Source: Pseudovibrio exalbescens DSM 16456
Lineage (GTDB): Bacteria; Pseudomonadota; Alphaproteobacteria; Rhizobiales; Stappiaceae
Direction of reading: 5' to 3'
Length of the DNA stretch: 63,635 nucleotides
Assembly: GCF_000422785.1 (NCBI RefSeq)
Contig: NZ_AUGS01000020.1
Location: 1-63,635 of the forward strand
Shown here: positions 1 to 63,635 of the stretch, piece after piece
How positions within the stretch are numbered: position 1 is the stretch's first letter
Layout of the letters: every line of letters starts with the position of its first letter
The notes under the pieces: model-generated
The model's database searches: none
Told to the model about the DNA's origin: nothing
Seen by the model: only the letters and a program-made list of their open reading frames with translations
Program-made: the position numbers and the translations under genes

Positions 1-609
<609 letters not shown>

Positions 610-620
610 CCGTCAAACGC

Positions 621-658
621 GGGAAGCTGCTCATACGTGAGCAGCTTCTCCCGATTTT
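621..658 (+). terminator. Rho-independent terminator of the tonB gene
   Basis: An 11-bp perfect stem (623-633 with 638-648, loop TACG) is followed by CCCGATTTTA on the plus strand, 13 bases after the tonB stop. The stem overlaps the last codons and stop of the convergent rirA gene, so the same bases serve as coding and terminator sequence. Confidence 0.7.
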
Positions 659-1122
659 ACGTTGGCCTTGGAAGAGGCGAGTGGAATGTCTTCCATTTGC
701 AACAGATACCGAATGTTGGCACGATTTTCCGCCAGTTCGGCAATGGTGCATTTGTCCAGAACGGCAAGAAACGCCTGAAGTGCTTCTGTCAGCACGCTGT
801 TAAAGCCGCAGTGGTTCACAAGCGGGCAGTCCTGCCGCCCACTATCGAAACATTCCGCCAACAGGAATGATTCTTCGGTTGCACGTACAACCTGCCCAAC
901 CGTGATCTCGGAGGCTGGTCGAGGCAAAACAATGCCGCCATTTCGGCCGCGGATGGTTTTCATCAAATCCGCGTCAACAAGTACCTTCATGATCTTGAAC
1001 AGATGCGTCTCCGACATGGAAAAGGCGGCAGCGATATCGGCCACCTTGCTTGGCTTATCCGGATTGGCGGCGCAGTACATCAAGGTACGTACGGCGTAAT
1101 TGGTCTGTTGGGTTAGTCTCAT
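631..1122 (-). CDS. rirA: Rrf2-family iron-responsive regulator, RirA-like
   Basis: The 163-residue protein starts MRLTQQTNYAVRTLMY, the RirA signature start. An N-terminal winged helix (about residues 1-65, with the recognition region ending RGRNGG) is followed by three cysteines at about 91, 99 and 105 (AECF...DCPLVNHCGFNS). These ligate the Fe-S cluster in RirA and related Rrf2 sensors. In rhizobia RirA represses iron-uptake genes when iron is sufficient. The start was placed at the ATG at 1122, because the 13 upstream in-frame residues do not fit the family. A tonB-type gene next door and fbpAB at 52.7-55.5 kb are plausible targets. No confident iron-responsive operator was seen upstream. 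Confidence 0.85.
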   Translation of the reverse strand: MRLTQQTNYAVRTLMYCAANPDKPSKVADIAAAFSMSETHLFKIMKVLVDADLMKTIRGRNGGIVLPRPASEITVGQVVRATEESFLLAECFDSGRQDCPLVNHCGFNSVLTEALQAFLAVLDKCTIAELAENRANIRYLLQMEDIPLASSKANVKSGEAAHV

Positions 1123-1716
1123 AGTAGAATCTATGTGTCCTGGATGAGGTGGCGTCAACATAAAATATGCGGATTAAACTCAAGAATAAATCATTCCTAG
1201 TTTAGAGTCATTAAAAAAATGAGCCGTATCCACCTGGGCAGGTTTAAGAAGGTGGCATGGGGGGCAACGTCTCGTCGGTGGTGTGGGTCTTGCTGTAACT
1301 GGCCGAAAGCCATGAGACGTTTGCGGCGGGGCCGTCAGCTATACGGGTGGGTTTGCGTTTGTTGAATGTTTGTCAGCCTTTCAGCACTTTGGACAGGGTG
1401 TCACGGGCTGGATATTGTACGCCAAGCGGAAGCGGAAGAAGTAGCCTATCCGCCGAATTCAATCGACAACGCAATAGCTTGCGGTACGTCTTGATGTGTT
1501 TTGAGAAATATCAGCCTGCATTTCGATTTGTGTCCCGAGAACGCTTCTTGATTGAAGAAAGTTTGTGTGCGGTGCCTTGTCGCAGAGATCTGTTTCGGTT
1601 CGTATTGCTCCCTATAATCATTCTTAAAAACGCATGGTCCGTGACGTGATCTGACCTGAAACCGCCACCAAGAAGCGGAGGGATCACGTCCTAAACAAAG
1701 TTTTTGAGGATAGATC
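1123..1716. other. Intergenic region between rirA and cydA
   Basis: No convincing gene lies here; the short frames have no family resemblance. AT-rich sequence at about 1165-1220 probably holds the rirA promoter. AACGTCTC at 1266-1273 and GAGACGTT at 1314-1321 form an 8-bp inverted repeat (10 bp with a wobble pair) that could fold the cydA leader. A GGATAGATC stretch just before 1717 provides the cydA ribosome binding site. Confidence 0.5.
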
Positions 1717-3108
1717 ATGGACGCCCTCATCCTGTCCCGCATTCAGTTTGGTGCGAACATCTCGTTTCACATACTCTTTCCCACCATCACCATTGCGCTG
1801 GGTTGGTTGCTGCTGTTCTTCAAGCTGCGGTTCAACGCTACGGGCGATGAAAAGTGGATGGATGCCTACCGCTACTGGGTCAAGGTCTTTGCTCTGACAT
1901 TTGCGCTTGGCGTGGTGTCCGGCATTACCATGTCGTTTCAGTTCGGCACGAACTGGCCGGGCTTCATGGAGGCCGTGGGCAACATCGCTGGACCCTTGCT
2001 GGCCTACGAAATCTTGACAGCGTTCTTTCTGGAAGCCGTGTTTCTGGGCATCATGCTGTTCGGGTTTTCCAAGGTTCCAAACTGGTTGCACACCACTGCA
2101 ACGGTGCTGGTGGCCTTCGGCACGACCATGTCCGCCTTCTGGATCTTGGTATTGAACAGCTGGATGCACACGCCTGCCGGGTTTGAAATGCGCGATGGTG
2201 TTGCTCATGCAACGGATTGGTTGGCCATCATTTTCAACCCGTCCATGCCATATCGGTTGGGGCACACGTTGCTGGCATCCGGTCTGACCGTCGCCTTCCT
2301 CGTTGCTGGTGTTTCGGCCTTCCGCCTGCTTATTGGTGACAAGGGCCGCAGTGTGCGCGCTACCTTCGCCACCGGTGTTGGTTTGGCGGCCCTGCTGATC
2401 CCGGCGCAAATCCTGATGGGTGACATGCATGGTCTCAATACCCTTGAGCATCAACCGCAAAAGGTTGCCGCGATGGAAGGGAACTGGGAAACCCGTTCAA
2501 ATGTACCACTGGTGTTGTTTGCCATTCCGGATGAGGAGGCGCGTGAAAACAAGTGGGCTGTCACCATTCCCAATGGCGCATCCCTCATTTTGAAGCATTC
2601 TGCCGATGGCGTCGTACCCGGCTTGAATGATTTTGTCGCAGAGGATGGGACAGCATTGCACCCGCCCGTGGCGCCGGTGTTCTTCAGCTTCCGCATCATG
2701 GTTGGTATTGGCTTTGCCATGCTGGCATTGAGCTGGGCGGCAACGGTCATGATGGTGCGCAAGCGCCGTGGTGTTGAAGGCGTGCCCCGTCTGGTGCTGT
2801 GGGCCTTCCTCGGCATGACCTTCTCCGGTTGGGTCGCGACCCTTGCGGGATGGTACACAACCGAGATTGGCCGCCAGCCGTGGCTGGTTGATGGTATTCT
2901 CACCACCGCTCAGGCTGTCGGCGATGTTGCGCCCGGCATGGTGATGAGCTCGCTGATTGGGTACCTCGTTGTCTATGCCGTCCTGCTGGTGGCCTATATC
3001 GGCGTCATCTTCTATCTGGCTCGCAAAGCGTCCAATCGCATGAACGAGACCTTGTGGGCTGGCTTGCGAGGCGGCGTCAACAACAAGACTGCGGAGCAAG
3101 CATCATGA
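1717..3108 (+). CDS. cydA: Cytochrome bd-type quinol oxidase subunit I
   Basis: The 463-residue membrane protein is the quinol-oxidising, heme-carrying subunit of a bd-type terminal oxidase. Conserved residues are visible: heme ligand His18 (FGANISFHILFP), Glu98 and Glu106 (YEILTAFFLEAVF), His183, Lys249 and Glu254 of the quinol site (HQPQKVAAMEGNWE), and the GWYTTEIGRQPW signature. It is shorter than E. coli CydA (522 residues). That matches the short-Q-loop, cyanide-insensitive CIO subgroup, so cioA would be an equally fair name. Its stop overlaps the cydB start (ATGA), so the two are co-translated. The oxidase would support microaerobic or sulfide/cyanide-resistant respiration in the inner membrane. 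Confidence 0.93.
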   Translation: MDALILSRIQFGANISFHILFPTITIALGWLLLFFKLRFNATGDEKWMDAYRYWVKVFALTFALGVVSGITMSFQFGTNWPGFMEAVGNIAGPLLAYEILTAFFLEAVFLGIMLFGFSKVPNWLHTTATVLVAFGTTMSAFWILVLNSWMHTPAGFEMRDGVAHATDWLAIIFNPSMPYRLGHTLLASGLTVAFLVAGVSAFRLLIGDKGRSVRATFATGVGLAALLIPAQILMGDMHGLNTLEHQPQKVAAMEGNWETRSNVPLVLFAIPDEEARENKWAVTIPNGASLILKHSADGVVPGLNDFVAEDGTALHPPVAPVFFSFRIMVGIGFAMLALSWAATVMMVRKRRGVEGVPRLVLWAFLGMTFSGWVATLAGWYTTEIGRQPWLVDGILTTAQAVGDVAPGMVMSSLIGYLVVYAVLLVAYIGVIFYLARKASNRMNETLWAGLRGGVNNKTAEQAS

Positions 3109-4115
3109 CATTTCTCGGCGACCCAAGCGTATCGCTGCCCATCATCTTTGCGGTGCTGCTCGGCGTTTCCATCTTGATCTATGTGGTTCTGGATGGATTT
3201 GATCTGGGAGTGGGGCTCTTGAGCCCCCTCGCAACTGACGGTCATCGCGATCGCATGGTGGCGTCCATTGGCCCGTTCTGGGATGCAAATGAAACGTGGT
3301 TGGTGTTGGCGGTTGGCTTGTTGCTGGTCGCCTTTCCGGCCGCGCACGGCGCCATTCTGACCGCCCTTTACCTGCCGGTGTTTGTACTTCTGATCGGGTT
3401 GATCCTGCGCGGTGTGGCTTTCGAGTTTCGGGCAAAGGCTCCCGTTGACAAGAAAGCCGCGTGGGACTTTGCCTTCTTTCTCGGCAGCTTGATGGCCGCA
3501 GTCTCTCAAGGGTTCATGCTTGGCCTATATATCATGGGCTTGCAGTTCACCGGTGTTGCTCTGGCGTTTGCTGCGCTCACTGCCGCCTTCCTGCCCGTCG
3601 GCTACAGCTTCATCGGAGCCTGCTGGTTGATCATGAAAACGTCGGGCGAATTGCAGGCCAAGGCTTTGCGCTGGGCACGCAAGAGCTTGTGGGGCGTGGG
3701 CTTTGGTCTTCTGTTAATCTCGTTTGCCACACCCATGGCCAGTCTGCGCATATTTGATAAGTGGTTGTCGTTCCCGGAAGCTATCCTGTTGGCGCCGCTG
3801 CCCTTGTTGTCACTGGCAATTCTGGTGCTGCTGTGGTTGGCGCTGCAGCGTCTGCCCACCAGAAATGACAGCTGGGCCTGGGCCCCGTTCGCATTTGCGA
3901 CCGTTCTGTTCTTTCTGGCGTTCTGTGGGTTGGCCTATTCGTTCTACCCCTATGTGGTTCCGGAGCAATTGACGATTTATGAGGCCGCGGCCGCGCCAGA
4001 AAGCCTCTTCATCATACTGGTCGGCGCGTGCGTGGTTCTGCCCATCATTCTTGCGTACTCTGCCCTGTCGTTTTTTGTTTTCCGCGGCAAGGCAACCGAA
4101 TTGCGCTACGACTGA
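3105..4115 (+). CDS. cydB: Cytochrome bd-type quinol oxidase subunit II
   Basis: The 336-residue polytopic protein is the second subunit of the bd/CIO oxidase. It has the family N-terminus (LIYVVLDGFDLGVGLL), the GPFWDANETWLV motif and about eight hydrophobic helices. The ATG at 3105 was chosen because it overlaps the cydA TGA by four bases and gives the usual N-terminus. The longer frame from 3054 would add 17 out-of-character residues. No cydX-like small gene or cydCD exporter genes follow. A hairpin terminator ends the unit. Confidence 0.93.
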   Translation: MTFLGDPSVSLPIIFAVLLGVSILIYVVLDGFDLGVGLLSPLATDGHRDRMVASIGPFWDANETWLVLAVGLLLVAFPAAHGAILTALYLPVFVLLIGLILRGVAFEFRAKAPVDKKAAWDFAFFLGSLMAAVSQGFMLGLYIMGLQFTGVALAFAALTAAFLPVGYSFIGACWLIMKTSGELQAKALRWARKSLWGVGFGLLLISFATPMASLRIFDKWLSFPEAILLAPLPLLSLAILVLLWLALQRLPTRNDSWAWAPFAFATVLFFLAFCGLAYSFYPYVVPEQLTIYEAAAAPESLFIILVGACVVLPIILAYSALSFFVFRGKATELRYD

Positions 4116-4120
4116 CGGAA

Positions 4121-4155
4121 AAAGGCGCGAGGTGGTTTGCCCCGCGCCTTCAACT
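4121..4155. terminator. Bidirectional terminator between cydB and the GYD gene
   Basis: An 8-bp stem AAGGCGCG/CGCGCCTT (4122-4129 with 4143-4150) has an A-rich left flank (GGAAAAA), giving a T-run on the minus strand, and TTCAACTCTC on the right. It lies between convergent genes, and the minus-strand T-run is the stronger. Confidence 0.6.
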
Positions 4156-4178
4156 CTCACGCCTGCGGTTCGGGTAGT

Positions 4179-4511
4179 TCAGTCTGAGTCACCGAACTTT
4201 TGATAGGTATGTTGGCCCGCAACGCGCATGGCTTCCATGCCGTCTTCAAAGCTCATCAGCGGGGTGCATTCAAACGCGCGCAACCCACCTCCAGCCATAC
4301 ACATCATTTCAAAGGCTTTCATGGTTACGTTGTCGGGCATCTCGATGATGGCGGTTGAATTGAACCTGCCAAAGCTCAACCACGACCCGACGAAGCGGCC
4401 ACCCATCTGCTCCACCAGTGGGATCATGGTGGAAAGACGGTTTTCGGGCTTTTCGACCAACGCCTTGATGGAGTCCGCAGTAAATGCCACTTGAATGAGA
4501 TAATGAGCCAT
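4179..4511 (-). CDS. GYD domain-containing protein
   Basis: The product of about 110 residues resembles the small alpha/beta GYD-domain family (ferredoxin-like fold, biochemical role unknown). It opens MAHYLIQVAF and ends in a predicted helix/strand pair (FECTPLMSFEDGMEAMR). Two adjacent ATGs are possible (4514 and 4511). The second was chosen because it sits seven bases from GGAG. The start overlaps the stop of the upstream OsmC gene, so it is translationally coupled and is the last gene of the TRAP operon. No catalytic residues can be named. Confidence 0.7.
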   Translation of the reverse strand: MAHYLIQVAFTADSIKALVEKPENRLSTMIPLVEQMGGRFVGSWLSFGRFNSTAIIEMPDNVTMKAFEMMCMAGGGLRAFECTPLMSFEDGMEAMRVAGQHTYQKFGDSD

Positions 4512-4945
4512 CATTCAGCTCCGTTTCCGGCGTCGCGGCGCAAGGTCAGCGTGATTTCAGCATTCAGGGTATTGCTGACCGTGCACATTTCCTTGGCAAG
4601 TTTCAGAAGGCTCTGCGCCACGTCATCGTCTTCAATACCCTCCAGACCAACGGCCACGTTGAAACGGCCAAACCGGCTTGGCAGATCTTCGGCCTTGGCG
4701 GCGGTCACTGTCATGTCCACCTTGCCAAGTGTCAGTTTTTTCTGCGCAGCAGCCATTTCAAGCGAAATGCCAACACAGGAGCCAAGGGCAGCCATGATCA
4801 GATCGTAAGGTGCACTCACGTCAGGCGACGCTGGTGCCCCGCTCAGGGAAACGTGACCGGCATCCGTCGTTGTAGTGAAAGTGCCATCACCATTGGCTGT
4901 TAAAGTGAGCGGTCCAAAAGACTTTGGTTTGATTTTTATTGCCAT
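4511..4945 (-). CDS. OsmC family peroxiredoxin-like protein
   Basis: The 144-residue protein has the OsmC/Ohr layout, with redox Cys57 (ALGSCVGISLEMAA) and Cys121 (LAKEMCTVSNTL). In this family the two cysteines reduce organic hydroperoxides, with a helix-borne Glu/Arg activating the first. It is closer to the general OsmC/YhfA branch than to Ohr. It starts only 18 bp after the TRAP large permease stop and overlaps the following GYD gene, so it probably belongs to the same transcript. This links peroxide or thiol chemistry to the imported substrate, which is inference only. Confidence 0.85.
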   Translation of the reverse strand: MAIKIKPKSFGPLTLTANGDGTFTTTTDAGHVSLSGAPASPDVSAPYDLIMAALGSCVGISLEMAAAQKKLTLGKVDMTVTAAKAEDLPSRFGRFNVAVGLEGIEDDDVAQSLLKLAKEMCTVSNTLNAEITLTLRRDAGNGAE

Positions 4946-4963
4946 GTGGCTTGAAGCCTCCGG

Positions 4964-6253
4964 TTAGAAAAAGTGCGCGGGCAAAACCAGCACGATCTGG
5001 GGAAAGAGGGTCAGAATGACCAGCGCCATCAGAAAGATCAGCCAGTACGGAATGGCGGAAAGGGCCGCGGAACCAAGCGGGACCTCGTTTTTGGTCAAAG
5101 ACGACAAGACAGACAGGTTCAGCCCGACTGGAGGGGTGATCTGCCCGATTTCGATCATGATGGTGATCATCACACCGAGCCAGATCGGATGAAATCCAAG
5201 TCCCGTCAGAAGCGGAAACACAATGGGCAGTGTCATGATCATCAAGGACAGACCATCGAAGATACAGCCGAGCAGCAAATAGACCAGAACCACAAGGATC
5301 AGAATGCCATAGCGATTCAGGCCGCTGCTTGTCGCCAGTTCAAGAATATCTTGAGGTATGCCGAGCAAGGCCACGGACTGCGCGAGAATGGTAGCGCCAA
5401 TGAGGACAAGGCCAATGGCAGCGTAAAGTTGAACGGCGCGATAAAACGCCTCCCAGAGCTTGCCAAATGAAAAGTCGCCCCATACGAAGGCAATAACCAC
5501 CGCAGCCCCAACACCCACAGCCGCAGCTTCGGTTGGCGTTGCCCAGCCGAACGTGATGCTGCCCATGATGGCGAAGATGAGTAGCAGAATAGGCCAGATA
5601 CGGAATGCACCGAGGATGATCTGCAATGGTGACTGCGTCAGGGCTTCCCGAGGATAGAGCGAGGGATCATGAAGGCAGCGCAGCAAGATGTAGCCCATGA
5701 ACATGAGCGCCACCAACAAGCCAGGCAGAATGCCCGCGACGAACAATTGACCGATGGATGTTTCGGTCAGGGCACCGAAAATCAGGAACGAAAGGCTTGG
5801 CGGGATGAGCAGCCCCAATGTGCCGCCCCCGGCGAGGCTGCCAACCACCATATGCTTGTTGTAGCCGCGCCCGGTCATCTCCGGATAGGCAACGGAGCCG
5901 ATTGCGGCCGCTGTTGAGAGGCTGGAGCCACTTACCGCCCCGAAAAGCGTGCATACAGCGATGTTGGTGTGCAGCAAGCCGCCCGGCACCTTTGTAAATG
6001 CGGGGCTGAGAGCGGAATAGACACGCTCGCTCAATCCGCTGCGCAGCAGTATTTCGCCAAGCACGATGAACAGCGGAATGGCACTGAGCGTGAAGGAGTT
6101 GAAGACGTTCCACACCGCATCAAGCGCCAAGGAGGTCGCCCCGCCCACGAAGAAGTGCAAGATGATGAGGCCCGTCAGACCCAGCGCTGCACCCAATGCC
6201 GCCCCGGTCGCCGCGCTGAGGGTCAGGGCCGAAAACAGAGTTGTCCAGAACAT
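4964..6253 (-). CDS. TRAP transporter large permease subunit (DctM family)
   Basis: The 429-residue protein has about 12 membrane segments and the family features of the TRAP elevator subunit: SAIPLFIVLGEILLRSGL, AVSGSSLSTAAAIGSVAYPEM, GGGTLGLLIPPSLSFLIFG, and a second inverted-repeat half ending IGQITPPVGLNLSVLSS. It moves a solute across the inner membrane with sodium, after hand-off from the periplasmic binding protein. It lies 31 bp downstream of the small permease gene and 18 bp upstream of the OsmC gene. The substrate cannot be read from the sequence. Confidence 0.93.
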   Translation of the reverse strand: MFWTTLFSALTLSAATGAALGAALGLTGLIILHFFVGGATSLALDAVWNVFNSFTLSAIPLFIVLGEILLRSGLSERVYSALSPAFTKVPGGLLHTNIAVCTLFGAVSGSSLSTAAAIGSVAYPEMTGRGYNKHMVVGSLAGGGTLGLLIPPSLSFLIFGALTETSIGQLFVAGILPGLLVALMFMGYILLRCLHDPSLYPREALTQSPLQIILGAFRIWPILLLIFAIMGSITFGWATPTEAAAVGVGAAVVIAFVWGDFSFGKLWEAFYRAVQLYAAIGLVLIGATILAQSVALLGIPQDILELATSSGLNRYGILILVVLVYLLLGCIFDGLSLMIMTLPIVFPLLTGLGFHPIWLGVMITIMIEIGQITPPVGLNLSVLSSLTKNEVPLGSAALSAIPYWLIFLMALVILTLFPQIVLVLPAHFF

Positions 6254-6284
6254 GCGTTTTGGTTTCGTCTCTCTGGAGACGCCT

Positions 6285-6800
6285 TTATTGTAGCTGCGGT
6301 TTTGAAAGGCTTTTTGCCAGCAAATGCAAAAACTGAACTGCCAGGATCAGTGCGGTAAGGCTGAAGGATATCGGAACCACCATCATCCACGGCACCATGG
6401 GAATTTGGGTGGCCTCCGTCTTCAGATTCAGACGCATGGCAAATTCCATCCATGGAATGGCTTCCCAGATCAGCCAGCAGAAAAAGCTGAGGGCCACCAA
6501 CGCAGACAAGGCGCCCATGATGGCCTGACCGCGCGCTGCCAGACGGTTCACCACGAGTGTGACCTGTATGTGGCTGTTGCGTAACGTAACCAGCGGCAAT
6601 GCGCACATCATGGTGACGCAAAGCAGCAAACCCACCAGCTCTTCGGCGAAGAACAGCGGCGAGTTGGCAACCCTGCGCATGATCACACTGACGCAGATGA
6701 CACTGGTGATTGCGGCCGCAGAAATAGCGGAAATACAAGCAAGAAAGCGGGCCAGATAATCCAGCCCGCATTCCAGCTTTTCAAGCATTTTGACGATCAC
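6285..6800 (-). CDS. TRAP transporter small permease subunit (DctQ family)
   Basis: The 171-residue protein has four predicted membrane helices (about residues 14-36, 46-66, 88-110 and 130-152) and the DctQ motif region VIMRRVANSPLFFAEEL. It partners the large permease. The frame opens with GTG at 6800. An ATG four codons in (6788) is an alternative, and neither has a strong Shine-Dalgarno sequence. It lies 25 bp after the binding-protein gene. Confidence 0.88.
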   Translation of the reverse strand: MIVKMLEKLECGLDYLARFLACISAISAAAITSVICVSVIMRRVANSPLFFAEELVGLLLCVTMMCALPLVTLRNSHIQVTLVVNRLAARGQAIMGALSALVALSFFCWLIWEAIPWMEFAMRLNLKTEATQIPMVPWMMVVPISFSLTALILAVQFLHLLAKSLSKPQLQ

Positions 6801-6825
6801 GAGGATCTAGCCCCTTAATCTCGGT

Positions 6826-7833
6826 TTACTCGCGGCCCAGTGCTTCCAGGACGCGTTCACGATACTCGGGAGCCTTCCCACCGGCTTCCTCGGTTATTTC
6901 CTTCCAGGTCTCGGAAACCGTCTCAAGGAACAGCGCCCGATCTTCCTCAGGGAAATCTTCAAGGAAGGTGACACCCTGTTGGCCCAGCTTTTCGCGTGCA
7001 GCAAGTTCACGTTCATAGTCGCTGGAGTACTCGTTGGTGCGTTCCCAAAGCGCATCTGCAGCTTGGGTCAAGGCAGCCTTTTCGTCTTCCGGCAGCGCAT
7101 TCCACTTGGTGGTGGCCATGCCCAGCGTATAAGGACCAGCGGCGATCGGGTAGAGGTAGGCCGCATACTTGGCCGTTTCCTGCAGCGATGCTGTATGGGC
7201 ATAAAGGGCCGGATACAGAGCGCAGTCCACCACACCAGTCTTCATGGAGATATACATCTCGTCTTGGTTGATGATCTGTGCCGATACACCCAGTTTGGTG
7301 AAGGTCATCACCTGATCACGGGTCCAAACACGCAACTTCTTGGTGCGCAGGTCATCCAGCGTTCGAACCGGCTCATCACGGCAGAAAACCGAAGCGTAAA
7401 GCATTGGAATGGCAAGGTTACCAACTGTCTTCACGCCCCATTCGTCGAACTCGGACTCGAAAATGTCGCGCACTACAGGAAGTGCGGCGGTCAATTCGTC
7501 AACGTTGCCAATGGAGCCTTGAACCAATACCGCACTCAGGGCAGGTGCGTCGCGGCCAAGATAGTTCGCCCACAGCAGGCTCATATCAACAACGCCCTTG
7601 GGCAGGGTGCGCAGCAGGTCGGCGTTTTCCAGAGTCATCGACCCGCCGTTGAAAAGCCGGATGGACAGCTCGCCATTGGAGTTTTCCTCCACGTCCTTGG
7701 CGAATTGGATCAGTTCCTGCGTTTCCGGGCGGCTCTCCGGCAGCGGATTGTTGAAACGAAGCTCTTTGGCATTTGCCGAAAAAGCGATGAGACCCGCTGC
7801 AGCAGCGGCGAAAAGATGCCTACGTACACTCAT
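6826..7833 (-). CDS. TRAP transporter periplasmic binding protein (DctP family)
   Basis: The 335-residue protein has a Sec signal peptide (MSVRRHLFAAAAAGLIAFSANA) and a DctP fold. The helix-strand region with the conserved substrate Arg is recognisable (LRTKKLRVWTRD), and so is the segment MKTGVVDCALYPA. The ATG at 7833 was chosen because it places the signal peptide at the N-terminus. The longer frame to 7914 would hide it. It is the first gene of the operon P-Q-M-osmC-GYD. A degenerate inverted repeat TAAATAGGA/TCCTAGTTTA lies about 150 bp upstream. The ligand is unknown; many DctP proteins bind carboxylates. Confidence 0.9.
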   Translation of the reverse strand: MSVRRHLFAAAAAGLIAFSANAKELRFNNPLPESRPETQELIQFAKDVEENSNGELSIRLFNGGSMTLENADLLRTLPKGVVDMSLLWANYLGRDAPALSAVLVQGSIGNVDELTAALPVVRDIFESEFDEWGVKTVGNLAIPMLYASVFCRDEPVRTLDDLRTKKLRVWTRDQVMTFTKLGVSAQIINQDEMYISMKTGVVDCALYPALYAHTASLQETAKYAAYLYPIAAGPYTLGMATTKWNALPEDEKAALTQAADALWERTNEYSSDYERELAAREKLGQQGVTFLEDFPEEDRALFLETVSETWKEITEEAGGKAPEYRERVLEALGRE

Positions 7834-8124
7834 TTTTGATTTGAACTCCAACCCCTGTAATACCCCTGTTGGCCGAGGGATAACTTCCTGACGAAAAAGC
7901 GCATTCACGCTCACATCGGAAGTTGACCAACGCTTTGAAGTGTCTTTCGTATATTTTTTTTCATCTATTGGGCACGTATACTGTTCTAAATAGGAGGCGA
8001 TTCCTAGTTTATTTTTCTGTTATGCTTGTGTTTGGGGAAACGTGTTGTCTATAGGCGCGACTTAAAGGGACGGTTTTCTAGAATTGTCTCGACTGAGGCC
8101 GGAAAAATAGGAAAATCTTCTGTC

Positions 8125-9303
8125 TCACACGTGCTGGCCGGCCGCATGGCCGGACGACCATGCCCATTGAAAATTGAAGCCGCCCAGGTGGCCTGTAATG
8201 TCTACCACCTCACCGATGAAGAACAGGCCTGGAACATCTTTCGCCTCCATTGTTTTGGAGGATAGGTTCGTGGTGTCGACGCCCCCAAGTGTAACCTCGG
8301 CTGTCCGGTAGCCTTCTGTACCAATTGGTTTGACCCGCCAGTTGTGAACGGCCTCGGCGGCACGGGTAAACACCTTGTCCGACTGATCTGCAAGGCGTCC
8401 CTGCAACTTGTGTTGTTCGCTCAAGAACGTGGCCAGCCTTTTGGGCAAGATTTCCGAGAGGCAAGTGCGCAGGTCCTGTCGGGGTGACGTGGTTCGCGCC
8501 TCTTTCAAAACAGATAGCAACTGCTGATCTGGCAACATGTTGACAGCTATGTCGTGTCCTTCGCGCCAGTACGATGAAATCTGCAGGATAGAGGGGCCAG
8601 ATAGGCCGCGATGGGTAAACAGCATACCTTCTCGGAACTTGGTTTTGCCATAGGAAACAATGGCATCAACCGCAATTCCCGCAAGTTCGCTGGTACGTTG
8701 TTTCAGGGCGTCGTCAAAGGTAAGGGGCACAAGGGCCGCTCTGGGGGGTACGACCGGCAACCCAAACCGTTTGGCCACTTCATATCCGAAACCGGTTGCG
8801 CCCATTTTGGGAATTGAAGGACCTCCAGTCGCCACTACGAGCGATGTACACCGAAGTGCGCCCTTGTCGGTCGCAACACTGAAGCGTTCATCCGGTTTGT
8901 TGATATCACCAATTTTCGTGGCGAGCTGCACCTTCACGTTGGCGCGTTCGCATTCGCGCAGCAACATGGCAATGATGTCGTTGGCGCTCGTGTCGCAAAA
9001 CAGCTGGCCTAGGGTTTTTTCGTGCCAAGGAATTCTATGGGAATCGACAAGCCCTATGAAATCATGCTGCGTATAGCGTTTTAAGGCGGATACGCAGAAC
9101 CGAGGGTTTTCGCCCAGGAAGTTTGCTGGCGAGGCATGCAGGTTGGTAAAATTGCATCGTCCGCCACCGGAGATGCGAATTTTCTCCGCCGGTTTGGCTG
9201 AATGGTCCAGCACCAGCGTCTTGCGCCCGCGTTTGCCAGCTTCGATCGCACACATCAAACCGGCAGCGCCGGCACCCAGAACAATCACATCATAGTCTTG
9301 CAT
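8125..9303 (-). CDS. HI0933/BaiN-like NAD(P)/FAD-dependent oxidoreductase
   Basis: The 392-residue flavoprotein begins with a Rossmann FAD motif (DVIVLGAGAAGLMCAIEAGKRG) and carries the HI0933 signature KIRISGGGRCNFTN. It ends with the second FAD contact GLFFIGEVVDITGHLGGFNFQWAWSSG. The family (YhiN, BaiN) reduces or dehydrogenates poorly defined substrates; BaiN acts in bile-acid dehydroxylation. It stands alone, flanked by 291 bp upstream and a TRAP binding-protein gene. A second, more distant family member lies at 11734-12978. The physiological role is not deducible. Confidence 0.88.
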   Translation of the reverse strand: MQDYDVIVLGAGAAGLMCAIEAGKRGRKTLVLDHSAKPAEKIRISGGGRCNFTNLHASPANFLGENPRFCVSALKRYTQHDFIGLVDSHRIPWHEKTLGQLFCDTSANDIIAMLLRECERANVKVQLATKIGDINKPDERFSVATDKGALRCTSLVVATGGPSIPKMGATGFGYEVAKRFGLPVVPPRAALVPLTFDDALKQRTSELAGIAVDAIVSYGKTKFREGMLFTHRGLSGPSILQISSYWREGHDIAVNMLPDQQLLSVLKEARTTSPRQDLRTCLSEILPKRLATFLSEQHKLQGRLADQSDKVFTRAAEAVHNWRVKPIGTEGYRTAEVTLGGVDTTNLSSKTMEAKDVPGLFFIGEVVDITGHLGGFNFQWAWSSGHAAGQHV

Positions 9304-9351
9304 GGGCGCGTTATGGCAGGTTTTTCTGTGACGTCAAACGCAAATCACCAT

Positions 9352-9385
9352 GAAAAAACCGGAGCCTGCGTCGTGCGGGCTCCGG
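9352..9385 (-). terminator. Rho-independent terminator of the TakP-like gene
   Basis: An 8-bp stem CCGGAGCC/GGCTCCGG (9359-9366 with 9378-9385, 11-base loop) is followed on the minus strand by a run of six T, just downstream of the stop at 9415. Confidence 0.8.
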
Positions 9386-9414
9386 CTTCCGATTCTATGT
9401 TGTTCCAACGGGCT

Positions 9415-10503
9415 CTATACGTCCCAAACCTTGGCTCGGTCGGTGTAAAGCTGGCCTTCCATGCCCTTTGTGTAAAGCGCACAGGCCTTTATGTAGTCCA
9501 CATAGGCGTCATGGATCTTGTTGGATACGGCATCATCGCCCGGATAAGCCGCAACAACTTCCTTGGCAGCTGTCCCGAGCGCCTCGACAACATCATCAGG
9601 GAAAGCTGATATGACCGCGCCTTGCTCGATTAGGGCTGGCAGCAACATTGTGTTGTTGTAGCGGAACTCGGCGGTGGTGGATTCGGCTTGAGCCGTGGCC
9701 GCATTATCCAACACCGTTTTCAGATGAGGTGTCAGGTTCTCATAGATGTCTTGATTGACGATCATTTCCAGACCGGGACCTGGTTCATGAAAGGCCGGCA
9801 GGTAGTAGTAGGGTGCAACCTTCACAAATCCCAGCGCCATGTCGTTCCAGGGTCCGACAAACTCTGCGGCATCCACGACACCGGACTGTAAGGCGGAATA
9901 GATCTCCGGTGGTGGTGTCAAAACCGTGGTAACACCCAGTTTGCGCATGATGTCGCCGCCAAGGCCCGCAATTCGCATCTTCAGGCCGACAAGGTCGTCC
10001 AAAGAGGTGATTTGCTGCTTGAACCAGCCAGCTGCCTGCATACCCGAGTTGCCGACATAAAACGGCTTGACGCCATGCGGGGCGTACGCCTCATCCCACA
10101 GCGCCTGACCACCGCCGAATCGAATCCAGGCTGAGAGTTCCTCTGCATCCAGACCATACGGCATTGAAGTGAAATACATGGTCGAGCGCACCTGGCCGAC
10201 CTGATAATAGGCGGCATTGTGTCCGATGTCGGCTGCACCACTGGAGACCGCCGAGAAAACCTCGAAAGGCGGCACCAGTTCACCACCCCCATAATAGGTG
10301 ATCTCGATCTTGCCGTCAGACAACGCTTCAATGCGTCGGGCGAGTTGCTCAGCAGAGGTGCCAACACCCGGAAAACCCTTTGGAAATGCGCCAACAAGCT
10401 TCAATTTCAAAGGTGAGTTGGCCAAAGCGGGTGCTGCCAGGCCGGCAGCGCCGAGAGCCAGGCCGGACGTACCGGCTGTTTTCAAAAAGTCACGACGTTT
10501 CAT
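9415..10503 (-). CDS. TRAP-type substrate-binding protein, TakP-like, Tat-exported
   Basis: The 362-residue protein starts with a twin-arginine signal (MKRRDFLKTAGTSGLALGAA...PALA). The mature part matches the TakP/2-oxoacid group of DctP proteins: GMQAAGWF, GLKMRIAGLGGDIMRKLGV, and VVDAAEFVGPWNDMALGFVKVAPYYY, where TakP contacts the carboxylate and a sodium ion. A 2-oxo acid or similar carboxylate ligand is therefore likely, but this is inference. No DctQ/DctM genes sit beside it; the nearest (4964-6800) have their own DctP. It is either an orphan receptor or served by permeases elsewhere. A TetR gene lies 66 bp upstream on the same strand. Confidence 0.88.
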   Translation of the reverse strand: MKRRDFLKTAGTSGLALGAAGLAAPALANSPLKLKLVGAFPKGFPGVGTSAEQLARRIEALSDGKIEITYYGGGELVPPFEVFSAVSSGAADIGHNAAYYQVGQVRSTMYFTSMPYGLDAEELSAWIRFGGGQALWDEAYAPHGVKPFYVGNSGMQAAGWFKQQITSLDDLVGLKMRIAGLGGDIMRKLGVTTVLTPPPEIYSALQSGVVDAAEFVGPWNDMALGFVKVAPYYYLPAFHEPGPGLEMIVNQDIYENLTPHLKTVLDNAATAQAESTTAEFRYNNTMLLPALIEQGAVISAFPDDVVEALGTAAKEVVAAYPGDDAVSNKIHDAYVDYIKACALYTKGMEGQLYTDRAKVWDV

Positions 10504-10569
10504 AGTCTCCCCCCTAAAGTTTGATGGAGACTATCACAGGTTCTCAAGCTTGGAGATACTACTGTTCGC

Positions 10570-11148
10570 CTAAGCCGGTTCCGTCGGTAACTCGTTGGTT
10601 TCCAGCAGTTTCAGCATGCAATCCAGATGCGAGATGATTTGCTCCTGAGAAAAATCGAGCACGCGGAAAATCTGAATGCAGCGCAACCCCTCCGTTGCAA
10701 AATACACCATGGAGGCCAGTTTGGGGTTGTCCGATTCCGCAATGATACGAGCATAGATGTCTTCAGTGTAGACGCGGATCGGATCCAGCATTTCCGGTTG
10801 TTCTCCGATTGCAGCCAGAATGCCGAAATTTGGTTTGTGCCCTTGGCTGAACTTTGAGCGCAGTCCGATTAGATGGGCCCGGATGAGCTTGTTTGGCAGG
10901 CCATCTTCGGCCACCTCAGCCTCTGCCCGCGCTACATAGGCTTTCAGGTCCTCGATGAAATGGGCCACCATTGCGGCAATGAGATCATTCTTGGACGGGT
11001 AGTTATAAAGCAGCCCTCCTTTGGAAATGCCAGCCCGGGCTGCTACTTCATCCAGAGAGAAAGTGCTGCTGCGATGTGATGATACCACATCGATTGCCGC
11101 GTCCAGTATGAGCTTTCGGGTGTTTTGCGTACGGGGAGGGCGTCCCAA
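10570..11148 (-). CDS. TetR/AcrR family transcriptional regulator
   Basis: The 192-residue protein has a typical N-terminal TetR helix-turn-helix (RKLILDAAIDVV...FSLDEVAARAGISKGGLLYNYPSKNDLI, about residues 10-60). A C-terminal ligand domain of the AcrR_C type follows (EGLRCIQIFRVLDFS). It probably represses a local target; candidates are the TakP-like gene just downstream or itself. No clear palindromic operator was picked out in the 66-bp gap. The ligand is unknown. Confidence 0.88.
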   Translation of the reverse strand: MGRPPRTQNTRKLILDAAIDVVSSHRSSTFSLDEVAARAGISKGGLLYNYPSKNDLIAAMVAHFIEDLKAYVARAEAEVAEDGLPNKLIRAHLIGLRSKFSQGHKPNFGILAAIGEQPEMLDPIRVYTEDIYARIIAESDNPKLASMVYFATEGLRCIQIFRVLDFSQEQIISHLDCMLKLLETNELPTEPA

Positions 11149-11519
11149 TGTTGTTTCTCCAAGCCATCGTGTCTCCGACCAGAAAGCATAGTAGCTTCCG
11201 GGGCGCTCTGTAAATCCGGGGTAGGCCTAGAGCTATGGATACCAAAGGGTTTTGGCGGGACGCAGGAGATACCAGCGGTCTTTCATTGGTTAGCTGGCAT
11301 GATTCAAGCATGTAGTGCACTGCGGGTTCTGCGACATTATTGATTGTAATTTGCAAGTTTCTGCCACAATTGTGGCCAGCTTCAGCCCTATTTCCAGCCT
11401 AAACAATTCGTGCATTCCGAGGCGAATGCTCGCGCTTTGTTGCGGGTCATGCCCAAGTGCACAGCTAATAGACCAAGTCGCGCTGTTCAGCGCCACAAAT
11501 CAACAGTTTCACTAAAGAA
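11149..11519. other. Intergenic region upstream of the candidate small RNA
   Basis: No coding gene is supported here. The short frames on both strands lack family resemblance and ribosome sites. The stretch should hold the TetR promoter (minus strand) and, if the RNA at 11520-11695 is real, its plus-strand promoter near 11450-11510. That promoter was not identified with confidence. Confidence 0.4.
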
Positions 11520-11695
11520 ACGCAGATCGGCTCAAGCCGACTGATACGGTGACGCAGGAAGTGGTTCACCTGCGTAGCACCTTCTTTGGATCGGGCAGTC
11601 AAGCCCTCCACTTGCCGGTTGTCTTCCTCCCTAGGCAACCAGCCTGCCCGAATAGCAATGGCACCGGACACTCCCATCCGGTGCCTTTTCTTTTG
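11520..11695 (+). ncRNA. Candidate structured small RNA with an anti-Shine-Dalgarno loop
   Basis: Four consecutive hairpins lie between two minus-strand genes, on a strand with no coding gene. Hairpin 1 is TCGGCT/AGCCGA (11527-11540). Hairpin 2 is ACGCAGG/CCTGCGT (11552-11558 with 11569-11575). Hairpin 3 has an outer stem CGGGCAG/CTGCCCG (11592-11598 with 11644-11650) enclosing GGTTG/CAACC, whose 14-base loop TCTTCCTCCCTAGG (11622-11635) contains CTTCCTCC, the complement of a strong ribosome-binding site. Hairpin 4 is a perfect terminator. Pyrimidine-rich anti-SD loops are characteristic of alphaproteobacterial trans-acting RNAs such as AbcR and CCUCCUCCC-motif RNAs. The family assignment is only by analogy, and the 5' end is estimated. 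Confidence 0.55.
11661..11694 (+). terminator. Orphan plus-strand Rho-independent terminator
   Basis: A perfect 8-bp stem GCACCGGA/TCCGGTGC (11661-11668 with 11677-11684, loop CACTCCCA) is followed by CTTTTCTTTT on the plus strand only. No plus-strand coding gene precedes it, which is the main argument for the small RNA upstream. On the minus strand the stem is followed by a mixed sequence, so it is not the terminator of a minus-strand gene. Confidence 0.85.
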
Positions 11696-11733
11696 TCGGG
11701 ACCCGATTTTGGGGCGTGAAGGTGTTTGAGCGT

Positions 11734-12978
11734 TTACGTGCGTTCGTTTGAAAGAAAGTGATGTATTCCGCGTGCGGCTGCGTTTGCGCTGGCAAATACA
11801 CCCTGAAGCAGATAGCCGCCGGTTGGAGCCTCCCAATCCAGCATTTCACCGCAAACAAAAACACCGGCTTTCTTGCGCAGCATGAAGTGCTCGTCGATTT
11901 CGGTAAAGGCAAGGCCGCCCGCTGAGGAAATGGCGCGCTCTATTGGGCGCGGGGCAGTCAGGAGGAGGGGAAGGCACTTGATCTGGTGCGCAAGCGCCGT
12001 CGGCTCGTCGGCAACGGTCCCTGCTTCCCTCATGAGCGCCAGTGCCAGCGGGGATAACTTCAAGACCTTCCGCAGATAGGTCGAGCGGCTTTGTTTGCCG
12101 CGCGGACGCTGCAGCCGGTTGACGATCGCCTCTTTTGACAGATCCGGTTTCAGATCCAGCCACAGGGTGGTGTTGCCGTCGCGTTCTATGGCTTGGCGCA
12201 ACTGTCGAGCCAGCGCATAGATCCCGCCGCCTTCAAGGCCGCTGCGATCGATCATGATTTCGCCAACCAACCGAGTGGTTTCGTGGGTCAGACCAATCTT
12301 CTTCAACGGTGCCCCGGCGAACCGGGAAACGAAGTCTTCGGACAAGGGGGCTTCAAAGCCGCAATTGGTGGGAGCGAGCGGTGCGCATGAGACGCCTTCC
12401 TGGTTCATCCAGTTGACCCACGCGCCGGTTGATCCCAATCGTGCCCAGGATCCGCCCCCCAGTGCCAGCAGAACGGCATCGCTTTCAAGCACTATGTTTT
12501 CGTGCGGTGCCTCCTTTGAGGCTATCTGCAAATGCCCGGAACTGGAAAAGCCGGTGCAAGACCAGCCGAGTTGAAAGGACACGCCTTGAGCGTCCAGTCG
12601 CCTCAACCATGCACGCAACAACGGCGAAGCCTTGAAGCTTTTGGGAAATACGCGCCCACTGGATCCGACGAAGGTCGGCTCCCCCAACTCATGACACCAG
12701 TGCCGCAATGCGGATGGCGGAAACTGGCGGATGCTCTCCAGCAGGAGAGGTTCCTGTGGGTGATAGCGCTTGAGGAAAGCGTCCAGCGGTTCGCTGTGCG
12801 TCAGGTTCAAGCCTCCGCGTCCGGCCAGCAGGAACTTGCGCGCCACGGAGGGCATGTGATCCACCACCCGGACCGAATAGCCAATGGCACTCAAGATTTC
12901 CGCAGCAAACAGGCCGCCGGGACCAGCGCCGATAACTGAAACTGATTTGGGCACTTTGAACTCATCTGACAGGAACAC
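11734..12978 (-). CDS. HI0933-family flavoprotein (TIGR03862-like)
   Basis: The 414-residue protein has an N-terminal FAD motif (SVSVIGAGPGGLFAAEIL), the family signature KFLLAGRGGLNLTHSE, and a C-terminal FAD contact (GVFVCGEMLDWEAPTGGYLLQG). It belongs to the branch of HI0933 proteins often labelled TIGR03862 and is clearly different from the paralogue at 8125-9303. The first codon is GTG at 12978. A GTG eight codons later (12954), preceded by GATGAG, is an equally good start. The substrate is unknown. Confidence 0.85.
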   Translation of the reverse strand: MFLSDEFKVPKSVSVIGAGPGGLFAAEILSAIGYSVRVVDHMPSVARKFLLAGRGGLNLTHSEPLDAFLKRYHPQEPLLLESIRQFPPSALRHWCHELGEPTFVGSSGRVFPKSFKASPLLRAWLRRLDAQGVSFQLGWSCTGFSSSGHLQIASKEAPHENIVLESDAVLLALGGGSWARLGSTGAWVNWMNQEGVSCAPLAPTNCGFEAPLSEDFVSRFAGAPLKKIGLTHETTRLVGEIMIDRSGLEGGGIYALARQLRQAIERDGNTTLWLDLKPDLSKEAIVNRLQRPRGKQSRSTYLRKVLKLSPLALALMREAGTVADEPTALAHQIKCLPLLLTAPRPIERAISSAGGLAFTEIDEHFMLRKKAGVFVCGEMLDWEAPTGGYLLQGVFASANAAARGIHHFLSNERT

Positions 12979-13453
12979 GTAAACTGCTGTAGGCGCTAGA
13001 GCCTTTCCTGGGAAAAATCAACGATGGAGATGGAGCGGTCGTTTCAAGGGTCTGTTCATGGCGGTGTTTTGCACTCAAATTTCTGATGTTGTGGCAAGAA
13101 TATGTTCAGCTTTACGTGAGCTGATCTGGCTCTGATGCGGTTTATGCAAATTGCAAACGTTAGGTCGCTTTGCTGTAAAGCATGAAAAAAATTATATAAA
13201 ACGAGATAAACACTAAAATTATAACTATAAATTATTATGTTATGGTTAATATAAAATCAAAATAATATCGACATGCTAAATAAATTCTTTATCCTTACTG
13301 AAAAATTGGAATGAACAGCTGTTGCCGTCGCGCTACCGTGACGGCTGACACAAGTTGGTAGGCAGTGACAATCCGGGGCCGTGGAATGCGGATGGTTGAA
13401 GCTGATCGGGCATCAGAAGTGGCGTGCCATGAACGCAAGAGCAAGAGGGCGTG
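12979..13453. other. Intergenic region with AT-rich tract upstream of the DSF synthase gene
   Basis: No gene is seen. Bases about 13185-13310 are strikingly AT-rich with many TpA steps, in contrast to the GC-rich surroundings. Just downstream, CCGTC/GACGG (about 13326-13345) can form a small hairpin. The region must hold the promoter of the rpfF-like gene. TpA-rich tracts of this kind are typical targets of the alphaproteobacterial silencer MucR/Ros, but no specific site is claimed. Confidence 0.5.
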
Positions 13454-14455
13454 ATGTCTGAGAAGGTTGAAAGAGCAATGGGCAACAAAACGGCAGAAAT
13501 GATGGAACGTGGTGTGCTGACGGAAAGTTTGACGCAACAGGATGCGGCACAGCAGGACGCGGGTTCCGTGTCTCAGGTGTCGCTCTCTCAGAAATTTGCC
13601 TCTGTACAGCTGAACAGTCTGGATCTGGAGTTCGATGATGACACCCGCGCGCTATGGGTTTTCATGAAAGGCAAGGGGCGCCCATGCTTTTCTCCGGAGC
13701 TCCTGAGTGATCTTGCAGGGGCCCAAGTGGTCATCAAGCGGCTTTATGAAACCTATCGCCGCGCCATGCCGGAGCCGATCCGCTACAACGTCATCGCATC
13801 GCGCAATCCGTTGATCTACAACTTGGGGGGTGACCTGGGCCTGTTTGTCGATCTGATCAAACAGCGGGAACGTCTTGCGCTTGAGAAATACGCCGTTGAC
13901 TGCATTGATGTTGTTTATGGCAACGCCATATCGCTGAATTTGCCTTATATAACGGTCGGTTTGGTTCAGGGCGATGCGCTGGGCGGGGGGTTCGAAACGG
14001 CCCTGTCCTGTGATGTGATCATTGCCGAACGTCAGGCTAAGTTCGGATTGCCCGAAGTCTTGTTCAACCTGTTTCCGGGGATGGGGGCCTACAGCTTCCT
14101 GAGCCGGAAAGTTGACGGCCACCGCGCTGAAGAAATGATGATGAGCGGCCGAATATACACCGCAGAAGAGCTTCAGGAACTGGGGTTGGTTGATGTGGTT
14201 GTTGAGCCCGGAGAAGGCGTTGCCGCAACACAGGACTACATCCAGCGCAACATGCGCAAGTTCAACGCCCACTCCGCAATCTATCGCAGTGGTCGGGTTG
14301 TAAAGCCGGTTTCCTATCAGGAATTGCGACAGGTTGTAGATCTGTGGGTAGAGGCTGCCCTGCAACTGTCATCGTCGGACCTGCGCAAGATGGAGCGGTT
14401 GGTCAAGGCGCAGAACCGCTTTGATATTGATGCCAAGGATACATTGGCTCTTTGA
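13454..14455 (+). CDS. rpfF: RpfF-like DSF (cis-2-enoic acid signal) synthase, crotonase family
   Basis: The 333-residue crotonase-fold protein matches Xanthomonas RpfF across its length. IYNLGGDLGLFVDLI corresponds to VFNLGGDLALFCQLI. The block VQGDALGGGFETALSC corresponds to VQGNALGGGFEAALSC, and GLPEVLFNLFPGMGAYSF to GLPEVLFDLFPGMGAYSF. Glu181 and Glu201 have the same 20-residue spacing as catalytic Glu141/Glu161 of RpfF. RpfF makes diffusible signal factors by dehydrating 3-hydroxyacyl-ACP and releasing the free cis-2 acid. A Gln/Ser-rich N-terminal extension of about 45 residues is extra. The start is uncertain (ATG 13454, GTG 13451 or ATG 13484). It converges on the RpfC-like kinase, as in Xanthomonas. 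The signal's chain length is unknown. Confidence 0.88.
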   Translation: MSEKVERAMGNKTAEMMERGVLTESLTQQDAAQQDAGSVSQVSLSQKFASVQLNSLDLEFDDDTRALWVFMKGKGRPCFSPELLSDLAGAQVVIKRLYETYRRAMPEPIRYNVIASRNPLIYNLGGDLGLFVDLIKQRERLALEKYAVDCIDVVYGNAISLNLPYITVGLVQGDALGGGFETALSCDVIIAERQAKFGLPEVLFNLFPGMGAYSFLSRKVDGHRAEEMMMSGRIYTAEELQELGLVDVVVEPGEGVAATQDYIQRNMRKFNAHSAIYRSGRVVKPVSYQELRQVVDLWVEAALQLSSSDLRKMERLVKAQNRFDIDAKDTLAL

Positions 14456-14467
14456 CGCCCTGTTAAG

Positions 14468-14506
14468 AGCACCGGTTCATTTGCGTAATTGCACCGGTGC
14501 TGCTTC
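14468..14506 (+). terminator. Terminator hairpin between rpfF and rpfC
   Basis: A 9-bp perfect stem AGCACCGGT/ACCGGTGCT (14468-14476 with 14493-14501, 16-base loop) is followed by GCTTCTTCT on the plus strand. It overlaps the last codons of the convergent kinase gene. The T-run is interrupted, so efficiency is uncertain. Confidence 0.5.
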
Positions 14507-17080
14507 TTCTGGTTGGCCAAGATTCAGCGCATAGGCATGCAAACCAGCTCGCGCCTTTTCGAGGGCGTCTGCGAGTTTGGTCACCATGGCATCGCCTTCG
14601 GCCATCAGGTCGGGCGCGCGTGCCGTTTCCCAGCGCTGACACAGCGCGGCCACATCTTGTGCGCCAATGTTGGCCGAGGCCGAGTTCAACGCATGAGCCT
14701 TGTCCCGAATGGCGATCGGGTCCTTGTCGTTTACCGCAGCGCTGAATTCCTCCAGCAAGGTTGCTGCATCCTCCAGATAATCTGCGATGACTCCGCTCAC
14801 AAAGTCCGCTCCACCCAGATTGGCCAGATTGTCCAGACAGGTATAATCGATTGCGCCACACGGCTGCGACGGTGACGACGGGAACGCAGCCACGCTGACC
14901 AGCTTGTCTGCCGTGGCTGCGGTGTCTGTTTCCGGTGTGCGCCGTCCAAGTTCCGTTACGGTGTTGTCAATCAACGTCAACAGGACATCTGGCTCAATCG
15001 GCTTGGTTGCGCAAGCGTCCGCACCTGCTTCCAGAGCCCGCCGCGTGGCCGCGGGTGTCGCGTCGGCGGTGAGCGCAACGATGGGCAAATGCCCTTCACC
15101 ATGTTCCGTAAGGCGGTGCAACTTGATGGCTTCCAAACCATTGATCACCGGCATGTTCAGATCCATCAAGGCGAGGTCAAAAACCTCTTCTTCCATGGCA
15201 TCCAGCGCTTCTTCTCCGTTGTCAACAATGGTGCAGTGGTGGCCGCCGCGCTCCAAGATCTTGCTTATGACGCGCTGATTGGTCTTGTTGTCTTCGGCAA
15301 CCAGAACGCTGAGGCCCTTGTGGGTTTGATAAATGCGTTCAGCAAGGGTGGGCGGTTCGGCTGCTTGCTGGGGGGGTCGAGCCCCGGTGATTTGAAGGAC
15401 GCGATAAAGATCCTCCTCGGCGCGCGCGAGGTCCAACAGGCTTCGGCACCTGTTGTAGACATTCTCGACCTCCTCCAGAGGTGTCTCGGTTGTTTTCAAA
15501 AGAACCAGATGAGCGTCAATGAGACGATCTGGAGACTGGATGGCGTGCCCCAGCACTTCAATTGGCCCATGGACACATTGTTCATCGATGAACAGGATCG
15601 CTTCTCGCACGCCCTGAACTGTCAGCTCGCCCAACATGGCGATTGCCGCGCTGGGCGTTGGTGCATGCCGCGCGCTGATGCCGAACCGGGCCAGACCTTT
15701 GGCAAGGCGCTCCGCGATCTGGTCGTGCTCCGTCACAATGAAGTAAATTGCTTCGGCAAACACAAGCCGCTCCGGTCGGGTGGAAGCAACCCGCTTGACC
15801 GGTATCTCAAGGGTGAAGGTACTGCCAATCCCCACCGTACTGTCGACGCTGATGCTGCCTCCCATGCCTTCCACCACCTGTTTTACGATGGTCAGGCCCA
15901 GGCCGGTGCCGCCAAAGCGATCGACGATGGTTTCGTCTGCTTGCGTGAAGCGTTCAAAGATGCGTGTTTGAGCCTCCTCGGAAATGCCAATTCCGCTGTC
16001 GGCCACCTGAATGACGAGATGAGCATCGCTGCCACTGTTGTCGCGTTGAAAAGCGCGAATGGCCACGAAACCAGAGTGCGTGAACTTGAGTGCGTTTCCG
16101 GTCAGGTTGATGAGGACTTCATGCAGATGCCGGTGATCACCCACCAGCATGTCCTCGACTTCGGGGCTGATAAAACGGCAGAAGCGCAGGTTTCTGGCGC
16201 GCGCTTGCCCGCCCACAATCTGTGCAGTTTCGCGAAAAAGCTCATCCACACTGAACACGCCATGCTTGATGTCCAGCTCTCCTGCCTCAATGCGGGAAAA
16301 ATCAAGAATGCCGTCGATCAGGGAAAGCAGGGACTGTGCTGAACTCTTGATGGTCACCGTCATCTCATGCTGGTCTTGATCCAGCTTGGTGTCCTTGAGC
16401 ATTTCGCCCATGCCGATAATGGCGTTGAGCGGTGTCCTCAATTCATGACTGACGGCGGTGAGGAACTGTGTCTTGGCCTGGCTGGCGGCTTCGGCCGCGC
16501 GCTTGGCACGGGATAAATCCCGGATCAATTTCGCGGCGTAGATCGGCACAATGATCAAACAAGCCAGTAGCCCCCAACCCAACTGTGCCTGTTCCTGCCA
16601 ATAAGGGGTAGTGAGCACCAGCGAAAACCCTGCCACCGACAACAGGCAGGACATGACGAGGTATTTGATGCCGAAACGAAACCCATTGCCAAAGATCACC
16701 CAAAGATAGATAGGGAAGGTGATTGCAACAAACTGCCCGCCTGCGTACATGGCGAGGGTCAACATGCCCAAATCCATGACCATGGCGCATGTGCGTCGCA
16801 CGGCGTTGGGTTTTTTTGCCCGCAGCACCAGAATGAACAATACGGCCGTGCCCACCAGAAACGACAGAAGCATGGTGGTGCCGAAATTGTGTCTGTCGAT
16901 GAGGAAACGGGCATCCGACATGGCATAGGGCATCAACACCAACGCAATGAGTACCCGGTTCAGGCTCATTTCCGTCTCGCCGCCTGTTGCCGCGTTAGAG
17001 CGTCTGAAGGCAGCATAAGCGTTGCTTACCAGTCGCGTCAGGCGTTCCAAGGCGGGTTTCAGAGGCGTGTCCTTGCGCAT
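14477..17080 (-). CDS. rpfC: RpfC-like hybrid sensor histidine kinase (TM-HK-REC-HPt)
   Basis: The 867-residue protein opens with a membrane input domain (five or six helices, about residues 41-185) closely resembling RpfC, including FGNGFRFGIKYL and LTTPYWQEQAQLGWGLL. A HisKA domain follows (H212, SHELRTPLNAIIGMGE), then an ATPase (N329 region, DSGIGI, GGTGLGL), a receiver at about 590-705 (phospho-Asp640 in LMDLNMP) and an HPt domain (His796, KAHALNSASANIG). Residues about 435-570 form an extra receiver-like segment without an obvious phospho-Asp, absent from the 726-residue Xanthomonas protein. RpfC senses DSF and phosphorelays to RpfG; here the likely partner is encoded 21 bp upstream. 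It converges on rpfF. Confidence 0.85.
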   Translation of the reverse strand: MRKDTPLKPALERLTRLVSNAYAAFRRSNAATGGETEMSLNRVLIALVLMPYAMSDARFLIDRHNFGTTMLLSFLVGTAVLFILVLRAKKPNAVRRTCAMVMDLGMLTLAMYAGGQFVAITFPIYLWVIFGNGFRFGIKYLVMSCLLSVAGFSLVLTTPYWQEQAQLGWGLLACLIIVPIYAAKLIRDLSRAKRAAEAASQAKTQFLTAVSHELRTPLNAIIGMGEMLKDTKLDQDQHEMTVTIKSSAQSLLSLIDGILDFSRIEAGELDIKHGVFSVDELFRETAQIVGGQARARNLRFCRFISPEVEDMLVGDHRHLHEVLINLTGNALKFTHSGFVAIRAFQRDNSGSDAHLVIQVADSGIGISEEAQTRIFERFTQADETIVDRFGGTGLGLTIVKQVVEGMGGSISVDSTVGIGSTFTLEIPVKRVASTRPERLVFAEAIYFIVTEHDQIAERLAKGLARFGISARHAPTPSAAIAMLGELTVQGVREAILFIDEQCVHGPIEVLGHAIQSPDRLIDAHLVLLKTTETPLEEVENVYNRCRSLLDLARAEEDLYRVLQITGARPPQQAAEPPTLAERIYQTHKGLSVLVAEDNKTNQRVISKILERGGHHCTIVDNGEEALDAMEEEVFDLALMDLNMPVINGLEAIKLHRLTEHGEGHLPIVALTADATPAATRRALEAGADACATKPIEPDVLLTLIDNTVTELGRRTPETDTAATADKLVSVAAFPSSPSQPCGAIDYTCLDNLANLGGADFVSGVIADYLEDAATLLEEFSAAVNDKDPIAIRDKAHALNSASANIGAQDVAALCQRWETARAPDLMAEGDAMVTKLADALEKARAGLHAYALNLGQPEEAAPVQLRK

Positions 17081-17101
17081 CCGCAGTCGTTTCCGTTCTC
17101 G

Positions 17102-19255
17102 TTATCCGGTACTGGCCACCAGTAGCGAGCTTTTGGAGTCCAAAAGCTCACGAAACTGATCTGCTGGCATGGGACGGCCATAATAGTAGCCTTGCGCATA
17201 AAGGCAGCCGGCCTCGCGCAAATAGGCAACTTGTTCGGGCGTTTCGATGCCTTCGGCAATGACCTCCAGTCCAAGGCTCTTGCCAAGACCTATTATGGCG
17301 TTGGCAATGGCGGCATCATTGGGGTCGTGCTCGAGGTTCTTGATGAAACAACGATCGATCTTCAACCCGTTGATGGAGAAGCGGCTGAGATAGGACAACG
17401 AGGAATAGCCCGTGCCGAAGTCATCTATAAAGACACGCGATCCCATGCGCTGAATCTGTTTCAGCTCCCGCTCCACCACCTCCGAACCGTGCATCACGAT
17501 ATGCTCGGTGATTTCGATCTCCAGAGCCGAGGCCCTGAGGCCGGAATTGTCGAGTGCCATCTCCAGAAGGCTGGGAACGTTCTGCTTGCGAAACTGAGTT
17601 GGTGACAGGTTGACCGCAACCCTGAGGTCATCATGCCCCATATCATGCCAGCGTTTTGCTTCGGCGCAGGCGGCCGTGACCACCCATTCGCTGATGGGAA
17701 TGATGAGGCCGGTCTCTTCGGCCATGGGCAGGAAAACGAGCGGCGACACGACGCCGTGTCCCGGCCGGTTCCAGCGCAGCAAGGCTTCGGCGCCGACAAT
17801 CTCGTTGGTTTGCAGGTTCACCTGAGGTTGGTAGTAAAGCTCGAATTGTTCGGACAAGACCGCATGGCGCAGTTCTGCTTCCAGCGCGATGCTTTGACGG
17901 GCGTCATGGTCCATCGTGGTTGAGAACAGGCGGTAGACATTGCCTCCCTCCGCCTTGGCTTGATACATGGCCATGTCCGCGTGCCGCAGCAGTTCCTCAC
18001 TGCCGATGCCGTCTTCCGGATAACGGGTGATGCCGATGCTGGCGCCAGTTCGAAGTTCCTGGCCATCAATGTAAAACGGCTCTTCAAGCACGTCCACGAT
18101 GCGCCGCGCTAGTGTCAATGTATCATCCGGCCCGCGAATGTCCGTTTGCAAAATGGCGAATTCGTCGCCGCCCATGCGTGCCACCAGATCCGACTGCTTC
18201 ACGCAGCTTTGCAGGCGCTCGCCAACCATTTCCAGAAGTCGGTCGCCGGATCGGTGCCCCAGTGCATCGTTGATTGGCTTGAACCGGTCCAGATCCAGAA
18301 AGTGCAGGGCGAAAATCTTGCCGCTTTTTCGGCAGGCGTTGATCTGTTCTTCAATGCGCAGCGTCAGCAGTGTCCGGTTCGGCAGGTCCGTCAGGCTGTC
18401 GTGGTGGGCAATGTGCAGAAGATGGGCTTCGGCCCGTTTCCGGTCCGTGATTTCGGTGGAGGTGGTGACCACATGCGTGACATTGCCATAACCATCCAGC
18501 AATGGGCTCTTGGTGACCAGAAAAAAACGGATATGGCCCATCGGGTCAGGGATCTCCACCTCATACGGCGGCAGGGCGCGCCCGCTGGAGAAGATCTTCA
18601 AGTCCAGCCGCTTGTTGCGCTCGCGCGCGACTTCCGTCAACTGGCCATAAAAGTCCAGCCCCACCCATTCGTGGGAGGGCTTGTTCATGAACTCGCCCCA
18701 GGCCGCATTGGCAAAGGCACAGCGCCCGCCAGTGTCTACCGCAGTGACCATGGCAGGCAGGCTGTCGATGACTTGTCCCAGGCGCTCGATGGAGTTGCGC
18801 AGCTCTTCTTCGTGCTGGCGCTCCACGTTCATCAACTCGCGCTCCAGATTGGACGCGCGCGATTTGGCGGCGAGTTGTTCCTTGCGCAAGGCCAGCAAGT
18901 TGCGGGCCCGGCTCAGAAATTCGTTATGGTCAACGGGACTTTGCAGAAAATCGGTGGCCCCGGCTTCCAGCGCTTTTATGCGGAAGGTCCTGTCCGAAAA
19001 CGCGGTGATGACCATGACCGGCACGTCCTGACAGTCCTCTATGGCGCGGATGTGCGTTGTCAGGTCGGCGCCGTCCATTTCCGGCATGCTGTAATCAGTC
19101 ACAACCAGATCCGGCGCCTGATGCTTCATGAAGGCAATCGCTTCAGACGGAGATGCAAAACAATGTGTTTTCACATCCTGAGCGACAGCAAGAGCCAGCC
19201 TCTTCAGGATGTTTCTATTAATGGCACGGTCATCGATGATTACGATGATCGACAT
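17102..19255 (-). CDS. REC-PAS-GGDEF-EAL cyclic di-GMP regulator in the rpfG position
   Basis: The 717-residue protein has a receiver (residues 1-120, Asp54 in VVTDYSMPEMDG) very like that of RpfG (ALEAGATDFLQSPVDHNEFLSRARNLLALR). A coiled segment, a PAS/PAC domain (about 160-275), GGDEF (intact, 362-366) and EAL (490-492; DDFGTGYSSLSYL, QGYYYGRP) follow. Both catalytic domains look competent, so it may make or break cyclic di-GMP. The usual receiver Lys before Pro is replaced (QSP), and the inhibitory RxxD is KQSD. The start is the ATG at 19255, five bases after GGTGAAG. It is the first gene of a two-gene operon with the RpfC-like kinase and is presumably its phospho-target. It replaces the HD-GYP protein RpfG. 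Confidence 0.88.
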   Translation of the reverse strand: MSIIVIIDDRAINRNILKRLALAVAQDVKTHCFASPSEAIAFMKHQAPDLVVTDYSMPEMDGADLTTHIRAIEDCQDVPVMVITAFSDRTFRIKALEAGATDFLQSPVDHNEFLSRARNLLALRKEQLAAKSRASNLERELMNVERQHEEELRNSIERLGQVIDSLPAMVTAVDTGGRCAFANAAWGEFMNKPSHEWVGLDFYGQLTEVARERNKRLDLKIFSSGRALPPYEVEIPDPMGHIRFFLVTKSPLLDGYGNVTHVVTTSTEITDRKRAEAHLLHIAHHDSLTDLPNRTLLTLRIEEQINACRKSGKIFALHFLDLDRFKPINDALGHRSGDRLLEMVGERLQSCVKQSDLVARMGGDEFAILQTDIRGPDDTLTLARRIVDVLEEPFYIDGQELRTGASIGITRYPEDGIGSEELLRHADMAMYQAKAEGGNVYRLFSTTMDHDARQSIALEAELRHAVLSEQFELYYQPQVNLQTNEIVGAEALLRWNRPGHGVVSPLVFLPMAEETGLIIPISEWVVTAACAEAKRWHDMGHDDLRVAVNLSPTQFRKQNVPSLLEMALDNSGLRASALEIEITEHIVMHGSEVVERELKQIQRMGSRVFIDDFGTGYSSLSYLSRFSINGLKIDRCFIKNLEHDPNDAAIANAIIGLGKSLGLEVIAEGIETPEQVAYLREAGCLYAQGYYYGRPMPADQFRELLDSKSSLLVASTG

Positions 19256-19672
19256 AAGCTTCACCAATCACTTAGAGGCTGAAGGCATGGTCGCGGTGTG
19301 GGGTCTCTACTCTTGGAAAACACCTTCGCCTGAAATTTCAAGTACGGTTTTTGAAAGCTAGATGAAAACTCTTAATGAAGATAAAAGCGTTACATAAAAG
19401 TTTATCTAGTTTCATGTCGTAGGGGATGTGCGGCAATTCAAAAACTGTATCAGATGAGAATTTCCTAAATTTCTATTCTCTGTTTGACCCTGCAATACTT
19501 TTTCTTTGCGTGGTCATAAGTATGAGAAAAAACATTTATTCTCAGAGTTTTATGGGGTTGTTATTCAAGTATACCACTTCTATGAGGCCTGCATTAGTTT
19601 GGATGTGAGACTTGGTGGAGCCTCCCCTTTGGGAAAGGTTGAAGTGCATTTTACGTAAAGGGGAGTGGTTAC
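19256..19672. other. AT-rich divergent intergenic region
   Basis: The 417-bp gap separates the minus-strand c-di-GMP regulator operon from the plus-strand glycosyltransferase. Bases about 19330-19605 are AT-rich compared with the flanking genes. A 60-codon frame at 19426-19608 has no ribosome site or family resemblance. Promoters for both sides must lie here. No clear operator was identified. Confidence 0.45.
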
Positions 19673-20767
19673 TTGCGCATTGCTGTTATTTTGCCCCGTC
19701 ACATGAAATTCAGCCCGTTGGGGGCAACCTCCATCGATCTTTGCGCGCACGACCTTGCACTTTTTAGTCGATATAAAAACTCCACAGTAATCTATGGATG
19801 TCATTGTTCTGCCCCGTTCAGGGACGTTGCTTTCGTGCCGGTGGGAAGTGGTCATCAGGTGGACCGCGCGCAGGTCAAACAAGCGCTGAAGGACGACCGT
19901 CCCGATGTGATCGTCGTGCACCAACATCTGCGCACCGCAACTCAGATCTGTGAGGACTTTCCCTCCACGCCCGTTGTTCTGCATCGCCATGGGCGTACCA
20001 AGCAGGACAAACTGCTGCGCCGATTGTTGAACCAGCGACACTACGGCGAACTTGAAGCCATCCTGTGGGTCAGCACTGCCATTCGCACCGCCTTTCTGCA
20101 GCAATATCCGCAATTCACGGACCGCAGCTGGGTGGTGCCCAACGGCATTGATACAACCCTTTGGGTGCCCACGAAAAAGGAAAACCGCTTGGCGTATGTC
20201 GGACGCGCCCGCGACGACAAGGGCCTCTCGGACCTGTTGGAGGGCGTACGCCGTGCGGGACTGGACGGCTGGACGCTCGATATGGTGCTGGCCATTCATG
20301 ATGCGGAGGAGCGCGCCACCGCATACCGGCTGAAACAAGAGGCGGTGCGCCTCGGGTTGAGCCGAATTCGGTTCTGGGAAAATCTGAGTGCTTCGCAGGT
20401 CCGTGGTGTGCTTGGCGCAGCCCGCATCGCCGTTGCGCCCTCACGCGTTCAGGAAGGGTTTGGCCGCGTGGTCATTGAAGCCATGAGCTGCGGTGCAGCG
20501 GTCGTGGCAACACCCTCCGGCGGCTTCAAGGAGGCGGGCGGTAGTCATGCGTTCTACGTTCGGCCCAACTCACCGCAAGACATCGCGGGGGCGCTGCAAG
20601 CGTTGGTCTCTGACCCGGCCCAGTGCGAGGAGCGCGGCCGGATGGGCCGTCAGCACGTCATGCGCCATTTTGATGTGAGATCGGTAGCCCGCCAATTTGA
20701 TGAGATGGTGGAAACAGTGGTCCACGGAGTGGCCGCAACCCGACGGGTTACAGCGCCAGTGCCTTGA
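19673..20767 (+). CDS. Glycosyltransferase family 4 protein
   Basis: The 364-residue protein has the GT-B fold signature of GT4: an N-terminal Rossmann half starting RIAVILPRHMKFSPLGATS, the nucleotide-sugar half with LAYVGRARDDKGLSDLLEG, and the EX7E-type region RVQEGFGRVVIEAMSCGAAVVATPSGGFKE. It probably transfers a sugar in LPS or exopolysaccharide assembly. It starts at a TTG preceded by GGGGAG seven bases upstream, and the second residue fits the family start. Its 3' end overlaps the convergent GT2 gene by 20 bp. Confidence 0.88.
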   Translation: MRIAVILPRHMKFSPLGATSIDLCAHDLALFSRYKNSTVIYGCHCSAPFRDVAFVPVGSGHQVDRAQVKQALKDDRPDVIVVHQHLRTATQICEDFPSTPVVLHRHGRTKQDKLLRRLLNQRHYGELEAILWVSTAIRTAFLQQYPQFTDRSWVVPNGIDTTLWVPTKKENRLAYVGRARDDKGLSDLLEGVRRAGLDGWTLDMVLAIHDAEERATAYRLKQEAVRLGLSRIRFWENLSASQVRGVLGAARIAVAPSRVQEGFGRVVIEAMSCGAAVVATPSGGFKEAGGSHAFYVRPNSPQDIAGALQALVSDPAQCEERGRMGRQHVMRHFDVRSVARQFDEMVETVVHGVAATRRVTAPVP

Positions 20768-21695
20768 TGGTTTCTTGAAACACCCGGCCAGCAAGCGTGG
20801 CGCGGACCAGAGCGCGCTTGGCCAAGGTGATATCTGCACCCGCGCGCTTGCAACGCGCCAGAATGTGACGGGCAATGCGTGGCTTCAGTGGTGCTTTCGT
20901 CCGGCCGAGCGCAGATATGACTTCGGATACCAGAAACAGCGGCAAGTCATCTGCCGGCAGGTTTTGAAACTCCATCAGATTTGCTTCCCGCCGCAAGGTA
21001 TTGAGAAGCACAGCATCGGCGATCAATCTGTAGCGGCGGTCGGGGTCGGCCGTAACCTGCCCGTCGTGAATGCGATATTGGGTCAACGCTTCCGGTAACG
21101 AGCCCAATTGCCATAGCCGGCTGAGCCGAAGATACAGATCATAGTCTTCCGCTCCATCAAAACGACTGCGATATCCACCAAGCCGTTTGACGGCCTCACT
21201 TCGAAACATGATGGAGGGGTGATAAAGGCAGTTCTTCTCGTGAAGTCGCTTGGCGATTGCCTCCGGCGTGGTCGGTGACGTCAAAACCCCGCGCGGTGTG
21301 CCGATGGCGTCAATGCGCTCCACGTCCGAGCCGCACAAGACCCAGTCGCTGTTGTGCCGCAGCGCCGCTACCTGCGTGCGCAGCCGCCTTGGCATGGCCA
21401 GATCATCGGCATCCAAGCGGGCGACGAACGGACTATCAATCTGCCTGAGCCCGGTGTTCAAGGCAGCGGAAATGCCGCGACCGGCGTTCTTGAGAAGGTG
21501 AAGGCGTGGCTCATCCTTCTGATAGGCCCTCAGAATGTCCATGGTGGCGTCCGTCGACCCATCATCCACCACAACAATGATGAAGTCACGGAAGGTCTGC
21601 GCCTTCAAGCTTTCCAGCATTGGCATCAGCGTCGGGGCGGCATTGCGCACGGGAATGAGAACGGTGACTGTAAATGCCGCTGTCGCCTCCAACAT
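20748..21695 (-). CDS. Glycosyltransferase family 2 protein
   Basis: The 315-residue GT-A enzyme has the family start VTVLIPVRNAAPTLMPMLESLKAQ, the DDGSTDAT nucleotide site, the DXD-type motif RLDADDLAMP and the acceptor-side ED motif FDGAEDYDLYLRLS. The ATG at 21695 has AAAGGAG seven bases upstream and gives the normal N-terminus. The upstream gene overlaps this start by 110 bp. It probably acts in cell-surface polysaccharide synthesis with the two neighbouring transferases. The sugar and acceptor are unknown. Confidence 0.88.
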   Translation of the reverse strand: MLEATAAFTVTVLIPVRNAAPTLMPMLESLKAQTFRDFIIVVVDDGSTDATMDILRAYQKDEPRLHLLKNAGRGISAALNTGLRQIDSPFVARLDADDLAMPRRLRTQVAALRHNSDWVLCGSDVERIDAIGTPRGVLTSPTTPEAIAKRLHEKNCLYHPSIMFRSEAVKRLGGYRSRFDGAEDYDLYLRLSRLWQLGSLPEALTQYRIHDGQVTADPDRRYRLIADAVLLNTLRREANLMEFQNLPADDLPLFLVSEVISALGRTKAPLKPRIARHILARCKRAGADITLAKRALVRATLAGRVFQETIKALAL

Positions 21696-22482
21696 GGCTA
21701 TGCTCCTTTTGTGCCCGGAGATACATTTCGTAGGACTTTGCAACCCGCAGAAAGCGGGCATAGGCGTGGGTGAGAGAAACAATCACGCCCCACCAGCCGT
21801 AGCGCCAATAGCGGCGCACCAGATAGGCCTTCACGAACGCCATGGGAAACTCGGTCACGAGCCGGTACCGGGGCAAGCGTCGTCCACGCTGCGCAAGATC
21901 AGCCACCTGCGCATCCGTGTAGGTGTTCAACTTGTCGATCTGATGGGCCAGAGAGCGAAGGCTGCGATGGGCGACCGGGTGCTTGAGCTGGCCAATGGGT
22001 GCCTCATCGGGTGGGCGTACCGTATCGTGCACGGGTGACGGGGAAAACCGACCGATCGAGCGGCGATAAAGCCGGATCTGGTTGTACCCATATGCAAATG
22101 AGGCGGGCGCCTCTTCATGGGGCCAGGTGTCCTTGATCGCCATGCGCCAGAAACTGGCGCGGCTGATGCCACCACTGCGAAAAAGGTTTTGTATTTCGGT
22201 TTGCAATTCGGGCGACAGGGCTTCATCTGCATCCAGATTCAGCGTCCAGTCATGGCGGCATTGGTCCTCGCCATAGCGTTTTTGCGGGCCGTACCCCGTC
22301 CATGACCGGGTGAAGACCCGCGCGCCAAAGCGCTGGGCAATCTCCACGGTGGCATCAGTCGATCCGCTGTCCACCACCACGATGTCATCAACCCACGATG
22401 CCACACTTGCCAGCGTGGATCCGATACGATCCGCCTCGTTACAGGCAATGATGAAAACGGAGAGGGGCAAAGTGTTGGACAT
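21586..22482 (-). CDS. GT2 glycosyltransferase, WaaE/KdtX-like (LPS core type)
   Basis: The 298-residue protein resembles LPS-core beta-glucosyltransferases: LSVFIIACNEADRIGSTLASV, DDIVVVDSGSTDATVEIA, WTLNLDADEALSPEL, and a C-terminal amphipathic region (YRLVTEFPMAFVKAYLVRRYWRYG, here broken for description). The ATG at 22482 follows AGGGAG. The last 36 residues are translated out of frame from the start of the next gene and look unlike the family, so the natural end may have been lost by mutation or a sequencing indel. It is in an operon-like arrangement with the downstream GT2 gene. Confidence 0.82.
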   Translation of the reverse strand: MSNTLPLSVFIIACNEADRIGSTLASVASWVDDIVVVDSGSTDATVEIAQRFGARVFTRSWTGYGPQKRYGEDQCRHDWTLNLDADEALSPELQTEIQNLFRSGGISRASFWRMAIKDTWPHEEAPASFAYGYNQIRLYRRSIGRFSPSPVHDTVRPPDEAPIGQLKHPVAHRSLRSLAHQIDKLNTYTDAQVADLAQRGRRLPRYRLVTEFPMAFVKAYLVRRYWRYGWWGVIVSLTHAYARFLRVAKSYEMYLRAQKEHSHVGGDSGIYSHRSHSRAQCRPDADANAGKLEGADLP

Positions 22483-22593
22483 GGCTCCCTGACGCAAAAA
22501 ACTCCCGATACAAACCGTATCGGTTTTTCCTGCGAGGGCCTATTTCCAGATTATCGCCTCTCAATAGGCAGGGGCGCTGGGCATCCGTATGTC

Positions 22594-22620
22594 AAAAAGG
22601 CCCCAAAGCGGGGCCTTTCT
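22594..22620 (-). terminator. Rho-independent terminator of the sugar ABC operon
   Basis: A 9-bp stem AAAGGCCCC/GGGGCCTTT (22596-22604 with 22610-22618, loop AAAGC) lies just after the ATPase stop at 22631. On the minus strand it is followed by T residues (from the A-run at 22594-22598). Confidence 0.8.
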
Positions 22621-22630
22621 GGGCTTTGGT

Positions 22631-23767
22631 TCAAACCAACTCGCTGGCTGCATGCGCGGGGGTATGGTGTCCAATATCTGCGTCGAAGGCGCGTGGCAGG
22701 GCCGTGTCATCCTTGCGGAACACGTGGCACAATGAGCCGGGTACCTCCAAAGCAATGGTATCGCCGTTTTTCAGCCGAGTGTCTCCCTTGCCTTGAACCG
22801 TCACCAACGTGCCATTGGCATCGCGGACATAGAGGAAGTGGCTTTCGCCAAGGGATTCGATCACTTCCACCACGCCTGTCATCGGACCTTCGGCACTGAC
22901 GCTCAGGTGCTCTGGGCGAATTCCGACTTTGACCTGATCGCCCGTTGCCACGCCGTCCGCCGCTACGCTTGCAATTACAGTTCCTCCACCAGGCAGGGCG
23001 ACTTCCACCCCGCGCTCTTGCAAGCTGACAACGCTGGACTTGATGAAGTTCATCTTTGGCGAGCCGATGAACCCGGCAACAAAGGCGTTTTGGGGGCGGT
23101 GATACAACTCGAGCGGGCTGCCTACCTGCTCCACACGGCCGGCATTCAACACCACGATGCGATCGGCCAGCGTCATGGCCTCGGTCTGGTCGTGGGTCAC
23201 ATACACCATCGTGGCGTTCATTTCCCTGTGCAGCTTGGCAATCTCGATGCGCATCTGCACCCGCAGGGCGGCATCCAGATTGGACAGGGGCTCGTCGAAC
23301 AGGAACACCTTTGGATTGCGCACGATGGCCCGGCCAATGGCTACACGCTGGCGCTGGCCGCCGGAAAGCTGCTTGGGCTTGCGGTTCAGCAACGGAGTGA
23401 GTTCAAGAATCTCGGCCGTTTCCGCCACCTTCTTGAAGATTTCCTCTTTGGAAACTTTGGAGAGCTCCAGCCCAAACGCCATGTTTTCAAACACGCTCAT
23501 GTGAGGATAAAGCGCATAGGACTGGAACACCATGGCGATCTTGCGCTCCTTGGGCGAGCGCTGGTTGACCAGCGCTTCGTCAATGTAGAGCTCGCCATCG
23601 GTAATGTCCTCCAACCCGGCGATCAACCGCAAAAGGGTGGACTTTCCGCAGCCCGACGGGCCAACAAAGACGATGAACTCGCCTTTCTTGATGTCCAGAT
23701 CCACGCCGTGAATAACGCGGGTAGATCCGAAGTCCTTGTAGACCCCTCTCAGGGTAACATCTGCCAT
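22631..23767 (-). CDS. thuK: Sugar ABC transporter ATPase (UgpC/MalK type)
   Basis: The 378-residue ATPase carries Walker A (GPSGCGKST), Q-loop (VFQSYALYPHMSV), signature (LSGGQRQRVAIGRAI), Walker B (VFLFDEPLSNLD), H-loop (VTHDQTEAMTLADR) and a C-terminal TOBE/MalK regulatory domain (VGIRPEHLS). It energises the two permeases at 25459-27260 and is the last gene of the operon, 18 bp after the alpha-glucosidase gene. ThuK/UgpC-type ATPases can serve several transporters. The gene symbol follows the resemblance of the system to the trehalose/maltose transporter of Sinorhizobium and is tentative. Confidence 0.85.
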   Translation of the reverse strand: MADVTLRGVYKDFGSTRVIHGVDLDIKKGEFIVFVGPSGCGKSTLLRLIAGLEDITDGELYIDEALVNQRSPKERKIAMVFQSYALYPHMSVFENMAFGLELSKVSKEEIFKKVAETAEILELTPLLNRKPKQLSGGQRQRVAIGRAIVRNPKVFLFDEPLSNLDAALRVQMRIEIAKLHREMNATMVYVTHDQTEAMTLADRIVVLNAGRVEQVGSPLELYHRPQNAFVAGFIGSPKMNFIKSSVVSLQERGVEVALPGGGTVIASVAADGVATGDQVKVGIRPEHLSVSAEGPMTGVVEVIESLGESHFLYVRDANGTLVTVQGKGDTRLKNGDTIALEVPGSLCHVFRKDDTALPRAFDADIGHHTPAHAASELV

Positions 23768-23785
23768 CGTCTTGTCCTCCCCTTG

Positions 23786-25453
23786 TCACGCCTGCCGTTT
23801 GAAAAAGGCGCACTGCCATGCGGGCAATGTCACCACCTTGCCATCCAGCGTGCATGTGAACCCATGTCCGTCCAGCGGTTCTGTCACGCCCTGACCCGTC
23901 AGGCTGACGGTTTTTTCGTTGCTGCTCAAGTTGAATACGCACAGAAGGCTCTGTCCCTCGAGCGTTCTGGTAAAGCCAAGCACATCAGCCTCCAGTTGGA
24001 CAAAACTCATGTCCCCCTTTATGAGGGCAGGCTGGGTGCGGCGCCAGGCAAAGAACCGACGTGCCTTGTTCAGGGTCGAGTTCGGGTCCGCGTCCTGAGC
24101 GCTGACGCTCTGCTCAATGTGGCGCGGGTCTACCGGCAGCCATGGCTTGCCGGTCGTAAAGCCGCCGTTGGGAGAGTTGGCTTCCCATGCGATAGGCGTG
24201 CGGCAACCGTCGCGGCCCTTGAAATTGGGCCAGAACTCGATCCCATACGGGTCTTGCAAGTCCTCGAAGGCCACATCAGCTTCTGCAAACGCCAGTTCTT
24301 CCCCCTGATAGATGCAGGGGCTACCGCGCAAACTGCCCACAACGGCCAGCAGCACAGCCGCAGCTTCAGGGCTTTCGCGTCCGTCTTCCAGTCGGGAGAT
24401 GACGCGCGTCACATCGTGGTTGGACATGGCCCAACTGGCCCACCCGTCGTTGATGGCAGCTTCAAGCTTGCTGACCTTGTCGCGTATGTAGGCCGGGGTC
24501 TGTGCGCTCGTGAGCAGGTCAAAGCTGTAAGCCATGTGGAGCCGGTCGTTTCCGGCCGTATAGTCGGCGATGATCTGGTGCGGGTCTTCGTCGGCGCCGA
24601 TCTCGCCGACCATGGTGCTGCCCGGATATTCGTCCAGAACAGCCCGCAGCTTGTTCAAAAACGCGATATTTTCGGGCCGTGTCTTGTCATAGATGTGCTG
24701 CTGATGGCTGTAGGGGTTGGTACGCGGCGTGGAGACTGTGCCGTATTCCTCCGGCTTGGGCGGGTTGTCGCGCAGGTCCTTGTCATGAAAATAGAAGTTG
24801 GCCGTGTCCAGACGGAACCCGTCAACACCGATCTTCAACCAGAAGCGCGCCGCGTCCAGAACGGCCTTTTGCACGTCTTCATTGTGGAAGTTGAGATCTG
24901 GCTGCGTGCGCAGGAAGTTGTGCAAGTAATACTGGTTGCGACGGGTGTCCCACTGCCAGGACGAGCCGCCGAATACGGATAGCCAGTTGGTGGGAGGGGT
25001 GCCGTCCGGTTTGGCATCGGCCCACACATACCAGTCGGCTTTCGCGTTGGTGCGATCCTGGCGGCTTTCCTGAAACCAGGCATGCTGATCTGACGTGTGT
25101 GAGATCACAAGGTCGATCAACACCTTCAGGCCCAGCTCATGGGCACTGGTGACCAGCGTCTTGAAGTCATCCAGCGTTCCGAACATCGGGTCCACGTCTT
25201 CATAATCGGAAACGTCATAGCCGAAGTCATCCATGGGGGATTTCATGAAAGGAGAAATCCAGACTGCATCTGCGCCCAGTTTGGCAATGTAGGGCAGCTT
25301 GGAGGTAATGCCGGGCAAGTCGCCAATGCCATCGCCATTGCTGTCCATGAAGGAGCGTGGATACACCTGATAAATCACGGCACCGCGCCACCAATCGGCA
25401 TTGGTTTGTGCGTCCACGGCCTGAGGGGTTGGGGTTGGTTTGAGGGCAGTCAT
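23786..25453 (-). CDS. aglA: Alpha-glucosidase, GH13 family
   Basis: The 555-residue cytoplasmic enzyme (no signal peptide) has the GH13 barrel signature WWRGAVIYQVYPRSFMDSNG, region I DLVISHTSDQH, the nucleophile Asp in GFRLDTAN, the acid/base Glu in MVGEIGAD and the transition-state Asp in MSNHDVTRV. A C-terminal beta domain follows. It hydrolyses alpha-glucosidic bonds in imported disaccharides or short maltooligosaccharides. Its place inside the ABC operon, 5 bp after the inner permease gene, indicates that the transported sugar is an alpha-glucoside such as trehalose, maltose or sucrose. AglA is the closest named relative by context. Confidence 0.9.
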   Translation of the reverse strand: MTALKPTPTPQAVDAQTNADWWRGAVIYQVYPRSFMDSNGDGIGDLPGITSKLPYIAKLGADAVWISPFMKSPMDDFGYDVSDYEDVDPMFGTLDDFKTLVTSAHELGLKVLIDLVISHTSDQHAWFQESRQDRTNAKADWYVWADAKPDGTPPTNWLSVFGGSSWQWDTRRNQYYLHNFLRTQPDLNFHNEDVQKAVLDAARFWLKIGVDGFRLDTANFYFHDKDLRDNPPKPEEYGTVSTPRTNPYSHQQHIYDKTRPENIAFLNKLRAVLDEYPGSTMVGEIGADEDPHQIIADYTAGNDRLHMAYSFDLLTSAQTPAYIRDKVSKLEAAINDGWASWAMSNHDVTRVISRLEDGRESPEAAAVLLAVVGSLRGSPCIYQGEELAFAEADVAFEDLQDPYGIEFWPNFKGRDGCRTPIAWEANSPNGGFTTGKPWLPVDPRHIEQSVSAQDADPNSTLNKARRFFAWRRTQPALIKGDMSFVQLEADVLGFTRTLEGQSLLCVFNLSSNEKTVSLTGQGVTEPLDGHGFTCTLDGKVVTLPAWQCAFFKRQA

Positions 25454-25458
25454 GGGTC

Positions 25459-26298
25459 TTATCCTTTAACAGCACCGGCAGTGAGCCCGGCGACGATTTT
25501 TCTCTGGAACACGAGGACGAGCACAACGATCGGCACAGTAACGACCACGGAGGCTGCCATGATGCGGCCCCACGGCAATTCGAACTCGCTGGCACCGGAC
25601 ATGAGCGCAATGGCTACAGGTACGGTCCGTACGTCATTGGAAAGAGTGAAGGTGAGAGCAAACAGGAACTCGTTCCATGCGGCGATGAAAGCGAGCAATC
25701 CGGTGGTGACAAGCGCAGGCCACATCAATGGCAGGAACACGCGCCGAACGATGGTCCATGATGAGGCACCATCGACCAGCGCCGCTTCTTCCAGCTCCTT
25801 GGGCAACTCCCGCATGAACGTGGTCAGCACCCAGACGGTAAACGGCAGGGTCAGCACGGTGTTGGGGATGATCAGACCCGGCAGGGAGTTGTAAACCCCC
25901 AGTGCGCGGATCAACTCGAACATGCCGGAAAGAATGGCGACCTGCGGAAACATGGAGACGGACAGGATGGTCATCAGCAACAAGCCGCGTCCCCGGAAGG
26001 AAATCCGCGCCAGCGCATAGGAGGCGGTTACGGCGATGAACAGCGACAACACCACCACAGAGGTGGCGACTATGATCGAGTTCAGGATGTTCGTCCCGAA
26101 GGGTTGTGCAGTGAAGATACCGATATAGTTGTCGATGGTGCTGAAGTCCGGCACCAACGATGAGCTGAACAGTTCCGTGCCACTGCGGAACGAAGACAGT
26201 ACCGCGTAGTAGAATGGAAAGATGGACAGCACCACCACGCACAGGATCAGGGCATAGAGAACACCGGTCTGTATGCGACGTTTCATGGTCTGGGTCAT
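25459..26298 (-). CDS. thuG: Sugar ABC transporter permease, MalG type
   Basis: The 279-residue inner-membrane protein has six predicted helices and the EAA loop ELEEAALVDGASSWTIVRRVFLPLMWPALV typical of MalG-like permeases (split here: ELEEAALVDGAS, then IVRRVFLPL). It forms the pore with the ThuF-like partner, whose TGA overlaps its ATG. It ends in the usual IVAGLTAGAVKG tail. The substrate follows from context: an alpha-glucoside. The symbol is tentative. Confidence 0.85.
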   Translation of the reverse strand: MTQTMKRRIQTGVLYALILCVVVLSIFPFYYAVLSSFRSGTELFSSSLVPDFSTIDNYIGIFTAQPFGTNILNSIIVATSVVVLSLFIAVTASYALARISFRGRGLLLMTILSVSMFPQVAILSGMFELIRALGVYNSLPGLIIPNTVLTLPFTVWVLTTFMRELPKELEEAALVDGASSWTIVRRVFLPLMWPALVTTGLLAFIAAWNEFLFALTFTLSNDVRTVPVAIALMSGASEFELPWGRIMAASVVVTVPIVVLVLVFQRKIVAGLTAGAVKG

Positions 26299-27260
26299 GA
26301 TTGCGGCCCCTCCGAAAGCTTCACGTTGCCGGCCATCAGCGTGATCGTGGTCATCACCGCGACAATCAGGAACAACAGGGTCGCGGCAGCCGAGCCGTAC
26401 CCGACTTCCTGAAAATCAACCAATTGCTGGCGGGCGTAGACGGACATGGACATGGTGTCCGCGGAGTTGGAGGTCAGAACATAGATCAGGTCGAAAATGC
26501 GCAGTGCATCCAGCGCTCGGAAGATGATGGCCACCATGAGTGCAGGTTTGATCAAGGGCAGGGTGACCTTGAAAAACACCCGAACCGGATGCACGCCGTC
26601 GACCCGTGCGGCCTCGTAAATGTCTCCCGGCAGCATTTGCAGGCCGGCAAGGATCAAAAGCGCCATGAACGGCGTTGTCTTCCAGACGTCGACCATGATC
26701 ACGGCCCACATGGCCGTATCTGGATCCGCAGTCCAGGCGATGGGCTGGCTGATCAAGCCTATGGTGAGAAGAATTTCATTCAGAACGCCAAACTGGTCAT
26801 GCAGCATCCAGCCCCACATTTGCGCGGAGACGACGGTGGGAATGGCCCAGGGAATGAGGACTGCAGCACGCACGAAGCCGCGCCCGCGAAACTCGGCGTT
26901 GAGCACCAGAGCGATGAACATGCCGAAGATGGTTTCAAGGCCCACTGAAACAACCGTGAACCAGATCGTGTTCCAGACCGCGTTCCACCAGTCCGGATCA
27001 ACGAGCAGACCATAGGCCTCGCCATCGAACGTGACGTAGTAGTTTTCAAGGCCAATGAACGTCGTTCGTGACAGGTCGGATAGATTGGCATCGGTAAAGC
27101 CGAGCCAGATAGTGCGCAACAACGGCCAGCCGGCCACGACAGCCAATGTGATCAACATCGGCGACAGAAACAGCCAGGCAGAGCGAATGCGGTCGGATGT
27201 CAGCTTGGATTTGTGCGCTGACTTCTTGCCAGCGCCTGATGCGGACAGAGCAAGCGTCAT
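26295..27260 (-). CDS. thuF: Sugar ABC transporter permease, MalF type
   Basis: The 321-residue permease has six predicted helices, an EAA loop (GDIYEAARVDGVHPVRVFF) and a C-terminal region resembling ThuF (NSADTMSMSVYARQQLVDFQ). The ATG at 27260 has GGAGG nine bases upstream. It follows the binding-protein gene after about 100 bp that include a stable hairpin. Transport of trehalose/maltose-type sugars is inferred from the resemblance and from the adjacent alpha-glucosidase. Confidence 0.85.
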   Translation of the reverse strand: MTLALSASGAGKKSAHKSKLTSDRIRSAWLFLSPMLITLAVVAGWPLLRTIWLGFTDANLSDLSRTTFIGLENYYVTFDGEAYGLLVDPDWWNAVWNTIWFTVVSVGLETIFGMFIALVLNAEFRGRGFVRAAVLIPWAIPTVVSAQMWGWMLHDQFGVLNEILLTIGLISQPIAWTADPDTAMWAVIMVDVWKTTPFMALLILAGLQMLPGDIYEAARVDGVHPVRVFFKVTLPLIKPALMVAIIFRALDALRIFDLIYVLTSNSADTMSMSVYARQQLVDFQEVGYGSAAATLLFLIVAVMTTITLMAGNVKLSEGPQS

Positions 27261-27328
27261 CTGTCAAAACCTCCGTGCGAAGAGGGTGGTGCTCCAATCA
27301 GGCCGCAGGCCATCAGCGGAGATGGAAG

Positions 27329-27353
27329 GCGCCGCAGCAGGTTGCTGCGGCGC
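27329..27353 (-). promoter_or_regulatory. Intra-operon hairpin after the binding-protein gene
   Basis: An 11-bp perfect stem GCGCCGCAGCA/TGCTGCGGCGC with a 3-base loop lies between thuE and thuF, without a T-run on the minus strand. Such hairpins usually protect the 3' end of the binding-protein mRNA, so that it accumulates above the permease part. Confidence 0.6.
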
Positions 27354-27359
27354 GCTGTC

Positions 27360-28625
27360 TTACCAGCCTCTGCGCTTGATGCGCTTGAGGTCGCGTTCAA
27401 GATCGGCAAGGCCGGCTTCGGCGTCTGTCTTGCCGCTCAGGATCTCGTGCACGGTGTTGTAGAAGGCGTTGGACACCTTGTTGTAGTTCGCGCCGGTCGC
27501 CCGAGACGGACGAGCCACAGCGTTGCTGAAGGTGTCCTGCAGTTGACCGATGAACGGGGCTGCCTCCAGGATTTCCGGGTCATCGTAGAGCGAAACGATG
27601 GTCGGGTTGTAAGACCCCTCAATGGCGCGGCGTTTCTGCTCGTCCTTGCGGGTGAGCCACATCACCAGATCAGCGGCTTCTTCAGGGTTCTTGGTGTACT
27701 TGGAAACGGCCAATTGCCAGCCGCCCAGAGCGCCGGTCTGTTTGCCATCTTCGCCGCCCTTGGGCAGCGCCATGACGCCAACCTTGCCCTTGACCGGAGA
27801 ATCTTCACTTTGGGACAGGGCCCATGCATAAGGCCAGTTGCGCATGAACACCGCATTGCCGGACTGGAAGACACCGCGGGAATCTTCTTCCTGATAGTTC
27901 AGAACCCCTTCGGGCGCGATGGTGCCGATCCAGGTTGCTGCCAGATCAAGGGCTTCCACAGCATTCGGGTTGTTGACCGTGATGTCGCCTTCCGCATTCA
28001 CGATGGAGCCGCCGTTGAAGCTGTCGATCCATTCCAGTGCATCGCAGGTCAGCCCTTCATAGGCCTTGGCCTGATAAACGAAGCCCCACATTTTTTCGTT
28101 GCCGGCCTCTCGTTCAGCATCCTGAATGGTCTTGGCCGTATCCGCCAGTTCCTGCCATGTTGTAGGTTCCGGCAGATCGTACTTTTCCAGTAGGTCCTTG
28201 CGGTAGTACAACAATCCTGCATCCGTGTAGGACGGCATGGCGACCAGCTTGCCCTGATAGGTGTTGTTCTCGATGATCGCGTCGAAGTGATCCTCTTCCG
28301 CCCCATTCGTGTAGGGTGAAAGATCCAGCAAGTGGCTGCCCAGAATACCCGGCCAGATCACATCGACCTCGAACACATCAATATCGTCGGACCCCGAGCC
28401 CAGGATCTGCTGATAGAGCGCAAGCTGATCGGTGGTCGAGGTTGGTACCGAAATCACGTTGACGGTGTGGCCGGTTTTCGCCTCCCACTCGGCCACGGCT
28501 TCCTTGCAAAGCTCCTGACCTTTTCCAACCGTGCCACAGGAAATGTTGAGTTCAACTGCGGCCGCGGAGCCGAAGCTGGCAAAAGAAAGTACTGCTGTCG
28601 CAAGAAGAGTTTGACGCAATGTCAT
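27360..28625 (-). CDS. thuE: Trehalose/maltose-type ABC transporter binding protein
   Basis: The 421-residue periplasmic protein has a Sec signal (MTLRQTLLATAVLSFASFGSAAA, given as start and end: MTLRQT...GSAAA). The mature sequence resembles ThuE: LNISCGTVGKGQELCKE, SGSDDIDVFEVDVIWPGILG, AMPSYTDAGLLYYRKDLLEKY. It captures the sugar and delivers it to the two permeases. The ATG at 28625 has GGAGG eight bases upstream. The longer frame to 28781 runs through the operator region and is rejected. A LacI-type palindrome lies 120 bp upstream. Confidence 0.87.
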   Translation of the reverse strand: MTLRQTLLATAVLSFASFGSAAAVELNISCGTVGKGQELCKEAVAEWEAKTGHTVNVISVPTSTTDQLALYQQILGSGSDDIDVFEVDVIWPGILGSHLLDLSPYTNGAEEDHFDAIIENNTYQGKLVAMPSYTDAGLLYYRKDLLEKYDLPEPTTWQELADTAKTIQDAEREAGNEKMWGFVYQAKAYEGLTCDALEWIDSFNGGSIVNAEGDITVNNPNAVEALDLAATWIGTIAPEGVLNYQEEDSRGVFQSGNAVFMRNWPYAWALSQSEDSPVKGKVGVMALPKGGEDGKQTGALGGWQLAVSKYTKNPEEAADLVMWLTRKDEQKRRAIEGSYNPTIVSLYDDPEILEAAPFIGQLQDTFSNAVARPSRATGANYNKVSNAFYNTVHEILSGKTDAEAGLADLERDLKRIKRRGW

Positions 28626-28744
28626 AGGGACGTCCTCCGTTTCGTCCTGGCGGCAGATGAACGGAGTATCCCCCATCCGATCTCTGCCTGTTTCATCTCT
28701 CCACAATGAAAGGAGAGAGCGGAAAAGCACTATTTGTAATATAT

Positions 28745-28762
28745 ATCCAAAGCGCTTTGGAT
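28745..28762. promoter_or_regulatory. LacI-family operator 1
   Basis: ATCCAAAGCGCTTTGGAT is an 18-bp perfect palindrome with the central CG of LacI/GalR-family sites. It is 120 bp upstream of the thuE start and shares its 14-bp core with operator 2. Confidence 0.85.
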
Positions 28763-28946
28763 TAGAAGCGTGACCCAGCACCTGCTTTCTGTCAATAGTA
28801 TATCAATGAAAAATTATAAGCTATGCCTGTTTTGCGCCGCAGAAATCAGCCGTTTTATCGAGAAAAATCAAGTGTCTATGGTCAATTACTTAAGTCTAAT
28901 TGGGAGGGCGGATCCAGCTCGGGGTCGAGCGGATGGGGTTGTCAAT

Positions 28947-28960
28947 CCAAAGCGCTTTGG
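28947..28960. promoter_or_regulatory. LacI-family operator 2
   Basis: CCAAAGCGCTTTGG is a 14-bp perfect palindrome identical to the core of operator 1. Its centre is exactly 200 bp from that of operator 1, and it lies 145 bp before the regulator start. It probably mediates autoregulation and looping with operator 1. Confidence 0.85.
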
Positions 28961-29104
28961 TAATCTGGTGCCTGTGATATCTTTCGTGGGCGCTGGCGGG
29001 TCGAGATCAGTCGCGCTACCAGAGCAAGAACAGGATCGATGACAACGGGATGCTGTATTTGACGGCTAACCGATGACCTGAGGGAAACAGGTGGGGAGAC
29101 AGCC

Positions 29105-30160
29105 ATGAACTTGAAGACGCTCTCCGAGCATTTGGGTCTTTCCCCAACTACTGTGAGTCGCGCGCTGAATGGATATTCCGATGTGGCGCGGGAAACCCGC
29201 GAGCGGGTCGAACGCGCTGCGAGCGAGCTGGGATATCGTCCCAATGCCAATGCCAAACGGTTGGCTACCGGTCGTTCCAGCATCATTGGTGTTTCGTTCC
29301 CCACCGGGCGCAACATGCTGGTCGACCCGCACTTCATCGACTTCCTGGCAGGGTTGTCCGAAGAAGCCGCAGCTCTGGATCACGATATCCTGATTTCGGC
29401 CATCAAGGATGATGTTGGTGAAGCGTACAAGCGAATGGCGGCCAAGGGCACCGTGGATGCGCTGGTGCTGCTCGGGCTGCATCTGAACAATGATGTTTTG
29501 GAACTGATGCAAGGCCTCAAGCTGCCCTTCATTGTCCACGGCCGCATTCCTTCCGACTTTGCCTACGCTTATCTGGACATCGACAATCACGGCGCGCTGG
29601 TGCAGGCCACCCGGTTAATGCTGCAACTGGGACATACGCGCATTGCCAATCTGGATGGCCCTGTCAATCAGAGCTTTTCAAAGGCGCGGGCAGAAGGCTG
29701 GCGGGAGGCCTTGCAAGGTGCGGGCATCACGCCGGAGCCCGCCTATCTGCGACACGGCCAGATGACGGAGGAAAACGGCTACATCTTTGCCCGTGAACTG
29801 ATGGCATTGCCGACGCCGCCGACCGCGTTGATCTGTTCGAGCGTGATCATGGCCAGCGGGGTGTATCGGGCTTGCCGCGAGTTGGGGCTGTCCATCGGGT
29901 CGGATGTGTCCGTCATGGCTCATGATGATGACCTGCCCTTGTTCTATCCGGAAAGAATGGATCCGCCTCTTACCGTGACCCGATCGCCCATTCGCGCGGC
30001 TGGCTGTGAAATGGCGCGCATGGTGATCAACCTCATCAACGGCGCCAGCATTCAGGACTGCCAACAGGTATGGCCTGTGGATTTGATATTCAGAGCCTCT
30101 ACGGCGCCTCCGATCAGCAAACCGGGCTCGGCTGTTGGTGGAGCGGAAAAAAACTCCTGA
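29105..30160 (+). CDS. LacI family regulator of the alpha-glucoside operon
   Basis: The 351-residue protein has a LacI DNA-binding head (MNLKTLSEHLGLSPTTVSRA, then NGYSDVARETRERV and the hinge helix region PNANAKRLATGRS). A periplasmic-binding-like effector domain follows. The start has GGGGAG six bases upstream. It is divergent from the transporter operon and separated from it by two matching palindromes, so it almost certainly represses that operon and itself until a sugar binds. It is analogous in position to AglR/ThuR of Sinorhizobium. The exact inducer is unknown. Confidence 0.9.
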   Translation: MNLKTLSEHLGLSPTTVSRALNGYSDVARETRERVERAASELGYRPNANAKRLATGRSSIIGVSFPTGRNMLVDPHFIDFLAGLSEEAAALDHDILISAIKDDVGEAYKRMAAKGTVDALVLLGLHLNNDVLELMQGLKLPFIVHGRIPSDFAYAYLDIDNHGALVQATRLMLQLGHTRIANLDGPVNQSFSKARAEGWREALQGAGITPEPAYLRHGQMTEENGYIFARELMALPTPPTALICSSVIMASGVYRACRELGLSIGSDVSVMAHDDDLPLFYPERMDPPLTVTRSPIRAAGCEMARMVINLINGASIQDCQQVWPVDLIFRASTAPPISKPGSAVGGAEKNS

Positions 30161-30399
30161 AAGGCGGCGATCCAGGGACATTCTCCCTCAAATGACGGGA
30201 TCAGGGATGCAAGGCAAACAGGCATTTCTCAACGGCCGTTTTTGCTTGAGCCGGGCCTCCATCGGCACCCGCGTAAAACATGAGGCAGCTTAAACCTACG
30301 TATTATTGCGCCTGCGAGAGGAGGGTGGAACGATCCCGGCATTGACGCAGCGGCCCGCGGGAGTAGAGGGGCGCCGCCAAGCCAGTCAGGGAGACACTC

Positions 30400-31563
30400 A
30401 TGGCCGCCATTATTGGATGGGCTCACTTGCCGTTTGGCAAGTTGGCCGACGAAACCGTTGAAACACTCATCACCAAGGTTGCCACGGATGCAATTGCCGA
30501 TGCCGGGCTGCATCCAGAAGACATCGACGAGATCGTGTTGGGGCATTTCAACGCCGGATTTTCGGCGCAGGATTTCACGGCCAGTCTGGTGCTTCAAGCC
30601 AGCGACAAGCTCCGCTTCAAACCCACCACGCGGGTGGAAAATGCGTGTGCAACCGGGTCGGCAGCCGTGCATCAGGGCGTGAAAGCCATTGCCGCGGGAA
30701 GCGCCAAAAAGGTTTTGGTTGTGGGTGTGGAGCAGATGACGACCACGCCGGGACCGGAAATTGGCAAGAACCTTCTCAAGGCGTCCTACCTTCCCGAAGA
30801 TGGTGACACGCCCGGCGGCTTCGCCGGTGTGTTTGGCAAAATCGCCGGCATGTATTTCCAAAAATACGGCGATCAAAGCGAAGCCTTGGCCCATATTGCT
30901 GCCAAGAACCACAAGAACGGTGTCGACAATCCTTACGCCCAGATGCGCAAGGATCTGGGGGTGGAGTTCTGTCTTAATGAATCCGAGAAAAATCCGTTCG
31001 TGGCTGGTCCGTTGAAACGCACGGACTGTTCTCTGGTCTCGGATGGGGCGGCGGCGCTGGTAATCACGGACACGGAAACGGCGCTGGGCGCGAACAAGGC
31101 CGTCGCGTTTCGCAGTATGGCTCATGTTCAGGACTTTTTGCCCATGTCGAAACGCGACATCCTGAAGTTTGAAGGCTGTGCGGAAGGATGGCGGCAAGCA
31201 TTGGAGCGCGCCGGGATCACAATTGAAGATCTTGATTTCGTTGAAACCCACGACTGTTTCACGATTGCGGAGCTGATCGAGTATGAAGCCATGGGGTTGG
31301 TGCCGGAAGGCCAGGGCGCAACCGCCATTCTGGAGGGCTGGACACAGAAGGGCGGCAAGCTGCCGGTTAATCCATCCGGAGGCTTGAAGGCCAAGGGGCA
31401 TCCCATTGGCGCAACAGGTGTGTCCATGCACGCCCTCACTGCCATGCAACTCACGGGCTCCGCTGGCGGCATTCAGGTCGAGGGGGCCGAACTGGGCGGT
31501 ATCTTCAACATGGGCGGCGCCGCGGTGGCCAACTACGTTTCTGTCATGCAGCGCCTCAAGTAA
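30400..31563 (+). CDS. Thiolase family protein (SCP-2/acetyl-CoA acetyltransferase type)
   Basis: The 387-residue protein is a thiolase of the SCP-x type. The acyl-carrying Cys83 lies in VENACATGSAAV, and the catalytic His in SGGLKAKGHPIGATG. The C-terminal motif is GGIFNMGGAAVANY, without the second active-site Cys of classical thiolases. Such enzymes cleave 3-ketoacyl-CoA or condense acyl-CoA; the substrate is not evident. The ATG at 30400 follows AGGGAGACACTC. It stands alone and ends in a good terminator. Confidence 0.88.
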   Translation: MAAIIGWAHLPFGKLADETVETLITKVATDAIADAGLHPEDIDEIVLGHFNAGFSAQDFTASLVLQASDKLRFKPTTRVENACATGSAAVHQGVKAIAAGSAKKVLVVGVEQMTTTPGPEIGKNLLKASYLPEDGDTPGGFAGVFGKIAGMYFQKYGDQSEALAHIAAKNHKNGVDNPYAQMRKDLGVEFCLNESEKNPFVAGPLKRTDCSLVSDGAAALVITDTETALGANKAVAFRSMAHVQDFLPMSKRDILKFEGCAEGWRQALERAGITIEDLDFVETHDCFTIAELIEYEAMGLVPEGQGATAILEGWTQKGGKLPVNPSGGLKAKGHPIGATGVSMHALTAMQLTGSAGGIQVEGAELGGIFNMGGAAVANYVSVMQRLK

Positions 31564-31618
31564 TGCCTTTTGCCATTCGAGATTGGTCATGAACCATCTC
31601 TTGAGTGCGAACATTTTC

Positions 31619-31657
31619 AGCGGACCTTGGGTTTCCCGGGTCCGCTTTCTCGTTTTT
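31619..31657 (+). terminator. Rho-independent terminator of the thiolase gene
   Basis: A perfect 8-bp stem AGCGGACC/GGTCCGCT (31619-31626 with 31639-31646) is followed by TTCTCGTTTTT, 56 bases after the stop. Confidence 0.85.
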
Positions 31658-31846
31658 CTGACAAAAACGCATAGGTTTTCTTGAAGAAGGCGCGCTGGTT
31701 GGATTCATGTCCTGCGTTAAAGCGCGGTCGGGCAATGGAAATCCTTTTCTAAGATCCTGCTCGCCTTTGAAATGCCGTGCCCGGCCTCTTCGCGATCAAA
31801 GCCGTAGTCTGCCCCAAACGAAACACAGGCACCGGAGAAGAGCGGG

Positions 31847-33310
31847 ATGCGGGCTGAAACCACTCCACAAAGCGCACAAGAGCGCAAATTGGCGGTCTTC
31901 CCCACCTTTCAAAAGGTGGCCGGGCGCACAGTTGTTGTTGTCGGGTCGGGGGGAGAAGCCGCACCGAAGGTAAGGCTGTTGGCACAAACACAGGCGCATA
32001 TTCTGGTCATTGCGTCAGAGGAACCAGAGCCTGACCTGCTTGCAGCGGTCGACATGGCGGGAGCGGAACTCCGCCACGAACCCTTCCATGCAGATCACCT
32101 GAAGGGCGCTGCGCTCGTGTTTGGTGCCTCGGGCGAAGAGGAACAGGATCGAGCTGTCGTGGACGCGGGGCGGGCGGCCGGAATCCCTTCAAATGCCGTG
32201 GATCGCCCGGAACTCTGTGATTTTTATGTGGGTGCCTTGGTAAATCGCGCACCGGTAGCGGTCGCCATCACCTCGACAGGCGTCGGGCCTGTATACGCGC
32301 GTCATATCCGGGCAGCAATTGAAGCCATGCTGCCGCTGGAAGCGGGGCGTCTGGCCACATTGGCGGAAAACCTGCGCGATGCGGTTGCCACCGTAATCTC
32401 ATCTGGTCGTTTGCGCCGCCGTTTTTGGGCGCGTTTTTTTTCGGGCAGTGTTGCGGCCCATGTGTTCAAGGGCGATGAGCAAAAAGCAAGACTGCAAATT
32501 CAGCGATTACTTCATGATGTTCGCGAGGAGACCGGCTATGTGTGGCTCGTCGGGGCCGGGCCGGGCGCTGAAGATCTCCTGACCTTGCGCGCCCAGCGGG
32601 TCTTGCAAGAGGCCGACGTGATCTACTACGACGCGCTGGTCCCGGAAGCCGTTGTCTCCATGGGGCGGCGAGATGCAGAGCGCATCAGTGTTGGCAAACG
32701 CAAGGGCCAGCATTCCGTCTCTCAAAAGGACATCAATGACCATCTTGTAGGCGCTGCGCGTCAGGGGAAACGTGTTGTTCGGTTGAAAGCTGGAGACCCG
32801 TTGATTTTTGGCCGCGCAGGAGAAGAAATGGCTGCCCTGCGCGAAGCTGAGATCGATTTTGAAGTTGTACCCGGGGTCACTGCGGCTTTTGCTGCCGCCG
32901 CATCAACACAACTGCCGCTGACATTGCGCGGTGTGGCGTCCTCGCTGGTTTTCGCCACGGGGCATGATCAGGACGGTCAGACGCTGCCTGGTTGGGCTCA
33001 ACTTGCCCTGTCCGGCAGCACCACCGCAGTTTACATGGGCCGCACGGTGGCGGGCAAGATTGCCGCTCGCCTGCTGGCTGCAGGCCTGAAGGCAGAAACT
33101 CCCGTGTTGGCCGTGGAAAATGCTGCCCATCCCGATGAAAGGGTGTTTGCAGGCACCTTGCGTGAAATGACCCAACTTGCTGCGCGGGACGACATTTCAG
33201 GTCCGGTATTGATTGTGATTGGCGATGTGGTTGCTGAGGCGGACCTGTCTACCGCCTTGCCTCTTGCCCAAAAGACGGCGGATCGATTGCTGACGCCGGC
33301 TGCTGCCTGA
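31847..33310 (+). CDS. cysG: Siroheme synthase (trifunctional CysG)
   Basis: The 487-residue protein fuses two halves. Residues about 10-215 are the precorrin-2 dehydrogenase/ferrochelatase module (TVVVVGSGGEAAPKVRLL, SNAVDRPELCDFYVGALV). Residues about 225-470 are uroporphyrinogen-III methyltransferase (VWLVGAGPGAEDLLTLRAQ, LKAGDPLIFGRAGEE, VVPGVTAAFAAAA). It makes siroheme from uroporphyrinogen III for the sulfite reductase encoded downstream. It heads the run cysG-DUF2849-cysI-cysH-DUF934 with gaps of 12 bp or less, apart from small overlaps, so the run is one operon. Confidence 0.93.
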   Translation: MRAETTPQSAQERKLAVFPTFQKVAGRTVVVVGSGGEAAPKVRLLAQTQAHILVIASEEPEPDLLAAVDMAGAELRHEPFHADHLKGAALVFGASGEEEQDRAVVDAGRAAGIPSNAVDRPELCDFYVGALVNRAPVAVAITSTGVGPVYARHIRAAIEAMLPLEAGRLATLAENLRDAVATVISSGRLRRRFWARFFSGSVAAHVFKGDEQKARLQIQRLLHDVREETGYVWLVGAGPGAEDLLTLRAQRVLQEADVIYYDALVPEAVVSMGRRDAERISVGKRKGQHSVSQKDINDHLVGAARQGKRVVRLKAGDPLIFGRAGEEMAALREAEIDFEVVPGVTAAFAAAASTQLPLTLRGVASSLVFATGHDQDGQTLPGWAQLALSGSTTAVYMGRTVAGKIAARLLAAGLKAETPVLAVENAAHPDERVFAGTLREMTQLAARDDISGPVLIVIGDVVAEADLSTALPLAQKTADRLLTPAAA

Positions 33311-33321
33311 GGAGATGTGCG

Positions 33322-33627
33322 ATGAAAGTCATTACTGCAAACAGACTGCTGGATGGTGAGGTGGTTTGGCTTGGGCCGGACGGCAAGTGGGTGGAGGTTG
33401 TGGGCGACGCTCGCGTTTTCGAGGAGGCGAGCGAACTACAACAGGTTTTGCAATCAGAAACCGTTTCTGAAGAGCGTCAGGAAGTCGTTGGCGTTTACGA
33501 GATCGAGGTCGCCTACAAGGATGGTCGGCTGACACCAACGCGCTTGAGGGAGGCCATTCGCGCCCTTGGCCCAACCACCCATCCCTATCTTGGCAAGCAG
33601 GCCCGCCCCGAAAGTCCGGCTGCGTAA
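33322..33627 (+). CDS. DUF2849 domain-containing protein
   Basis: The 101-residue protein belongs to a small family found almost only between cysG and the sulfite reductase gene in alphaproteobacteria. It starts ITANRLLDGEVVWLGPDGKW after the initial MKV and ends in a basic helix. The ATG follows GAGGAG seven bases upstream. No catalytic motif is visible. Context suggests a helper in sulfite reduction, but its function is not known. Confidence 0.85.
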   Translation: MKVITANRLLDGEVVWLGPDGKWVEVVGDARVFEEASELQQVLQSETVSEERQEVVGVYEIEVAYKDGRLTPTRLREAIRALGPTTHPYLGKQARPESPAA

Positions 33628-33639
33628 GGAGCATATGTC

Positions 33640-35298
33640 ATGTACCGCTACGATGAGTTTGATCAGGAGTTTGTCAACGAACGCGTGGCCCAGTTCAAGG
33701 ATCAGGTGCGACGCCGGCTCTCCGGAGATCTGACAGAGGAGCAGTTCAAGCCTCTGCGTTTGATGAATGGGCTCTATTTGCAGCTTCACGCCTACATGCT
33801 GCGCGTTGCCATCCCTTATGGCACGCTCAATGCCCGCCAGATGCGCAAGCTGGCCCATATTGCTCGTAGTTACGACCGCGGGTATGGGCATTTCACCACG
33901 CGCCAGAATATCCAGTTCAATTGGCCAACACTGGCGGATACGCCGAAAATACTTGAAGAGCTGGCAGAGGTGCAGATGCATGCCATCCAGACCTCTGGCA
34001 ACTGCATAAGAAACGTGACATCAGACCAGTTCGCTGGTGCTGCGGATGATGAGTTCGCCGATCCTCGCGTTTATGCCGAAATTCTGCGGCAGTGGTCCTC
34101 TTTGCACCCTGAATTTTTGTTCTTGCCGCGCAAGTTCAAGATTGCCATCACGGGCGCGCCGCAGGACCGGGCAGCGGTGCAAGTGCACGATATTGGCTTG
34201 CAGCTGACCCAGAATGCTCAAGGTGAGGTTGGCTTTGTGGTCTTTGTTGGCGGCGGGCTGGGGCGCACGCCCATGGTTGGGCGCAAGGTGCGAGATTTCC
34301 TGCCGGAAAAGGATCTGCTGTCATACTGCGAAGCCATCTTGCGGGTCTATAATCGGTATGGTCGCCGCGACAACAAGTACAAGGCCCGGATCAAGATCTT
34401 GATGCATGAAACCGGCCTTGATGCCCTGAAGCAGGAGATCGAGACCGAGTTTGAAGCCGTCAAGCACACCTTCCTTGACTTGCCGCGCGAGGAGGTGGAG
34501 CGGATCAACGCCTATTTCGCGCCCCCCGCGTTTGAAACGTTGCCAGCTGTCAGCGAGAATTTCGAGGCTGAGAAACGCGCGACCCCGGTCTTTGCGGATT
34601 TCGTGCACCGCAATCTGAATGGCCACAAGGCCCCGGGGTATGCCAGTCTGACGATATCGTTGAAGCCTATCGGCGGCGCGCCAGGAGACGCTTCGGATGA
34701 ACAAATGGAGGTGATAGCGGATCTTGCCGAGCGCTTCGGACATGATGAGATCCGTGTCTCCCATGAGCAGAACCTTGTTTTGCCGCACGTGAAACTGGAT
34801 GATCTTCCGACGGTCTTCAAGATCTTGCAGGCAAATGGTCTTGCAACGCCAAACGCCGGTCTCGTGACCGACATGATCGCGTGCCCCGGGATGGATTATT
34901 GTGCGCTTGCCAATGCCCGGTCCATTCCCATTGCCCAGGAGATCTCACAGCGGTTTCACGACATAAAGCGTCAGCAAGATGTGGGGGACTTGAAGATCAA
35001 GATCTCTGGCTGCATCAATGCCTGCGGGCATCATCACGTTGGCCATATCGGCATTCTCGGTGTCGACCGCAAAGGCGAAGAATTCTATCAGATCACGCTG
35101 GGTGGATCGGCTGATCAGAACACGTCGATCGGCAAGATCATTGGACGTGGGTTCCCGGCAAACGAGATTGCTGACGCTGTGGAGACGGTTGTCGAGGCTT
35201 ACCTTCAGAACCGCGTGGGGCCGGAGGAAACCTTTATCGAAACCTATCGCAGAGTGGGGGATGCCCCTTTCAAGGAGGCTCTTTATGGCACTGTCTGA
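33640..35298 (+). CDS. cysI: Assimilatory sulfite (nitrite/sulfite) reductase hemoprotein
   Basis: The 552-residue protein has two ferredoxin-like half-domains and the siroheme/4Fe-4S ligand pattern C-x5-C (ACPGMDYCALANA, about residue 415) plus C-x3-C (GCINACGHHHVGHIG, about residue 458). It reduces sulfite to sulfide with six electrons. It has a clean SD (AAGGAG). No flavoprotein CysJ is present, so electrons probably come from ferredoxin. Nitrite reduction cannot be excluded from sequence alone, but the cysH neighbour favours sulfite. Its stop overlaps cysH by 14 bp. Confidence 0.9.
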   Translation: MYRYDEFDQEFVNERVAQFKDQVRRRLSGDLTEEQFKPLRLMNGLYLQLHAYMLRVAIPYGTLNARQMRKLAHIARSYDRGYGHFTTRQNIQFNWPTLADTPKILEELAEVQMHAIQTSGNCIRNVTSDQFAGAADDEFADPRVYAEILRQWSSLHPEFLFLPRKFKIAITGAPQDRAAVQVHDIGLQLTQNAQGEVGFVVFVGGGLGRTPMVGRKVRDFLPEKDLLSYCEAILRVYNRYGRRDNKYKARIKILMHETGLDALKQEIETEFEAVKHTFLDLPREEVERINAYFAPPAFETLPAVSENFEAEKRATPVFADFVHRNLNGHKAPGYASLTISLKPIGGAPGDASDEQMEVIADLAERFGHDEIRVSHEQNLVLPHVKLDDLPTVFKILQANGLATPNAGLVTDMIACPGMDYCALANARSIPIAQEISQRFHDIKRQQDVGDLKIKISGCINACGHHHVGHIGILGVDRKGEEFYQITLGGSADQNTSIGKIIGRGFPANEIADAVETVVEAYLQNRVGPEETFIETYRRVGDAPFKEALYGTV

Positions 35299-36043
35299 TG
35301 ACGTGGTCACCTTGAGTGAGGAGGACCTTTTGGCTGTTGAGGCGGCGAGCTATGATCGTCGGTTTGGTCGCCGCGGTGCCAAGGAGATCCTGCGTATTGC
35401 CATTCGCGACCTCTTCGAGGGTGAGATTGCTCTGGTCTCGAGTTTCGGCGCGGATTCTTCCGTGTTGCTGCATCTGGTTTCGCAGATTGATCGCAATACA
35501 CCGGTTGTGTTCGTCGATACTGGCAAGCTGTTTGGAGAGACGAAGCGCTATCGCGACGATCTGAGTGACCGGCTTGGCCTCACAGATGTGAGATCGGTAT
35601 CACCTGCTGCGGAAGATCTGGCCGTTCATGATCCAAAGGGCCACCTTTGGGTCAGTGACAACGACCAGTGCTGTCACATTCGCAAGGTCCTGCCCCTGCA
35701 GCGGGCGCTGGGCGTGTTCAGTGCATGGATTTCCGGGCGCAAGCGCCACCAATCTGCCACGCGCGCAAGCCTGCCGTTTTTTGAGGTGGATGAGGGACGG
35801 ATCAAGGTCAACCCACTGGCAGATTGGAGAGCCTCAGACATCCTTCAGTATGCCAGAGACCATGATTTGCCCCCGCACCCACTCGTCGCGGAAGGGTATC
35901 CGTCCATCGGCTGCATGCCGTGCACGGACAAGGTAGCTCCGGGTGAGGATCCGCGCGCGGGTCGCTGGCGGGGCATGGGCAAGGTGGAATGTGGCATTCA
36001 TCTGCCCAACCACGGCAAGCAAATTGATGGCAGCGGCATTTGA
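35285..36043 (+). CDS. cysH: Adenylylsulfate (APS) reductase, assimilatory
   Basis: The 252-residue protein has the PP-loop SSFGADSSVLLHLV and the catalytic Cys236 in VECGIHLPN. It also has the two cysteine pairs C129-C130 and C210-x2-C213 that bind a 4Fe-4S cluster. That cluster marks the APS-using branch rather than the PAPS-using enterobacterial one. It makes sulfite for CysI. The ATG at 35285 was chosen for the family-like start MALSDDVV and an upstream AAGGAGG. The longer frame to 35018 lies inside cysI and is rejected. Confidence 0.92.
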   Translation: MALSDDVVTLSEEDLLAVEAASYDRRFGRRGAKEILRIAIRDLFEGEIALVSSFGADSSVLLHLVSQIDRNTPVVFVDTGKLFGETKRYRDDLSDRLGLTDVRSVSPAAEDLAVHDPKGHLWVSDNDQCCHIRKVLPLQRALGVFSAWISGRKRHQSATRASLPFFEVDEGRIKVNPLADWRASDILQYARDHDLPPHPLVAEGYPSIGCMPCTDKVAPGEDPRAGRWRGMGKVECGIHLPNHGKQIDGSGI

Positions 36044-36050
36044 GGGTGAG

Positions 36051-36572
36051 ATGACATCAGAAGTGTACAAAGACGGCAAGATCCAGCCAGACGACTGGGT
36101 GGTTTTGAAGGAAGAGGATGCCTTTCCCTCTGAAGGCAAGTGGATCGTTCCGCTTGATCGTCTGGTGGAAAATGCGGCTGCCATGGCGCAAACAAAGGCC
36201 CGCATCGGGGCGCTTGTTCCTGCCGGGGGGGACGTCAGTCGTCTCGCGTCGCTCCTGGATCATTTGGATCTGGTGGCCATCGAGTTTCCCTCTTTCGCAG
36301 ATGGACGCGGTTTTTCCGCAGCCCGGCTCCTGGCGGAGCGCTATCAATTCAAACGCGAAATTCGAGCCGTCGGCCCCTTTATCCTTGACCAGATCGGGTT
36401 CATGCAGCGCTGTGGCATCAACGCATTTGCACTGGATAATCCCAAGCTGCGCAAGGATCTGGAAGCTGGAAATCTCAACACCATTGACGTGTATACCCAG
36501 CCCGTTGGAACCCGCTCCGAGGTGCCGGTGGGAACCCGGCCGTGGTTGCGCCGAGCCTCATCACAACCCTGA
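36051..36572 (+). CDS. DUF934 domain-containing protein
   Basis: The 173-residue protein carries the DUF934 features: LDHLDLVAIEFPSFADGRGF, SAARLLAERYQFKREIRAVG (start of the motif) and FMQRCGINAFAL. DUF934 genes consistently follow cysH in alpha-, beta- and gammaproteobacteria and are described as oxidoreductase-like sulfite-reduction accessories of unknown mechanism. It begins 7 bp after cysH at an ATG preceded by GAGGGTGAG. The C-terminal 15 residues (basic, with a repeated VGTR) look non-conserved. Confidence 0.87.
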   Translation: MTSEVYKDGKIQPDDWVVLKEEDAFPSEGKWIVPLDRLVENAAAMAQTKARIGALVPAGGDVSRLASLLDHLDLVAIEFPSFADGRGFSAARLLAERYQFKREIRAVGPFILDQIGFMQRCGINAFALDNPKLRKDLEAGNLNTIDVYTQPVGTRSEVPVGTRPWLRRASSQP

Positions 36573-36707
36573 GCCACCTATCAATTAGGCGAGGCCGGGG
36601 CCATTAATCGGTATACGCGCTATCCTCTACGTTGCTCTCCCTATTGGCTTCCTCTAAGGTTGAGGCCATGACCTAGGGTATTCGCGGCAATCGGGGAGGA
36701 TGCTGTG

Positions 36708-38183
36708 ATGACTTTCAAGACACGCGAAGGGGATACTCACCTGACCGCTTATGGTGCTTACGTGAATGGCACCATGTGTGCCGGATCATCCGGCGAGGTA
36801 TTGGAGGTGCTTTCCCCGTCTGATGGCAAGGCCTTTGCCACGATTCCGCGTTGTACCGGGGCGGATGTGGGCCGTGCGGTCAAGGTAGCGCGGCAAGCCT
36901 ATCAGGCGGACAGCTGGGCGGCGTTGACAGCCGCCGAGCGCGGGCGGATGCTCCTGAGGCTGGCGGATCTAATTCGCGACTATCATGAGGAGCTGGCAGC
37001 GCTGGAGGCGCGGGACACGGGAAAGCCGGTGTCTCAAGCTCGGGCTGATGCTGCGGCTGCGGCACGCTACTTCGAATTTTACGGTGGCGGCGCGGACAAG
37101 ATTGGCGGCGAAACCATACCGGCAGCCAACGGGTTCCTCGCTGTGACCCTGCGCGAACCGCATGGTGTTGTTGGCGCCGTTATTCCCTGGAATTACCCCC
37201 TTCAAATATTCTCGCGCGTTGCCGGCGCTGCTTTGGCAATGGGCAATGCATTGGTGATCAAACCCGCAGAACATGCCTGTCTTTCCGTATTGCGTCTGGC
37301 TGAATTGGCCACAGAGGCGGGTATCCCTGACGGCATATTGAATGTTGTGACGGGATTTGGCGATGAGGTCGGCGCAGCGTTGGCTCATCATCCGGGCATT
37401 GATTTCTTGACCTTCACAGGCTCTCCGCAGGTCGGAACCCTGATTCAGGCAGCGGCGGCACGCAACCATATCGGGTGTACGCTGGAGCTTGGCGGCAAGT
37501 CGCCTCAAATCTTGTTTGAGGACGCGGATCTGGATCAGGCTCTACCCGTGGTTCGGAATGCCATCATTCAAAACGGGGGACAGACCTGCTCGGCGGGCAG
37601 CCGTGTGCTGGTGCATCAGCCGATTTATGATGAGGTGGTTGAGCGATTGCGCAACAAGTTCCGCGCTCTTGTCACTGGACCGCATGACAAGGATCTGGAC
37701 ATCGGCCCGTTGATCAATGCAGCACAGGCCCGGCGGGTCTCCGCGTTTTGCGAGCGCGCGAAAAGCGAGGGCATTCCGCTGATTGCAGAAGGGTCGATCG
37801 CCCCTGATGCCCCGAAGGACGGATTTTATACCACTGCGAAAATTTACGGGCCTGTGCCGCCAAACAGTGCCTTGGCTCAGGAGGAGGTGTTCGGGCCTGT
37901 ACTTGCCGTCATTCCGTTCAGGGATGAAGCCGAGGCCGTTCATATTGCCAATGACACACCCTATGGGCTCGTTGCCGGTGTGTGGACCCGTGATGGTGCG
38001 CGGGGCCTCCGGGTGGCGCGCCAGATCCGTTCCGGTCAGGTCTTCATCAATGCCTACGGGGCTGGAGGGGGCGTGGAGCTTCCATTTGGCGGAGTAAAGA
38101 AGTCAGGTCATGGACGCGAAAAGGGGTTTGAGGCTCTGCGGGAGTTCTCGGTTCTCAAAACTCTGATCATCAATCACGGCTGA
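36708..38183 (+). CDS. Aldehyde dehydrogenase family protein
   Basis: The 491-residue NAD(P)-dependent enzyme has the cofactor region GAVIPWNYPLQIF, the general base Glu in LELGGKSPQ, the nucleophilic Cys in NGGQTCSAGSR and the C-terminal EEVFGPVLAV motif. It resembles the betaine- or aminoaldehyde-oxidising group. The ATG at 36708 has GGGGAGGA seven bases upstream; a GTG three bases earlier is possible. It is followed after 23 bp by an SDR gene, so the two probably oxidise successive alcohol and aldehyde intermediates. The substrate is unknown. Confidence 0.9.
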   Translation: MTFKTREGDTHLTAYGAYVNGTMCAGSSGEVLEVLSPSDGKAFATIPRCTGADVGRAVKVARQAYQADSWAALTAAERGRMLLRLADLIRDYHEELAALEARDTGKPVSQARADAAAAARYFEFYGGGADKIGGETIPAANGFLAVTLREPHGVVGAVIPWNYPLQIFSRVAGAALAMGNALVIKPAEHACLSVLRLAELATEAGIPDGILNVVTGFGDEVGAALAHHPGIDFLTFTGSPQVGTLIQAAAARNHIGCTLELGGKSPQILFEDADLDQALPVVRNAIIQNGGQTCSAGSRVLVHQPIYDEVVERLRNKFRALVTGPHDKDLDIGPLINAAQARRVSAFCERAKSEGIPLIAEGSIAPDAPKDGFYTTAKIYGPVPPNSALAQEEVFGPVLAVIPFRDEAEAVHIANDTPYGLVAGVWTRDGARGLRVARQIRSGQVFINAYGAGGGVELPFGGVKKSGHGREKGFEALREFSVLKTLIINHG

Positions 38184-38206
38184 CCAAAGATCGACTGGGA
38201 GGGGAA

Positions 38207-38959
38207 ATGTCACCACGCCTTGAGGGAAAGTGCGCCATCGTCACGGGGGCCGGGTCTGGTTTTGGTGAAGGGATCGCCAAGCGTTTCGCGGAAGAGGGCG
38301 CCAGTGTGGTGGTCGCTGATCTGAACAGCGAAGCTGCGCGGCGTGTGGCGGCTGAAATCGGCGAGAACGCTGTTGCTTTGGCTGCAGACGTTGCGTTGGA
38401 AAAGGACGTGGCAGCCATGATGGAAGCCGCGCTCGCGATTGGTGGAAAGCTCGATATTCTCGTCAACAACGCTGGCTATACGCACCGCAACCAATCGCTT
38501 CTGGAGGTTGACGAGGAGGCATTCGACAGGATCTTTCAGGTAAATGCTAAGGCGATCTATCTTGCGACGTTGCAAGCCGTGCCTCTTATGGCCAAAAATG
38601 GCGGCGGAAGCATCATCACGACGGCGTCCACGGCAGGATTGAGACCCCGTCCGGGCTTGACCTGGTACAATGCTTCCAAAGGTTGGGCGATCACGGCGAC
38701 CAAGTCCATGGCAGTGGAGTTGGCTCCCGACAACATTCGCGTCAATGCGCTATGTCCTGTGGCTGGCGAGACCGGCATGCTTGGCCTGTTCATGGGTGAA
38801 GACACGCCGGAAAAACGCGCGCAGTTCCGCAACTCCATACCGCTTGGTCGTCTTTCCACCCCACTGGATATTGCCAATGCGGCCTTGTGGTTGGCCTCGG
38901 ACGAAGCGGCGTTCATTACTGGTGTGGCACTGGAAGTGGACGGCGGGCGCTGCGTTTGA
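38207..38959 (+). CDS. SDR family oxidoreductase
   Basis: The 250-residue classical short-chain dehydrogenase has the nucleotide motif VTGAGSGFGEGIA, an acidic residue after strand 2 (VVADLNSE) favouring NAD(H), NNAG, a Ser-rich strand (TTASTAGL), the catalytic Tyr/Lys in TWYNASKGW and the C-terminal VALEVDGGRCV. It resembles 3-oxoacyl-ACP reductase/glucose dehydrogenase-like members, which have broad substrates. It is probably co-transcribed with the aldehyde dehydrogenase. Its stop is 11 bp from the convergent diguanylate cyclase stop. Confidence 0.9.
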   Translation: MSPRLEGKCAIVTGAGSGFGEGIAKRFAEEGASVVVADLNSEAARRVAAEIGENAVALAADVALEKDVAAMMEAALAIGGKLDILVNNAGYTHRNQSLLEVDEEAFDRIFQVNAKAIYLATLQAVPLMAKNGGGSIITTASTAGLRPRPGLTWYNASKGWAITATKSMAVELAPDNIRVNALCPVAGETGMLGLFMGEDTPEKRAQFRNSIPLGRLSTPLDIANAALWLASDEAAFITGVALEVDGGRCV

Positions 38960-38970
38960 GTGCAGGTGGG

Positions 38971-40269
38971 TCAGGCCGCGATGATGCGGTTGCGGCCAGA
39001 TTCTTTGGCCTCATACAGACACCTGTCTGCAGTGCGCAAGGCATCGGACAAGGTGGCATCTGCCCCCGATGACAAGCCTACACTGATGGTGGAGTTGAAG
39101 ACTTGCTCATCATGGCCGGGCAGCGTGATGGGCATGGAACTTCGCAGTTCACTCAGGAAGGCCCGGCAGGTCAACTCGTCAATATCGGGAAAGGCGACAC
39201 AAAACTCATCCCCACCGATGCGCACGGCCTTGGCGCCTTTTGGCAGAAAGTCGCGAATGCGGTCAGCAATCGCGATGATCAGCTTGTCGCCGGTCTCATG
39301 CCCAAACTGATCGTTGATCTGCTTGAACTTGTCGATATCAATCATGGCATAGCGCATGGACAGACCCTGCTGCGCCATCTCTTGATGCTGCTTGTCAATC
39401 TCGTCGTGCAAATAGCGGCGGTTGAACAGTCCGGTCATCGGATCCTTGTTCGCCAGTTCCTTGAGTTCGCGGATACGTTCAAGACTTTCCAGGTTCTGAG
39501 AGATCCGCAGGATCAATTCTTCCGGTGTGCAGCTTTTGGCAACAAAGTCACTCGCGCCGCACTTTAAGAACTTGGCGGTAAGTTCAGCACTTGGCGTTGC
39601 GGAAATCCCAACAATGGCCAGTTCGTCGAAATTACGGAACCTGCGTGCTCGTTTCAGGGCTTCAAATCCGCTTATATCCGGCAATCCGTGATCAAGGATC
39701 AACAGCTGGATCTGCGGGTTGGCCTCAAGCAACCTGAGACCCTCCTCCCCACAGTCGGCCGTATGAACCTGAAGGCAGTAACGTTCGAGCCTTTCCTTCA
39801 AGATGGCTCGCTGCGCCCGCGCATCATCAACAACAAGAACGTGGGTGCGCATGTTCTTCTCAATTCGCTGAACAAGCTCCACCAGATAACTGAGGCTTGC
39901 CGGCGAGTCCTTCAGAACGTAATCAACGATACCCTTTTGAAGAATGGTTGCCCGCGTCTGCTCGTCAAAGCGCGCTGAAAAGACAATGGTGGGCAAACCG
40001 GCCTGAATGGCCAGATCAACCACCTCGCCATCCTGTGCGTCCGGCAAGGTCAGGTCCACCAAGGCCAGAAAAGGTTCGAAATCCGACCGCGCCAACAGCT
40101 CCTGCGCCTCAGCCAGAGTGCCGGCCGTTGTGACATCAAACAAGCCGCACTTGTCCAGTTCCGACTGGATGATACGGGCAAAGAAGTGCGCGTCCTCTAC
40201 GAGCAAGATGGGCCGTTTGTGCGCCCCTTTCTTCGCGACCATCTGACTTTGCATTGATATATCCAACAT
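38971..40269 (-). CDS. Two-receiver diguanylate cyclase (REC-REC-GGDEF, PleD-like architecture)
   Basis: The 432-residue protein has two receiver domains (about residues 20-135 with LALVDLTLPDAQDG, and 142-260 with LLILDHGLPDISGF) and a GGDEF domain (MTGLFNRRYLHDEI...VRIGGDEFCVAFPDID). It should make cyclic di-GMP on phosphorylation, as PleD does. The residues before GGDEF (PKGA) do not form an inhibitory RxxD site. The start is uncertain among ATGs at 40269, 40254 and 40242; none has a strong SD. No kinase is adjacent, and its link with the rpf-like locus at 13-19 kb is open. Confidence 0.87.
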   Translation of the reverse strand: MLDISMQSQMVAKKGAHKRPILLVEDAHFFARIIQSELDKCGLFDVTTAGTLAEAQELLARSDFEPFLALVDLTLPDAQDGEVVDLAIQAGLPTIVFSARFDEQTRATILQKGIVDYVLKDSPASLSYLVELVQRIEKNMRTHVLVVDDARAQRAILKERLERYCLQVHTADCGEEGLRLLEANPQIQLLILDHGLPDISGFEALKRARRFRNFDELAIVGISATPSAELTAKFLKCGASDFVAKSCTPEELILRISQNLESLERIRELKELANKDPMTGLFNRRYLHDEIDKQHQEMAQQGLSMRYAMIDIDKFKQINDQFGHETGDKLIIAIADRIRDFLPKGAKAVRIGGDEFCVAFPDIDELTCRAFLSELRSSMPITLPGHDEQVFNSTISVGLSSGADATLSDALRTADRCLYEAKESGRNRIIAA

Positions 40270-40419
40270 AGCGGGAAAACGGCCCTAGAATCACATTGTG
40301 AAAATATTACCATCTTATTTAAAATTTCGATAAATTTTATCGAGGTGATGCATTCTGCATTATCAACGACTCGCCCGCCAGAGTAGAATGGGTGACGTAG
40401 CGGTTGCAGACTGCAAGGC

Positions 40420-40462
40420 AAAAAGAAACCTTCGTGAGTGTATTCAAATACTCACGAAGGTT
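40420..40462 (-). terminator. Strong Rho-independent terminator of the glutamine-synthetase-like gene
   Basis: A 13-bp perfect stem AACCTTCGTGAGT/ACTCACGAAGGTT (40427-40439 with 40450-40462) is followed on the minus strand by TTCTTTTTGCC. It lies 30 bp after the stop at 40494. Confidence 0.9.
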
Positions 40463-40493
40463 GTATAAAACTAAAGTTCTAGAATGAGAAAAA

Positions 40494-41894
40494 TTAAACG
40501 TTCATCAGCAAGTATTCCCGTTCCCACGGGCTGATGACTGACATGAATATTTCATGCTCTTCCAGTTTTATTGCTCGATAAGTCGAAACGAACTTCTCTC
40601 CAAAAACGCTGATGATGTCTTCGTTGTTTTCGAATGCCGCGACGGCATCAAGCAGAGAGCGCGGGATCGAACTGATCTGGTTCGAGCTGCTGTAGTCGCG
40701 AGGCGAGTCAGGCTCGATCTGTTTTTTGATGCCCAAGTATCCTGCCGCCATTGTAGCGGCAATCGCAAGGTAGGGGTTGGCATCAGAGCCGGGCAGTCGG
40801 TTCTCGATGCGCCGGGCTTCTGGAGAAGAGTTTGGTACCCGCAACCCGACCGTTCGGTTGTCTGCCCCCCAGAACAGGTTGCAAGGTGAAGTGCTGTTGC
40901 GGACAAACCGTCGATAAGAGTTGACGTAAGGTGCCACAATCGGTGTCAGTGCTGGCAAATAGGTTTGCAAGCCGCCTACGAAATGCCGGAATGTGTCGGT
41001 CATCTCGCCATCATCGTCGGAAAAGATGTTTCGTTGCGTGGCTCTGTCGATGATCGATTGATGAATGTGCATCGCCGATCCCGGCTGGCTCGACATGGGT
41101 TTTGCCATGAACGTGGCATACATGTCATGGCGCAACGCAGCCTCACGAAGCGTGCGCTTGAACAGGAAAACCTGATCTGCAAGCTCAAGTGGGTCACCGT
41201 GCCGCAGGTTGATTTCCATCTGCGCCGCGCCTTCCTCGTGAATCAGGGTGTCGATTTCCAGTCCCTGAGCCTCGGAGAGGTCATAAATGTCGTCGATCAG
41301 CTCGTCGAATTCGTTGAGGGCAGAGATGGAATAGCTCTGCCGGCCCACTTCGGGACGACCGGAACGGCCTATAGGGGGCTCCAGCGGGTAGTCGGGGTCC
41401 GTGTTGGGTTTCAGAAGATAGAACTCGACCTCCGGAGCCACGACGGCCGACCAGCCTTCATCCGAGTAAAGCTTCATGACATTCTTCAGCACGTTGCGGG
41501 GAGCCACATCATAGGCGCTTCCATCCTGAGTGCATGTGTCATGAATAATCTGCGCCGTTGGATCGGATTCCCACGGCACAATGGTCAGCGTTCGGTAGTC
41601 CGGAAAGAAAGCCAGATCTCCGTCTGTCGGATGATGCTGGAAACGGTGGTCATCTTCCGGGTAGTCGCCAGAAATGGTCTGCGCAAAAATGGAAGAGGGC
41701 ATGGTCAGGGTCGACCCGGCAAAGAACTTTTCGGTCGGCATCATCTTGCCCCGTGCAACGCCGGCAATGTCGGGCACAATGCATTCAATGTCTTGAATGT
41801 TACGCTCCCGCAGCCAGGTGCGGGCTGCCTCAATGTCCTTTACGCCGCGTATCGCAGCTTCCTCATGATCGTCGTTATGTGCCTGTTGGTCCAT
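40494..41894 (-). CDS. Glutamine synthetase family protein, gamma-glutamylputrescine synthetase-like
   Basis: The 466-residue protein has the glutamine-synthetase fold: an N-terminal beta-grasp region, VVAPEVEFYLL and EEGAAQMEINLRHGDPL metal/glutamate motifs, and the nucleotide region KPMSSQPGSAMHIHQSI. The RRFVRNSTSPCNLFWGADNR loop has the usual NRxxxxR-type residues (given in part). The adenylylation site of true GlnA is absent. Divergence from a polyamine transporter points to a PuuA-like enzyme that gamma-glutamylates imported putrescine for catabolism. The remaining puu genes are not in the window, so the substrate is inferred. Confidence 0.85.
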   Translation of the reverse strand: MDQQAHNDDHEEAAIRGVKDIEAARTWLRERNIQDIECIVPDIAGVARGKMMPTEKFFAGSTLTMPSSIFAQTISGDYPEDDHRFQHHPTDGDLAFFPDYRTLTIVPWESDPTAQIIHDTCTQDGSAYDVAPRNVLKNVMKLYSDEGWSAVVAPEVEFYLLKPNTDPDYPLEPPIGRSGRPEVGRQSYSISALNEFDELIDDIYDLSEAQGLEIDTLIHEEGAAQMEINLRHGDPLELADQVFLFKRTLREAALRHDMYATFMAKPMSSQPGSAMHIHQSIIDRATQRNIFSDDDGEMTDTFRHFVGGLQTYLPALTPIVAPYVNSYRRFVRNSTSPCNLFWGADNRTVGLRVPNSSPEARRIENRLPGSDANPYLAIAATMAAGYLGIKKQIEPDSPRDYSSSNQISSIPRSLLDAVAAFENNEDIISVFGEKFVSTYRAIKLEEHEIFMSVISPWEREYLLMNV

Positions 41895-42368
41895 GAGAGG
41901 GTCTCAAACCTGTGTTCGTCTACTATTCGTTCATACTTGAAAGAGGGGCGGCAGCAAAGATGGAACCCGTGTTTCCGGGGCGCATCTCGGTCTTGGCATC
42001 AAAAATCAGGGCAATATCGGCTCCGCTGAGAAAGAGGTAGGCAACTCACCCTCGCATAGCAGATGGCGGTACGCAATGGTGGCGGGCCGTGTCGTCTGGG
42101 CAGGGGAGGGCACGCCTTGAGACGGCTCTGTATTTCCATGAAAGGGAGGGGCAGATTCGGAGTAAATCCGTAAAGTTGGAATGAAACCCTGTCATATTCT
42201 CGAAGATGTGGTGTGAAATCGTTTCACATATATTCGTATTGGTCTGAAAAAGAAAAGAGATCGTGCGTCCGTTGATATTTTTCCCAAGTAAAGGTTGACG
42301 TTAAGAGCAATACCTTGAACTGTGGTTCCTGTTGAAACACACCGAAACCGAATAGGAGGTAGAACGAA
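41895..42368. other. Divergent intergenic region between the GS-like and polyamine transporter genes
   Basis: No gene is supported in these 474 bp. The AT-richer part 42180-42330 probably carries the transporter promoter, and 41900-41960 that of the GS-like gene. The sequence TAGGAGGT before 42369 is the ribosome site of the first PotF-like gene. No operator was recognised. Confidence 0.45.
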
Positions 42369-43457
42369 TTGAAAAACATACTGGCGATGGCCGCATCCGC
42401 TGTGGTGATGACAACCACGATGGTGCACGCACAGGAGCGAACCGTCTATGTTTACAATTGGTCCGACTACATCGACGAACAAATTCTCGAAGACTTTACG
42501 GAAGAAACCGGCATCAACGTTGTTTATGACGTCTTTGACTCCAACGAACTGCTGGAAACCAAACTCCTGACAGGCGGTAGCGGTTATGATGTTGTCGTGC
42601 CGACAGCGTCTTTCATGGCTCGCCAGATCGACGCCGGCGTTTTTGCCAAGCTCGACAAGTCAAAACTCCCCAACGCGCAATACCTTTGGGACGTGGTGCT
42701 GGATCGCACGGAGCGCTACGATCCCGGCAATGCTTATTCCATCAACTACATGTGGGGCACGACCGGCTTTGGTATGAACAAGGCCAAGATTGCGCAGGTC
42801 ATGGATGAGGCGCCCCTCAACAGTTGGGACTTGCTGTTCAAGCCGGAAAATCTGGAAAAGGTTTCCAAGTGCGGCGTTTATGTTCTCAATGCGCCCGCGG
42901 AAATGTTCCCGGCGGCCTTGAATTATCTCGGGTACGAGGCGGATTCCAAGGATCCGGAGCAACTTGAGGAAGCAGGCGCGCTGCTTGAAAAGATGCGTCC
43001 TCACGTCCGTAAGTTCCATTCCTCCGAATACATCAACGCGCTGGCCAATGGTGACATCTGTCTGGCAGTTGGTTGGTCTGGTGATATTCTGCAAGCCCGT
43101 GATCGGGCCGCGGAAGCCGATAATGGTGTGACGGTTGATTATGTGGTGCCCAAGGAAGGCTCCATGATGTGGTTCGACCAGATGGCAATTCCGGCAGATG
43201 CACCACACATGGATGAGGCCCATGCCTTCCTGAACTACATCATGAAACCCGAGGTTATGGCCAAGGCATCCAACTATATTTACTACGCCAACGGTGTTGA
43301 AGCGTCGAAAGAATTCCTTCTGGATGAGGTGAAGAACGACCCGGCGATCTATCCAGATCAGGAGACCATCGAAAACCTGTATACAACTACGGCATATCCG
43401 CCAAAAGTGCAGCGTTTGGTCACTCGCCTATGGACACAGGTCACCACTGGGCAGTAA
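42369..43457 (+). CDS. potF: Polyamine ABC transporter binding protein (PotF-like), copy 1
   Basis: The 362-residue periplasmic protein has a signal peptide (MKNILAMAASAVVMTTTMVHA, start MKNILA, end MVHAQE). It carries the PotF/PotD marks VYVYNWSDYIDEQILEDF, YDVVVPTASFMARQI, SINYMWGTTGFGMN and WFDQMAIPADAPH. It binds putrescine or spermidine. It starts at TTG with AGGAGG nine bases upstream; the next ATG would cut into the signal peptide. The closely related copy 2 follows after 219 bp. Confidence 0.9.
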   Translation: MKNILAMAASAVVMTTTMVHAQERTVYVYNWSDYIDEQILEDFTEETGINVVYDVFDSNELLETKLLTGGSGYDVVVPTASFMARQIDAGVFAKLDKSKLPNAQYLWDVVLDRTERYDPGNAYSINYMWGTTGFGMNKAKIAQVMDEAPLNSWDLLFKPENLEKVSKCGVYVLNAPAEMFPAALNYLGYEADSKDPEQLEEAGALLEKMRPHVRKFHSSEYINALANGDICLAVGWSGDILQARDRAAEADNGVTVDYVVPKEGSMMWFDQMAIPADAPHMDEAHAFLNYIMKPEVMAKASNYIYYANGVEASKEFLLDEVKNDPAIYPDQETIENLYTTTAYPPKVQRLVTRLWTQVTTGQ

Positions 43458-43466
43458 GGCAAGCCG

Positions 43467-43503
43467 TCGGCCCGCACCGGATTCGGTAGGCGGGCCGATT
43501 TCG
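43467..43503 (+). terminator. Hairpin after PotF-like copy 1
   Basis: A 9-bp perfect stem TCGGCCCGC/GCGGGCCGA (43467-43475 with 43490-43498) is followed by TTTCGTCTC. It may end some transcripts and protect the binding-protein mRNA while allowing read-through to copy 2. Confidence 0.6.
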
Positions 43504-43676
43504 TCTCATCCTTGAAGACAAACCGGATCCAGTGGGTTTCGGGGAATGGCGGCGCTTGGTTTATAGTTTTCCGTCACAAGAAGGATATCGCATGGTTGTA
43601 TTGCGTAGATAGACACCGGCACAAACAGGAAAGCTGGAAGGTCCGTCTGCGTTCGTTCTCTATGGAGTGCTTGACA

Positions 43677-44768
43677 ATGATAAGAAAGACCCTGCTCGCG
43701 GGAGTTGCTGTGTTTGCAGTTGGCATGGGTGCCGCTGCGGCTCAGGACCGGACTGTAAATATTTACAACTGGTCAGACTACATTGATGACGAGGTCCTCG
43801 CTCAGTTCGAGGAAGAAACGGGCATCGCCGTAAAATACGATGTATTCGACTCCAACGAAGTCTTGGAAACAAAGCTCCTGACTGGTGGCACCGGGTATGA
43901 TGTCGTTGCACCCACAGCGCAGTTTCTGAGCCGTCAGATTCAGGCGGGTGTGTTCCAGAAGCTGGACCGTGATCAACTGCCCAATCTCAAGCACATGGAC
44001 AAGCAGCTTATGGAGCGCTTGTCAAAGCTGGATCCAGAGAACGCTTACTCCATCAATTACATGTGGGGTACCTCGGGCCTTGGCATGAACACCGCCAAGA
44101 TCAAGGAGGTCGCACCGGACGCGCCGCTGGATAGCTGGGCCATCCTGTTTGATCCGGAAATCCTCAAGCAGGTGTCCGAATGTGGTGTCCACGTCATGGA
44201 CGAGCCGGACGAAATGTTCCCGGCTGCTTTGCATTATCTCGGCATGGACCCGGATTCCAATGATCCGGAAGACATTCGCAAGGCCGGTGAGTTGCTGGAA
44301 ACCATCCGCCCGTACGTGCTCAAGTTCCACAACTCCGAGTTCGTGAATGCTCTGGCGAACGGCGACATCTGCCTGGCCTACGGTTGGTCCGGCGATGTGA
44401 TGCAGGCGGCGGATCGAGCCGCCGAAGCCGGCAATGGTGTTGAGCTTGAATATGTGTTGCCGAAAGAAGGCGGACAGATGTGGTTTGACCAGATGGCAAT
44501 CCCGGCAGACGCTCCGCACCCGGAAGAAGCGCATGAGTTCCTGAACTTTATCATGCGTCCGGAAATCGCTGCCAAGCTCACCAACTACATTTACTATGCG
44601 AACGGTAACGAAGCGGCGACCGATCTGGTTGATGATGAGATCAAGGGTGATCCAAGCATCTACCCGACCAAGGACGTCAAGGAAAAGCTTTACACCGTTT
44701 CTGCCAAGCCGCTGAAGACACAACGCGTGATGAACCGCGTTTGGACGGCGGTCAAGTCCGGTCAATAA
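43677..44768 (+). CDS. Polyamine ABC transporter binding protein (PotF-like), copy 2
   Basis: The 363-residue protein has a signal peptide (MIRKTLLAGVAVFAVG...AAAAQ) and aligns with copy 1 throughout: VNIYNWSDYIDDEVLAQFEE, KLLTGGTGYDVVAPTA, SINYMWGTSGLGMN, WFDQMAIPADAPH. The ATG at 43677 gives the signal peptide; the frame upstream to 43512 is unrelated leader. Two binding proteins for one set of PotGHI genes suggest different polyamine preferences. A hairpin follows the gene. Confidence 0.9.
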   Translation: MIRKTLLAGVAVFAVGMGAAAAQDRTVNIYNWSDYIDDEVLAQFEEETGIAVKYDVFDSNEVLETKLLTGGTGYDVVAPTAQFLSRQIQAGVFQKLDRDQLPNLKHMDKQLMERLSKLDPENAYSINYMWGTSGLGMNTAKIKEVAPDAPLDSWAILFDPEILKQVSECGVHVMDEPDEMFPAALHYLGMDPDSNDPEDIRKAGELLETIRPYVLKFHNSEFVNALANGDICLAYGWSGDVMQAADRAAEAGNGVELEYVLPKEGGQMWFDQMAIPADAPHPEEAHEFLNFIMRPEIAAKLTNYIYYANGNEAATDLVDDEIKGDPSIYPTKDVKEKLYTVSAKPLKTQRVMNRVWTAVKSGQ

Positions 44769-44795
44769 ACCGGTCAGGCCTTTCAGTTCGTTTCG

Positions 44796-44826
44796 GGGGC
44801 GAGGCCACGCGTCTCGCCCCTGTTTA
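44796..44826 (+). terminator. Hairpin after PotF-like copy 2
   Basis: An 8-bp stem GGGGCGAG/CTCGCCCC (44796-44803 with 44813-44820) is followed by TGTTTA. The weak T-run suggests attenuation or mRNA stabilisation before potG rather than full termination. Confidence 0.55.
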
Positions 44827-44880
44827 ATTGCTCTGAACATACCCCTTTCATGAGGGGACTGGCAGGAAAGGATTTCGGTC

Positions 44881-46032
44881 TTGGCTAAGAAACCGATTGG
44901 TCCAGTTCGCCGGGCTTTTGCTCCTTGGGAAGACCCCAACGCAATACCGTTTATCGAATTCAGGAATGTTACGAAGCGTTTCGGTGATTTTGTCGCCGTC
45001 GACAACTTGTCATTGAGCATCTACGAACGTGAGTTCCATGCCCTGCTCGGGGGATCAGGCTGTGGCAAAACCACGATGATGCGCATGCTGGCTGGCTTCG
45101 AGACGCCGACAGAAGGCCAGATTTTGCTGGACGGGCAGGATCTTGCGGGCATCCCGCCCTACAAGCGTCCCGTCAACATGATGTTCCAGTCCTATGCGTT
45201 GTTTCCGCACATGACGGTGGAAGCGAACATCGCTTTCGGGTTGAAACAGGACGGCATGCCCGCATCGGAGATCAAGTCCCGAGTTGACGAGATGCTGCGC
45301 CTCGTCAAGCTGGAGCCCTTTGCCAAGCGCAAACCGCATCAGCTTTCCGGCGGGCAACGTCAGCGTGTCGCTCTGGCGCGCTCACTTGCCAAGCGGCCCA
45401 AGGTGTTGCTGCTCGACGAGCCTCTGGCCGCGCTTGACAAGAAACTGCGCGAGGAAACGCAGCTTGAGCTGATGACGTTGCAGGAAGACCTGCGCATGAC
45501 CTTCCTGATTGTGACCCATGATCAGGAAGAAGCGATGACCGTCGCCGACCGTATTTCCGTCATGGATCACGGGCACATCCGGCAGGTGGCAACGCCCGGC
45601 GAAATCTACGAAACACCCAACTCGCGGTTCGTGGCCGAATTCATCGGTGACATCAACCTGTTCTCCGGTCAGATCTCCGAGGTCAATGAGAACGATGCCC
45701 GCCTGTTCTGTACGGTTCTGGGCCAACACATTGACATTCAGGGAGCAGGGAAGGTGACTGCCGGCTCCAATGCCGCGTTTGCCATTCGGCCTGAAAAGGT
45801 GCGTATTTCGCTGGACAAGCCAGAACCGTCCAATGCCAATGTGATTCCGGGTGAGGTGTGGGACATCGCCTATATGGGTGATGTATCCATCTATCACATC
45901 AAGATCGCGGAAACAGAAACCGTACGCGCCGTTGTTGCCAATACAACCCGACTTGTGGAGCGCCCGATCACATGGGATGACAAGATCTGGTTGTCTTGGG
46001 ACCGCGATGCCGGTGTCATCCTGACCAAGTAA
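44881..46032 (+). CDS. potG: Polyamine ABC transporter ATPase (PotG-like)
   Basis: The 383-residue ATPase has Walker A (GGSGCGKTT), Q-loop (MFQSYALFPHMTV), signature (LSGGQRQRVALARSL), Walker B (VLLLDEPLAALD), H-loop (VTHDQEEAMTVADR) and a C-terminal TOBE domain. The extended N-terminus (KPIGPVRRAFAPWEDPNAIP, start MAKK) is typical of PotG and supports the TTG start at 44881, which follows AGGAAAGGA. It powers the PotH/PotI permeases and lies in the same operon. Confidence 0.92.
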   Translation: MAKKPIGPVRRAFAPWEDPNAIPFIEFRNVTKRFGDFVAVDNLSLSIYEREFHALLGGSGCGKTTMMRMLAGFETPTEGQILLDGQDLAGIPPYKRPVNMMFQSYALFPHMTVEANIAFGLKQDGMPASEIKSRVDEMLRLVKLEPFAKRKPHQLSGGQRQRVALARSLAKRPKVLLLDEPLAALDKKLREETQLELMTLQEDLRMTFLIVTHDQEEAMTVADRISVMDHGHIRQVATPGEIYETPNSRFVAEFIGDINLFSGQISEVNENDARLFCTVLGQHIDIQGAGKVTAGSNAAFAIRPEKVRISLDKPEPSNANVIPGEVWDIAYMGDVSIYHIKIAETETVRAVVANTTRLVERPITWDDKIWLSWDRDAGVILTK

Positions 46033-46048
46033 CAGGAGGGACTGCGTG

Positions 46049-46978
46049 ATGGACCGCGAGGTACACTCACAAGCCTATACCAAGAGCCGTCTCGGTCGGT
46101 GGGCACTTATTGCGGTGCCCTATGCCTGGCTGCTGCTCTTCTTCCTGGCGCCATTTGTTATCGTCTTCAAGATCTCGCTCTCCGAGGTCGTGGTGTCCAT
46201 TCCGCCGTATCAGCCAGTCATCGACTGGGCGAACGGTCTTGCTGGTGTGCTCGATACAGCGCGTCAGTGGTCATTCGACAATTACATCTGGCTCACGCAG
46301 GATGCCATTTACTTCAAAGCGTATCTGTCCAGTCTGCAGATTGCCTTGATCGCCACCGCGATTACGCTGGTGGTGGGCTATCCCATCGCCTACGGCATGG
46401 CCCGCGCGCCCAAGGCATGGCAGCCAACCTTGCTGATGCTGATCATCCTGCCGTTCTGGACCAGCTTTCTCATTCGCGTCTATGCGTGGATCGGGATCTT
46501 GAAGAATGAAGGCCTGCTGAATCAGGTCCTCATGTCATTGGGGCTGATCAGTGATCCGCTGATTATCCTGAATACCAATGCGGCGGTCTATATTGGCATT
46601 GTCTACTCCTATCTGCCGTTCATGGTGCTCCCGCTGTATTCTTCGCTGGAGAAAATGGACGGATCATTGATTGAGGCGGCAGAAGATCTCGGGTGTCCGC
46701 CCATGAAAGCATTCTGGCAGGTCACCATTCCCCTTTCGGTGCCGGGGATCATTGCCGGGTGTTTTCTCGTATTCATTCCGGCTGTAGGGGAGTTCGTCAT
46801 TCCGGATATTCTGGGGGGCTCCGAAACTCTCATGATCGGCAAGACCTTGTGGGTCGAGTTCTTCCGCAACCGTGATTGGCCGGTGGCGTCGGCGGTCGCC
46901 GTTGTCCTGCTTCTCATCCTGGTCATTCCCATCGTCCTGTTCCAACGCCAGCAGGAAAAACAGAGGGAGGCGGCCTGA
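46049..46978 (+). CDS. potH: Polyamine ABC transporter permease PotH-like
   Basis: The 309-residue permease has six predicted helices. It carries the PotB/PotH motif FLAPFVIVFKISLSE, the RVYAWIGILKNEGLLN region and the EAA loop SLIEAAEDLGCPPMKAFWQV. The large periplasmic segment after helix 1 is normal for PotH. The start could be GTG 46046 or ATG 46049, both served by AGGAGGG. Its stop overlaps the potI start (TGATG-type), giving translational coupling. Confidence 0.9.
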   Translation: MDREVHSQAYTKSRLGRWALIAVPYAWLLLFFLAPFVIVFKISLSEVVVSIPPYQPVIDWANGLAGVLDTARQWSFDNYIWLTQDAIYFKAYLSSLQIALIATAITLVVGYPIAYGMARAPKAWQPTLLMLIILPFWTSFLIRVYAWIGILKNEGLLNQVLMSLGLISDPLIILNTNAAVYIGIVYSYLPFMVLPLYSSLEKMDGSLIEAAEDLGCPPMKAFWQVTIPLSVPGIIAGCFLVFIPAVGEFVIPDILGGSETLMIGKTLWVEFFRNRDWPVASAVAVVLLLILVIPIVLFQRQQEKQREAA

Positions 46979-47808
46979 TGGAACAACGCAAGATATCCTG
47001 GTTCAATATCACCTCACTGGTTCTGGGCTTTTCCTTCTTGTATCTGCCCATCGTGATTCTGGTGATTTACTCCTTCAATGCCTCGCGCCTTGTCACGGTT
47101 TGGGGGGGATTTTCCACCAAGTGGTACGTCAGTCTGCTCAACAATGAGCAAATGCTGGATGCTGCTTGGGTGACCCTGCGCATCGGGTTTACCTCTGCCA
47201 CGCTTGCGACCATTCTCGGAACACTGGCGGCCATGGTCTTGGCCCGGCAAGGCCGTTTCTTCGGCCGGACCCTGTTTTCCGGCATGATCTACGCACCGCT
47301 GGTCATGCCGGAGGTCATTCTCGGTCTGTCGCTGTTGTTGTTGTTCGTGGCAATGGATCAGGCCCGTGGCTTTTGGACCATCATGATCGCTCACACCACG
47401 TTTGCCATGTGTTATGTGGCGGTTGTGGTGCAGTCCCGGCTGGCCGGCTTCGACAAGTCCCTGGAAGAAGCCGCCATGGATTTGGGCTGCCCACCGGTCA
47501 AAACCTTTTTCCATGTCACCCTGCCGCAAATCCTGCCGGGCGTTGCTGCGGGTTGGATGTTGGCCTTCACCCTCTCGCTGGATGATCTGGTGATTGCCAG
47601 CTTCACCACCGGGCCGGGCGCCACGACGTTGCCGATGAAGATCTACAGTCAGGTCCGTCTAGGGGTGACGCCAGAAATCAACGCGGTCTGCACGATTCTT
47701 GTCGGCATTGTAACGGTGGGCGTTATCACCGCGTCCCTGATTACCAAACGCCAGCAACTGCAGCGCGAGCGGGATGAACGCATGGCCTTTGCTGCCAATC
47801 AGCATTGA
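46978..47808 (+). CDS. potI: Polyamine ABC transporter permease PotI-like
   Basis: The 276-residue permease has six predicted helices and PotI/PotC features: LYLPIVILVIYSFNASRLV, YAPLVMPEVILGLSLLLLF (pore entry) and the EAA loop SLEEAAMDLGCPPVKTFFHV. It completes the two-permease channel. The ATG shares its A with the potH stop. The longer frame to 46876 lies inside potH and is rejected. A good terminator ends the operon. Confidence 0.9.
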   Translation: MEQRKISWFNITSLVLGFSFLYLPIVILVIYSFNASRLVTVWGGFSTKWYVSLLNNEQMLDAAWVTLRIGFTSATLATILGTLAAMVLARQGRFFGRTLFSGMIYAPLVMPEVILGLSLLLLFVAMDQARGFWTIMIAHTTFAMCYVAVVVQSRLAGFDKSLEEAAMDLGCPPVKTFFHVTLPQILPGVAAGWMLAFTLSLDDLVIASFTTGPGATTLPMKIYSQVRLGVTPEINAVCTILVGIVTVGVITASLITKRQQLQRERDERMAFAANQH

Positions 47809-47840
47809 ATGAAGGCTTTTCTCCACATTTGCTTGAAACG

Positions 47841-47868
47841 AGCCGGGGGCATTGCTCCCGGCTTTTTC
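47841..47868 (+). terminator. Rho-independent terminator of the polyamine operon
   Basis: A 7-bp stem AGCCGGG/CCCGGCT (47841-47847 with 47857-47863) is followed by TTTTC, 33 bases after the potI stop. Confidence 0.8.
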
Positions 47869-48159
47869 ATGGGGCGTAACGGAAGGTCAACCGACGAAGG
47901 TCGTGAGTGTGCGCCGCAAAAGCTGCGCGTATAGTATTTTTATATAGATTCCGGGGTTCCGGACTTGGCACTTGATCAAAACATAGGTATCAAGACGTAG
48001 ACTGGCGGGCGAGCCTATTTGACCACATAGGACGGGAGGCACGCCAGCAAGCGCCGCAATATAGGGGCGCAAAACGAATTGAGCTGCGGCAGGATTGATG
48101 GGCTTAAGCATTGAAATGCAAAGCTAATCGGGAATGCTGCACAGGTCTGGGAGATCGTG
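47869..48159. other. Intergenic region upstream of the CoA-transferase genes
   Basis: No gene is supported. The sequence around 47925-47965 is AT-richer and may hold the scoA promoter. Nothing else is recognisable. Confidence 0.4.
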
Positions 48160-48855
48160 ATGAAGAAAGTTTTCCCAACGGCAGCCGCTGCTTTGGAGGG
48201 ATTGACCTTCGACGGCATGACCGTCATGGCAGGGGGATTTGGCCTCTGCGGGATTCCTGAAAACCTGATTGTTGCATTGCGGGATACCGGCGTTCAGAAC
48301 GTGACCGCCATCTCGAACAATGCCGGCGTGGATGATTTTGGGCTCGGGTTGATGCTGCAAACCCGTCAGATCAAGAAGATGGTTTCGTCCTATGTTGGCG
48401 AAAATGCCACCTTTGCAGAACAGTATCTGAACGGTGAGTTGGAGCTGGAGTTCAATCCGCAGGGCACGCTGGCCGAGCGCTGCCGGGCAGGTGGCGCCGG
48501 CATCCCCGGTTTTTATACCAAAACCGGTGTGGGCACCCTTGTTGCTGAAGGCAAAGAGCACAAGGAATTCAACGGCGAAACCTACATTATGGAAACCGGC
48601 CTCGTGGCCGATCTGTCCATCGTCAAGGCGTGGAAGGGCGACAAGGAAGGCAACCTGATCTATCGCAAGACCGCGCGCAACTTCAACCCGATGATGGCCA
48701 CAGCCGGCAAGGTTACGGTTGCCGAGGTTGAGGAGCTGGTCGAGGTTGGCGAACTGGACCCGGACCAGATCCACACACCGGGCATTTATGTTGACCGTAT
48801 CGTTGAAGGCACTTTTGAAAAGCGCATCGAAAAGCGCACGATCCGGGAGGCTTGA
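48160..48855 (+). CDS. scoA: 3-oxoacid CoA-transferase subunit A
   Basis: The 231-residue alpha subunit has the family I CoA-transferase features: [17 protein letters not shown], the glycine-rich [20 protein letters not shown], and [20 protein letters not shown]. Together with subunit B it moves CoA between succinyl-CoA and acetoacetate or related acids. The ATG at 48160 follows GGGAG. The stop is 2 bp from the subunit B start. Relatives such as AtoDA or PcaIJ have the same folds; ScoAB is the best match for this sequence, with moderate certainty about the acid. Confidence 0.9.
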
Positions 48856-48857
48856 TC

Positions 48858-49487
48858 ATGGCTTGGACACGTGACCAAATGGCCGAACGGGCGGCCCAGG
48901 AACTTCAGGACGGTTTCTACGTCAATCTCGGGATCGGGATCCCCACTCTTGTGGCCAACTACATCCCCGAGGGCATGGACGTTACCCTGCAATCCGAGAA
49001 CGGTATGCTCGGTATGGGACCGTTCCCGACGGAAGACGAGATCGATGCCGATCTGATCAATGCAGGCAAGCAGACCATTACAGAGTTGCCTCGTACGAGC
49101 TACTTTTCCAATGCTGACAGTTTTGCCATGATCCGTGGCGGGCACATTGATCTGTCCATTCTTGGCGCAATGGAAGTTGCTGAAAATGGCGATCTGGCGA
49201 ACTGGATGATCCCCGGAAAGCTGGTCAAGGGCATGGGCGGGGCCATGGATCTGGTGGCAGGCGTCAAGCGTGTGGTTGTGATCATGGATCATACCAGCAA
49301 GGCTGGTGAGCCGAAGCTTTTGAAAAAGTGCACGCTGCCCCTCACCGGTGTCCACTGCGTCAGCCGCATCATCACCAACCTCGGTGTTTTTGATGTTGTT
49401 GAGGGCGGCTTGAAGGTCGTTGAAATGGCACCGGATGTCACCATCGACGAAATTCGCGAGAAGACGGATGCAGCATTGGTTGAGTAA
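48858..49487 (+). CDS. scoB: 3-oxoacid CoA-transferase subunit B
   Basis: The 209-residue beta subunit carries the catalytic Glu in [12 protein letters not shown], the N-terminal [15 protein letters not shown] and the C-terminal [19 protein letters not shown]. That is the standard layout of ScoB/AtoA proteins. The ATG at 48858 follows GGGAGG. It is the second gene of a two-gene unit that ends at a strong hairpin. It probably supports ketone-body or polyhydroxybutyrate breakdown, in keeping with the phasin genes 11 kb away. Confidence 0.9.
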
Positions 49488-49512
49488 GCCAGCGCCGTAG
49501 TCTTGGAGAACA

Positions 49513-49545
49513 AAAGGGCGGCCCCAAGGCCGCCCTTTCTCTTTT
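49513..49545 (+). terminator. Rho-independent terminator of scoAB
   Basis: An 11-bp stem AAAGGGCGGCC/GGCCGCCCTTT (49513-49523 with 49528-49538, loop CCAA) is followed by CTCTTTTGG. Confidence 0.9.
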
Positions 49546-49573
49546 GGGCAGCGCTGAGGGTGCGAGGTCGACT

Positions 49574-50822
49574 GGATCCCGCATCACGTGCGGGATGACG
49601 TTCGTGCGGTAAGGCGACGCTGGTTTGTTACACGGGCGCTGGATGGTCACATGGTGCACATCCCACTCACCAAGAAGTCATCCCGGACCAGCGCAGCGCA
49701 GATCCGGGATCCAGAGCCACCAAGCATTGATGATTTGACTGACGCCCGACTAGACCCCGGCTCGGGGGCCGGGTGACGGCGGAATGGAATGCGGAGGTGC
49801 TCGGCAACGCGGCTGCTGGGAGTGGCAAAATGGCGGGGAAGCATTGCGATTTCGACAGTGGGGCAGTGCAAATGCCTCAAGACCAGGCGGCTTCTCGATC
49901 GTAAGAGCCTCCGACTCCTTAGGAGGTCATCCCGGACCAGCGCAGCGCAGATCCGGGATCCAGCAGGGCTGCTGCGCACTCTTGTGGTCAGGCTTGAGGC
50001 GATGGCTTTCCCGTGCCGCTTTGGATCCCGCATCAAGTGCGGGAAGACGTTCGTGCGGTAAGGCTGCGCTTGTATGTTACATTGGCGCTGGATGGTCACA
50101 TGGTGCGTATCTCACTCCCCAAGAGGTCATCCCGGACCAGCGCAGCGCAGATCCGGGATCCAGCAGGGCTGCAGCGCGCTCTTTTGGTCAGGCGTGAGGC
50201 GATGGCTTTCCCGTGCCGCTTTGGATCCCACATCACGTGCGGGATGACGTTCGTGCGGTAAGGCGACGCTGGTATGTTACACGGGCGCTGGATGGTCACA
50301 TGGTGCGTATCTCACTCCCCAAGAAGTCATCCCGGACGTTGAGCGGTAAGCGAAACGCAGATCCGGGATCCAGAGCCACCAAGCATTGATGATTTGACTG
50401 ACGTCCGACTAGACCCCGGCTCGGGGGCCGGGGTGACGGCGGAATGGAATGCGGAGATGCTCGGCAACGCGGCTGCTGGGAGTGGCAAAATGGCCGGGAA
50501 GCATGGCGATTTCGACAGTGGGGCAGTGCAAATTCCTCAAGACCAGGCGGCTTCTCGATCGTAAGAGCCTCCGACCCCTTAGGAGGTCATCCCGGACGAG
50601 CGCAGCGCAGATCCGGGATCCAGCAGGGCTGCAGCGCGCTTTTCTGGTCAGGCTTAAGGCGATGGCTTTCCCGTATCGATCTGGATCCCGCATCAAGTGC
50701 GGGATGACGTTCGTGCGGTAAGGCGACGCTGGTATGTTACACGGGCGCTGGACGGTCACATGGTGCGTATCTCACTCCCCAAGAGGTCATCCCGGACCAG
50801 CGCAGCGCAGATCCGGGATCCA
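49574..50822. repeat. Array of interspersed palindromic repeats, period about 660 bp
   Basis: The non-coding block is built from three palindromic modules. P1 starts GGATCCCGCATCACGTGCGG and occurs at 49574, 50023, 50223 and 50683. P2 pairs TCATCCCGGA with TCCGGGATCC and occurs at 49678, 49927, 50127, 50327, 50587 and 50787; the fourth copy has a longer centre. P3 (CCCCGGCTCGGGGGCCGGG) occurs at about 49754 and 50413. The whole is close to two tandem copies of a unit of about 660 bp, with an inner 200-bp duplication. All frames through it are repeat translations. The modules resemble the REP-like intergenic elements common in alphaproteobacteria. No transposase is present. Confidence 0.9.
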
Positions 50823-50999
50823 GAGCCACACAGTATTACGGGCGCGAAGGGGGACTGGGCTTTCGCTCGGCAGTCACAGGGACAGCACTCGCAATAAGAT
50901 CGTTTATATGATTGCGCAGGCTTGGGCGGTGTTTTAAATTCCTTTTCCGGCCCAAGTGCCGGATTTTCTTGGCGATTCGGCTGTTGGGGGGCAACGCAG
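50823..50999. other. Short intergenic region before the RidA-family gene
   Basis: Nothing but a probable promoter is expected here. GGGGGGC just upstream of 51000 serves as ribosome binding site. Confidence 0.4.
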
Positions 51000-51374
51000 A
51001 TGAATCTTCAGCGCAAAAGCTATCCATTTCTGCCAGAGGCAGCTGGGCCATATGCCCACGCTGTGAAACACGGCAGTACCTTGTACATCTCCGGCCTGAC
51101 AGCATTTGGCACGCCTTCGCAGTCGGGAACAGCTCAGGAACAGGCTGAAGAGATCCTGCATCAGATTGCATCCATCGCCGTTGAGGAAGGCAGCGATCTG
51201 CGTAACCTCGTCAAGGTCACCATTTTCGTGACTGACCTGAAGGGTCTGACCAACCTCCGTCAGCTTCTTTCCCAAGCGTATGGTGTGCATCTGCCAGCCA
51301 GTTCGCTGATTGAGGTCAAGAGTCTGTTCAATCCGGACCTGAAAGTTGAAATAGAAGCGATCCTTGCGATCTGA
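51000..51374 (+). CDS. RidA/YjgF-family protein lacking the catalytic Arg
   Basis: The 124-residue protein has the YjgF fold motifs: PEAAGPYAHAVKHGSTLYISG, a central helix (EQAEEILHQIASIAVEEG) and VKVTIFVTDL, ending KVEIEAILAI. True RidA enzymes hydrolyse enamine/imine intermediates using an Arg in a P-x-R-S motif. Here that motif reads LPASSLIEV, with Ser101 in place of Arg, so deaminase activity is doubtful. The ATG at 51000 was chosen over the longer frame because it follows a G-rich SD and gives the family start. No operon partner is evident. Confidence 0.82.
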   Translation: MNLQRKSYPFLPEAAGPYAHAVKHGSTLYISGLTAFGTPSQSGTAQEQAEEILHQIASIAVEEGSDLRNLVKVTIFVTDLKGLTNLRQLLSQAYGVHLPASSLIEVKSLFNPDLKVEIEAILAI

Positions 51375-51459
51375 AAACTCAACGAGTAAAGCCTTGCATT
51401 GAAGGGCGGGGGCAAGCCATGCTCCGGCTCCAAGCAACTGTCGAATCTGGAGCCGTGTT

Positions 51460-52086
51460 GTGATCCCCGTTGAAACGCTGTCCGCCTTTTTTGCCGTGGT
51501 CGTTCTGTTGGCGCTAACCCCGGGGCCAGACAATTTGTTCGTACTCACGCAATCTGCGGTCTCAGGGCGGATGGCGGGTATCGCCGTGACGTTCGGTTTG
51601 TCTACAGGGGTGATTGCGCATACGGTGGCCGTGGCCCTTGGGGTTGCCGCGATTTTCCAGACATCGGCGCTTGCCTTCTCCATTCTCAAGTATGTCGGTG
51701 CAGCGTATCTGCTGTACTTGGCGTGGGGCGCTTTTCGCGCCAAAGCAGCGCCAATCGGCATTGGCGGCGGTCCAAAGCTGAGCTATGGGGCCCTGTATCG
51801 GCGTGGCGTGATCATGAATATCACCAACCCCAAAGTGTCGATCTTCTTCTTGTCGTTCCTGCCGCAGTTTGTCGATCCCGCAGTTGGGCCACTCATTCCC
51901 CAGTTCCTGCAGTTGGGCTTCGTGTTCATCCTGTGCACGATATTGGTGTTTGGCGGCATTGCGATGCTGGCCGGGATGATTGGCGAAAAATTCGGCAAAT
52001 CTGCCAGCGCTCAATCCATCCTGAACAAGATTGCGGGCACGGTATTTGTGGGGCTGGCCTTGAAACTGGCAACGACAACCCGTTGA
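51460..52086 (+). CDS. LysE/RhtB family amino-acid exporter
   Basis: The 208-residue protein has six predicted helices and the RhtB/LysE signature LALTPGPDNLFVLTQSAVSG near the N-terminus. The cytoplasmic-loop motif GVIMNITNPKVSIFFLSFLPQF follows. It probably exports amino acids or homoserine-like compounds by proton antiport. It starts at GTG with GGAG nine bases upstream. It lies 85 bp after the RidA-family gene; whether they are co-transcribed is unclear. Confidence 0.88.
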   Translation: MIPVETLSAFFAVVVLLALTPGPDNLFVLTQSAVSGRMAGIAVTFGLSTGVIAHTVAVALGVAAIFQTSALAFSILKYVGAAYLLYLAWGAFRAKAAPIGIGGGPKLSYGALYRRGVIMNITNPKVSIFFLSFLPQFVDPAVGPLIPQFLQLGFVFILCTILVFGGIAMLAGMIGEKFGKSASAQSILNKIAGTVFVGLALKLATTTR

Positions 52087-52187
52087 TCCCTCAAGTGCCC
52101 TTGCAGCATCGGTGCGAGTGCTGATCCCTTCGCTTGCGGAACTGGCCTAAGGTCGCAGTTCTGTCTGTCTTTATGTGAGTCGGTTCC

Positions 52188-52685
52188 GTGGATCCCATAT
52201 TCGTACAAGCGCTGGGGCTTGCGGCTCTGGCCATCAATCTGTTCTCGTTTTCTACAGTAAATGACCGCCGTCTGCGCGCGTTGCTGTTCGGATCCTGCTC
52301 GCTGTTTGCCATTCACTATGTGCTGCTCGGCGCGGCTGTTGCAGGCGTCAATCTGGTTATCAACGCGGTGCGGGCTTTCGTGTCCTTGCGGTTCACCGGT
52401 GTTGGCTGGTTTGTTTTGTTTGCGGCACTGCAAACGGTCATGAGTGCAGTGCTCTATGCCACGCCGTTGGACATCGTACCGTGGGTGGCCTCGCTCATCA
52501 CCGGCTTTGCCTTGTTTTGCTTGTCTGGCATCAAGCTGCGCATCGCCATGTTGCTTGGCACACTCACATGGATGATCAACTCAGTTCTGGTGGGCTCATG
52601 GGGTGGTATGCTCAATGATGCCATCAACGGTACCGCCTTGTTGTTGACCATCTGGCGGCTACACCGGCAACCGGCTGTGTCCTAA
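52188..52685 (+). CDS. YgjV-like inner membrane protein
   Basis: The 165-residue protein has five or six short hydrophobic helices and matches the YgjV family in character: LGLAALAINLFSFSTVNDRR, FGSCSLFAIHYVLLGAAVAG, NAVRAF. The family's function is unknown. It starts at GTG 52188 with only a weak SD. It ends 20 bp from the convergent fbpB stop. Recognition is moderate because the family is short and hydrophobic. Confidence 0.7.
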   Translation: MDPIFVQALGLAALAINLFSFSTVNDRRLRALLFGSCSLFAIHYVLLGAAVAGVNLVINAVRAFVSLRFTGVGWFVLFAALQTVMSAVLYATPLDIVPWVASLITGFALFCLSGIKLRIAMLLGTLTWMINSVLVGSWGGMLNDAINGTALLLTIWRLHRQPAVS

Positions 52686-52705
52686 TCCCAAGGTTGGTGT
52701 GGTCG

Positions 52706-54460
52706 TCAGGCTTTTTCTGCCTCTGCTGTCAGGGGCGGCGCCATGGCAAGAGACCGTGTGCTTTGTTTTTGGCGGAAAGTTTTCACCGTTGTTCGGGCCA
52801 GCAAGGCGACCGGCACGATGCCAACCAGCACAATGAACAGAGCCGGGAAAGCAGCTTCTTCAAAAGCTTCACGGGAGGCGGCATTGTAGACTGTGGTTGC
52901 CAGAGTCTCAAAGTTGAATGGGCGCAACAGCAGCGTGGCTGGCAACTCCTTCATCACTTCCACAAAGGCCAGCAGCATGGCCGAGGACAACACCGGTTTC
53001 AGCAACGGCATGTGAATGCGCCGCAATGTGCCCAAAGCATTTTCGCCAAGTGTACGGGATGCCATGTCCAGGTTGGGCGAAATCTTGCCAAAGCCGCTAT
53101 CGATTTGCCCGTAGGAGACTGCCAGAAAGCGAACAACATAGGCGTACACCAAGGCGGTGCCGGAGCCGATCAGTATAAGGCCGGTGGAAACGCCGAACAT
53201 GTCGCGCATGGCGTTTGCCACCACATTGTCCAGCGCGGCGACAGGAAACAGAATTCCGACGGCGAGGATCGTGCCGGGAACAGCATAACCGATGGAGGCA
53301 AGCCGCCCCAGGGTTGATGTCAAGGGTGTTGGTGAAATGCGTCGGTTGTAAGCCAGTGCCAGACTGACTCCGATGGAGACAACTGCGGCAATCACTGCCA
53401 GCCAGATGGTGTTTTGAGCCGCTTGCCACAGCGCGGGATTGAAGAATTCTTCCGTTCTACGCAGTGCGCGGCTGGCCAGCAGCAGAGCAGGAAAAACAAA
53501 GCCCAGTAAAATCGGGAGGGCGCACGCGGCAATGGCAAGCCACGCCCGTGTGCCCACCAGCGTGTAGCTGGGAAGCGCGCGAGTTTCGCTGCCGTTGGAT
53601 TGATAAAAGCGTTGGCGCCGGCGCGCATAGTGCTCCAGCCAGATCAGGCCGAACACAATCAGCAGCATTACGCTGGCCAATTGGGCGGCGCCCGTCAAAC
53701 TGGATCGGTTAAGCCAAGTCTCGTAAACGGAAAAAGTCAGGGTCTTTACGCCAAAAAACGTGACTGCGCCAATGTCGTTCAGAGTTTCCATCAGCGCCAG
53801 CGTGACACCAACCGCAATGGCCGGGCGTGCCAGTGGGAGGGCGACACGGAAGAACAACCGCAGCGGCCCTGCACCCAAGGTACGCGAAACGTCCAGCGTG
53901 CCGGCGGACTGGATGAGAAAACTGGCTCGTGCGGTGAGATAGACATACGGGTAAAGCACGAACCCCATGACGAAGATCGCACCACCGAGGGAGCGGATCT
54001 CAGGAAACCAGTAGTCACGCGAGGTCTGAAAGCCAAAAAGGTCGCGCAACGTGGACTGCACAATACCCGTGTAATCCAGGATCTCAACGTAGGAAAACGC
54101 GATGATGTAAGTCGGTACGGCGAGGGGGATCAACAACGCCACATCGAAGAAGCGCTGACCCGGAAACCGGCACATGGTGACAAGCCATGCGGTTGTCACT
54201 CCGACGCTGAGAGTCAACAGGCCAACGCCTAGCAGTAAAAGAATGGTTGTCCAGACGGCGCCGGGCAAAACCGTTTCGATCAGATGCTGCCAGTTGTCAC
54301 CCGCCAAACCAGTGGCCAGATAAAGCACGGTCAGCACCGGCAGTACGGCCAGCGCTGTCAAGGCAAGGGTTCCAAACGCGAGAACCCGCTCCCCTTTCGA
54401 CAGGGGAGCGGGCGCTGCGTACACATGCTTTACATGCGTCGGTTCAGCGTTGACTGACAT
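52706..54460 (-). CDS. fbpB: Ferric iron ABC transporter permease (FbpB type)
   Basis: The 584-residue protein is a fused double permease, with two six-helix halves. The first has the EAA loop LDVSRTLGAGPLRLFFRVAL. The second has LDMASRTLGENALGTLRRIH. This fusion is typical of Fe3+ (FbpB/SfuB) systems. It lies 7 bp after the binding-protein gene fbpA. No ATPase gene follows, so the energising subunit must be encoded elsewhere. The RirA-like regulator at the window start is a plausible controller. Confidence 0.9.
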   Translation of the reverse strand: MSVNAEPTHVKHVYAAPAPLSKGERVLAFGTLALTALAVLPVLTVLYLATGLAGDNWQHLIETVLPGAVWTTILLLLGVGLLTLSVGVTTAWLVTMCRFPGQRFFDVALLIPLAVPTYIIAFSYVEILDYTGIVQSTLRDLFGFQTSRDYWFPEIRSLGGAIFVMGFVLYPYVYLTARASFLIQSAGTLDVSRTLGAGPLRLFFRVALPLARPAIAVGVTLALMETLNDIGAVTFFGVKTLTFSVYETWLNRSSLTGAAQLASVMLLIVFGLIWLEHYARRRQRFYQSNGSETRALPSYTLVGTRAWLAIAACALPILLGFVFPALLLASRALRRTEEFFNPALWQAAQNTIWLAVIAAVVSIGVSLALAYNRRISPTPLTSTLGRLASIGYAVPGTILAVGILFPVAALDNVVANAMRDMFGVSTGLILIGSGTALVYAYVVRFLAVSYGQIDSGFGKISPNLDMASRTLGENALGTLRRIHMPLLKPVLSSAMLLAFVEVMKELPATLLLRPFNFETLATTVYNAASREAFEEAAFPALFIVLVGIVPVALLARTTVKTFRQKQSTRSLAMAPPLTAEAEKA

Positions 54461-54467
54461 TCATACC

Positions 54468-55526
54468 TCAGCTGGCAGGTCCGTCATCAAAAGCCACACG
54501 GTCAACCAGCTCACTGGCAATCTTGCGGTTCTTTGCAATGACATCCAGAGAAATCGGGTCTGGGTTCAAGTCGCCCCAACCTTTGACGCGCTCGGATGCT
54601 TCAGCGGTTTCAAGGACCGGATACTCGAAATTCTTTGCTGCGTAAATCTCCTGGGCTTCACCGGAAGACAGGAATTCCATCAGCTTCAGGGCGTTGTCAT
54701 GGTTCGGCGCATGCTTGGCCAGCACCATGCCGGAAATGTTGACGTGGGTGCCCCGATCATCAGAGTTCGGGAACAGGATGCGCACGGACTCGGCCCATTC
54801 CTTTTGCTCGGGATCCTTCTCGTTGGTCTGCATCTTGCCCATGTAATAGGTGTTGCCCAGCGAGATGTCGCATTCACCGGCATAGATGGACTTGACCTGT
54901 GCGCGGTCATTGCCGGTTGGCTTGCGCGCGAGGTTGTCGCGAACGGCCGTCAACCACTGTTCAGTTTCTTCTTCGCCGTGGTGCGCCACCATGGAAGCGA
55001 ACAGGCCAATGGAATAAACATGCTGTCCGGAACGGGTGCAGATGCGGCCCTTCCACTTTTCATCCGCCAGTTCTTCGTAGGTGATGCTGTCTTGATCAAC
55101 CCGGTCCTTGGAGGCGTAAATCACGCGTGCACGGGTTGTCAGGCCAAACCAGTGACCTTCGGGATCACGAAGGTTTTCAGGAATGTTGGCATTGATGGTG
55201 TCATTGTCCACCGACTGGGTTACGCCAAGGTCCTTGGCACCCTGTAGACGGCCAATGTCAACGGTCATGAGCAGGTCTGCCGGAGAGTTTTCGCCTTCAG
55301 CCTTCATGCGTTCGGCCAAACCTTTTGAGGCAAACACAACGTTGGTTTTAATTCCTGTTTCTTGTGTGAATGCATCAAGCAGTGGCTTGATAAGTTCGGG
55401 CTGGCGATAGGAGTAGATATTGACCTCCTCTGCAGCACTAACGGCTGGCGTAAGACTAACAACTCCGGCGATTGTTGCCGCCGCTGCTGCTGCACTCAGT
55501 CGTACCGAACGCTTGGTGAATACCAT
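54468..55526 (-). CDS. fbpA: Ferric iron ABC transporter binding protein (FbpA/FutA type)
   Basis: The 352-residue periplasmic protein has a signal peptide (MVFTKRSVRL...TPAVSA). Iron-binding-protein features follow: VNIYSYRQPELIKPLLDAF, DLLMTVDIGRLQGAKD, and the tyrosine pair in ISLGNTYYMGKM that ligates Fe3+ in FutA/FbpA proteins. The ATG at 55526 was chosen because it exposes the signal. The upstream frame to 55637 would bury it. It is the first gene of fbpA-fbpB. An imperfect Irr-box-like sequence lies 117 bp upstream. Confidence 0.9.
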   Translation of the reverse strand: MVFTKRSVRLSAAAAAATIAGVVSLTPAVSAAEEVNIYSYRQPELIKPLLDAFTQETGIKTNVVFASKGLAERMKAEGENSPADLLMTVDIGRLQGAKDLGVTQSVDNDTINANIPENLRDPEGHWFGLTTRARVIYASKDRVDQDSITYEELADEKWKGRICTRSGQHVYSIGLFASMVAHHGEEETEQWLTAVRDNLARKPTGNDRAQVKSIYAGECDISLGNTYYMGKMQTNEKDPEQKEWAESVRILFPNSDDRGTHVNISGMVLAKHAPNHDNALKLMEFLSSGEAQEIYAAKNFEYPVLETAEASERVKGWGDLNPDPISLDVIAKNRKIASELVDRVAFDDGPAS

Positions 55527-55913
55527 TGAACCCTTGCCTTTCGTGTAAGAGTTTTTCTTTACGGTGAAACTCATAATCTCCGCGGCAATATCTAAAAGTG
55601 GAATTTGAATGTCAACAATAACTGGAAGTGAAATCAATAAGATGGAACTATTCTAAACTATATATGACGGCTGGTTTTGTTGTATCTATCTGCAATTGCG
55701 AATGATTTTCAACTGCTGCTTTGCCAGCTGCACGTTGTCACATTGTCGATTATTCACAGGTTGGAACTGGAAAAACTCACGCTGAAGGCGCTCTCATAAA
55801 GGAAGTTGATTCTCGGGTAAACCCCGAGGTCGCTGCCCGCTGGCCAAGGCACAAGAGCGCCCTGCATTCCGCCGGCAATTGATGGCGTTTCGCAGCAAAT
55901 CAGTGAGAAGGGT
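55527..55913. other. Intergenic region upstream of fbpA
   Basis: The region must hold the fbpA promoter (AT-rich part 55560-55700). A 70-codon minus-strand frame at 55754-55966 overlaps the next gene and is not credited. No TGA-N9-TCA iron-responsive operator was found on inspection. Confidence 0.5.
55643..55657. promoter_or_regulatory. Possible Irr (ICE-box-like) site upstream of fbpA
   Basis: TGGAACTATTCTAAA resembles the iron-control element TTAGAA-N3-TTCTAA. The right half is perfect and the left half matches at four of six bases. Irr is the alphaproteobacterial heme-dependent regulator of iron uptake. The match is weak, and only its position ahead of fbpAB makes it interesting. Confidence 0.3.
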
Positions 55914-56882
55914 TCATGCGGTGGGTGTGCGTCCGGCAAGTATGTCACGCATCGCCCGCCGTTCAATGTTCTGGCCGCACAAGATCACGGCGACCCTTTT
56001 GCCGGCCCACTCGTCTTGTTCCTTGCGCAATCCGGCCAAGGCGGCCGCACCTGCACCCTCGGCCACGTTGTGGGTGGTGCGAAACAGGAGACGGATTGCC
56101 TCTGCCACCTCATCATCACTGACTTCCACCAGATGGTCCACGCCCGCACGAATAGTGGCCAGCGCTTCTGCGTCCGGCACGGTGACGTTCAGGCCTTCGG
56201 CAAAAGTAGGCAAGCCGGGCTCAGCTGGCATCGCTTGCCCCATTAACGTGCGCGCGTAAACCGGAGCGCGATCCGATACCACGCCGATAACGCGGGTTGG
56301 TGCGCGAAAAACGGCCCGTGCGGCAAGAACCCCGCACAAACCGTTGCCAAGGCCAATGGGTACGAAGATGGCGTCCGGAGCAGGCCCGGCGCGAAACAGT
56401 TCCAGCGCGTAGGTGCCGCATCCGCGCACGAGATCGGTATGGAACGCCGGCACGGGGGCGTGGCGCCCCTCAGCGGCCAAAGCATGCGCATGAGCCTGCG
56501 CGTCTTCGAACCGCATCCCGTGTTCAATGACAAAGGCGCCGTGTGCCTGGGCCATGGCAACCTTTTCCGGCGATACACCTTGCGGCATCACCAGCGCCAT
56601 TTGAAAGCCAAACAACTGCGCGGCCCATGCCAGACTCAGGCCGTGGTTACCGCGTGTTGCCGTGATGAAGCTGCTGCCAGCGGGATGGATGCGCCTCATC
56701 GCCTCCATGAAAACCAGCGCGCTCCGAGCCTTGAACGACCCGGTTGGGGCATGGTTTTCGTGTTTGACCATGACTTGACACCCCGTGTGCTGGTCCAGAA
56801 GTGGCCAGTGATACAGCGGCGTAGGAGCCATGTGGTTGTACACAACGGTGGCGGCGTCTTCCAAGGCGGCAAGAGTCAGCAT
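55914..56882 (-). CDS. PLP-dependent threonine/serine dehydratase-like enzyme
   Basis: The 322-residue fold-type II enzyme has the PLP lysine K51 in PTGSFKARSALVF, the phosphate-binding glycine loop VPIGLGNGLCGVL and the substrate region ATRGNHGLSLAWAA. There is no C-terminal ACT domain, so it is of the catabolic (TdcB/serine racemase/hydroxyaspartate ammonia-lyase) kind. The TGNHG of many relatives reads RGNHG. It could deaminate threonine, serine or an ectoine-derived diamino acid. It lies 60 bp downstream of the PdhS-like kinase gene and may be co-transcribed with it. Confidence 0.85.
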   Translation of the reverse strand: MLTLAALEDAATVVYNHMAPTPLYHWPLLDQHTGCQVMVKHENHAPTGSFKARSALVFMEAMRRIHPAGSSFITATRGNHGLSLAWAAQLFGFQMALVMPQGVSPEKVAMAQAHGAFVIEHGMRFEDAQAHAHALAAEGRHAPVPAFHTDLVRGCGTYALELFRAGPAPDAIFVPIGLGNGLCGVLAARAVFRAPTRVIGVVSDRAPVYARTLMGQAMPAEPGLPTFAEGLNVTVPDAEALATIRAGVDHLVEVSDDEVAEAIRLLFRTTHNVAEGAGAAALAGLRKEQDEWAGKRVAVILCGQNIERRAMRDILAGRTPTA

Positions 56883-56942
56883 GGCAGTCCAAACCCTTTT
56901 GCATATAGGGTGCAGGCAAACCCGCCGCGCCGGAGCTTGAAA

Positions 56943-59774
56943 TCAGTCGGTCAGCACCCGTTGCGGCGGGAAGGTGATCTCGGCAAGTGTACCCACGCCT
57001 TCTTCAGATTCTATTGAAAAGACCGCTCGATTTGCTTCGGCCAGGGCTTTGGTCAACGGCAGACCCAGTCCGCTGCCCTGTACATCCGGCGATGGGTTGA
57101 TCTGCCGAAACGGCTGCATGGCAGCTTCAAGATCCGCCGGGCTCATGCCCCGGCCGGTATCCCGTACCCGCAACATCACTTCGCCGGTGGGTTCAAGGGC
57201 CAGCGAAACGATGACTTGCCCGCCGGGCTTGTTGAACTTGATGGCGTTGGACAAAAGGTTCAGCGTGATCTGACGCAAAGCCCGCGGATCTGACACGATC
57301 CGTGGCACCGAGGTGGGCAGGCTGGCGCGAATGATGACCTTCTCCCGGTTGGCCTGCGGCTGTAGCAACGCAACGCACTCGCGAATGGTTTCGCCGGCGG
57401 AAACGGCCTCGAACGACAGCTCCATGTGGCCGGCCTCGATCTTGGCCAGATCCAGCAGGTCGTTGAGCAGGCTGAGTATGTGCGAGCCGGAGCGGTGGAT
57501 GTCGGAAAGATACTCCTTGTAACGCTCACTGCCCAAGGTGCCAAACCGTTCTTCCTGCATGACCTCCGCAAACCCGATGATCGCGTTCAGCGGTGTGCGG
57601 ATTTCGTGGCTGATCTTGGCAAGAAAATCGGATTTCTGCGCGTTCGAGCTTTCAGCTTCCTTGCGTGCGGAAATCAGCTCCTCTTCCGCTGTCTTCCATT
57701 GGGTGATGTCACGCAGCACGGCGCAGTACTTGTCGTGCTCATCACTGCTGACATGGCCCATGGTCATGAACAGCGGAATCAAGCCACCGTTGCTGTCCCG
57801 GCCGATTACCTCCCGGCCATCATTGAGCAAACTGGCCACCCCATTGGATGCCAGTCCTTCCAGATAGTCCAGCGCATCGCGGTGGCTTTCCGGCGCCAGA
57901 AACTCCACAAGAGGCGCGCCTACCATTGCGTCTGGATCGGCGGAGAACAGTGCTTGTGCCGAGTAGTTCGCACTCAGAATGCGCCCATCGCGCGACAGAA
58001 CAAGTACACCATCTGTTGCTGTTTCCAGCACGGATTCCAGCTCCATGACCCGGCTGCGCAAGGCGGCTGTTTTTTCGTCCGCTTTCGGCTGTGTCATTGG
58101 CGGCACCGAGGGCGCCGGCGTGTCAGTCCCCATGGGCGTTTTGCCGCTGAGCGAAATCATCAGTGCCTGACCGCCATTCCAGGGCACTGCATGCATGCGT
58201 GCATCAACCGGGCGCACCCCGCCGGTGCCCAGACGTACATGCATGACACGGTCCAGTGTTTCTTCAGGCGGCGACGGGCATTCTTCCGGTGCAGCAAAAA
58301 TCGCTTCCAGCCCGCCCGCTTTGCTCAAGGCTTCAAAGCGGTCGTAGCCCAGCAACTCCAAAAGCGTATCGTTGGCATAAACCACGTCCCGATCACGCAC
58401 GATTGCCACGCCGATCGGCAAACGGTCCAGAAGGCGCGGGTGAATGGGGCTCGCTTGGGGTTTGTCCGGAATCCGTCCAGGTGCGTCCTGACGGGCAGCG
58501 GCTTCGCCTTCCAGTTCGTGACGCGGTCTTTGGGTCACGACACGGGTGATGTTGCTTTCATCGACAGGTGCCTTGGCGGCTGGTGGCACAGGAGCTGCCG
58601 TTTCGGGCTTTTCTTCCGAAGGTGAAGCGGGGGGCGGGGCCTGTGTGGTTGGCTCGGTCTTGGGAGCGCCATTCTGGGCGCCCAGTGCCCGGGCGATCTT
58701 GTCGAAAGCATCTTGTTCTGGCTTGGACAGGCGAGAGGCTGCCCCACTGTCGATGTTGCCAGACTTCTCCACGAACCGCACGATGTTGCTTGTCAGGTCA
58801 AACAGGCTTTGTGGCCCTCGGCGTGGACCCGGTTTGGGGGCATCCGGCAAGTTGGCAATGGCCTTGGCAAAGGCATCCATGCCGCCATCCGGTGAGGGGG
58901 TATCATTGCGCTCCAGTTGTTCCGGCACATCTTCATCTTCTGCCGCTTCTTCCAAAGCGGCGTGGATTTGCGGATCCTCATGCGCGCTGAAGGTTTCCTC
59001 ATCCGTGGCAGGTGCGGGCTCGGCCGGCTCTGCCTCTGAATCAGGTTCTGACCCCTCTGAGCGTTCAAGCGCTTCAGCAGGTGCAGGTGGTTCCGGTTCC
59101 GTCTGTGGTGCATCAGGCGTTACAGCTTCTGGCTCGGCTGCTACGGGGGCGTCGGCTTCGTGATCCGGCGCAGATGCAAGGTCAAAGGTTTCCGGGCCAA
59201 ACGCGTCGTCATCCCCGACTGCGTGAGCCAGATCTGCCGACACCTCGACGGCGTCGGCACTGCCCTGTTCAGTGGGCGGTGCGGAGAACGAGTGCGGAGG
59301 TGCTGGCGTGTCTACCGCGTTCTCCGGTTGCTCGGCATTGGCCGGTTCTTCGACCTCGGAAGCCTCAAAGGTTGTCGTGAGAGCTACCATGGGGTCCACA
59401 TAATCCGGCGCTTCAGCAGCCGCCACGGAACGGATCATGCCAAACCCGCGAAAACCTTGGGGCGATCCGTCTTCCGCGAAAATCGCGGTGGCCGTCAGAT
59501 CAATAGGGACCCTGAGCTTGCTGTTGCAGATCGGCCAATGCACCGTTTGGCCGTTGAACGCGGTGCGTTCATCAAGGGCAGTTTGCAGCGGCTTGGGCAA
59601 GGCGAGTGCCAGCGCACCGGCCACGTCAGAGAAGCGTTGGCCAATCAAAAGCTCATCCTGTGGCCCGACAGTTTCGCTGAAGGTGCTGGAGAAAGCTGTA
59701 AAGTGACAGTCCTCGTCCATTTGCCAAGCAAATTGTACGGGCCGCTGACGGCGCTTGAATACAAAGTCAGCCAC
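56943..59774 (-). CDS. pdhS: PAS-domain sensor histidine kinase, PdhS-like
   Basis: The 943-residue soluble kinase has an N-terminal sensor-like domain (about 1-120), a long acidic Pro/Ala/Glu-rich linker (about 130-440), two PAS domains (about 450-545 and 580-700), HisKA with His723 (KISHEIRTPLNAIIGFAEVM) and an ATPase domain (NLLSNAIKFNKPGG, RDTGRGM, GSGLGLPLTKALAEANRAVF) ending FPPQRVLTD. The catalytic core is that of the PleC/DivJ homologue PdhS of Hyphomicrobiales, which acts through DivK in polarity and cell-cycle control. The linker composition also fits PdhS. The start is GTG at 59774, after GAGGAAAG. DivK itself is not in the window. Confidence 0.83.
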   Translation of the reverse strand: MADFVFKRRQRPVQFAWQMDEDCHFTAFSSTFSETVGPQDELLIGQRFSDVAGALALALPKPLQTALDERTAFNGQTVHWPICNSKLRVPIDLTATAIFAEDGSPQGFRGFGMIRSVAAAEAPDYVDPMVALTTTFEASEVEEPANAEQPENAVDTPAPPHSFSAPPTEQGSADAVEVSADLAHAVGDDDAFGPETFDLASAPDHEADAPVAAEPEAVTPDAPQTEPEPPAPAEALERSEGSEPDSEAEPAEPAPATDEETFSAHEDPQIHAALEEAAEDEDVPEQLERNDTPSPDGGMDAFAKAIANLPDAPKPGPRRGPQSLFDLTSNIVRFVEKSGNIDSGAASRLSKPEQDAFDKIARALGAQNGAPKTEPTTQAPPPASPSEEKPETAAPVPPAAKAPVDESNITRVVTQRPRHELEGEAAARQDAPGRIPDKPQASPIHPRLLDRLPIGVAIVRDRDVVYANDTLLELLGYDRFEALSKAGGLEAIFAAPEECPSPPEETLDRVMHVRLGTGGVRPVDARMHAVPWNGGQALMISLSGKTPMGTDTPAPSVPPMTQPKADEKTAALRSRVMELESVLETATDGVLVLSRDGRILSANYSAQALFSADPDAMVGAPLVEFLAPESHRDALDYLEGLASNGVASLLNDGREVIGRDSNGGLIPLFMTMGHVSSDEHDKYCAVLRDITQWKTAEEELISARKEAESSNAQKSDFLAKISHEIRTPLNAIIGFAEVMQEERFGTLGSERYKEYLSDIHRSGSHILSLLNDLLDLAKIEAGHMELSFEAVSAGETIRECVALLQPQANREKVIIRASLPTSVPRIVSDPRALRQITLNLLSNAIKFNKPGGQVIVSLALEPTGEVMLRVRDTGRGMSPADLEAAMQPFRQINPSPDVQGSGLGLPLTKALAEANRAVFSIESEEGVGTLAEITFPPQRVLTD

Positions 59775-60121
59775 TTTTACTTTCCTCTGTCTGGCAGTGA
59801 TCCGGCACGCGCATTTTTATTCAATATCTATCGCACTTTGTAGCTGCTGTCAGCGTGTCTCTCAAACGATAATACTCAGTTTCAAACAGCTCGGGCAGCA
59901 GCGAAACCCATCATCCCTCGGCCTGTTTAATGAACACCTAGCAAAATTGATTAAGGCTTTAAAACCTCAAGTTTATCCAGCACTAATTTGAGGAGTGATG
60001 TTCGGGGATTCAATCTCCAGATCGGGTCTAGAGTTCAGTGTTACTCTAGCGTAAACTGTAATCTCACAGTCAAAATCATCTGGCAAACTATTCAGGGTTG
60101 CAGTTCAGGAGGAGGGACACG

Positions 60122-60508
60122 ATGACCAAAGACGACATGCGTTTTGAAATTCCCGAGCACCTGCGGGAAATGGCCGATCAAGGATTGGATCAAGCTCGCA
60201 AGGCTTTTGAAGAATACGTTTCCATGACACATGGTGCATTGGGAAATATCGAGGCAGCCGCCAGTACAGCACAGACCGAAGGTGTAGAGTTGAACAAGCA
60301 GGCAGTGGCCTTTGCGGAAGAGAACATCAACTCGGCATTCGACTATGCGCAGAAGCTGTGCAGCGCAAAGTCCTATGACGAACTGATGCAGCTCAACAAG
60401 GCTTTCATCGAAAAACAGATGGAGATTGCTGGCGAGCAGGCGCGGGTGATGAGCGATAAGACGGCAAATGCCGCATCCCAAACTGCCCGCAAATTTACAG
60501 AAAAATAG
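60122..60508 (+). CDS. phaP: Phasin family protein 1
   Basis: The 128-residue protein is mostly amphipathic helix, in phasin style: FEIPEHLREMADQGLDQARK, FEEYVSMTHGALGNIEAAAS, FAEENINSAFDYAQKLCSAK and NKAFIEKQMEIAGEQARVM. Phasins coat polyhydroxyalkanoate granules. The ATG at 60122 follows CAGGAGGAGGG; the longer frame to 60098 is rejected. A second phasin follows at 60671, with AT-rich sequence between. The pair and scoAB point to polyhydroxybutyrate storage. Confidence 0.87.
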   Translation: MTKDDMRFEIPEHLREMADQGLDQARKAFEEYVSMTHGALGNIEAAASTAQTEGVELNKQAVAFAEENINSAFDYAQKLCSAKSYDELMQLNKAFIEKQMEIAGEQARVMSDKTANAASQTARKFTEK

Positions 60509-60670
60509 CGAGCAATCAGCGGGTTGGATTTTGATTTATTGTGCAGTGCAAAAACATGTTGCGCTGCACAAGTTTTTTGGGTAGGGTACATGAAGTTGAC
60601 CTAAGAGGAAGTGTTGATCTTACCTCGGGTCCCGTTGGAATTATTGCCTATTTAACCCAAGGAGTTTCAG

Positions 60671-61174
60671 ATGTCCGAAACGACCACTGCAACGTCCAAG
60701 ACCGCTGCAAAAACTCGGACCGCGAAAGCGTCTGCCTCCAAAACTGCTGAAAAAGAGGTTCCGTCCATGTCTACTGTTGAGATGCCTGCTGTATTCCGTG
60801 AAATGACCGAAAAGAGCGTCGATTCCGCACGTGAAGCCTACGCCAAGTTCAAGGATGCGTCCGAAGAAGCAACCGGTCGCATGGAAGAAACGCTTGAGGC
60901 GACTCGTGACGGTCTGTCCGAAATGAACATCAAGGCTATTGATGCCGCTCAAGAGAACACCAACGCCATGTTTGCCCACATGAAGGACATGTTTGGCGCC
61001 AAGACCCTTTCAGAGGCGATCGAACTGCAGTCCACATTTGCCCGCAAGCAGTACGAAGCCATGACCAGTCAGGCGAAGGACATTCAGGAAACAGCTGCAA
61101 AGCTGACCAATTCCATGTCTGAGCCAGCTAAGGCTGCTTTCGAGAAGGCAATGAAGGAAAGCAAGGTTCTTTAA
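60671..61174 (+). CDS. Phasin family protein 2
   Basis: The 167-residue protein has an Ala/Lys/Thr-rich N-terminal tail (about 30 residues) resembling the PhaF/PhaI-like basic tails. A phasin helix region follows: VEMPAVFREMTEKSVDSARE, FKDASEEATGRMEETLEA, NTNAMFAHMKDMFGAKTLSE. It is a paralogue of the upstream phasin and probably also granule-bound, with the basic tail a candidate nucleic-acid contact. The ATG follows AAGGAG. Confidence 0.87.
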   Translation: MSETTTATSKTAAKTRTAKASASKTAEKEVPSMSTVEMPAVFREMTEKSVDSAREAYAKFKDASEEATGRMEETLEATRDGLSEMNIKAIDAAQENTNAMFAHMKDMFGAKTLSEAIELQSTFARKQYEAMTSQAKDIQETAAKLTNSMSEPAKAAFEKAMKESKVL

Positions 61175-61215
61175 GGGCTTAGCTTCGCTCCTTCGGCGTT
61201 GATATGCGATGAAAA

Positions 61216-61284
61216 TCCACAGAACGCGGACTGAAAAACGCCTATCCCTACGGGTGTTTGCGCAATTTGGTCCCGTTCTGTGGA
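61216..61284. repeat. Long inverted repeat between phasin 2 and tRNA-His
   Basis: TCCACAGAAC at 61216-61225 and GTTCTGTGGA at 61275-61284 are perfect 10-bp complements separated by 49 bases. It could be a stem in the phasin 3' region or a processing structure ahead of the tRNA. Confidence 0.6.
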
Positions 61285-61357
61285 ATTCCCGAAAATTAGT
61301 TTTCAAGGGCCCTTGCCAATCCAGAAAACTGCGCCTATGTTCCGCCGCACTTGCCAA

Positions 61358-61434
61358 GCAGACGTAGCTCAGTTGGTTAGAGCGTCGGATTGTGGCTCCG
61401 AAGGTCGGTGGTTCGAATCCACCCGTCTGTACCA
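61358..61434 (+). tRNA. tRNA-His (GTG)
   Basis: The 77-base cloverleaf is complete. The acceptor stem GCAGACG pairs with CGTCTGT (the first pair is G-U) and the D arm is GCTC/GAGC. The anticodon stem TCGGA/TCCGA has loop TTGTGGC (anticodon GTG, His). The T arm is GGTGG TTCGAAT CCACC, and the discriminator A is followed by an encoded CCA. There is no encoded extra 5' G, and the discriminator is A rather than C. This is the alphaproteobacterial departure from the usual tRNA-His identity (G-1:C73). Confidence 0.95.
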
Positions 61435-61534
61435 TCCTTACGGCAAGCATCTCTCCCCAAAATTTATTGTAAGGCCCGAGGCCGCGGTATTCTTTCTGCC
61501 TTGCTGGTGGGTCTCTGTCTTTGGCTACCGACGC

Positions 61535-63635
61535 TTGGCGCTGCTTCAAAAAAGTGACATCTGACGTCTTCGCGGTTCCGTGCGCTTGGCGTTCCGGATT
61601 CTGTGTCTGGCACTGAGTGGGGCGCCGGCTTTTTCATGCGGCCCCGTTTCCCCGAACCTTTCATCGCCTTTCCTCGTTTGTCATGCCGGACAAGCGCAGC
61701 GCTGATCCGGCATCCATTTGGGCGGTGCTTTGGAGCAGGCGTTGTGGTTCCGTGGTGATGCGGTGCGCACGCACAATCTGCTTGTTTTGTTCAAACGAAC
61801 GCGTTTTGCGTGCAAGAGTTATTCTCCTTGAGGTGGGGCTGCGTTGGCGAGGGACTGCTGGCCCTTGCCCTGCCTTGGGTAGGGGGATAAGGGCGAGAAA
61901 GGGTCAGCTTGACGGCTTGAAGCCTTTTTTGAGGGCGCTGTTCGTGCCGACGGATCGCGCAGGGGGATAACGTTGTACCGTTTCGCTCGGCGTATCCGGT
62001 GGTGAGGATCCGGTTCTGGGGAGGATAAGTCGAGACCGGATTGCTGGCGCTGCTTCAAAAAAGTGACATCTGACGTCTTTGCGGTTCCGTGCGCTTGGCG
62101 TTCCGGATTCTGTGTCTGGCACCAAATGGGGCGCCGGCTTTTTCATGCGGCCCCGTTTCCCCGAACCTTCCATCGCCTTTTCCTCGGCCGTCATGCCGGA
62201 CTTGCTCCGGCCTCCAGATTCACGGGGCTTCGCGGGTGTGTGCCTCTGCTGGTTTGGATCCCGGCTCGGGGGCCGGGATGACCTGTGTGGGGTGAGCCCG
62301 TTGGGTTCTGGTCTTGTTGTTTTGCGTGAGCATGAGGAGCGCTCGGCCGGCTCGCTCTAAGTATGCTGGTTCCGCATTCTCCCGTTTTGACGCAGCCCTG
62401 AGGCCTGGGGGCTGCTCGTCCTTCCCCTCGGCTGTCATGTTGGACTTGGTCCGGCATCCAGATTCGCGAGCCTTCGCGGGGCGTGCCTCTGCCGGTCTGG
62501 ATCCCGGCTCGGGGGCCGGGATGACCTGTGTGGGGTAGGGGCGACGTTGGGTTCTGGGCTCAGAGCTTTTTATCCGCGGTCTCATGTGATTTTGTGCTTG
62601 GAGATGGCAAGACCTGAGAGCTGTTGTGCATTATCCATTTCTCGACATGGTTATGTGATCTGTGGGCTGTGCTTCCTTCCCTCGGCTGTCCTGCGAGACT
62701 TGCTCCGGCATCCAGATTCACGGGGCTTTGCGGGTGTGTGCCTCTGCCGTTCTGGATCCCGGCTCGGGGGCCGGGATGACATACGTGGGGTGAGCCCGTT
62801 GGCGTTCCGGATTTTGTGTCTGGCGCTTCTAGTTTCTCTCGGTCTCTTCCTTCTCTCGGCCGTCATGCCGGACAAGCGCAGCGCTGATCCGGCATCCATT
62901 TGGGCGGTGCGTTGGAGCAGGCGTTGTGGTTTCGTGGTGATGCGGTGCGCACGCACAACCTGCGTGTTTTGTTCAAACGAACGCATTTTGCGTGCATGAG
63001 TTATTCTCCTTGAGGTGGGGCTGCGTTGGCGAGGGCCTGCTGGCCCTTGCCCTGTATTGGGTAGGGGGATAAGGGCGAGAATGGGTCAGCTTGACGGCTT
63101 GAGGCCTTTTTTGAGGGCGCTGTTCGTACCGACGGATCGCGCAGGGGAATAACGTTGTGCCGTTTCGCTCAGCGTATCCGGTGGTGAGGATCCGGTTCTG
63201 GGGAGGATAAGTCGAGACCGGATTGCTGGCGCTGCTTCAAAAAAGTGACATCTGACGTCTTTGCGGTTCCGTGCGCTTGGCGTTCCGGATTCTGTGTCTG
63301 GCACCAAATGGGGTGCCGGCTTTTTCATGCGGCCCCGTTTCCCCGACCCTTCCATCGCCTTTCCCTCGTTTGTCATGCCGGACAAGCGCAGCGCTGATCC
63401 GGTACCCAGACTCACGGGGCTTTGCGGGTGCGGCGTGCCCCTGTTGGTCTGGATCCCGGCTCGGGGGCCGGGATGACCTGCGTGGGGTAGGGGCGACGTT
63501 GGGTTTTGGTCTTATTGTTTTGCGTGAGCAGTAGGTCGGTAGGGTTTCGGTCGGACGATTTGCAGAGAGTTCATCGTAGGGCTCTGGCCCCTTTTATCTT
63601 TGCGCCGCGTTGCTGCTGGACCTGATCCTGTTTGC
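61535..63635. repeat. Repeat field with 505-bp direct repeats and palindromic modules
   Basis: The non-coding block continues to the window edge. Bases 61681 to about 62185 recur at 62863 to about 63367 (offset 1182, a few mismatches). A core of about 140 bp starting near CTGCTTCAAAAAAGTGACAT occurs three times (about 61541, 62051 and 63232). A palindrome pairing TCATGCCGGA with TCCGGCATCC occurs at 61681 and 62863, with a variant at 63373. A GC-rich palindrome (GGATCCCGGCTCGGGGGCCG) recurs at about 62258, 62503, 62756 and 63451. Repeated small frames are repeat translations without ribosome sites. No mobile-element gene is visible. Confidence 0.85.

Follow-up and report, generated by a model that had tools for sequence, protein, structure and literature searches.

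A three-gene locus of Pseudovibrio exalbescens DSM 16456 probably encodes a DSF-type autoinduction module of the same kind as Xanthomonas RpfF/RpfC/RpfG, with a REC-PAS-GGDEF-EAL protein, not a REC-HD-GYP protein, in the RpfG position. The locus lies in the window, the whole stretch of 63,635 nucleotides analysed. The kinase has an RpfC-type input and the receiver of the regulator groups with RpfG receivers; therefore, the locus is read as an Rpf module of the Xanthomonas type in which another output has probably replaced that of RpfG. Gene content, homology, catalytic motifs, co-occurrence, the receiver relationship, and the loss of a conserved receiver lysine are directly supported.

Results

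Organization of the locus

The ORF list and Pfam searches gave three ORFs, an RpfF-type crotonase on the plus strand and, on the minus strand, a hybrid kinase and a REC-PAS-GGDEF-EAL protein. The rpfF and kinase genes lie tail to tail with an intergenic gap of 21 bp. The kinase start is likewise separated by 21 bp from the stop of the REC protein. The features are as follows.

13454..14455, plus strand: RpfF-type crotonase, predicted DSF-family synthase (NF006452, PDB RpfF 3m6m, tree, RpfF-specific residues)
13451 or 13454, plus strand: alternative start codons of the crotonase, GTG or ATG, respectively; stop at 14455
13994..14056, plus strand: predicted catalytic Glu182 (13994-13996) and Glu202 (14054-14056), numbered from 13451 (alignment with RpfF 3m6m)
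14477..17080, minus strand: RpfC-type hybrid histidine kinase with membrane-type input, HisKA, HATPase, REC, and Hpt (Pfam, input relation, kinase tree)
16511..17080, minus strand: input domain, residues 1-190, putative membrane type (AlphaFold2 model)
16967..16990, minus strand: position of the DSF-contact motif, residues 31-38 (alignment with RpfC)
17102..19255, minus strand: atypical response regulator REC-PAS-GGDEF-EAL (Pfam; GGDEF, EAL, and DDFGTG motifs; start codon context)
18881..19255, minus strand: RpfG-type receiver (receiver tree, receiver matches across genomes)
19094-19096, minus strand: predicted phospho-acceptor Asp54
18938-18940, minus strand: Ser106, replacing the conserved receiver Lys
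18434..18766, minus strand: PAS_4 domain in which the residues that contact BDSF in RpfR are absent (Pfam, profile comparison, alignments)
18158..18172, minus strand: GGDEF motif, residues 362-366
17780..17788, minus strand: EAL motif, residues 490-492

An rpfF gene convergent with a regulator-kinase pair is the Xanthomonas-like order that a sequence-only reading of this DNA had already described. That reading had also placed the locus in an alphaproteobacterium, in agreement with Pseudovibrio as the nearest named loci among the matches.

The receiver of the regulator

The regulator is a protein of 717 aa read on the minus strand from an ATG at 19255 to a stop at 17102, and its Pfam order is REC-PAS_4-GGDEF-EAL. 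Its receiver, earlier described as RpfG-like, clustered with RpfG receivers in the receiver tree (SH-aLRT 97), a tree of few columns and one support measure in which RpfG itself is not one clade. The module receiver was ranked best among the fetched receivers of its own genome by 6/6 RpfG receivers tested. Across 398 genomes, the 25 receiver loci that match it best beyond the module include 20 REC-HD-GYP and one REC with GGDEF-EAL, so the best non-module matches also bear out the RpfG-like description.

The conserved receiver Lys is Ser in 61/67 module regulators, compared with Lys in 8/8 RpfG. In the window receiver, the remaining active-site residues (DD, D, and T) are kept. A receiver without one of the five active-site residues is defined as a pseudo-receiver (PMC12632262). 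By this definition, the predicted receiver of the module is a pseudo-receiver with the phospho-Asp retained. Because the conserved Lys is missing, the earlier proposal that the signal enters through phosphorelay needs a caveat. The Lys loss and the degenerate contact motif of the kinase, described below, were both absent from the sequence-only reading.

The PAS domain and the c-di-GMP output

The regulator carries GGDEF, EAL, and DDFGTG motifs, and the I-site ahead of GGDEF reads KQSD instead of RxxD. The sequence-only reading had proposed a hybrid circuit with a Burkholderia-like output, in which the PAS domain binds a fatty acid directly like RpfR and the signal enters twice. We consider this unlikely. 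The PAS-GGDEF-EAL order is that of RpfR, and the accessible text of PMC4504480 reports that Xanthomonas RpfS binds DSF via a PAS_4 domain, the type also found in the window. Ser is present at the RpfR Ser169 position in 20/38 module relatives. The quorum-sensing receptor VqmA came first in a Foldseek search with the window PAS, in which 537 PDB chains matched at E <= 0.001, with the 50 listed comprising both PAS and LOV domains. Against direct binding of the RpfR kind, the window PAS has 0/4 of the RpfR contacts in two alignments; at Ser169, Asn172, Arg187, and Asn202 it carries Asn, Leu, Val or a gap, and Thr, respectively. The RpfR PAS ranked only 28th (1.6e-4) in the profile search with the window PAS. 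For the FI domain, five RpfR N-terminal queries gave no match at E <= 10 to any of the three proteins of the window; all of these queries matched the five RpfR. RpfR-like PAS sensing in the window is unsupported by profile comparison, contact residues, and FI search. With an RpfG-related receiver, a PAS_4-type domain devoid of the RpfR contacts, and no FI match, the Burkholderia-like output half of the hybrid was not upheld; its RpfF, RpfC-related input, RpfG-related receiver, and Xanthomonas order were retained. The window PAS may still hold a fatty-acid pocket other than that of RpfR.

The kinase

The kinase has 867 aa and the Pfam domains HisKA-HATPase-REC-Hpt; its N-terminal region matched no Pfam family above cut-off. 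AlphaFold2 modelled the input domain as a bundle of long helices (pLDDT 93.6), and Foldseek gave no PDB match to this model at E <= 0.001. W127, G131, G133, R135, and G137 of the input are invariant in 38 sequences. The input domain matched the kinases of 8/8 loci pairing RpfF with REC-HD-GYP at 53-78 bits, three of these eight loci being near-identical; the relation to RpfC claimed earlier is thereby supported. An RpfC-type putative membrane input followed by HisKA-HATPase-REC-Hpt, encoded beside rpfF, places the kinase in the RpfC class.

The DSF-contact residues of RpfC are Arg15, Asp17, Ser18, Glu19, and Gln22 (PMC5391125). The motif is conserved in many relatives, and many keep more of it than the window kinase, which retains 1/5 (Glu35 only). 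It is degenerate in the window kinase and in five other aligned Pseudovibrio loci. With a single contact residue retained, the kinase may have another ligand or an altered site for it. Gln22 was found in 10/10 kinases of loci with a kinase output, 6/6 with HD-GYP, and 1/50 with GGDEF-EAL. This correlation was rejected as independent evidence because the kinase tree gives just 1-2 independent pairs.

The crotonase

The Pfam domains of the crotonase are ECH_1/ECH_2. It scored 358.8 bits on NF006452 (cut-off, 177), its best PDB match was RpfF 3m6m (2.7e-59), and 16/16 RpfF-specific positions are present. In the RpfF-family tree it fell within RpfF, as the sequence-only reading had it, and was separated from five crotonases of its own genome (SH-aLRT 99). 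A crotonase outside RpfF or a kinase input unrelated to RpfC would have counted against that reading, and neither was observed. The protein belongs to the sequence family of the structurally solved RpfF proteins and is distinct from general crotonases. The two RpfF catalytic Glu at a spacing of 20, on which the earlier identification drew, are residues 182 and 202; these positions are Glu in 99/99 and 98/99 RpfF rows of the alignment, respectively. The pair alone is weak evidence for RpfF because other crotonases of the same genome also carry Glu there (2/5 and 3/5); the NF006452 score, the 3m6m match, and the RpfF-specific positions carry more weight. The RpfF equivalog NF053515 (cut-off, 550 bits) was not reached, the crotonase scoring 234 bits; RpfFs partnered with RpfR are likewise below the cut-off at 181-188, and it was passed in just 3/398 genomes. 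The crotonase is an RpfF-type protein and a predicted DSF synthase.

It is improbable that the crotonase makes a non-cis-2 signal or is an ordinary lipid enzyme, with the kinase sensing something else such as membrane state. The degenerate contact motif of the Pseudovibrio kinases and the missed equivalog cut-off are consistent with this explanation; the full set of RpfF-specific residues argues against it, as does the presence and gene order that the crotonase gene shares with the RpfC-type kinase.

Distribution of the module

All three genes are present at 51/80 fetched RpfF loci. Of 37 genomes of the window's family, 18 have the whole set and 19 have none of the three. This joint presence and absence, together with the conserved gene order, places the association above chance. 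Records with related loci include Pseudovibrio, Stappia, Gluconacetobacter, Roseomonas, Microvirga, Rhizobium, and Aureimonas. The locus belongs to a module that recurs in many alphaproteobacterial records and is not a local oddity.

Discussion

In the proposed Xanthomonas-type module with exchanged output, RpfF would produce a cis-2-unsaturated fatty-acid signal from 3-hydroxyacyl-ACP, and the membrane kinase would sense it. Phosphate would pass from His212 to Asp640, to Hpt His796, and on to Asp54 of the regulator. The Lys-less receiver may respond to phosphorylation, or to the contact with the kinase, by a non-standard mechanism. Receiver and a PAS input would jointly set the balance of c-di-GMP synthesis versus breakdown, which may lean to breakdown. 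The 1/5 DSF contacts, the pseudo-receiver, the missed NF053515 cut-off, and the limits of the receiver tree weigh against this explanation.

The least probable alternative, that the regulator descended from a CfcR-like REC-PAS-GGDEF-EAL protein recruited beside rpfC and not from an output-exchanged RpfG, has in its favour the identical architecture of Pseudomonas putida CfcR, the partner of CfcA (accessible text of PMC4951495), and against it the predominance of REC-HD-GYP over the single REC with GGDEF-EAL among the best non-module receiver loci and the clustering with RpfG receivers in a tree without a CfcR sequence.

The locus resembles the Xanthomonas/Stenotrophomonas Rpf/DSF system in rpfF convergent to rpfG-rpfC, in the RpfC-type input and domain order, and in the RpfG-type receiver. 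It differs in its PAS-GGDEF-EAL output in place of HD-GYP, in the Lys to Ser change of the receiver, and in the degenerate DSF-contact motif. With Burkholderia/Cronobacter RpfF/RpfR it shares the RpfF family and a PAS-GGDEF-EAL output near rpfF; however, RpfR is FI-PAS-GGDEF-EAL without a receiver, whereas the window has a receiver and neither PAS contacts nor FI were found. Pseudomonas putida CfcA/CfcR likewise pairs a kinase with a REC-PAS-GGDEF-EAL regulator, but the accessible text of PMC4951495 does not mention an rpfF link, and CfcR is likened here by description, not sequence. Like pseudo-receivers and atypical response regulators, the window receiver is without one of five active-site residues (PMC12632262); unlike them, it retains the Asp and adjoins a cognate-looking phosphorelay kinase.

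A broader proposal is offered tentatively. Alphaproteobacteria may hold a distinct, widespread third DSF arm, consisting of an RpfC-type kinase and an RpfG-derived, Lys-less pseudo-receiver that keeps its phospho-Asp and uses a non-canonical switch. The output of the REC-PAS chassis would have been swapped, from ancestral HD-GYP to PAS-kinase or PAS-GGDEF-EAL, and the Pseudovibrio sensor would have drifted from the known contact site, pointing to a fatty-acid signal of another kind. If the module works as proposed, DSF-type quorum sensing would span many alphaproteobacterial families, and there would be a natural series of three different outputs driven by one receiver type. The loss of the conserved receiver Lys beside a ready-made kinase makes pseudo-receiver switching a testable question.

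No alphaproteobacterial rpfF module is described in the titles and abstract beginnings among the literature matches listed, in which subscription journals are mostly uncovered. In the accessible portions of the respective papers, RpfC-RpfG is reported from KEGG in alpha- and betaproteobacteria and Nitrospira (PMC8895600), DSF systems are placed in Leptospirillum and Acidithiobacillus (PMC9040811), Leptospirillum has rpfFCG with HD-GYP (PMC8357829), and an RpfB-like FadD of Bradyrhizobium is treated (PMC10226988).

Organization of the module and its relation to known Rpf systems

An ORF check and a domain search bore out the positions and domain assignments that the sequence-only reading had given to three genes of the window:

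13454-14455, + strand: RpfF-like crotonase, tail to tail with the kinase gene
14477-17080, - strand: RpfC-type hybrid kinase, downstream of the REC-PAS-GGDEF-EAL gene
17102-19255, - strand: REC-PAS-GGDEF-EAL regulator, preceding the kinase gene with a 21-bp gap between them

The module in part belongs to the Xanthomonas Rpf system, and is predicted to work like it, sharing RpfF and RpfC by family and RpfG by its receiver; the output of RpfG is HD-GYP, whereas that of the window regulator is PAS-GGDEF-EAL. Of the hybrid circuit proposed from the sequence, the Xanthomonas-type RpfF, RpfC, and receiver were retained and the RpfR-like output was not, as judged by protein families, the receiver tree, and the PAS contacts. 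The same regulator architecture is found elsewhere in CfcR (passages of PMC4951495), and KEGG-based work lists RpfC-RpfG in alphaproteobacteria (passages of PMC8895600). In the open-access literature searched, no title or abstract opening among the matches listed describes this module.

RpfF-type crotonase

The two catalytic Glu residues are present at a spacing of 20, but the pair, noted in the sequence-only reading, is by itself a weak hallmark of RpfF because the same positions are Glu in other crotonases (2/5 and 3/5 of those aligned from the window's genome). The window protein has all 16 positions that set RpfF apart, each shared by ≥93% of 99 RpfF rows and by no more than one of five other crotonases. 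It passed NF006452 (358.8 bits; cut-off, 177) and failed the RpfF equivalog NF053515 (234 bits; cut-off, 550). This failure does not rule out DSF synthase function because RpfR-adjacent RpfF proteins, close kin of the solved 5fus and 6dgn, also score only 181 and 188. The NF053515 cut-off was reached in 3 of 398 Pseudomonadota genomes, and an RpfF match at E ≤ 1e-40 was found in 62; the RpfF of locus L119, near 7zq7 and 3m6m, scored 582. In a quick-method tree (SH-aLRT only) of 104 rows, 99 RpfF-family proteins including that of the window were split from five general crotonases (SH-aLRT 99), and the window RpfF grouped with Pseudovibrio (98); the deep branching order was poorly resolved, with some long branches. 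The closest named relatives among the matches listed were six Pseudovibrio loci (54-68%), and the RpfF of a genome from the window's genus reached 77%, which points to a Pseudovibrio-like host and to Stappiaceae as its probable family.

RpfC-type kinase and the DSF-contact positions of RpfC

No Pfam family scored above cut-off in the N-terminal region (input domain) of the window kinase. With this domain as a phmmer query, the kinases of 8/8 fetched RpfF plus REC-HD-GYP loci, three of them near-identical, were matched at 53-78 bits. The structure model of the domain had a pLDDT of 93.6, and Foldseek gave no PDB match for it at E ≤ 0.001.

According to passages of PMC5391125, DSF sensing by Xanthomonas RpfC requires the membrane-adjacent Arg15, Asp17, Ser18, Glu19, and Gln22, and a Ser18Thr variant is functional. 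Kinase N-termini were aligned in 74 rows (the window and 73 loci), excluding L013, L072, L120, and L135, which had no recognised H-box, and the duplicates L126 and L127. In the above order, the residues were found in 5, 6, 5, 6, and 6 of 6 HD-GYP-partner kinases, in 9, 9, 10, 10, and 10 of 10 kinase-output-partner kinases, and in 29, 40, 21 (Ser or Thr), 49, and 1 of 50 GGDEF-EAL-partner kinases, in which the Gln22 position was mostly Met (32) or Ile (12); in seven more rows the regulator was truncated, bare, or missing. The window kinase has Ala, Gly, Gly, Glu, and Met, with Glu35 as the sole match, and Glu is likewise the sole contact residue kept in the five other Pseudovibrio kinases aligned (L009-L012 and L014). 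On this alignment, the pattern argues against simply carrying over the sensing site known from Xanthomonas to the window kinase.

In L119 (4205-6976), one open frame encodes an RpfC-type kinase with the input domain present twice. In Inquilinus-like loci, kinase and regulator are separated by additional genes that carry an RpfC-type input and parts of a kinase (L037:12803-14912; L058:4145-5068; L065:12902-14649).

Receiver of the regulator

In a quick-method tree of 125 columns, a set of 76 receivers (67 module regulators, the window, and eight RpfG) was separated at SH-aLRT 97 from the receivers of 15 hybrid kinases and from 38 other same-genome receiver rows, which include duplicates. In the set of 76, the module regulators formed one group (support 99) and the RpfG receivers were not one clade. 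The window receiver was the best match of 6/6 RpfG receivers tested among the fetched own-genome rows (best 30 of 50 receiver matches). When module loci were set aside, the top 25 receiver loci by match in 398 genomes, known RpfG among them, comprised 20 REC-HD-GYP, one GGDEF-EAL, and four unclassified. The simplest history of the regulator would be an exchange of output on an RpfG-type receiver. Elsewhere in the window, a 437-aa frame (39502-40209, - strand) has two receiver domains and a GGDEF or GGEEF motif, and we take it to be PleD-like by architecture.

A new point beyond the sequence-only reading is the loss of the conserved receiver Lys in the module regulators (n = 67; Ser 61, Thr 5, Ala 1). 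This Lys is kept in 8/8 RpfG, 15/15 hybrid-kinase receivers, and 36/38 background rows, the two exceptions with Thr being one protein entered twice; the 25 outside loci have Lys in 24 and Arg in one. The acidic pair and phospho-Asp are present in 66/67 module receivers (one gapped) and the Thr in 67/67. Passages of PMC12632262 define a pseudo-receiver as a receiver that lacks at least one of five residues, estimate that ~6% of bacterial receivers are of this kind, and state that some of those with the Asp retained may simply be versions of lower efficiency.

PAS domain and enzymatic output

The window PAS is a PAS_4 domain (Pfam), modeled at a pLDDT of 93.9. The BDSF contacts of RpfR given in passages of PMC6361424 (Ser169, Asn172, Arg187, and Asn202) were placed by residue spacing and were kept in 10/10 RpfR rows. 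At these positions the window PAS reads Asn, Leu, Val, and Thr in a MAFFT alignment; the hhalign alignment differs only in a gap at the third. Of 38 module PAS rows, 20 retain Ser at the Ser169 position and one retains Asn at that of Asn202; the Asn172 and Arg187 positions are mostly Leu (26) and Glu (28), respectively. Module relatives thus often keep no contact beyond the first. The RpfR PAS ranked 28 (1.6e-4) in a PDB profile search with the window PAS. Five RpfR N-terminal queries that span the FI region recovered 5/5 RpfR and gave no hit to any of the three proteins of the window. Since the contacts are absent and the FI queries found no match, the regulator was rejected as an RpfR, and the Burkholderia RpfR-like output once proposed for it was dropped.

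The window regulator carries GGDEF, EAL, and DDFGTG motifs, which simple patterns picked up in 48, 53, and 45 of 55 regulator rows (two duplicates included). The I-site is KQSD, and RxxD occurs in 20/51 relatives. The output may tilt toward c-di-GMP breakdown, which is only a lean because the top five NCBIfam matches, all phosphodiesterases, are under cut-off.

Distribution of the module

The survey covered the best 80 of at least 584 RpfF relatives and is therefore skewed toward closely related RpfF proteins (Table).

Table. Locus types among the best 80 of at least 584 RpfF relatives
Full module (RpfF, RpfC-type kinase, REC-PAS-GGDEF-EAL): 51, of which 45 convergent (read from the locus table)
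REC-PAS-GGDEF-EAL without kinase inside the locus: 1
REC-PAS-kinase: 9
REC-kinase: 1
REC-PAS only: 3
REC only: 1
Kinase without recognised regulator: 2
Neither: 12, several cut off at contig ends

A few of these records bear non-alphaproteobacterial titles. One, L065, titled Mycobacterium sp. KBS0706, falls inside Inquilinus in the RpfF, kinase, and receiver trees and is probably mislabelled, transfer being the other reading.

In a less biased sample of 37 genomes of the window's family, RpfF (E ≤ 1e-40), input domain (1e-10), and REC-PAS (1e-25) were all found in the same 18 genomes and none in the other 19. Presence was clustered by genus, and 4/16 genomes of the window's own genus had none of the three. 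In the 398-genome sample, nine genomes of the window's class had an RpfF match at 1e-40, and four of them have the module.

G191, a genome of the same order, has the RpfC-type kinase and REC-PAS-GGDEF-EAL (L246:3690-8421), with no RpfF in the fetched stretch or genome-wide at E ≤ 1e-40; this genome may listen for a signal that it has no synthase to make. In the family genome G426 (L248:1-5544), the frames of regulator, kinase, and RpfF look broken, by decay or poor sequence. In G427 (L247:2745-15533), RpfF lies ~7 kb from the regulator-kinase pair on the same strand, and the RpfF-to-regulator spacing in L019 is similar. Further rpfF neighbours (L128:4547-6922; L130:7629-10121; L134:7780-9732; L211:3979-5856) include PAS_7-GGDEF-EAL, MerR-PAS-GGDEF-EAL, and a hybrid kinase, which are possible additional DSF outputs.
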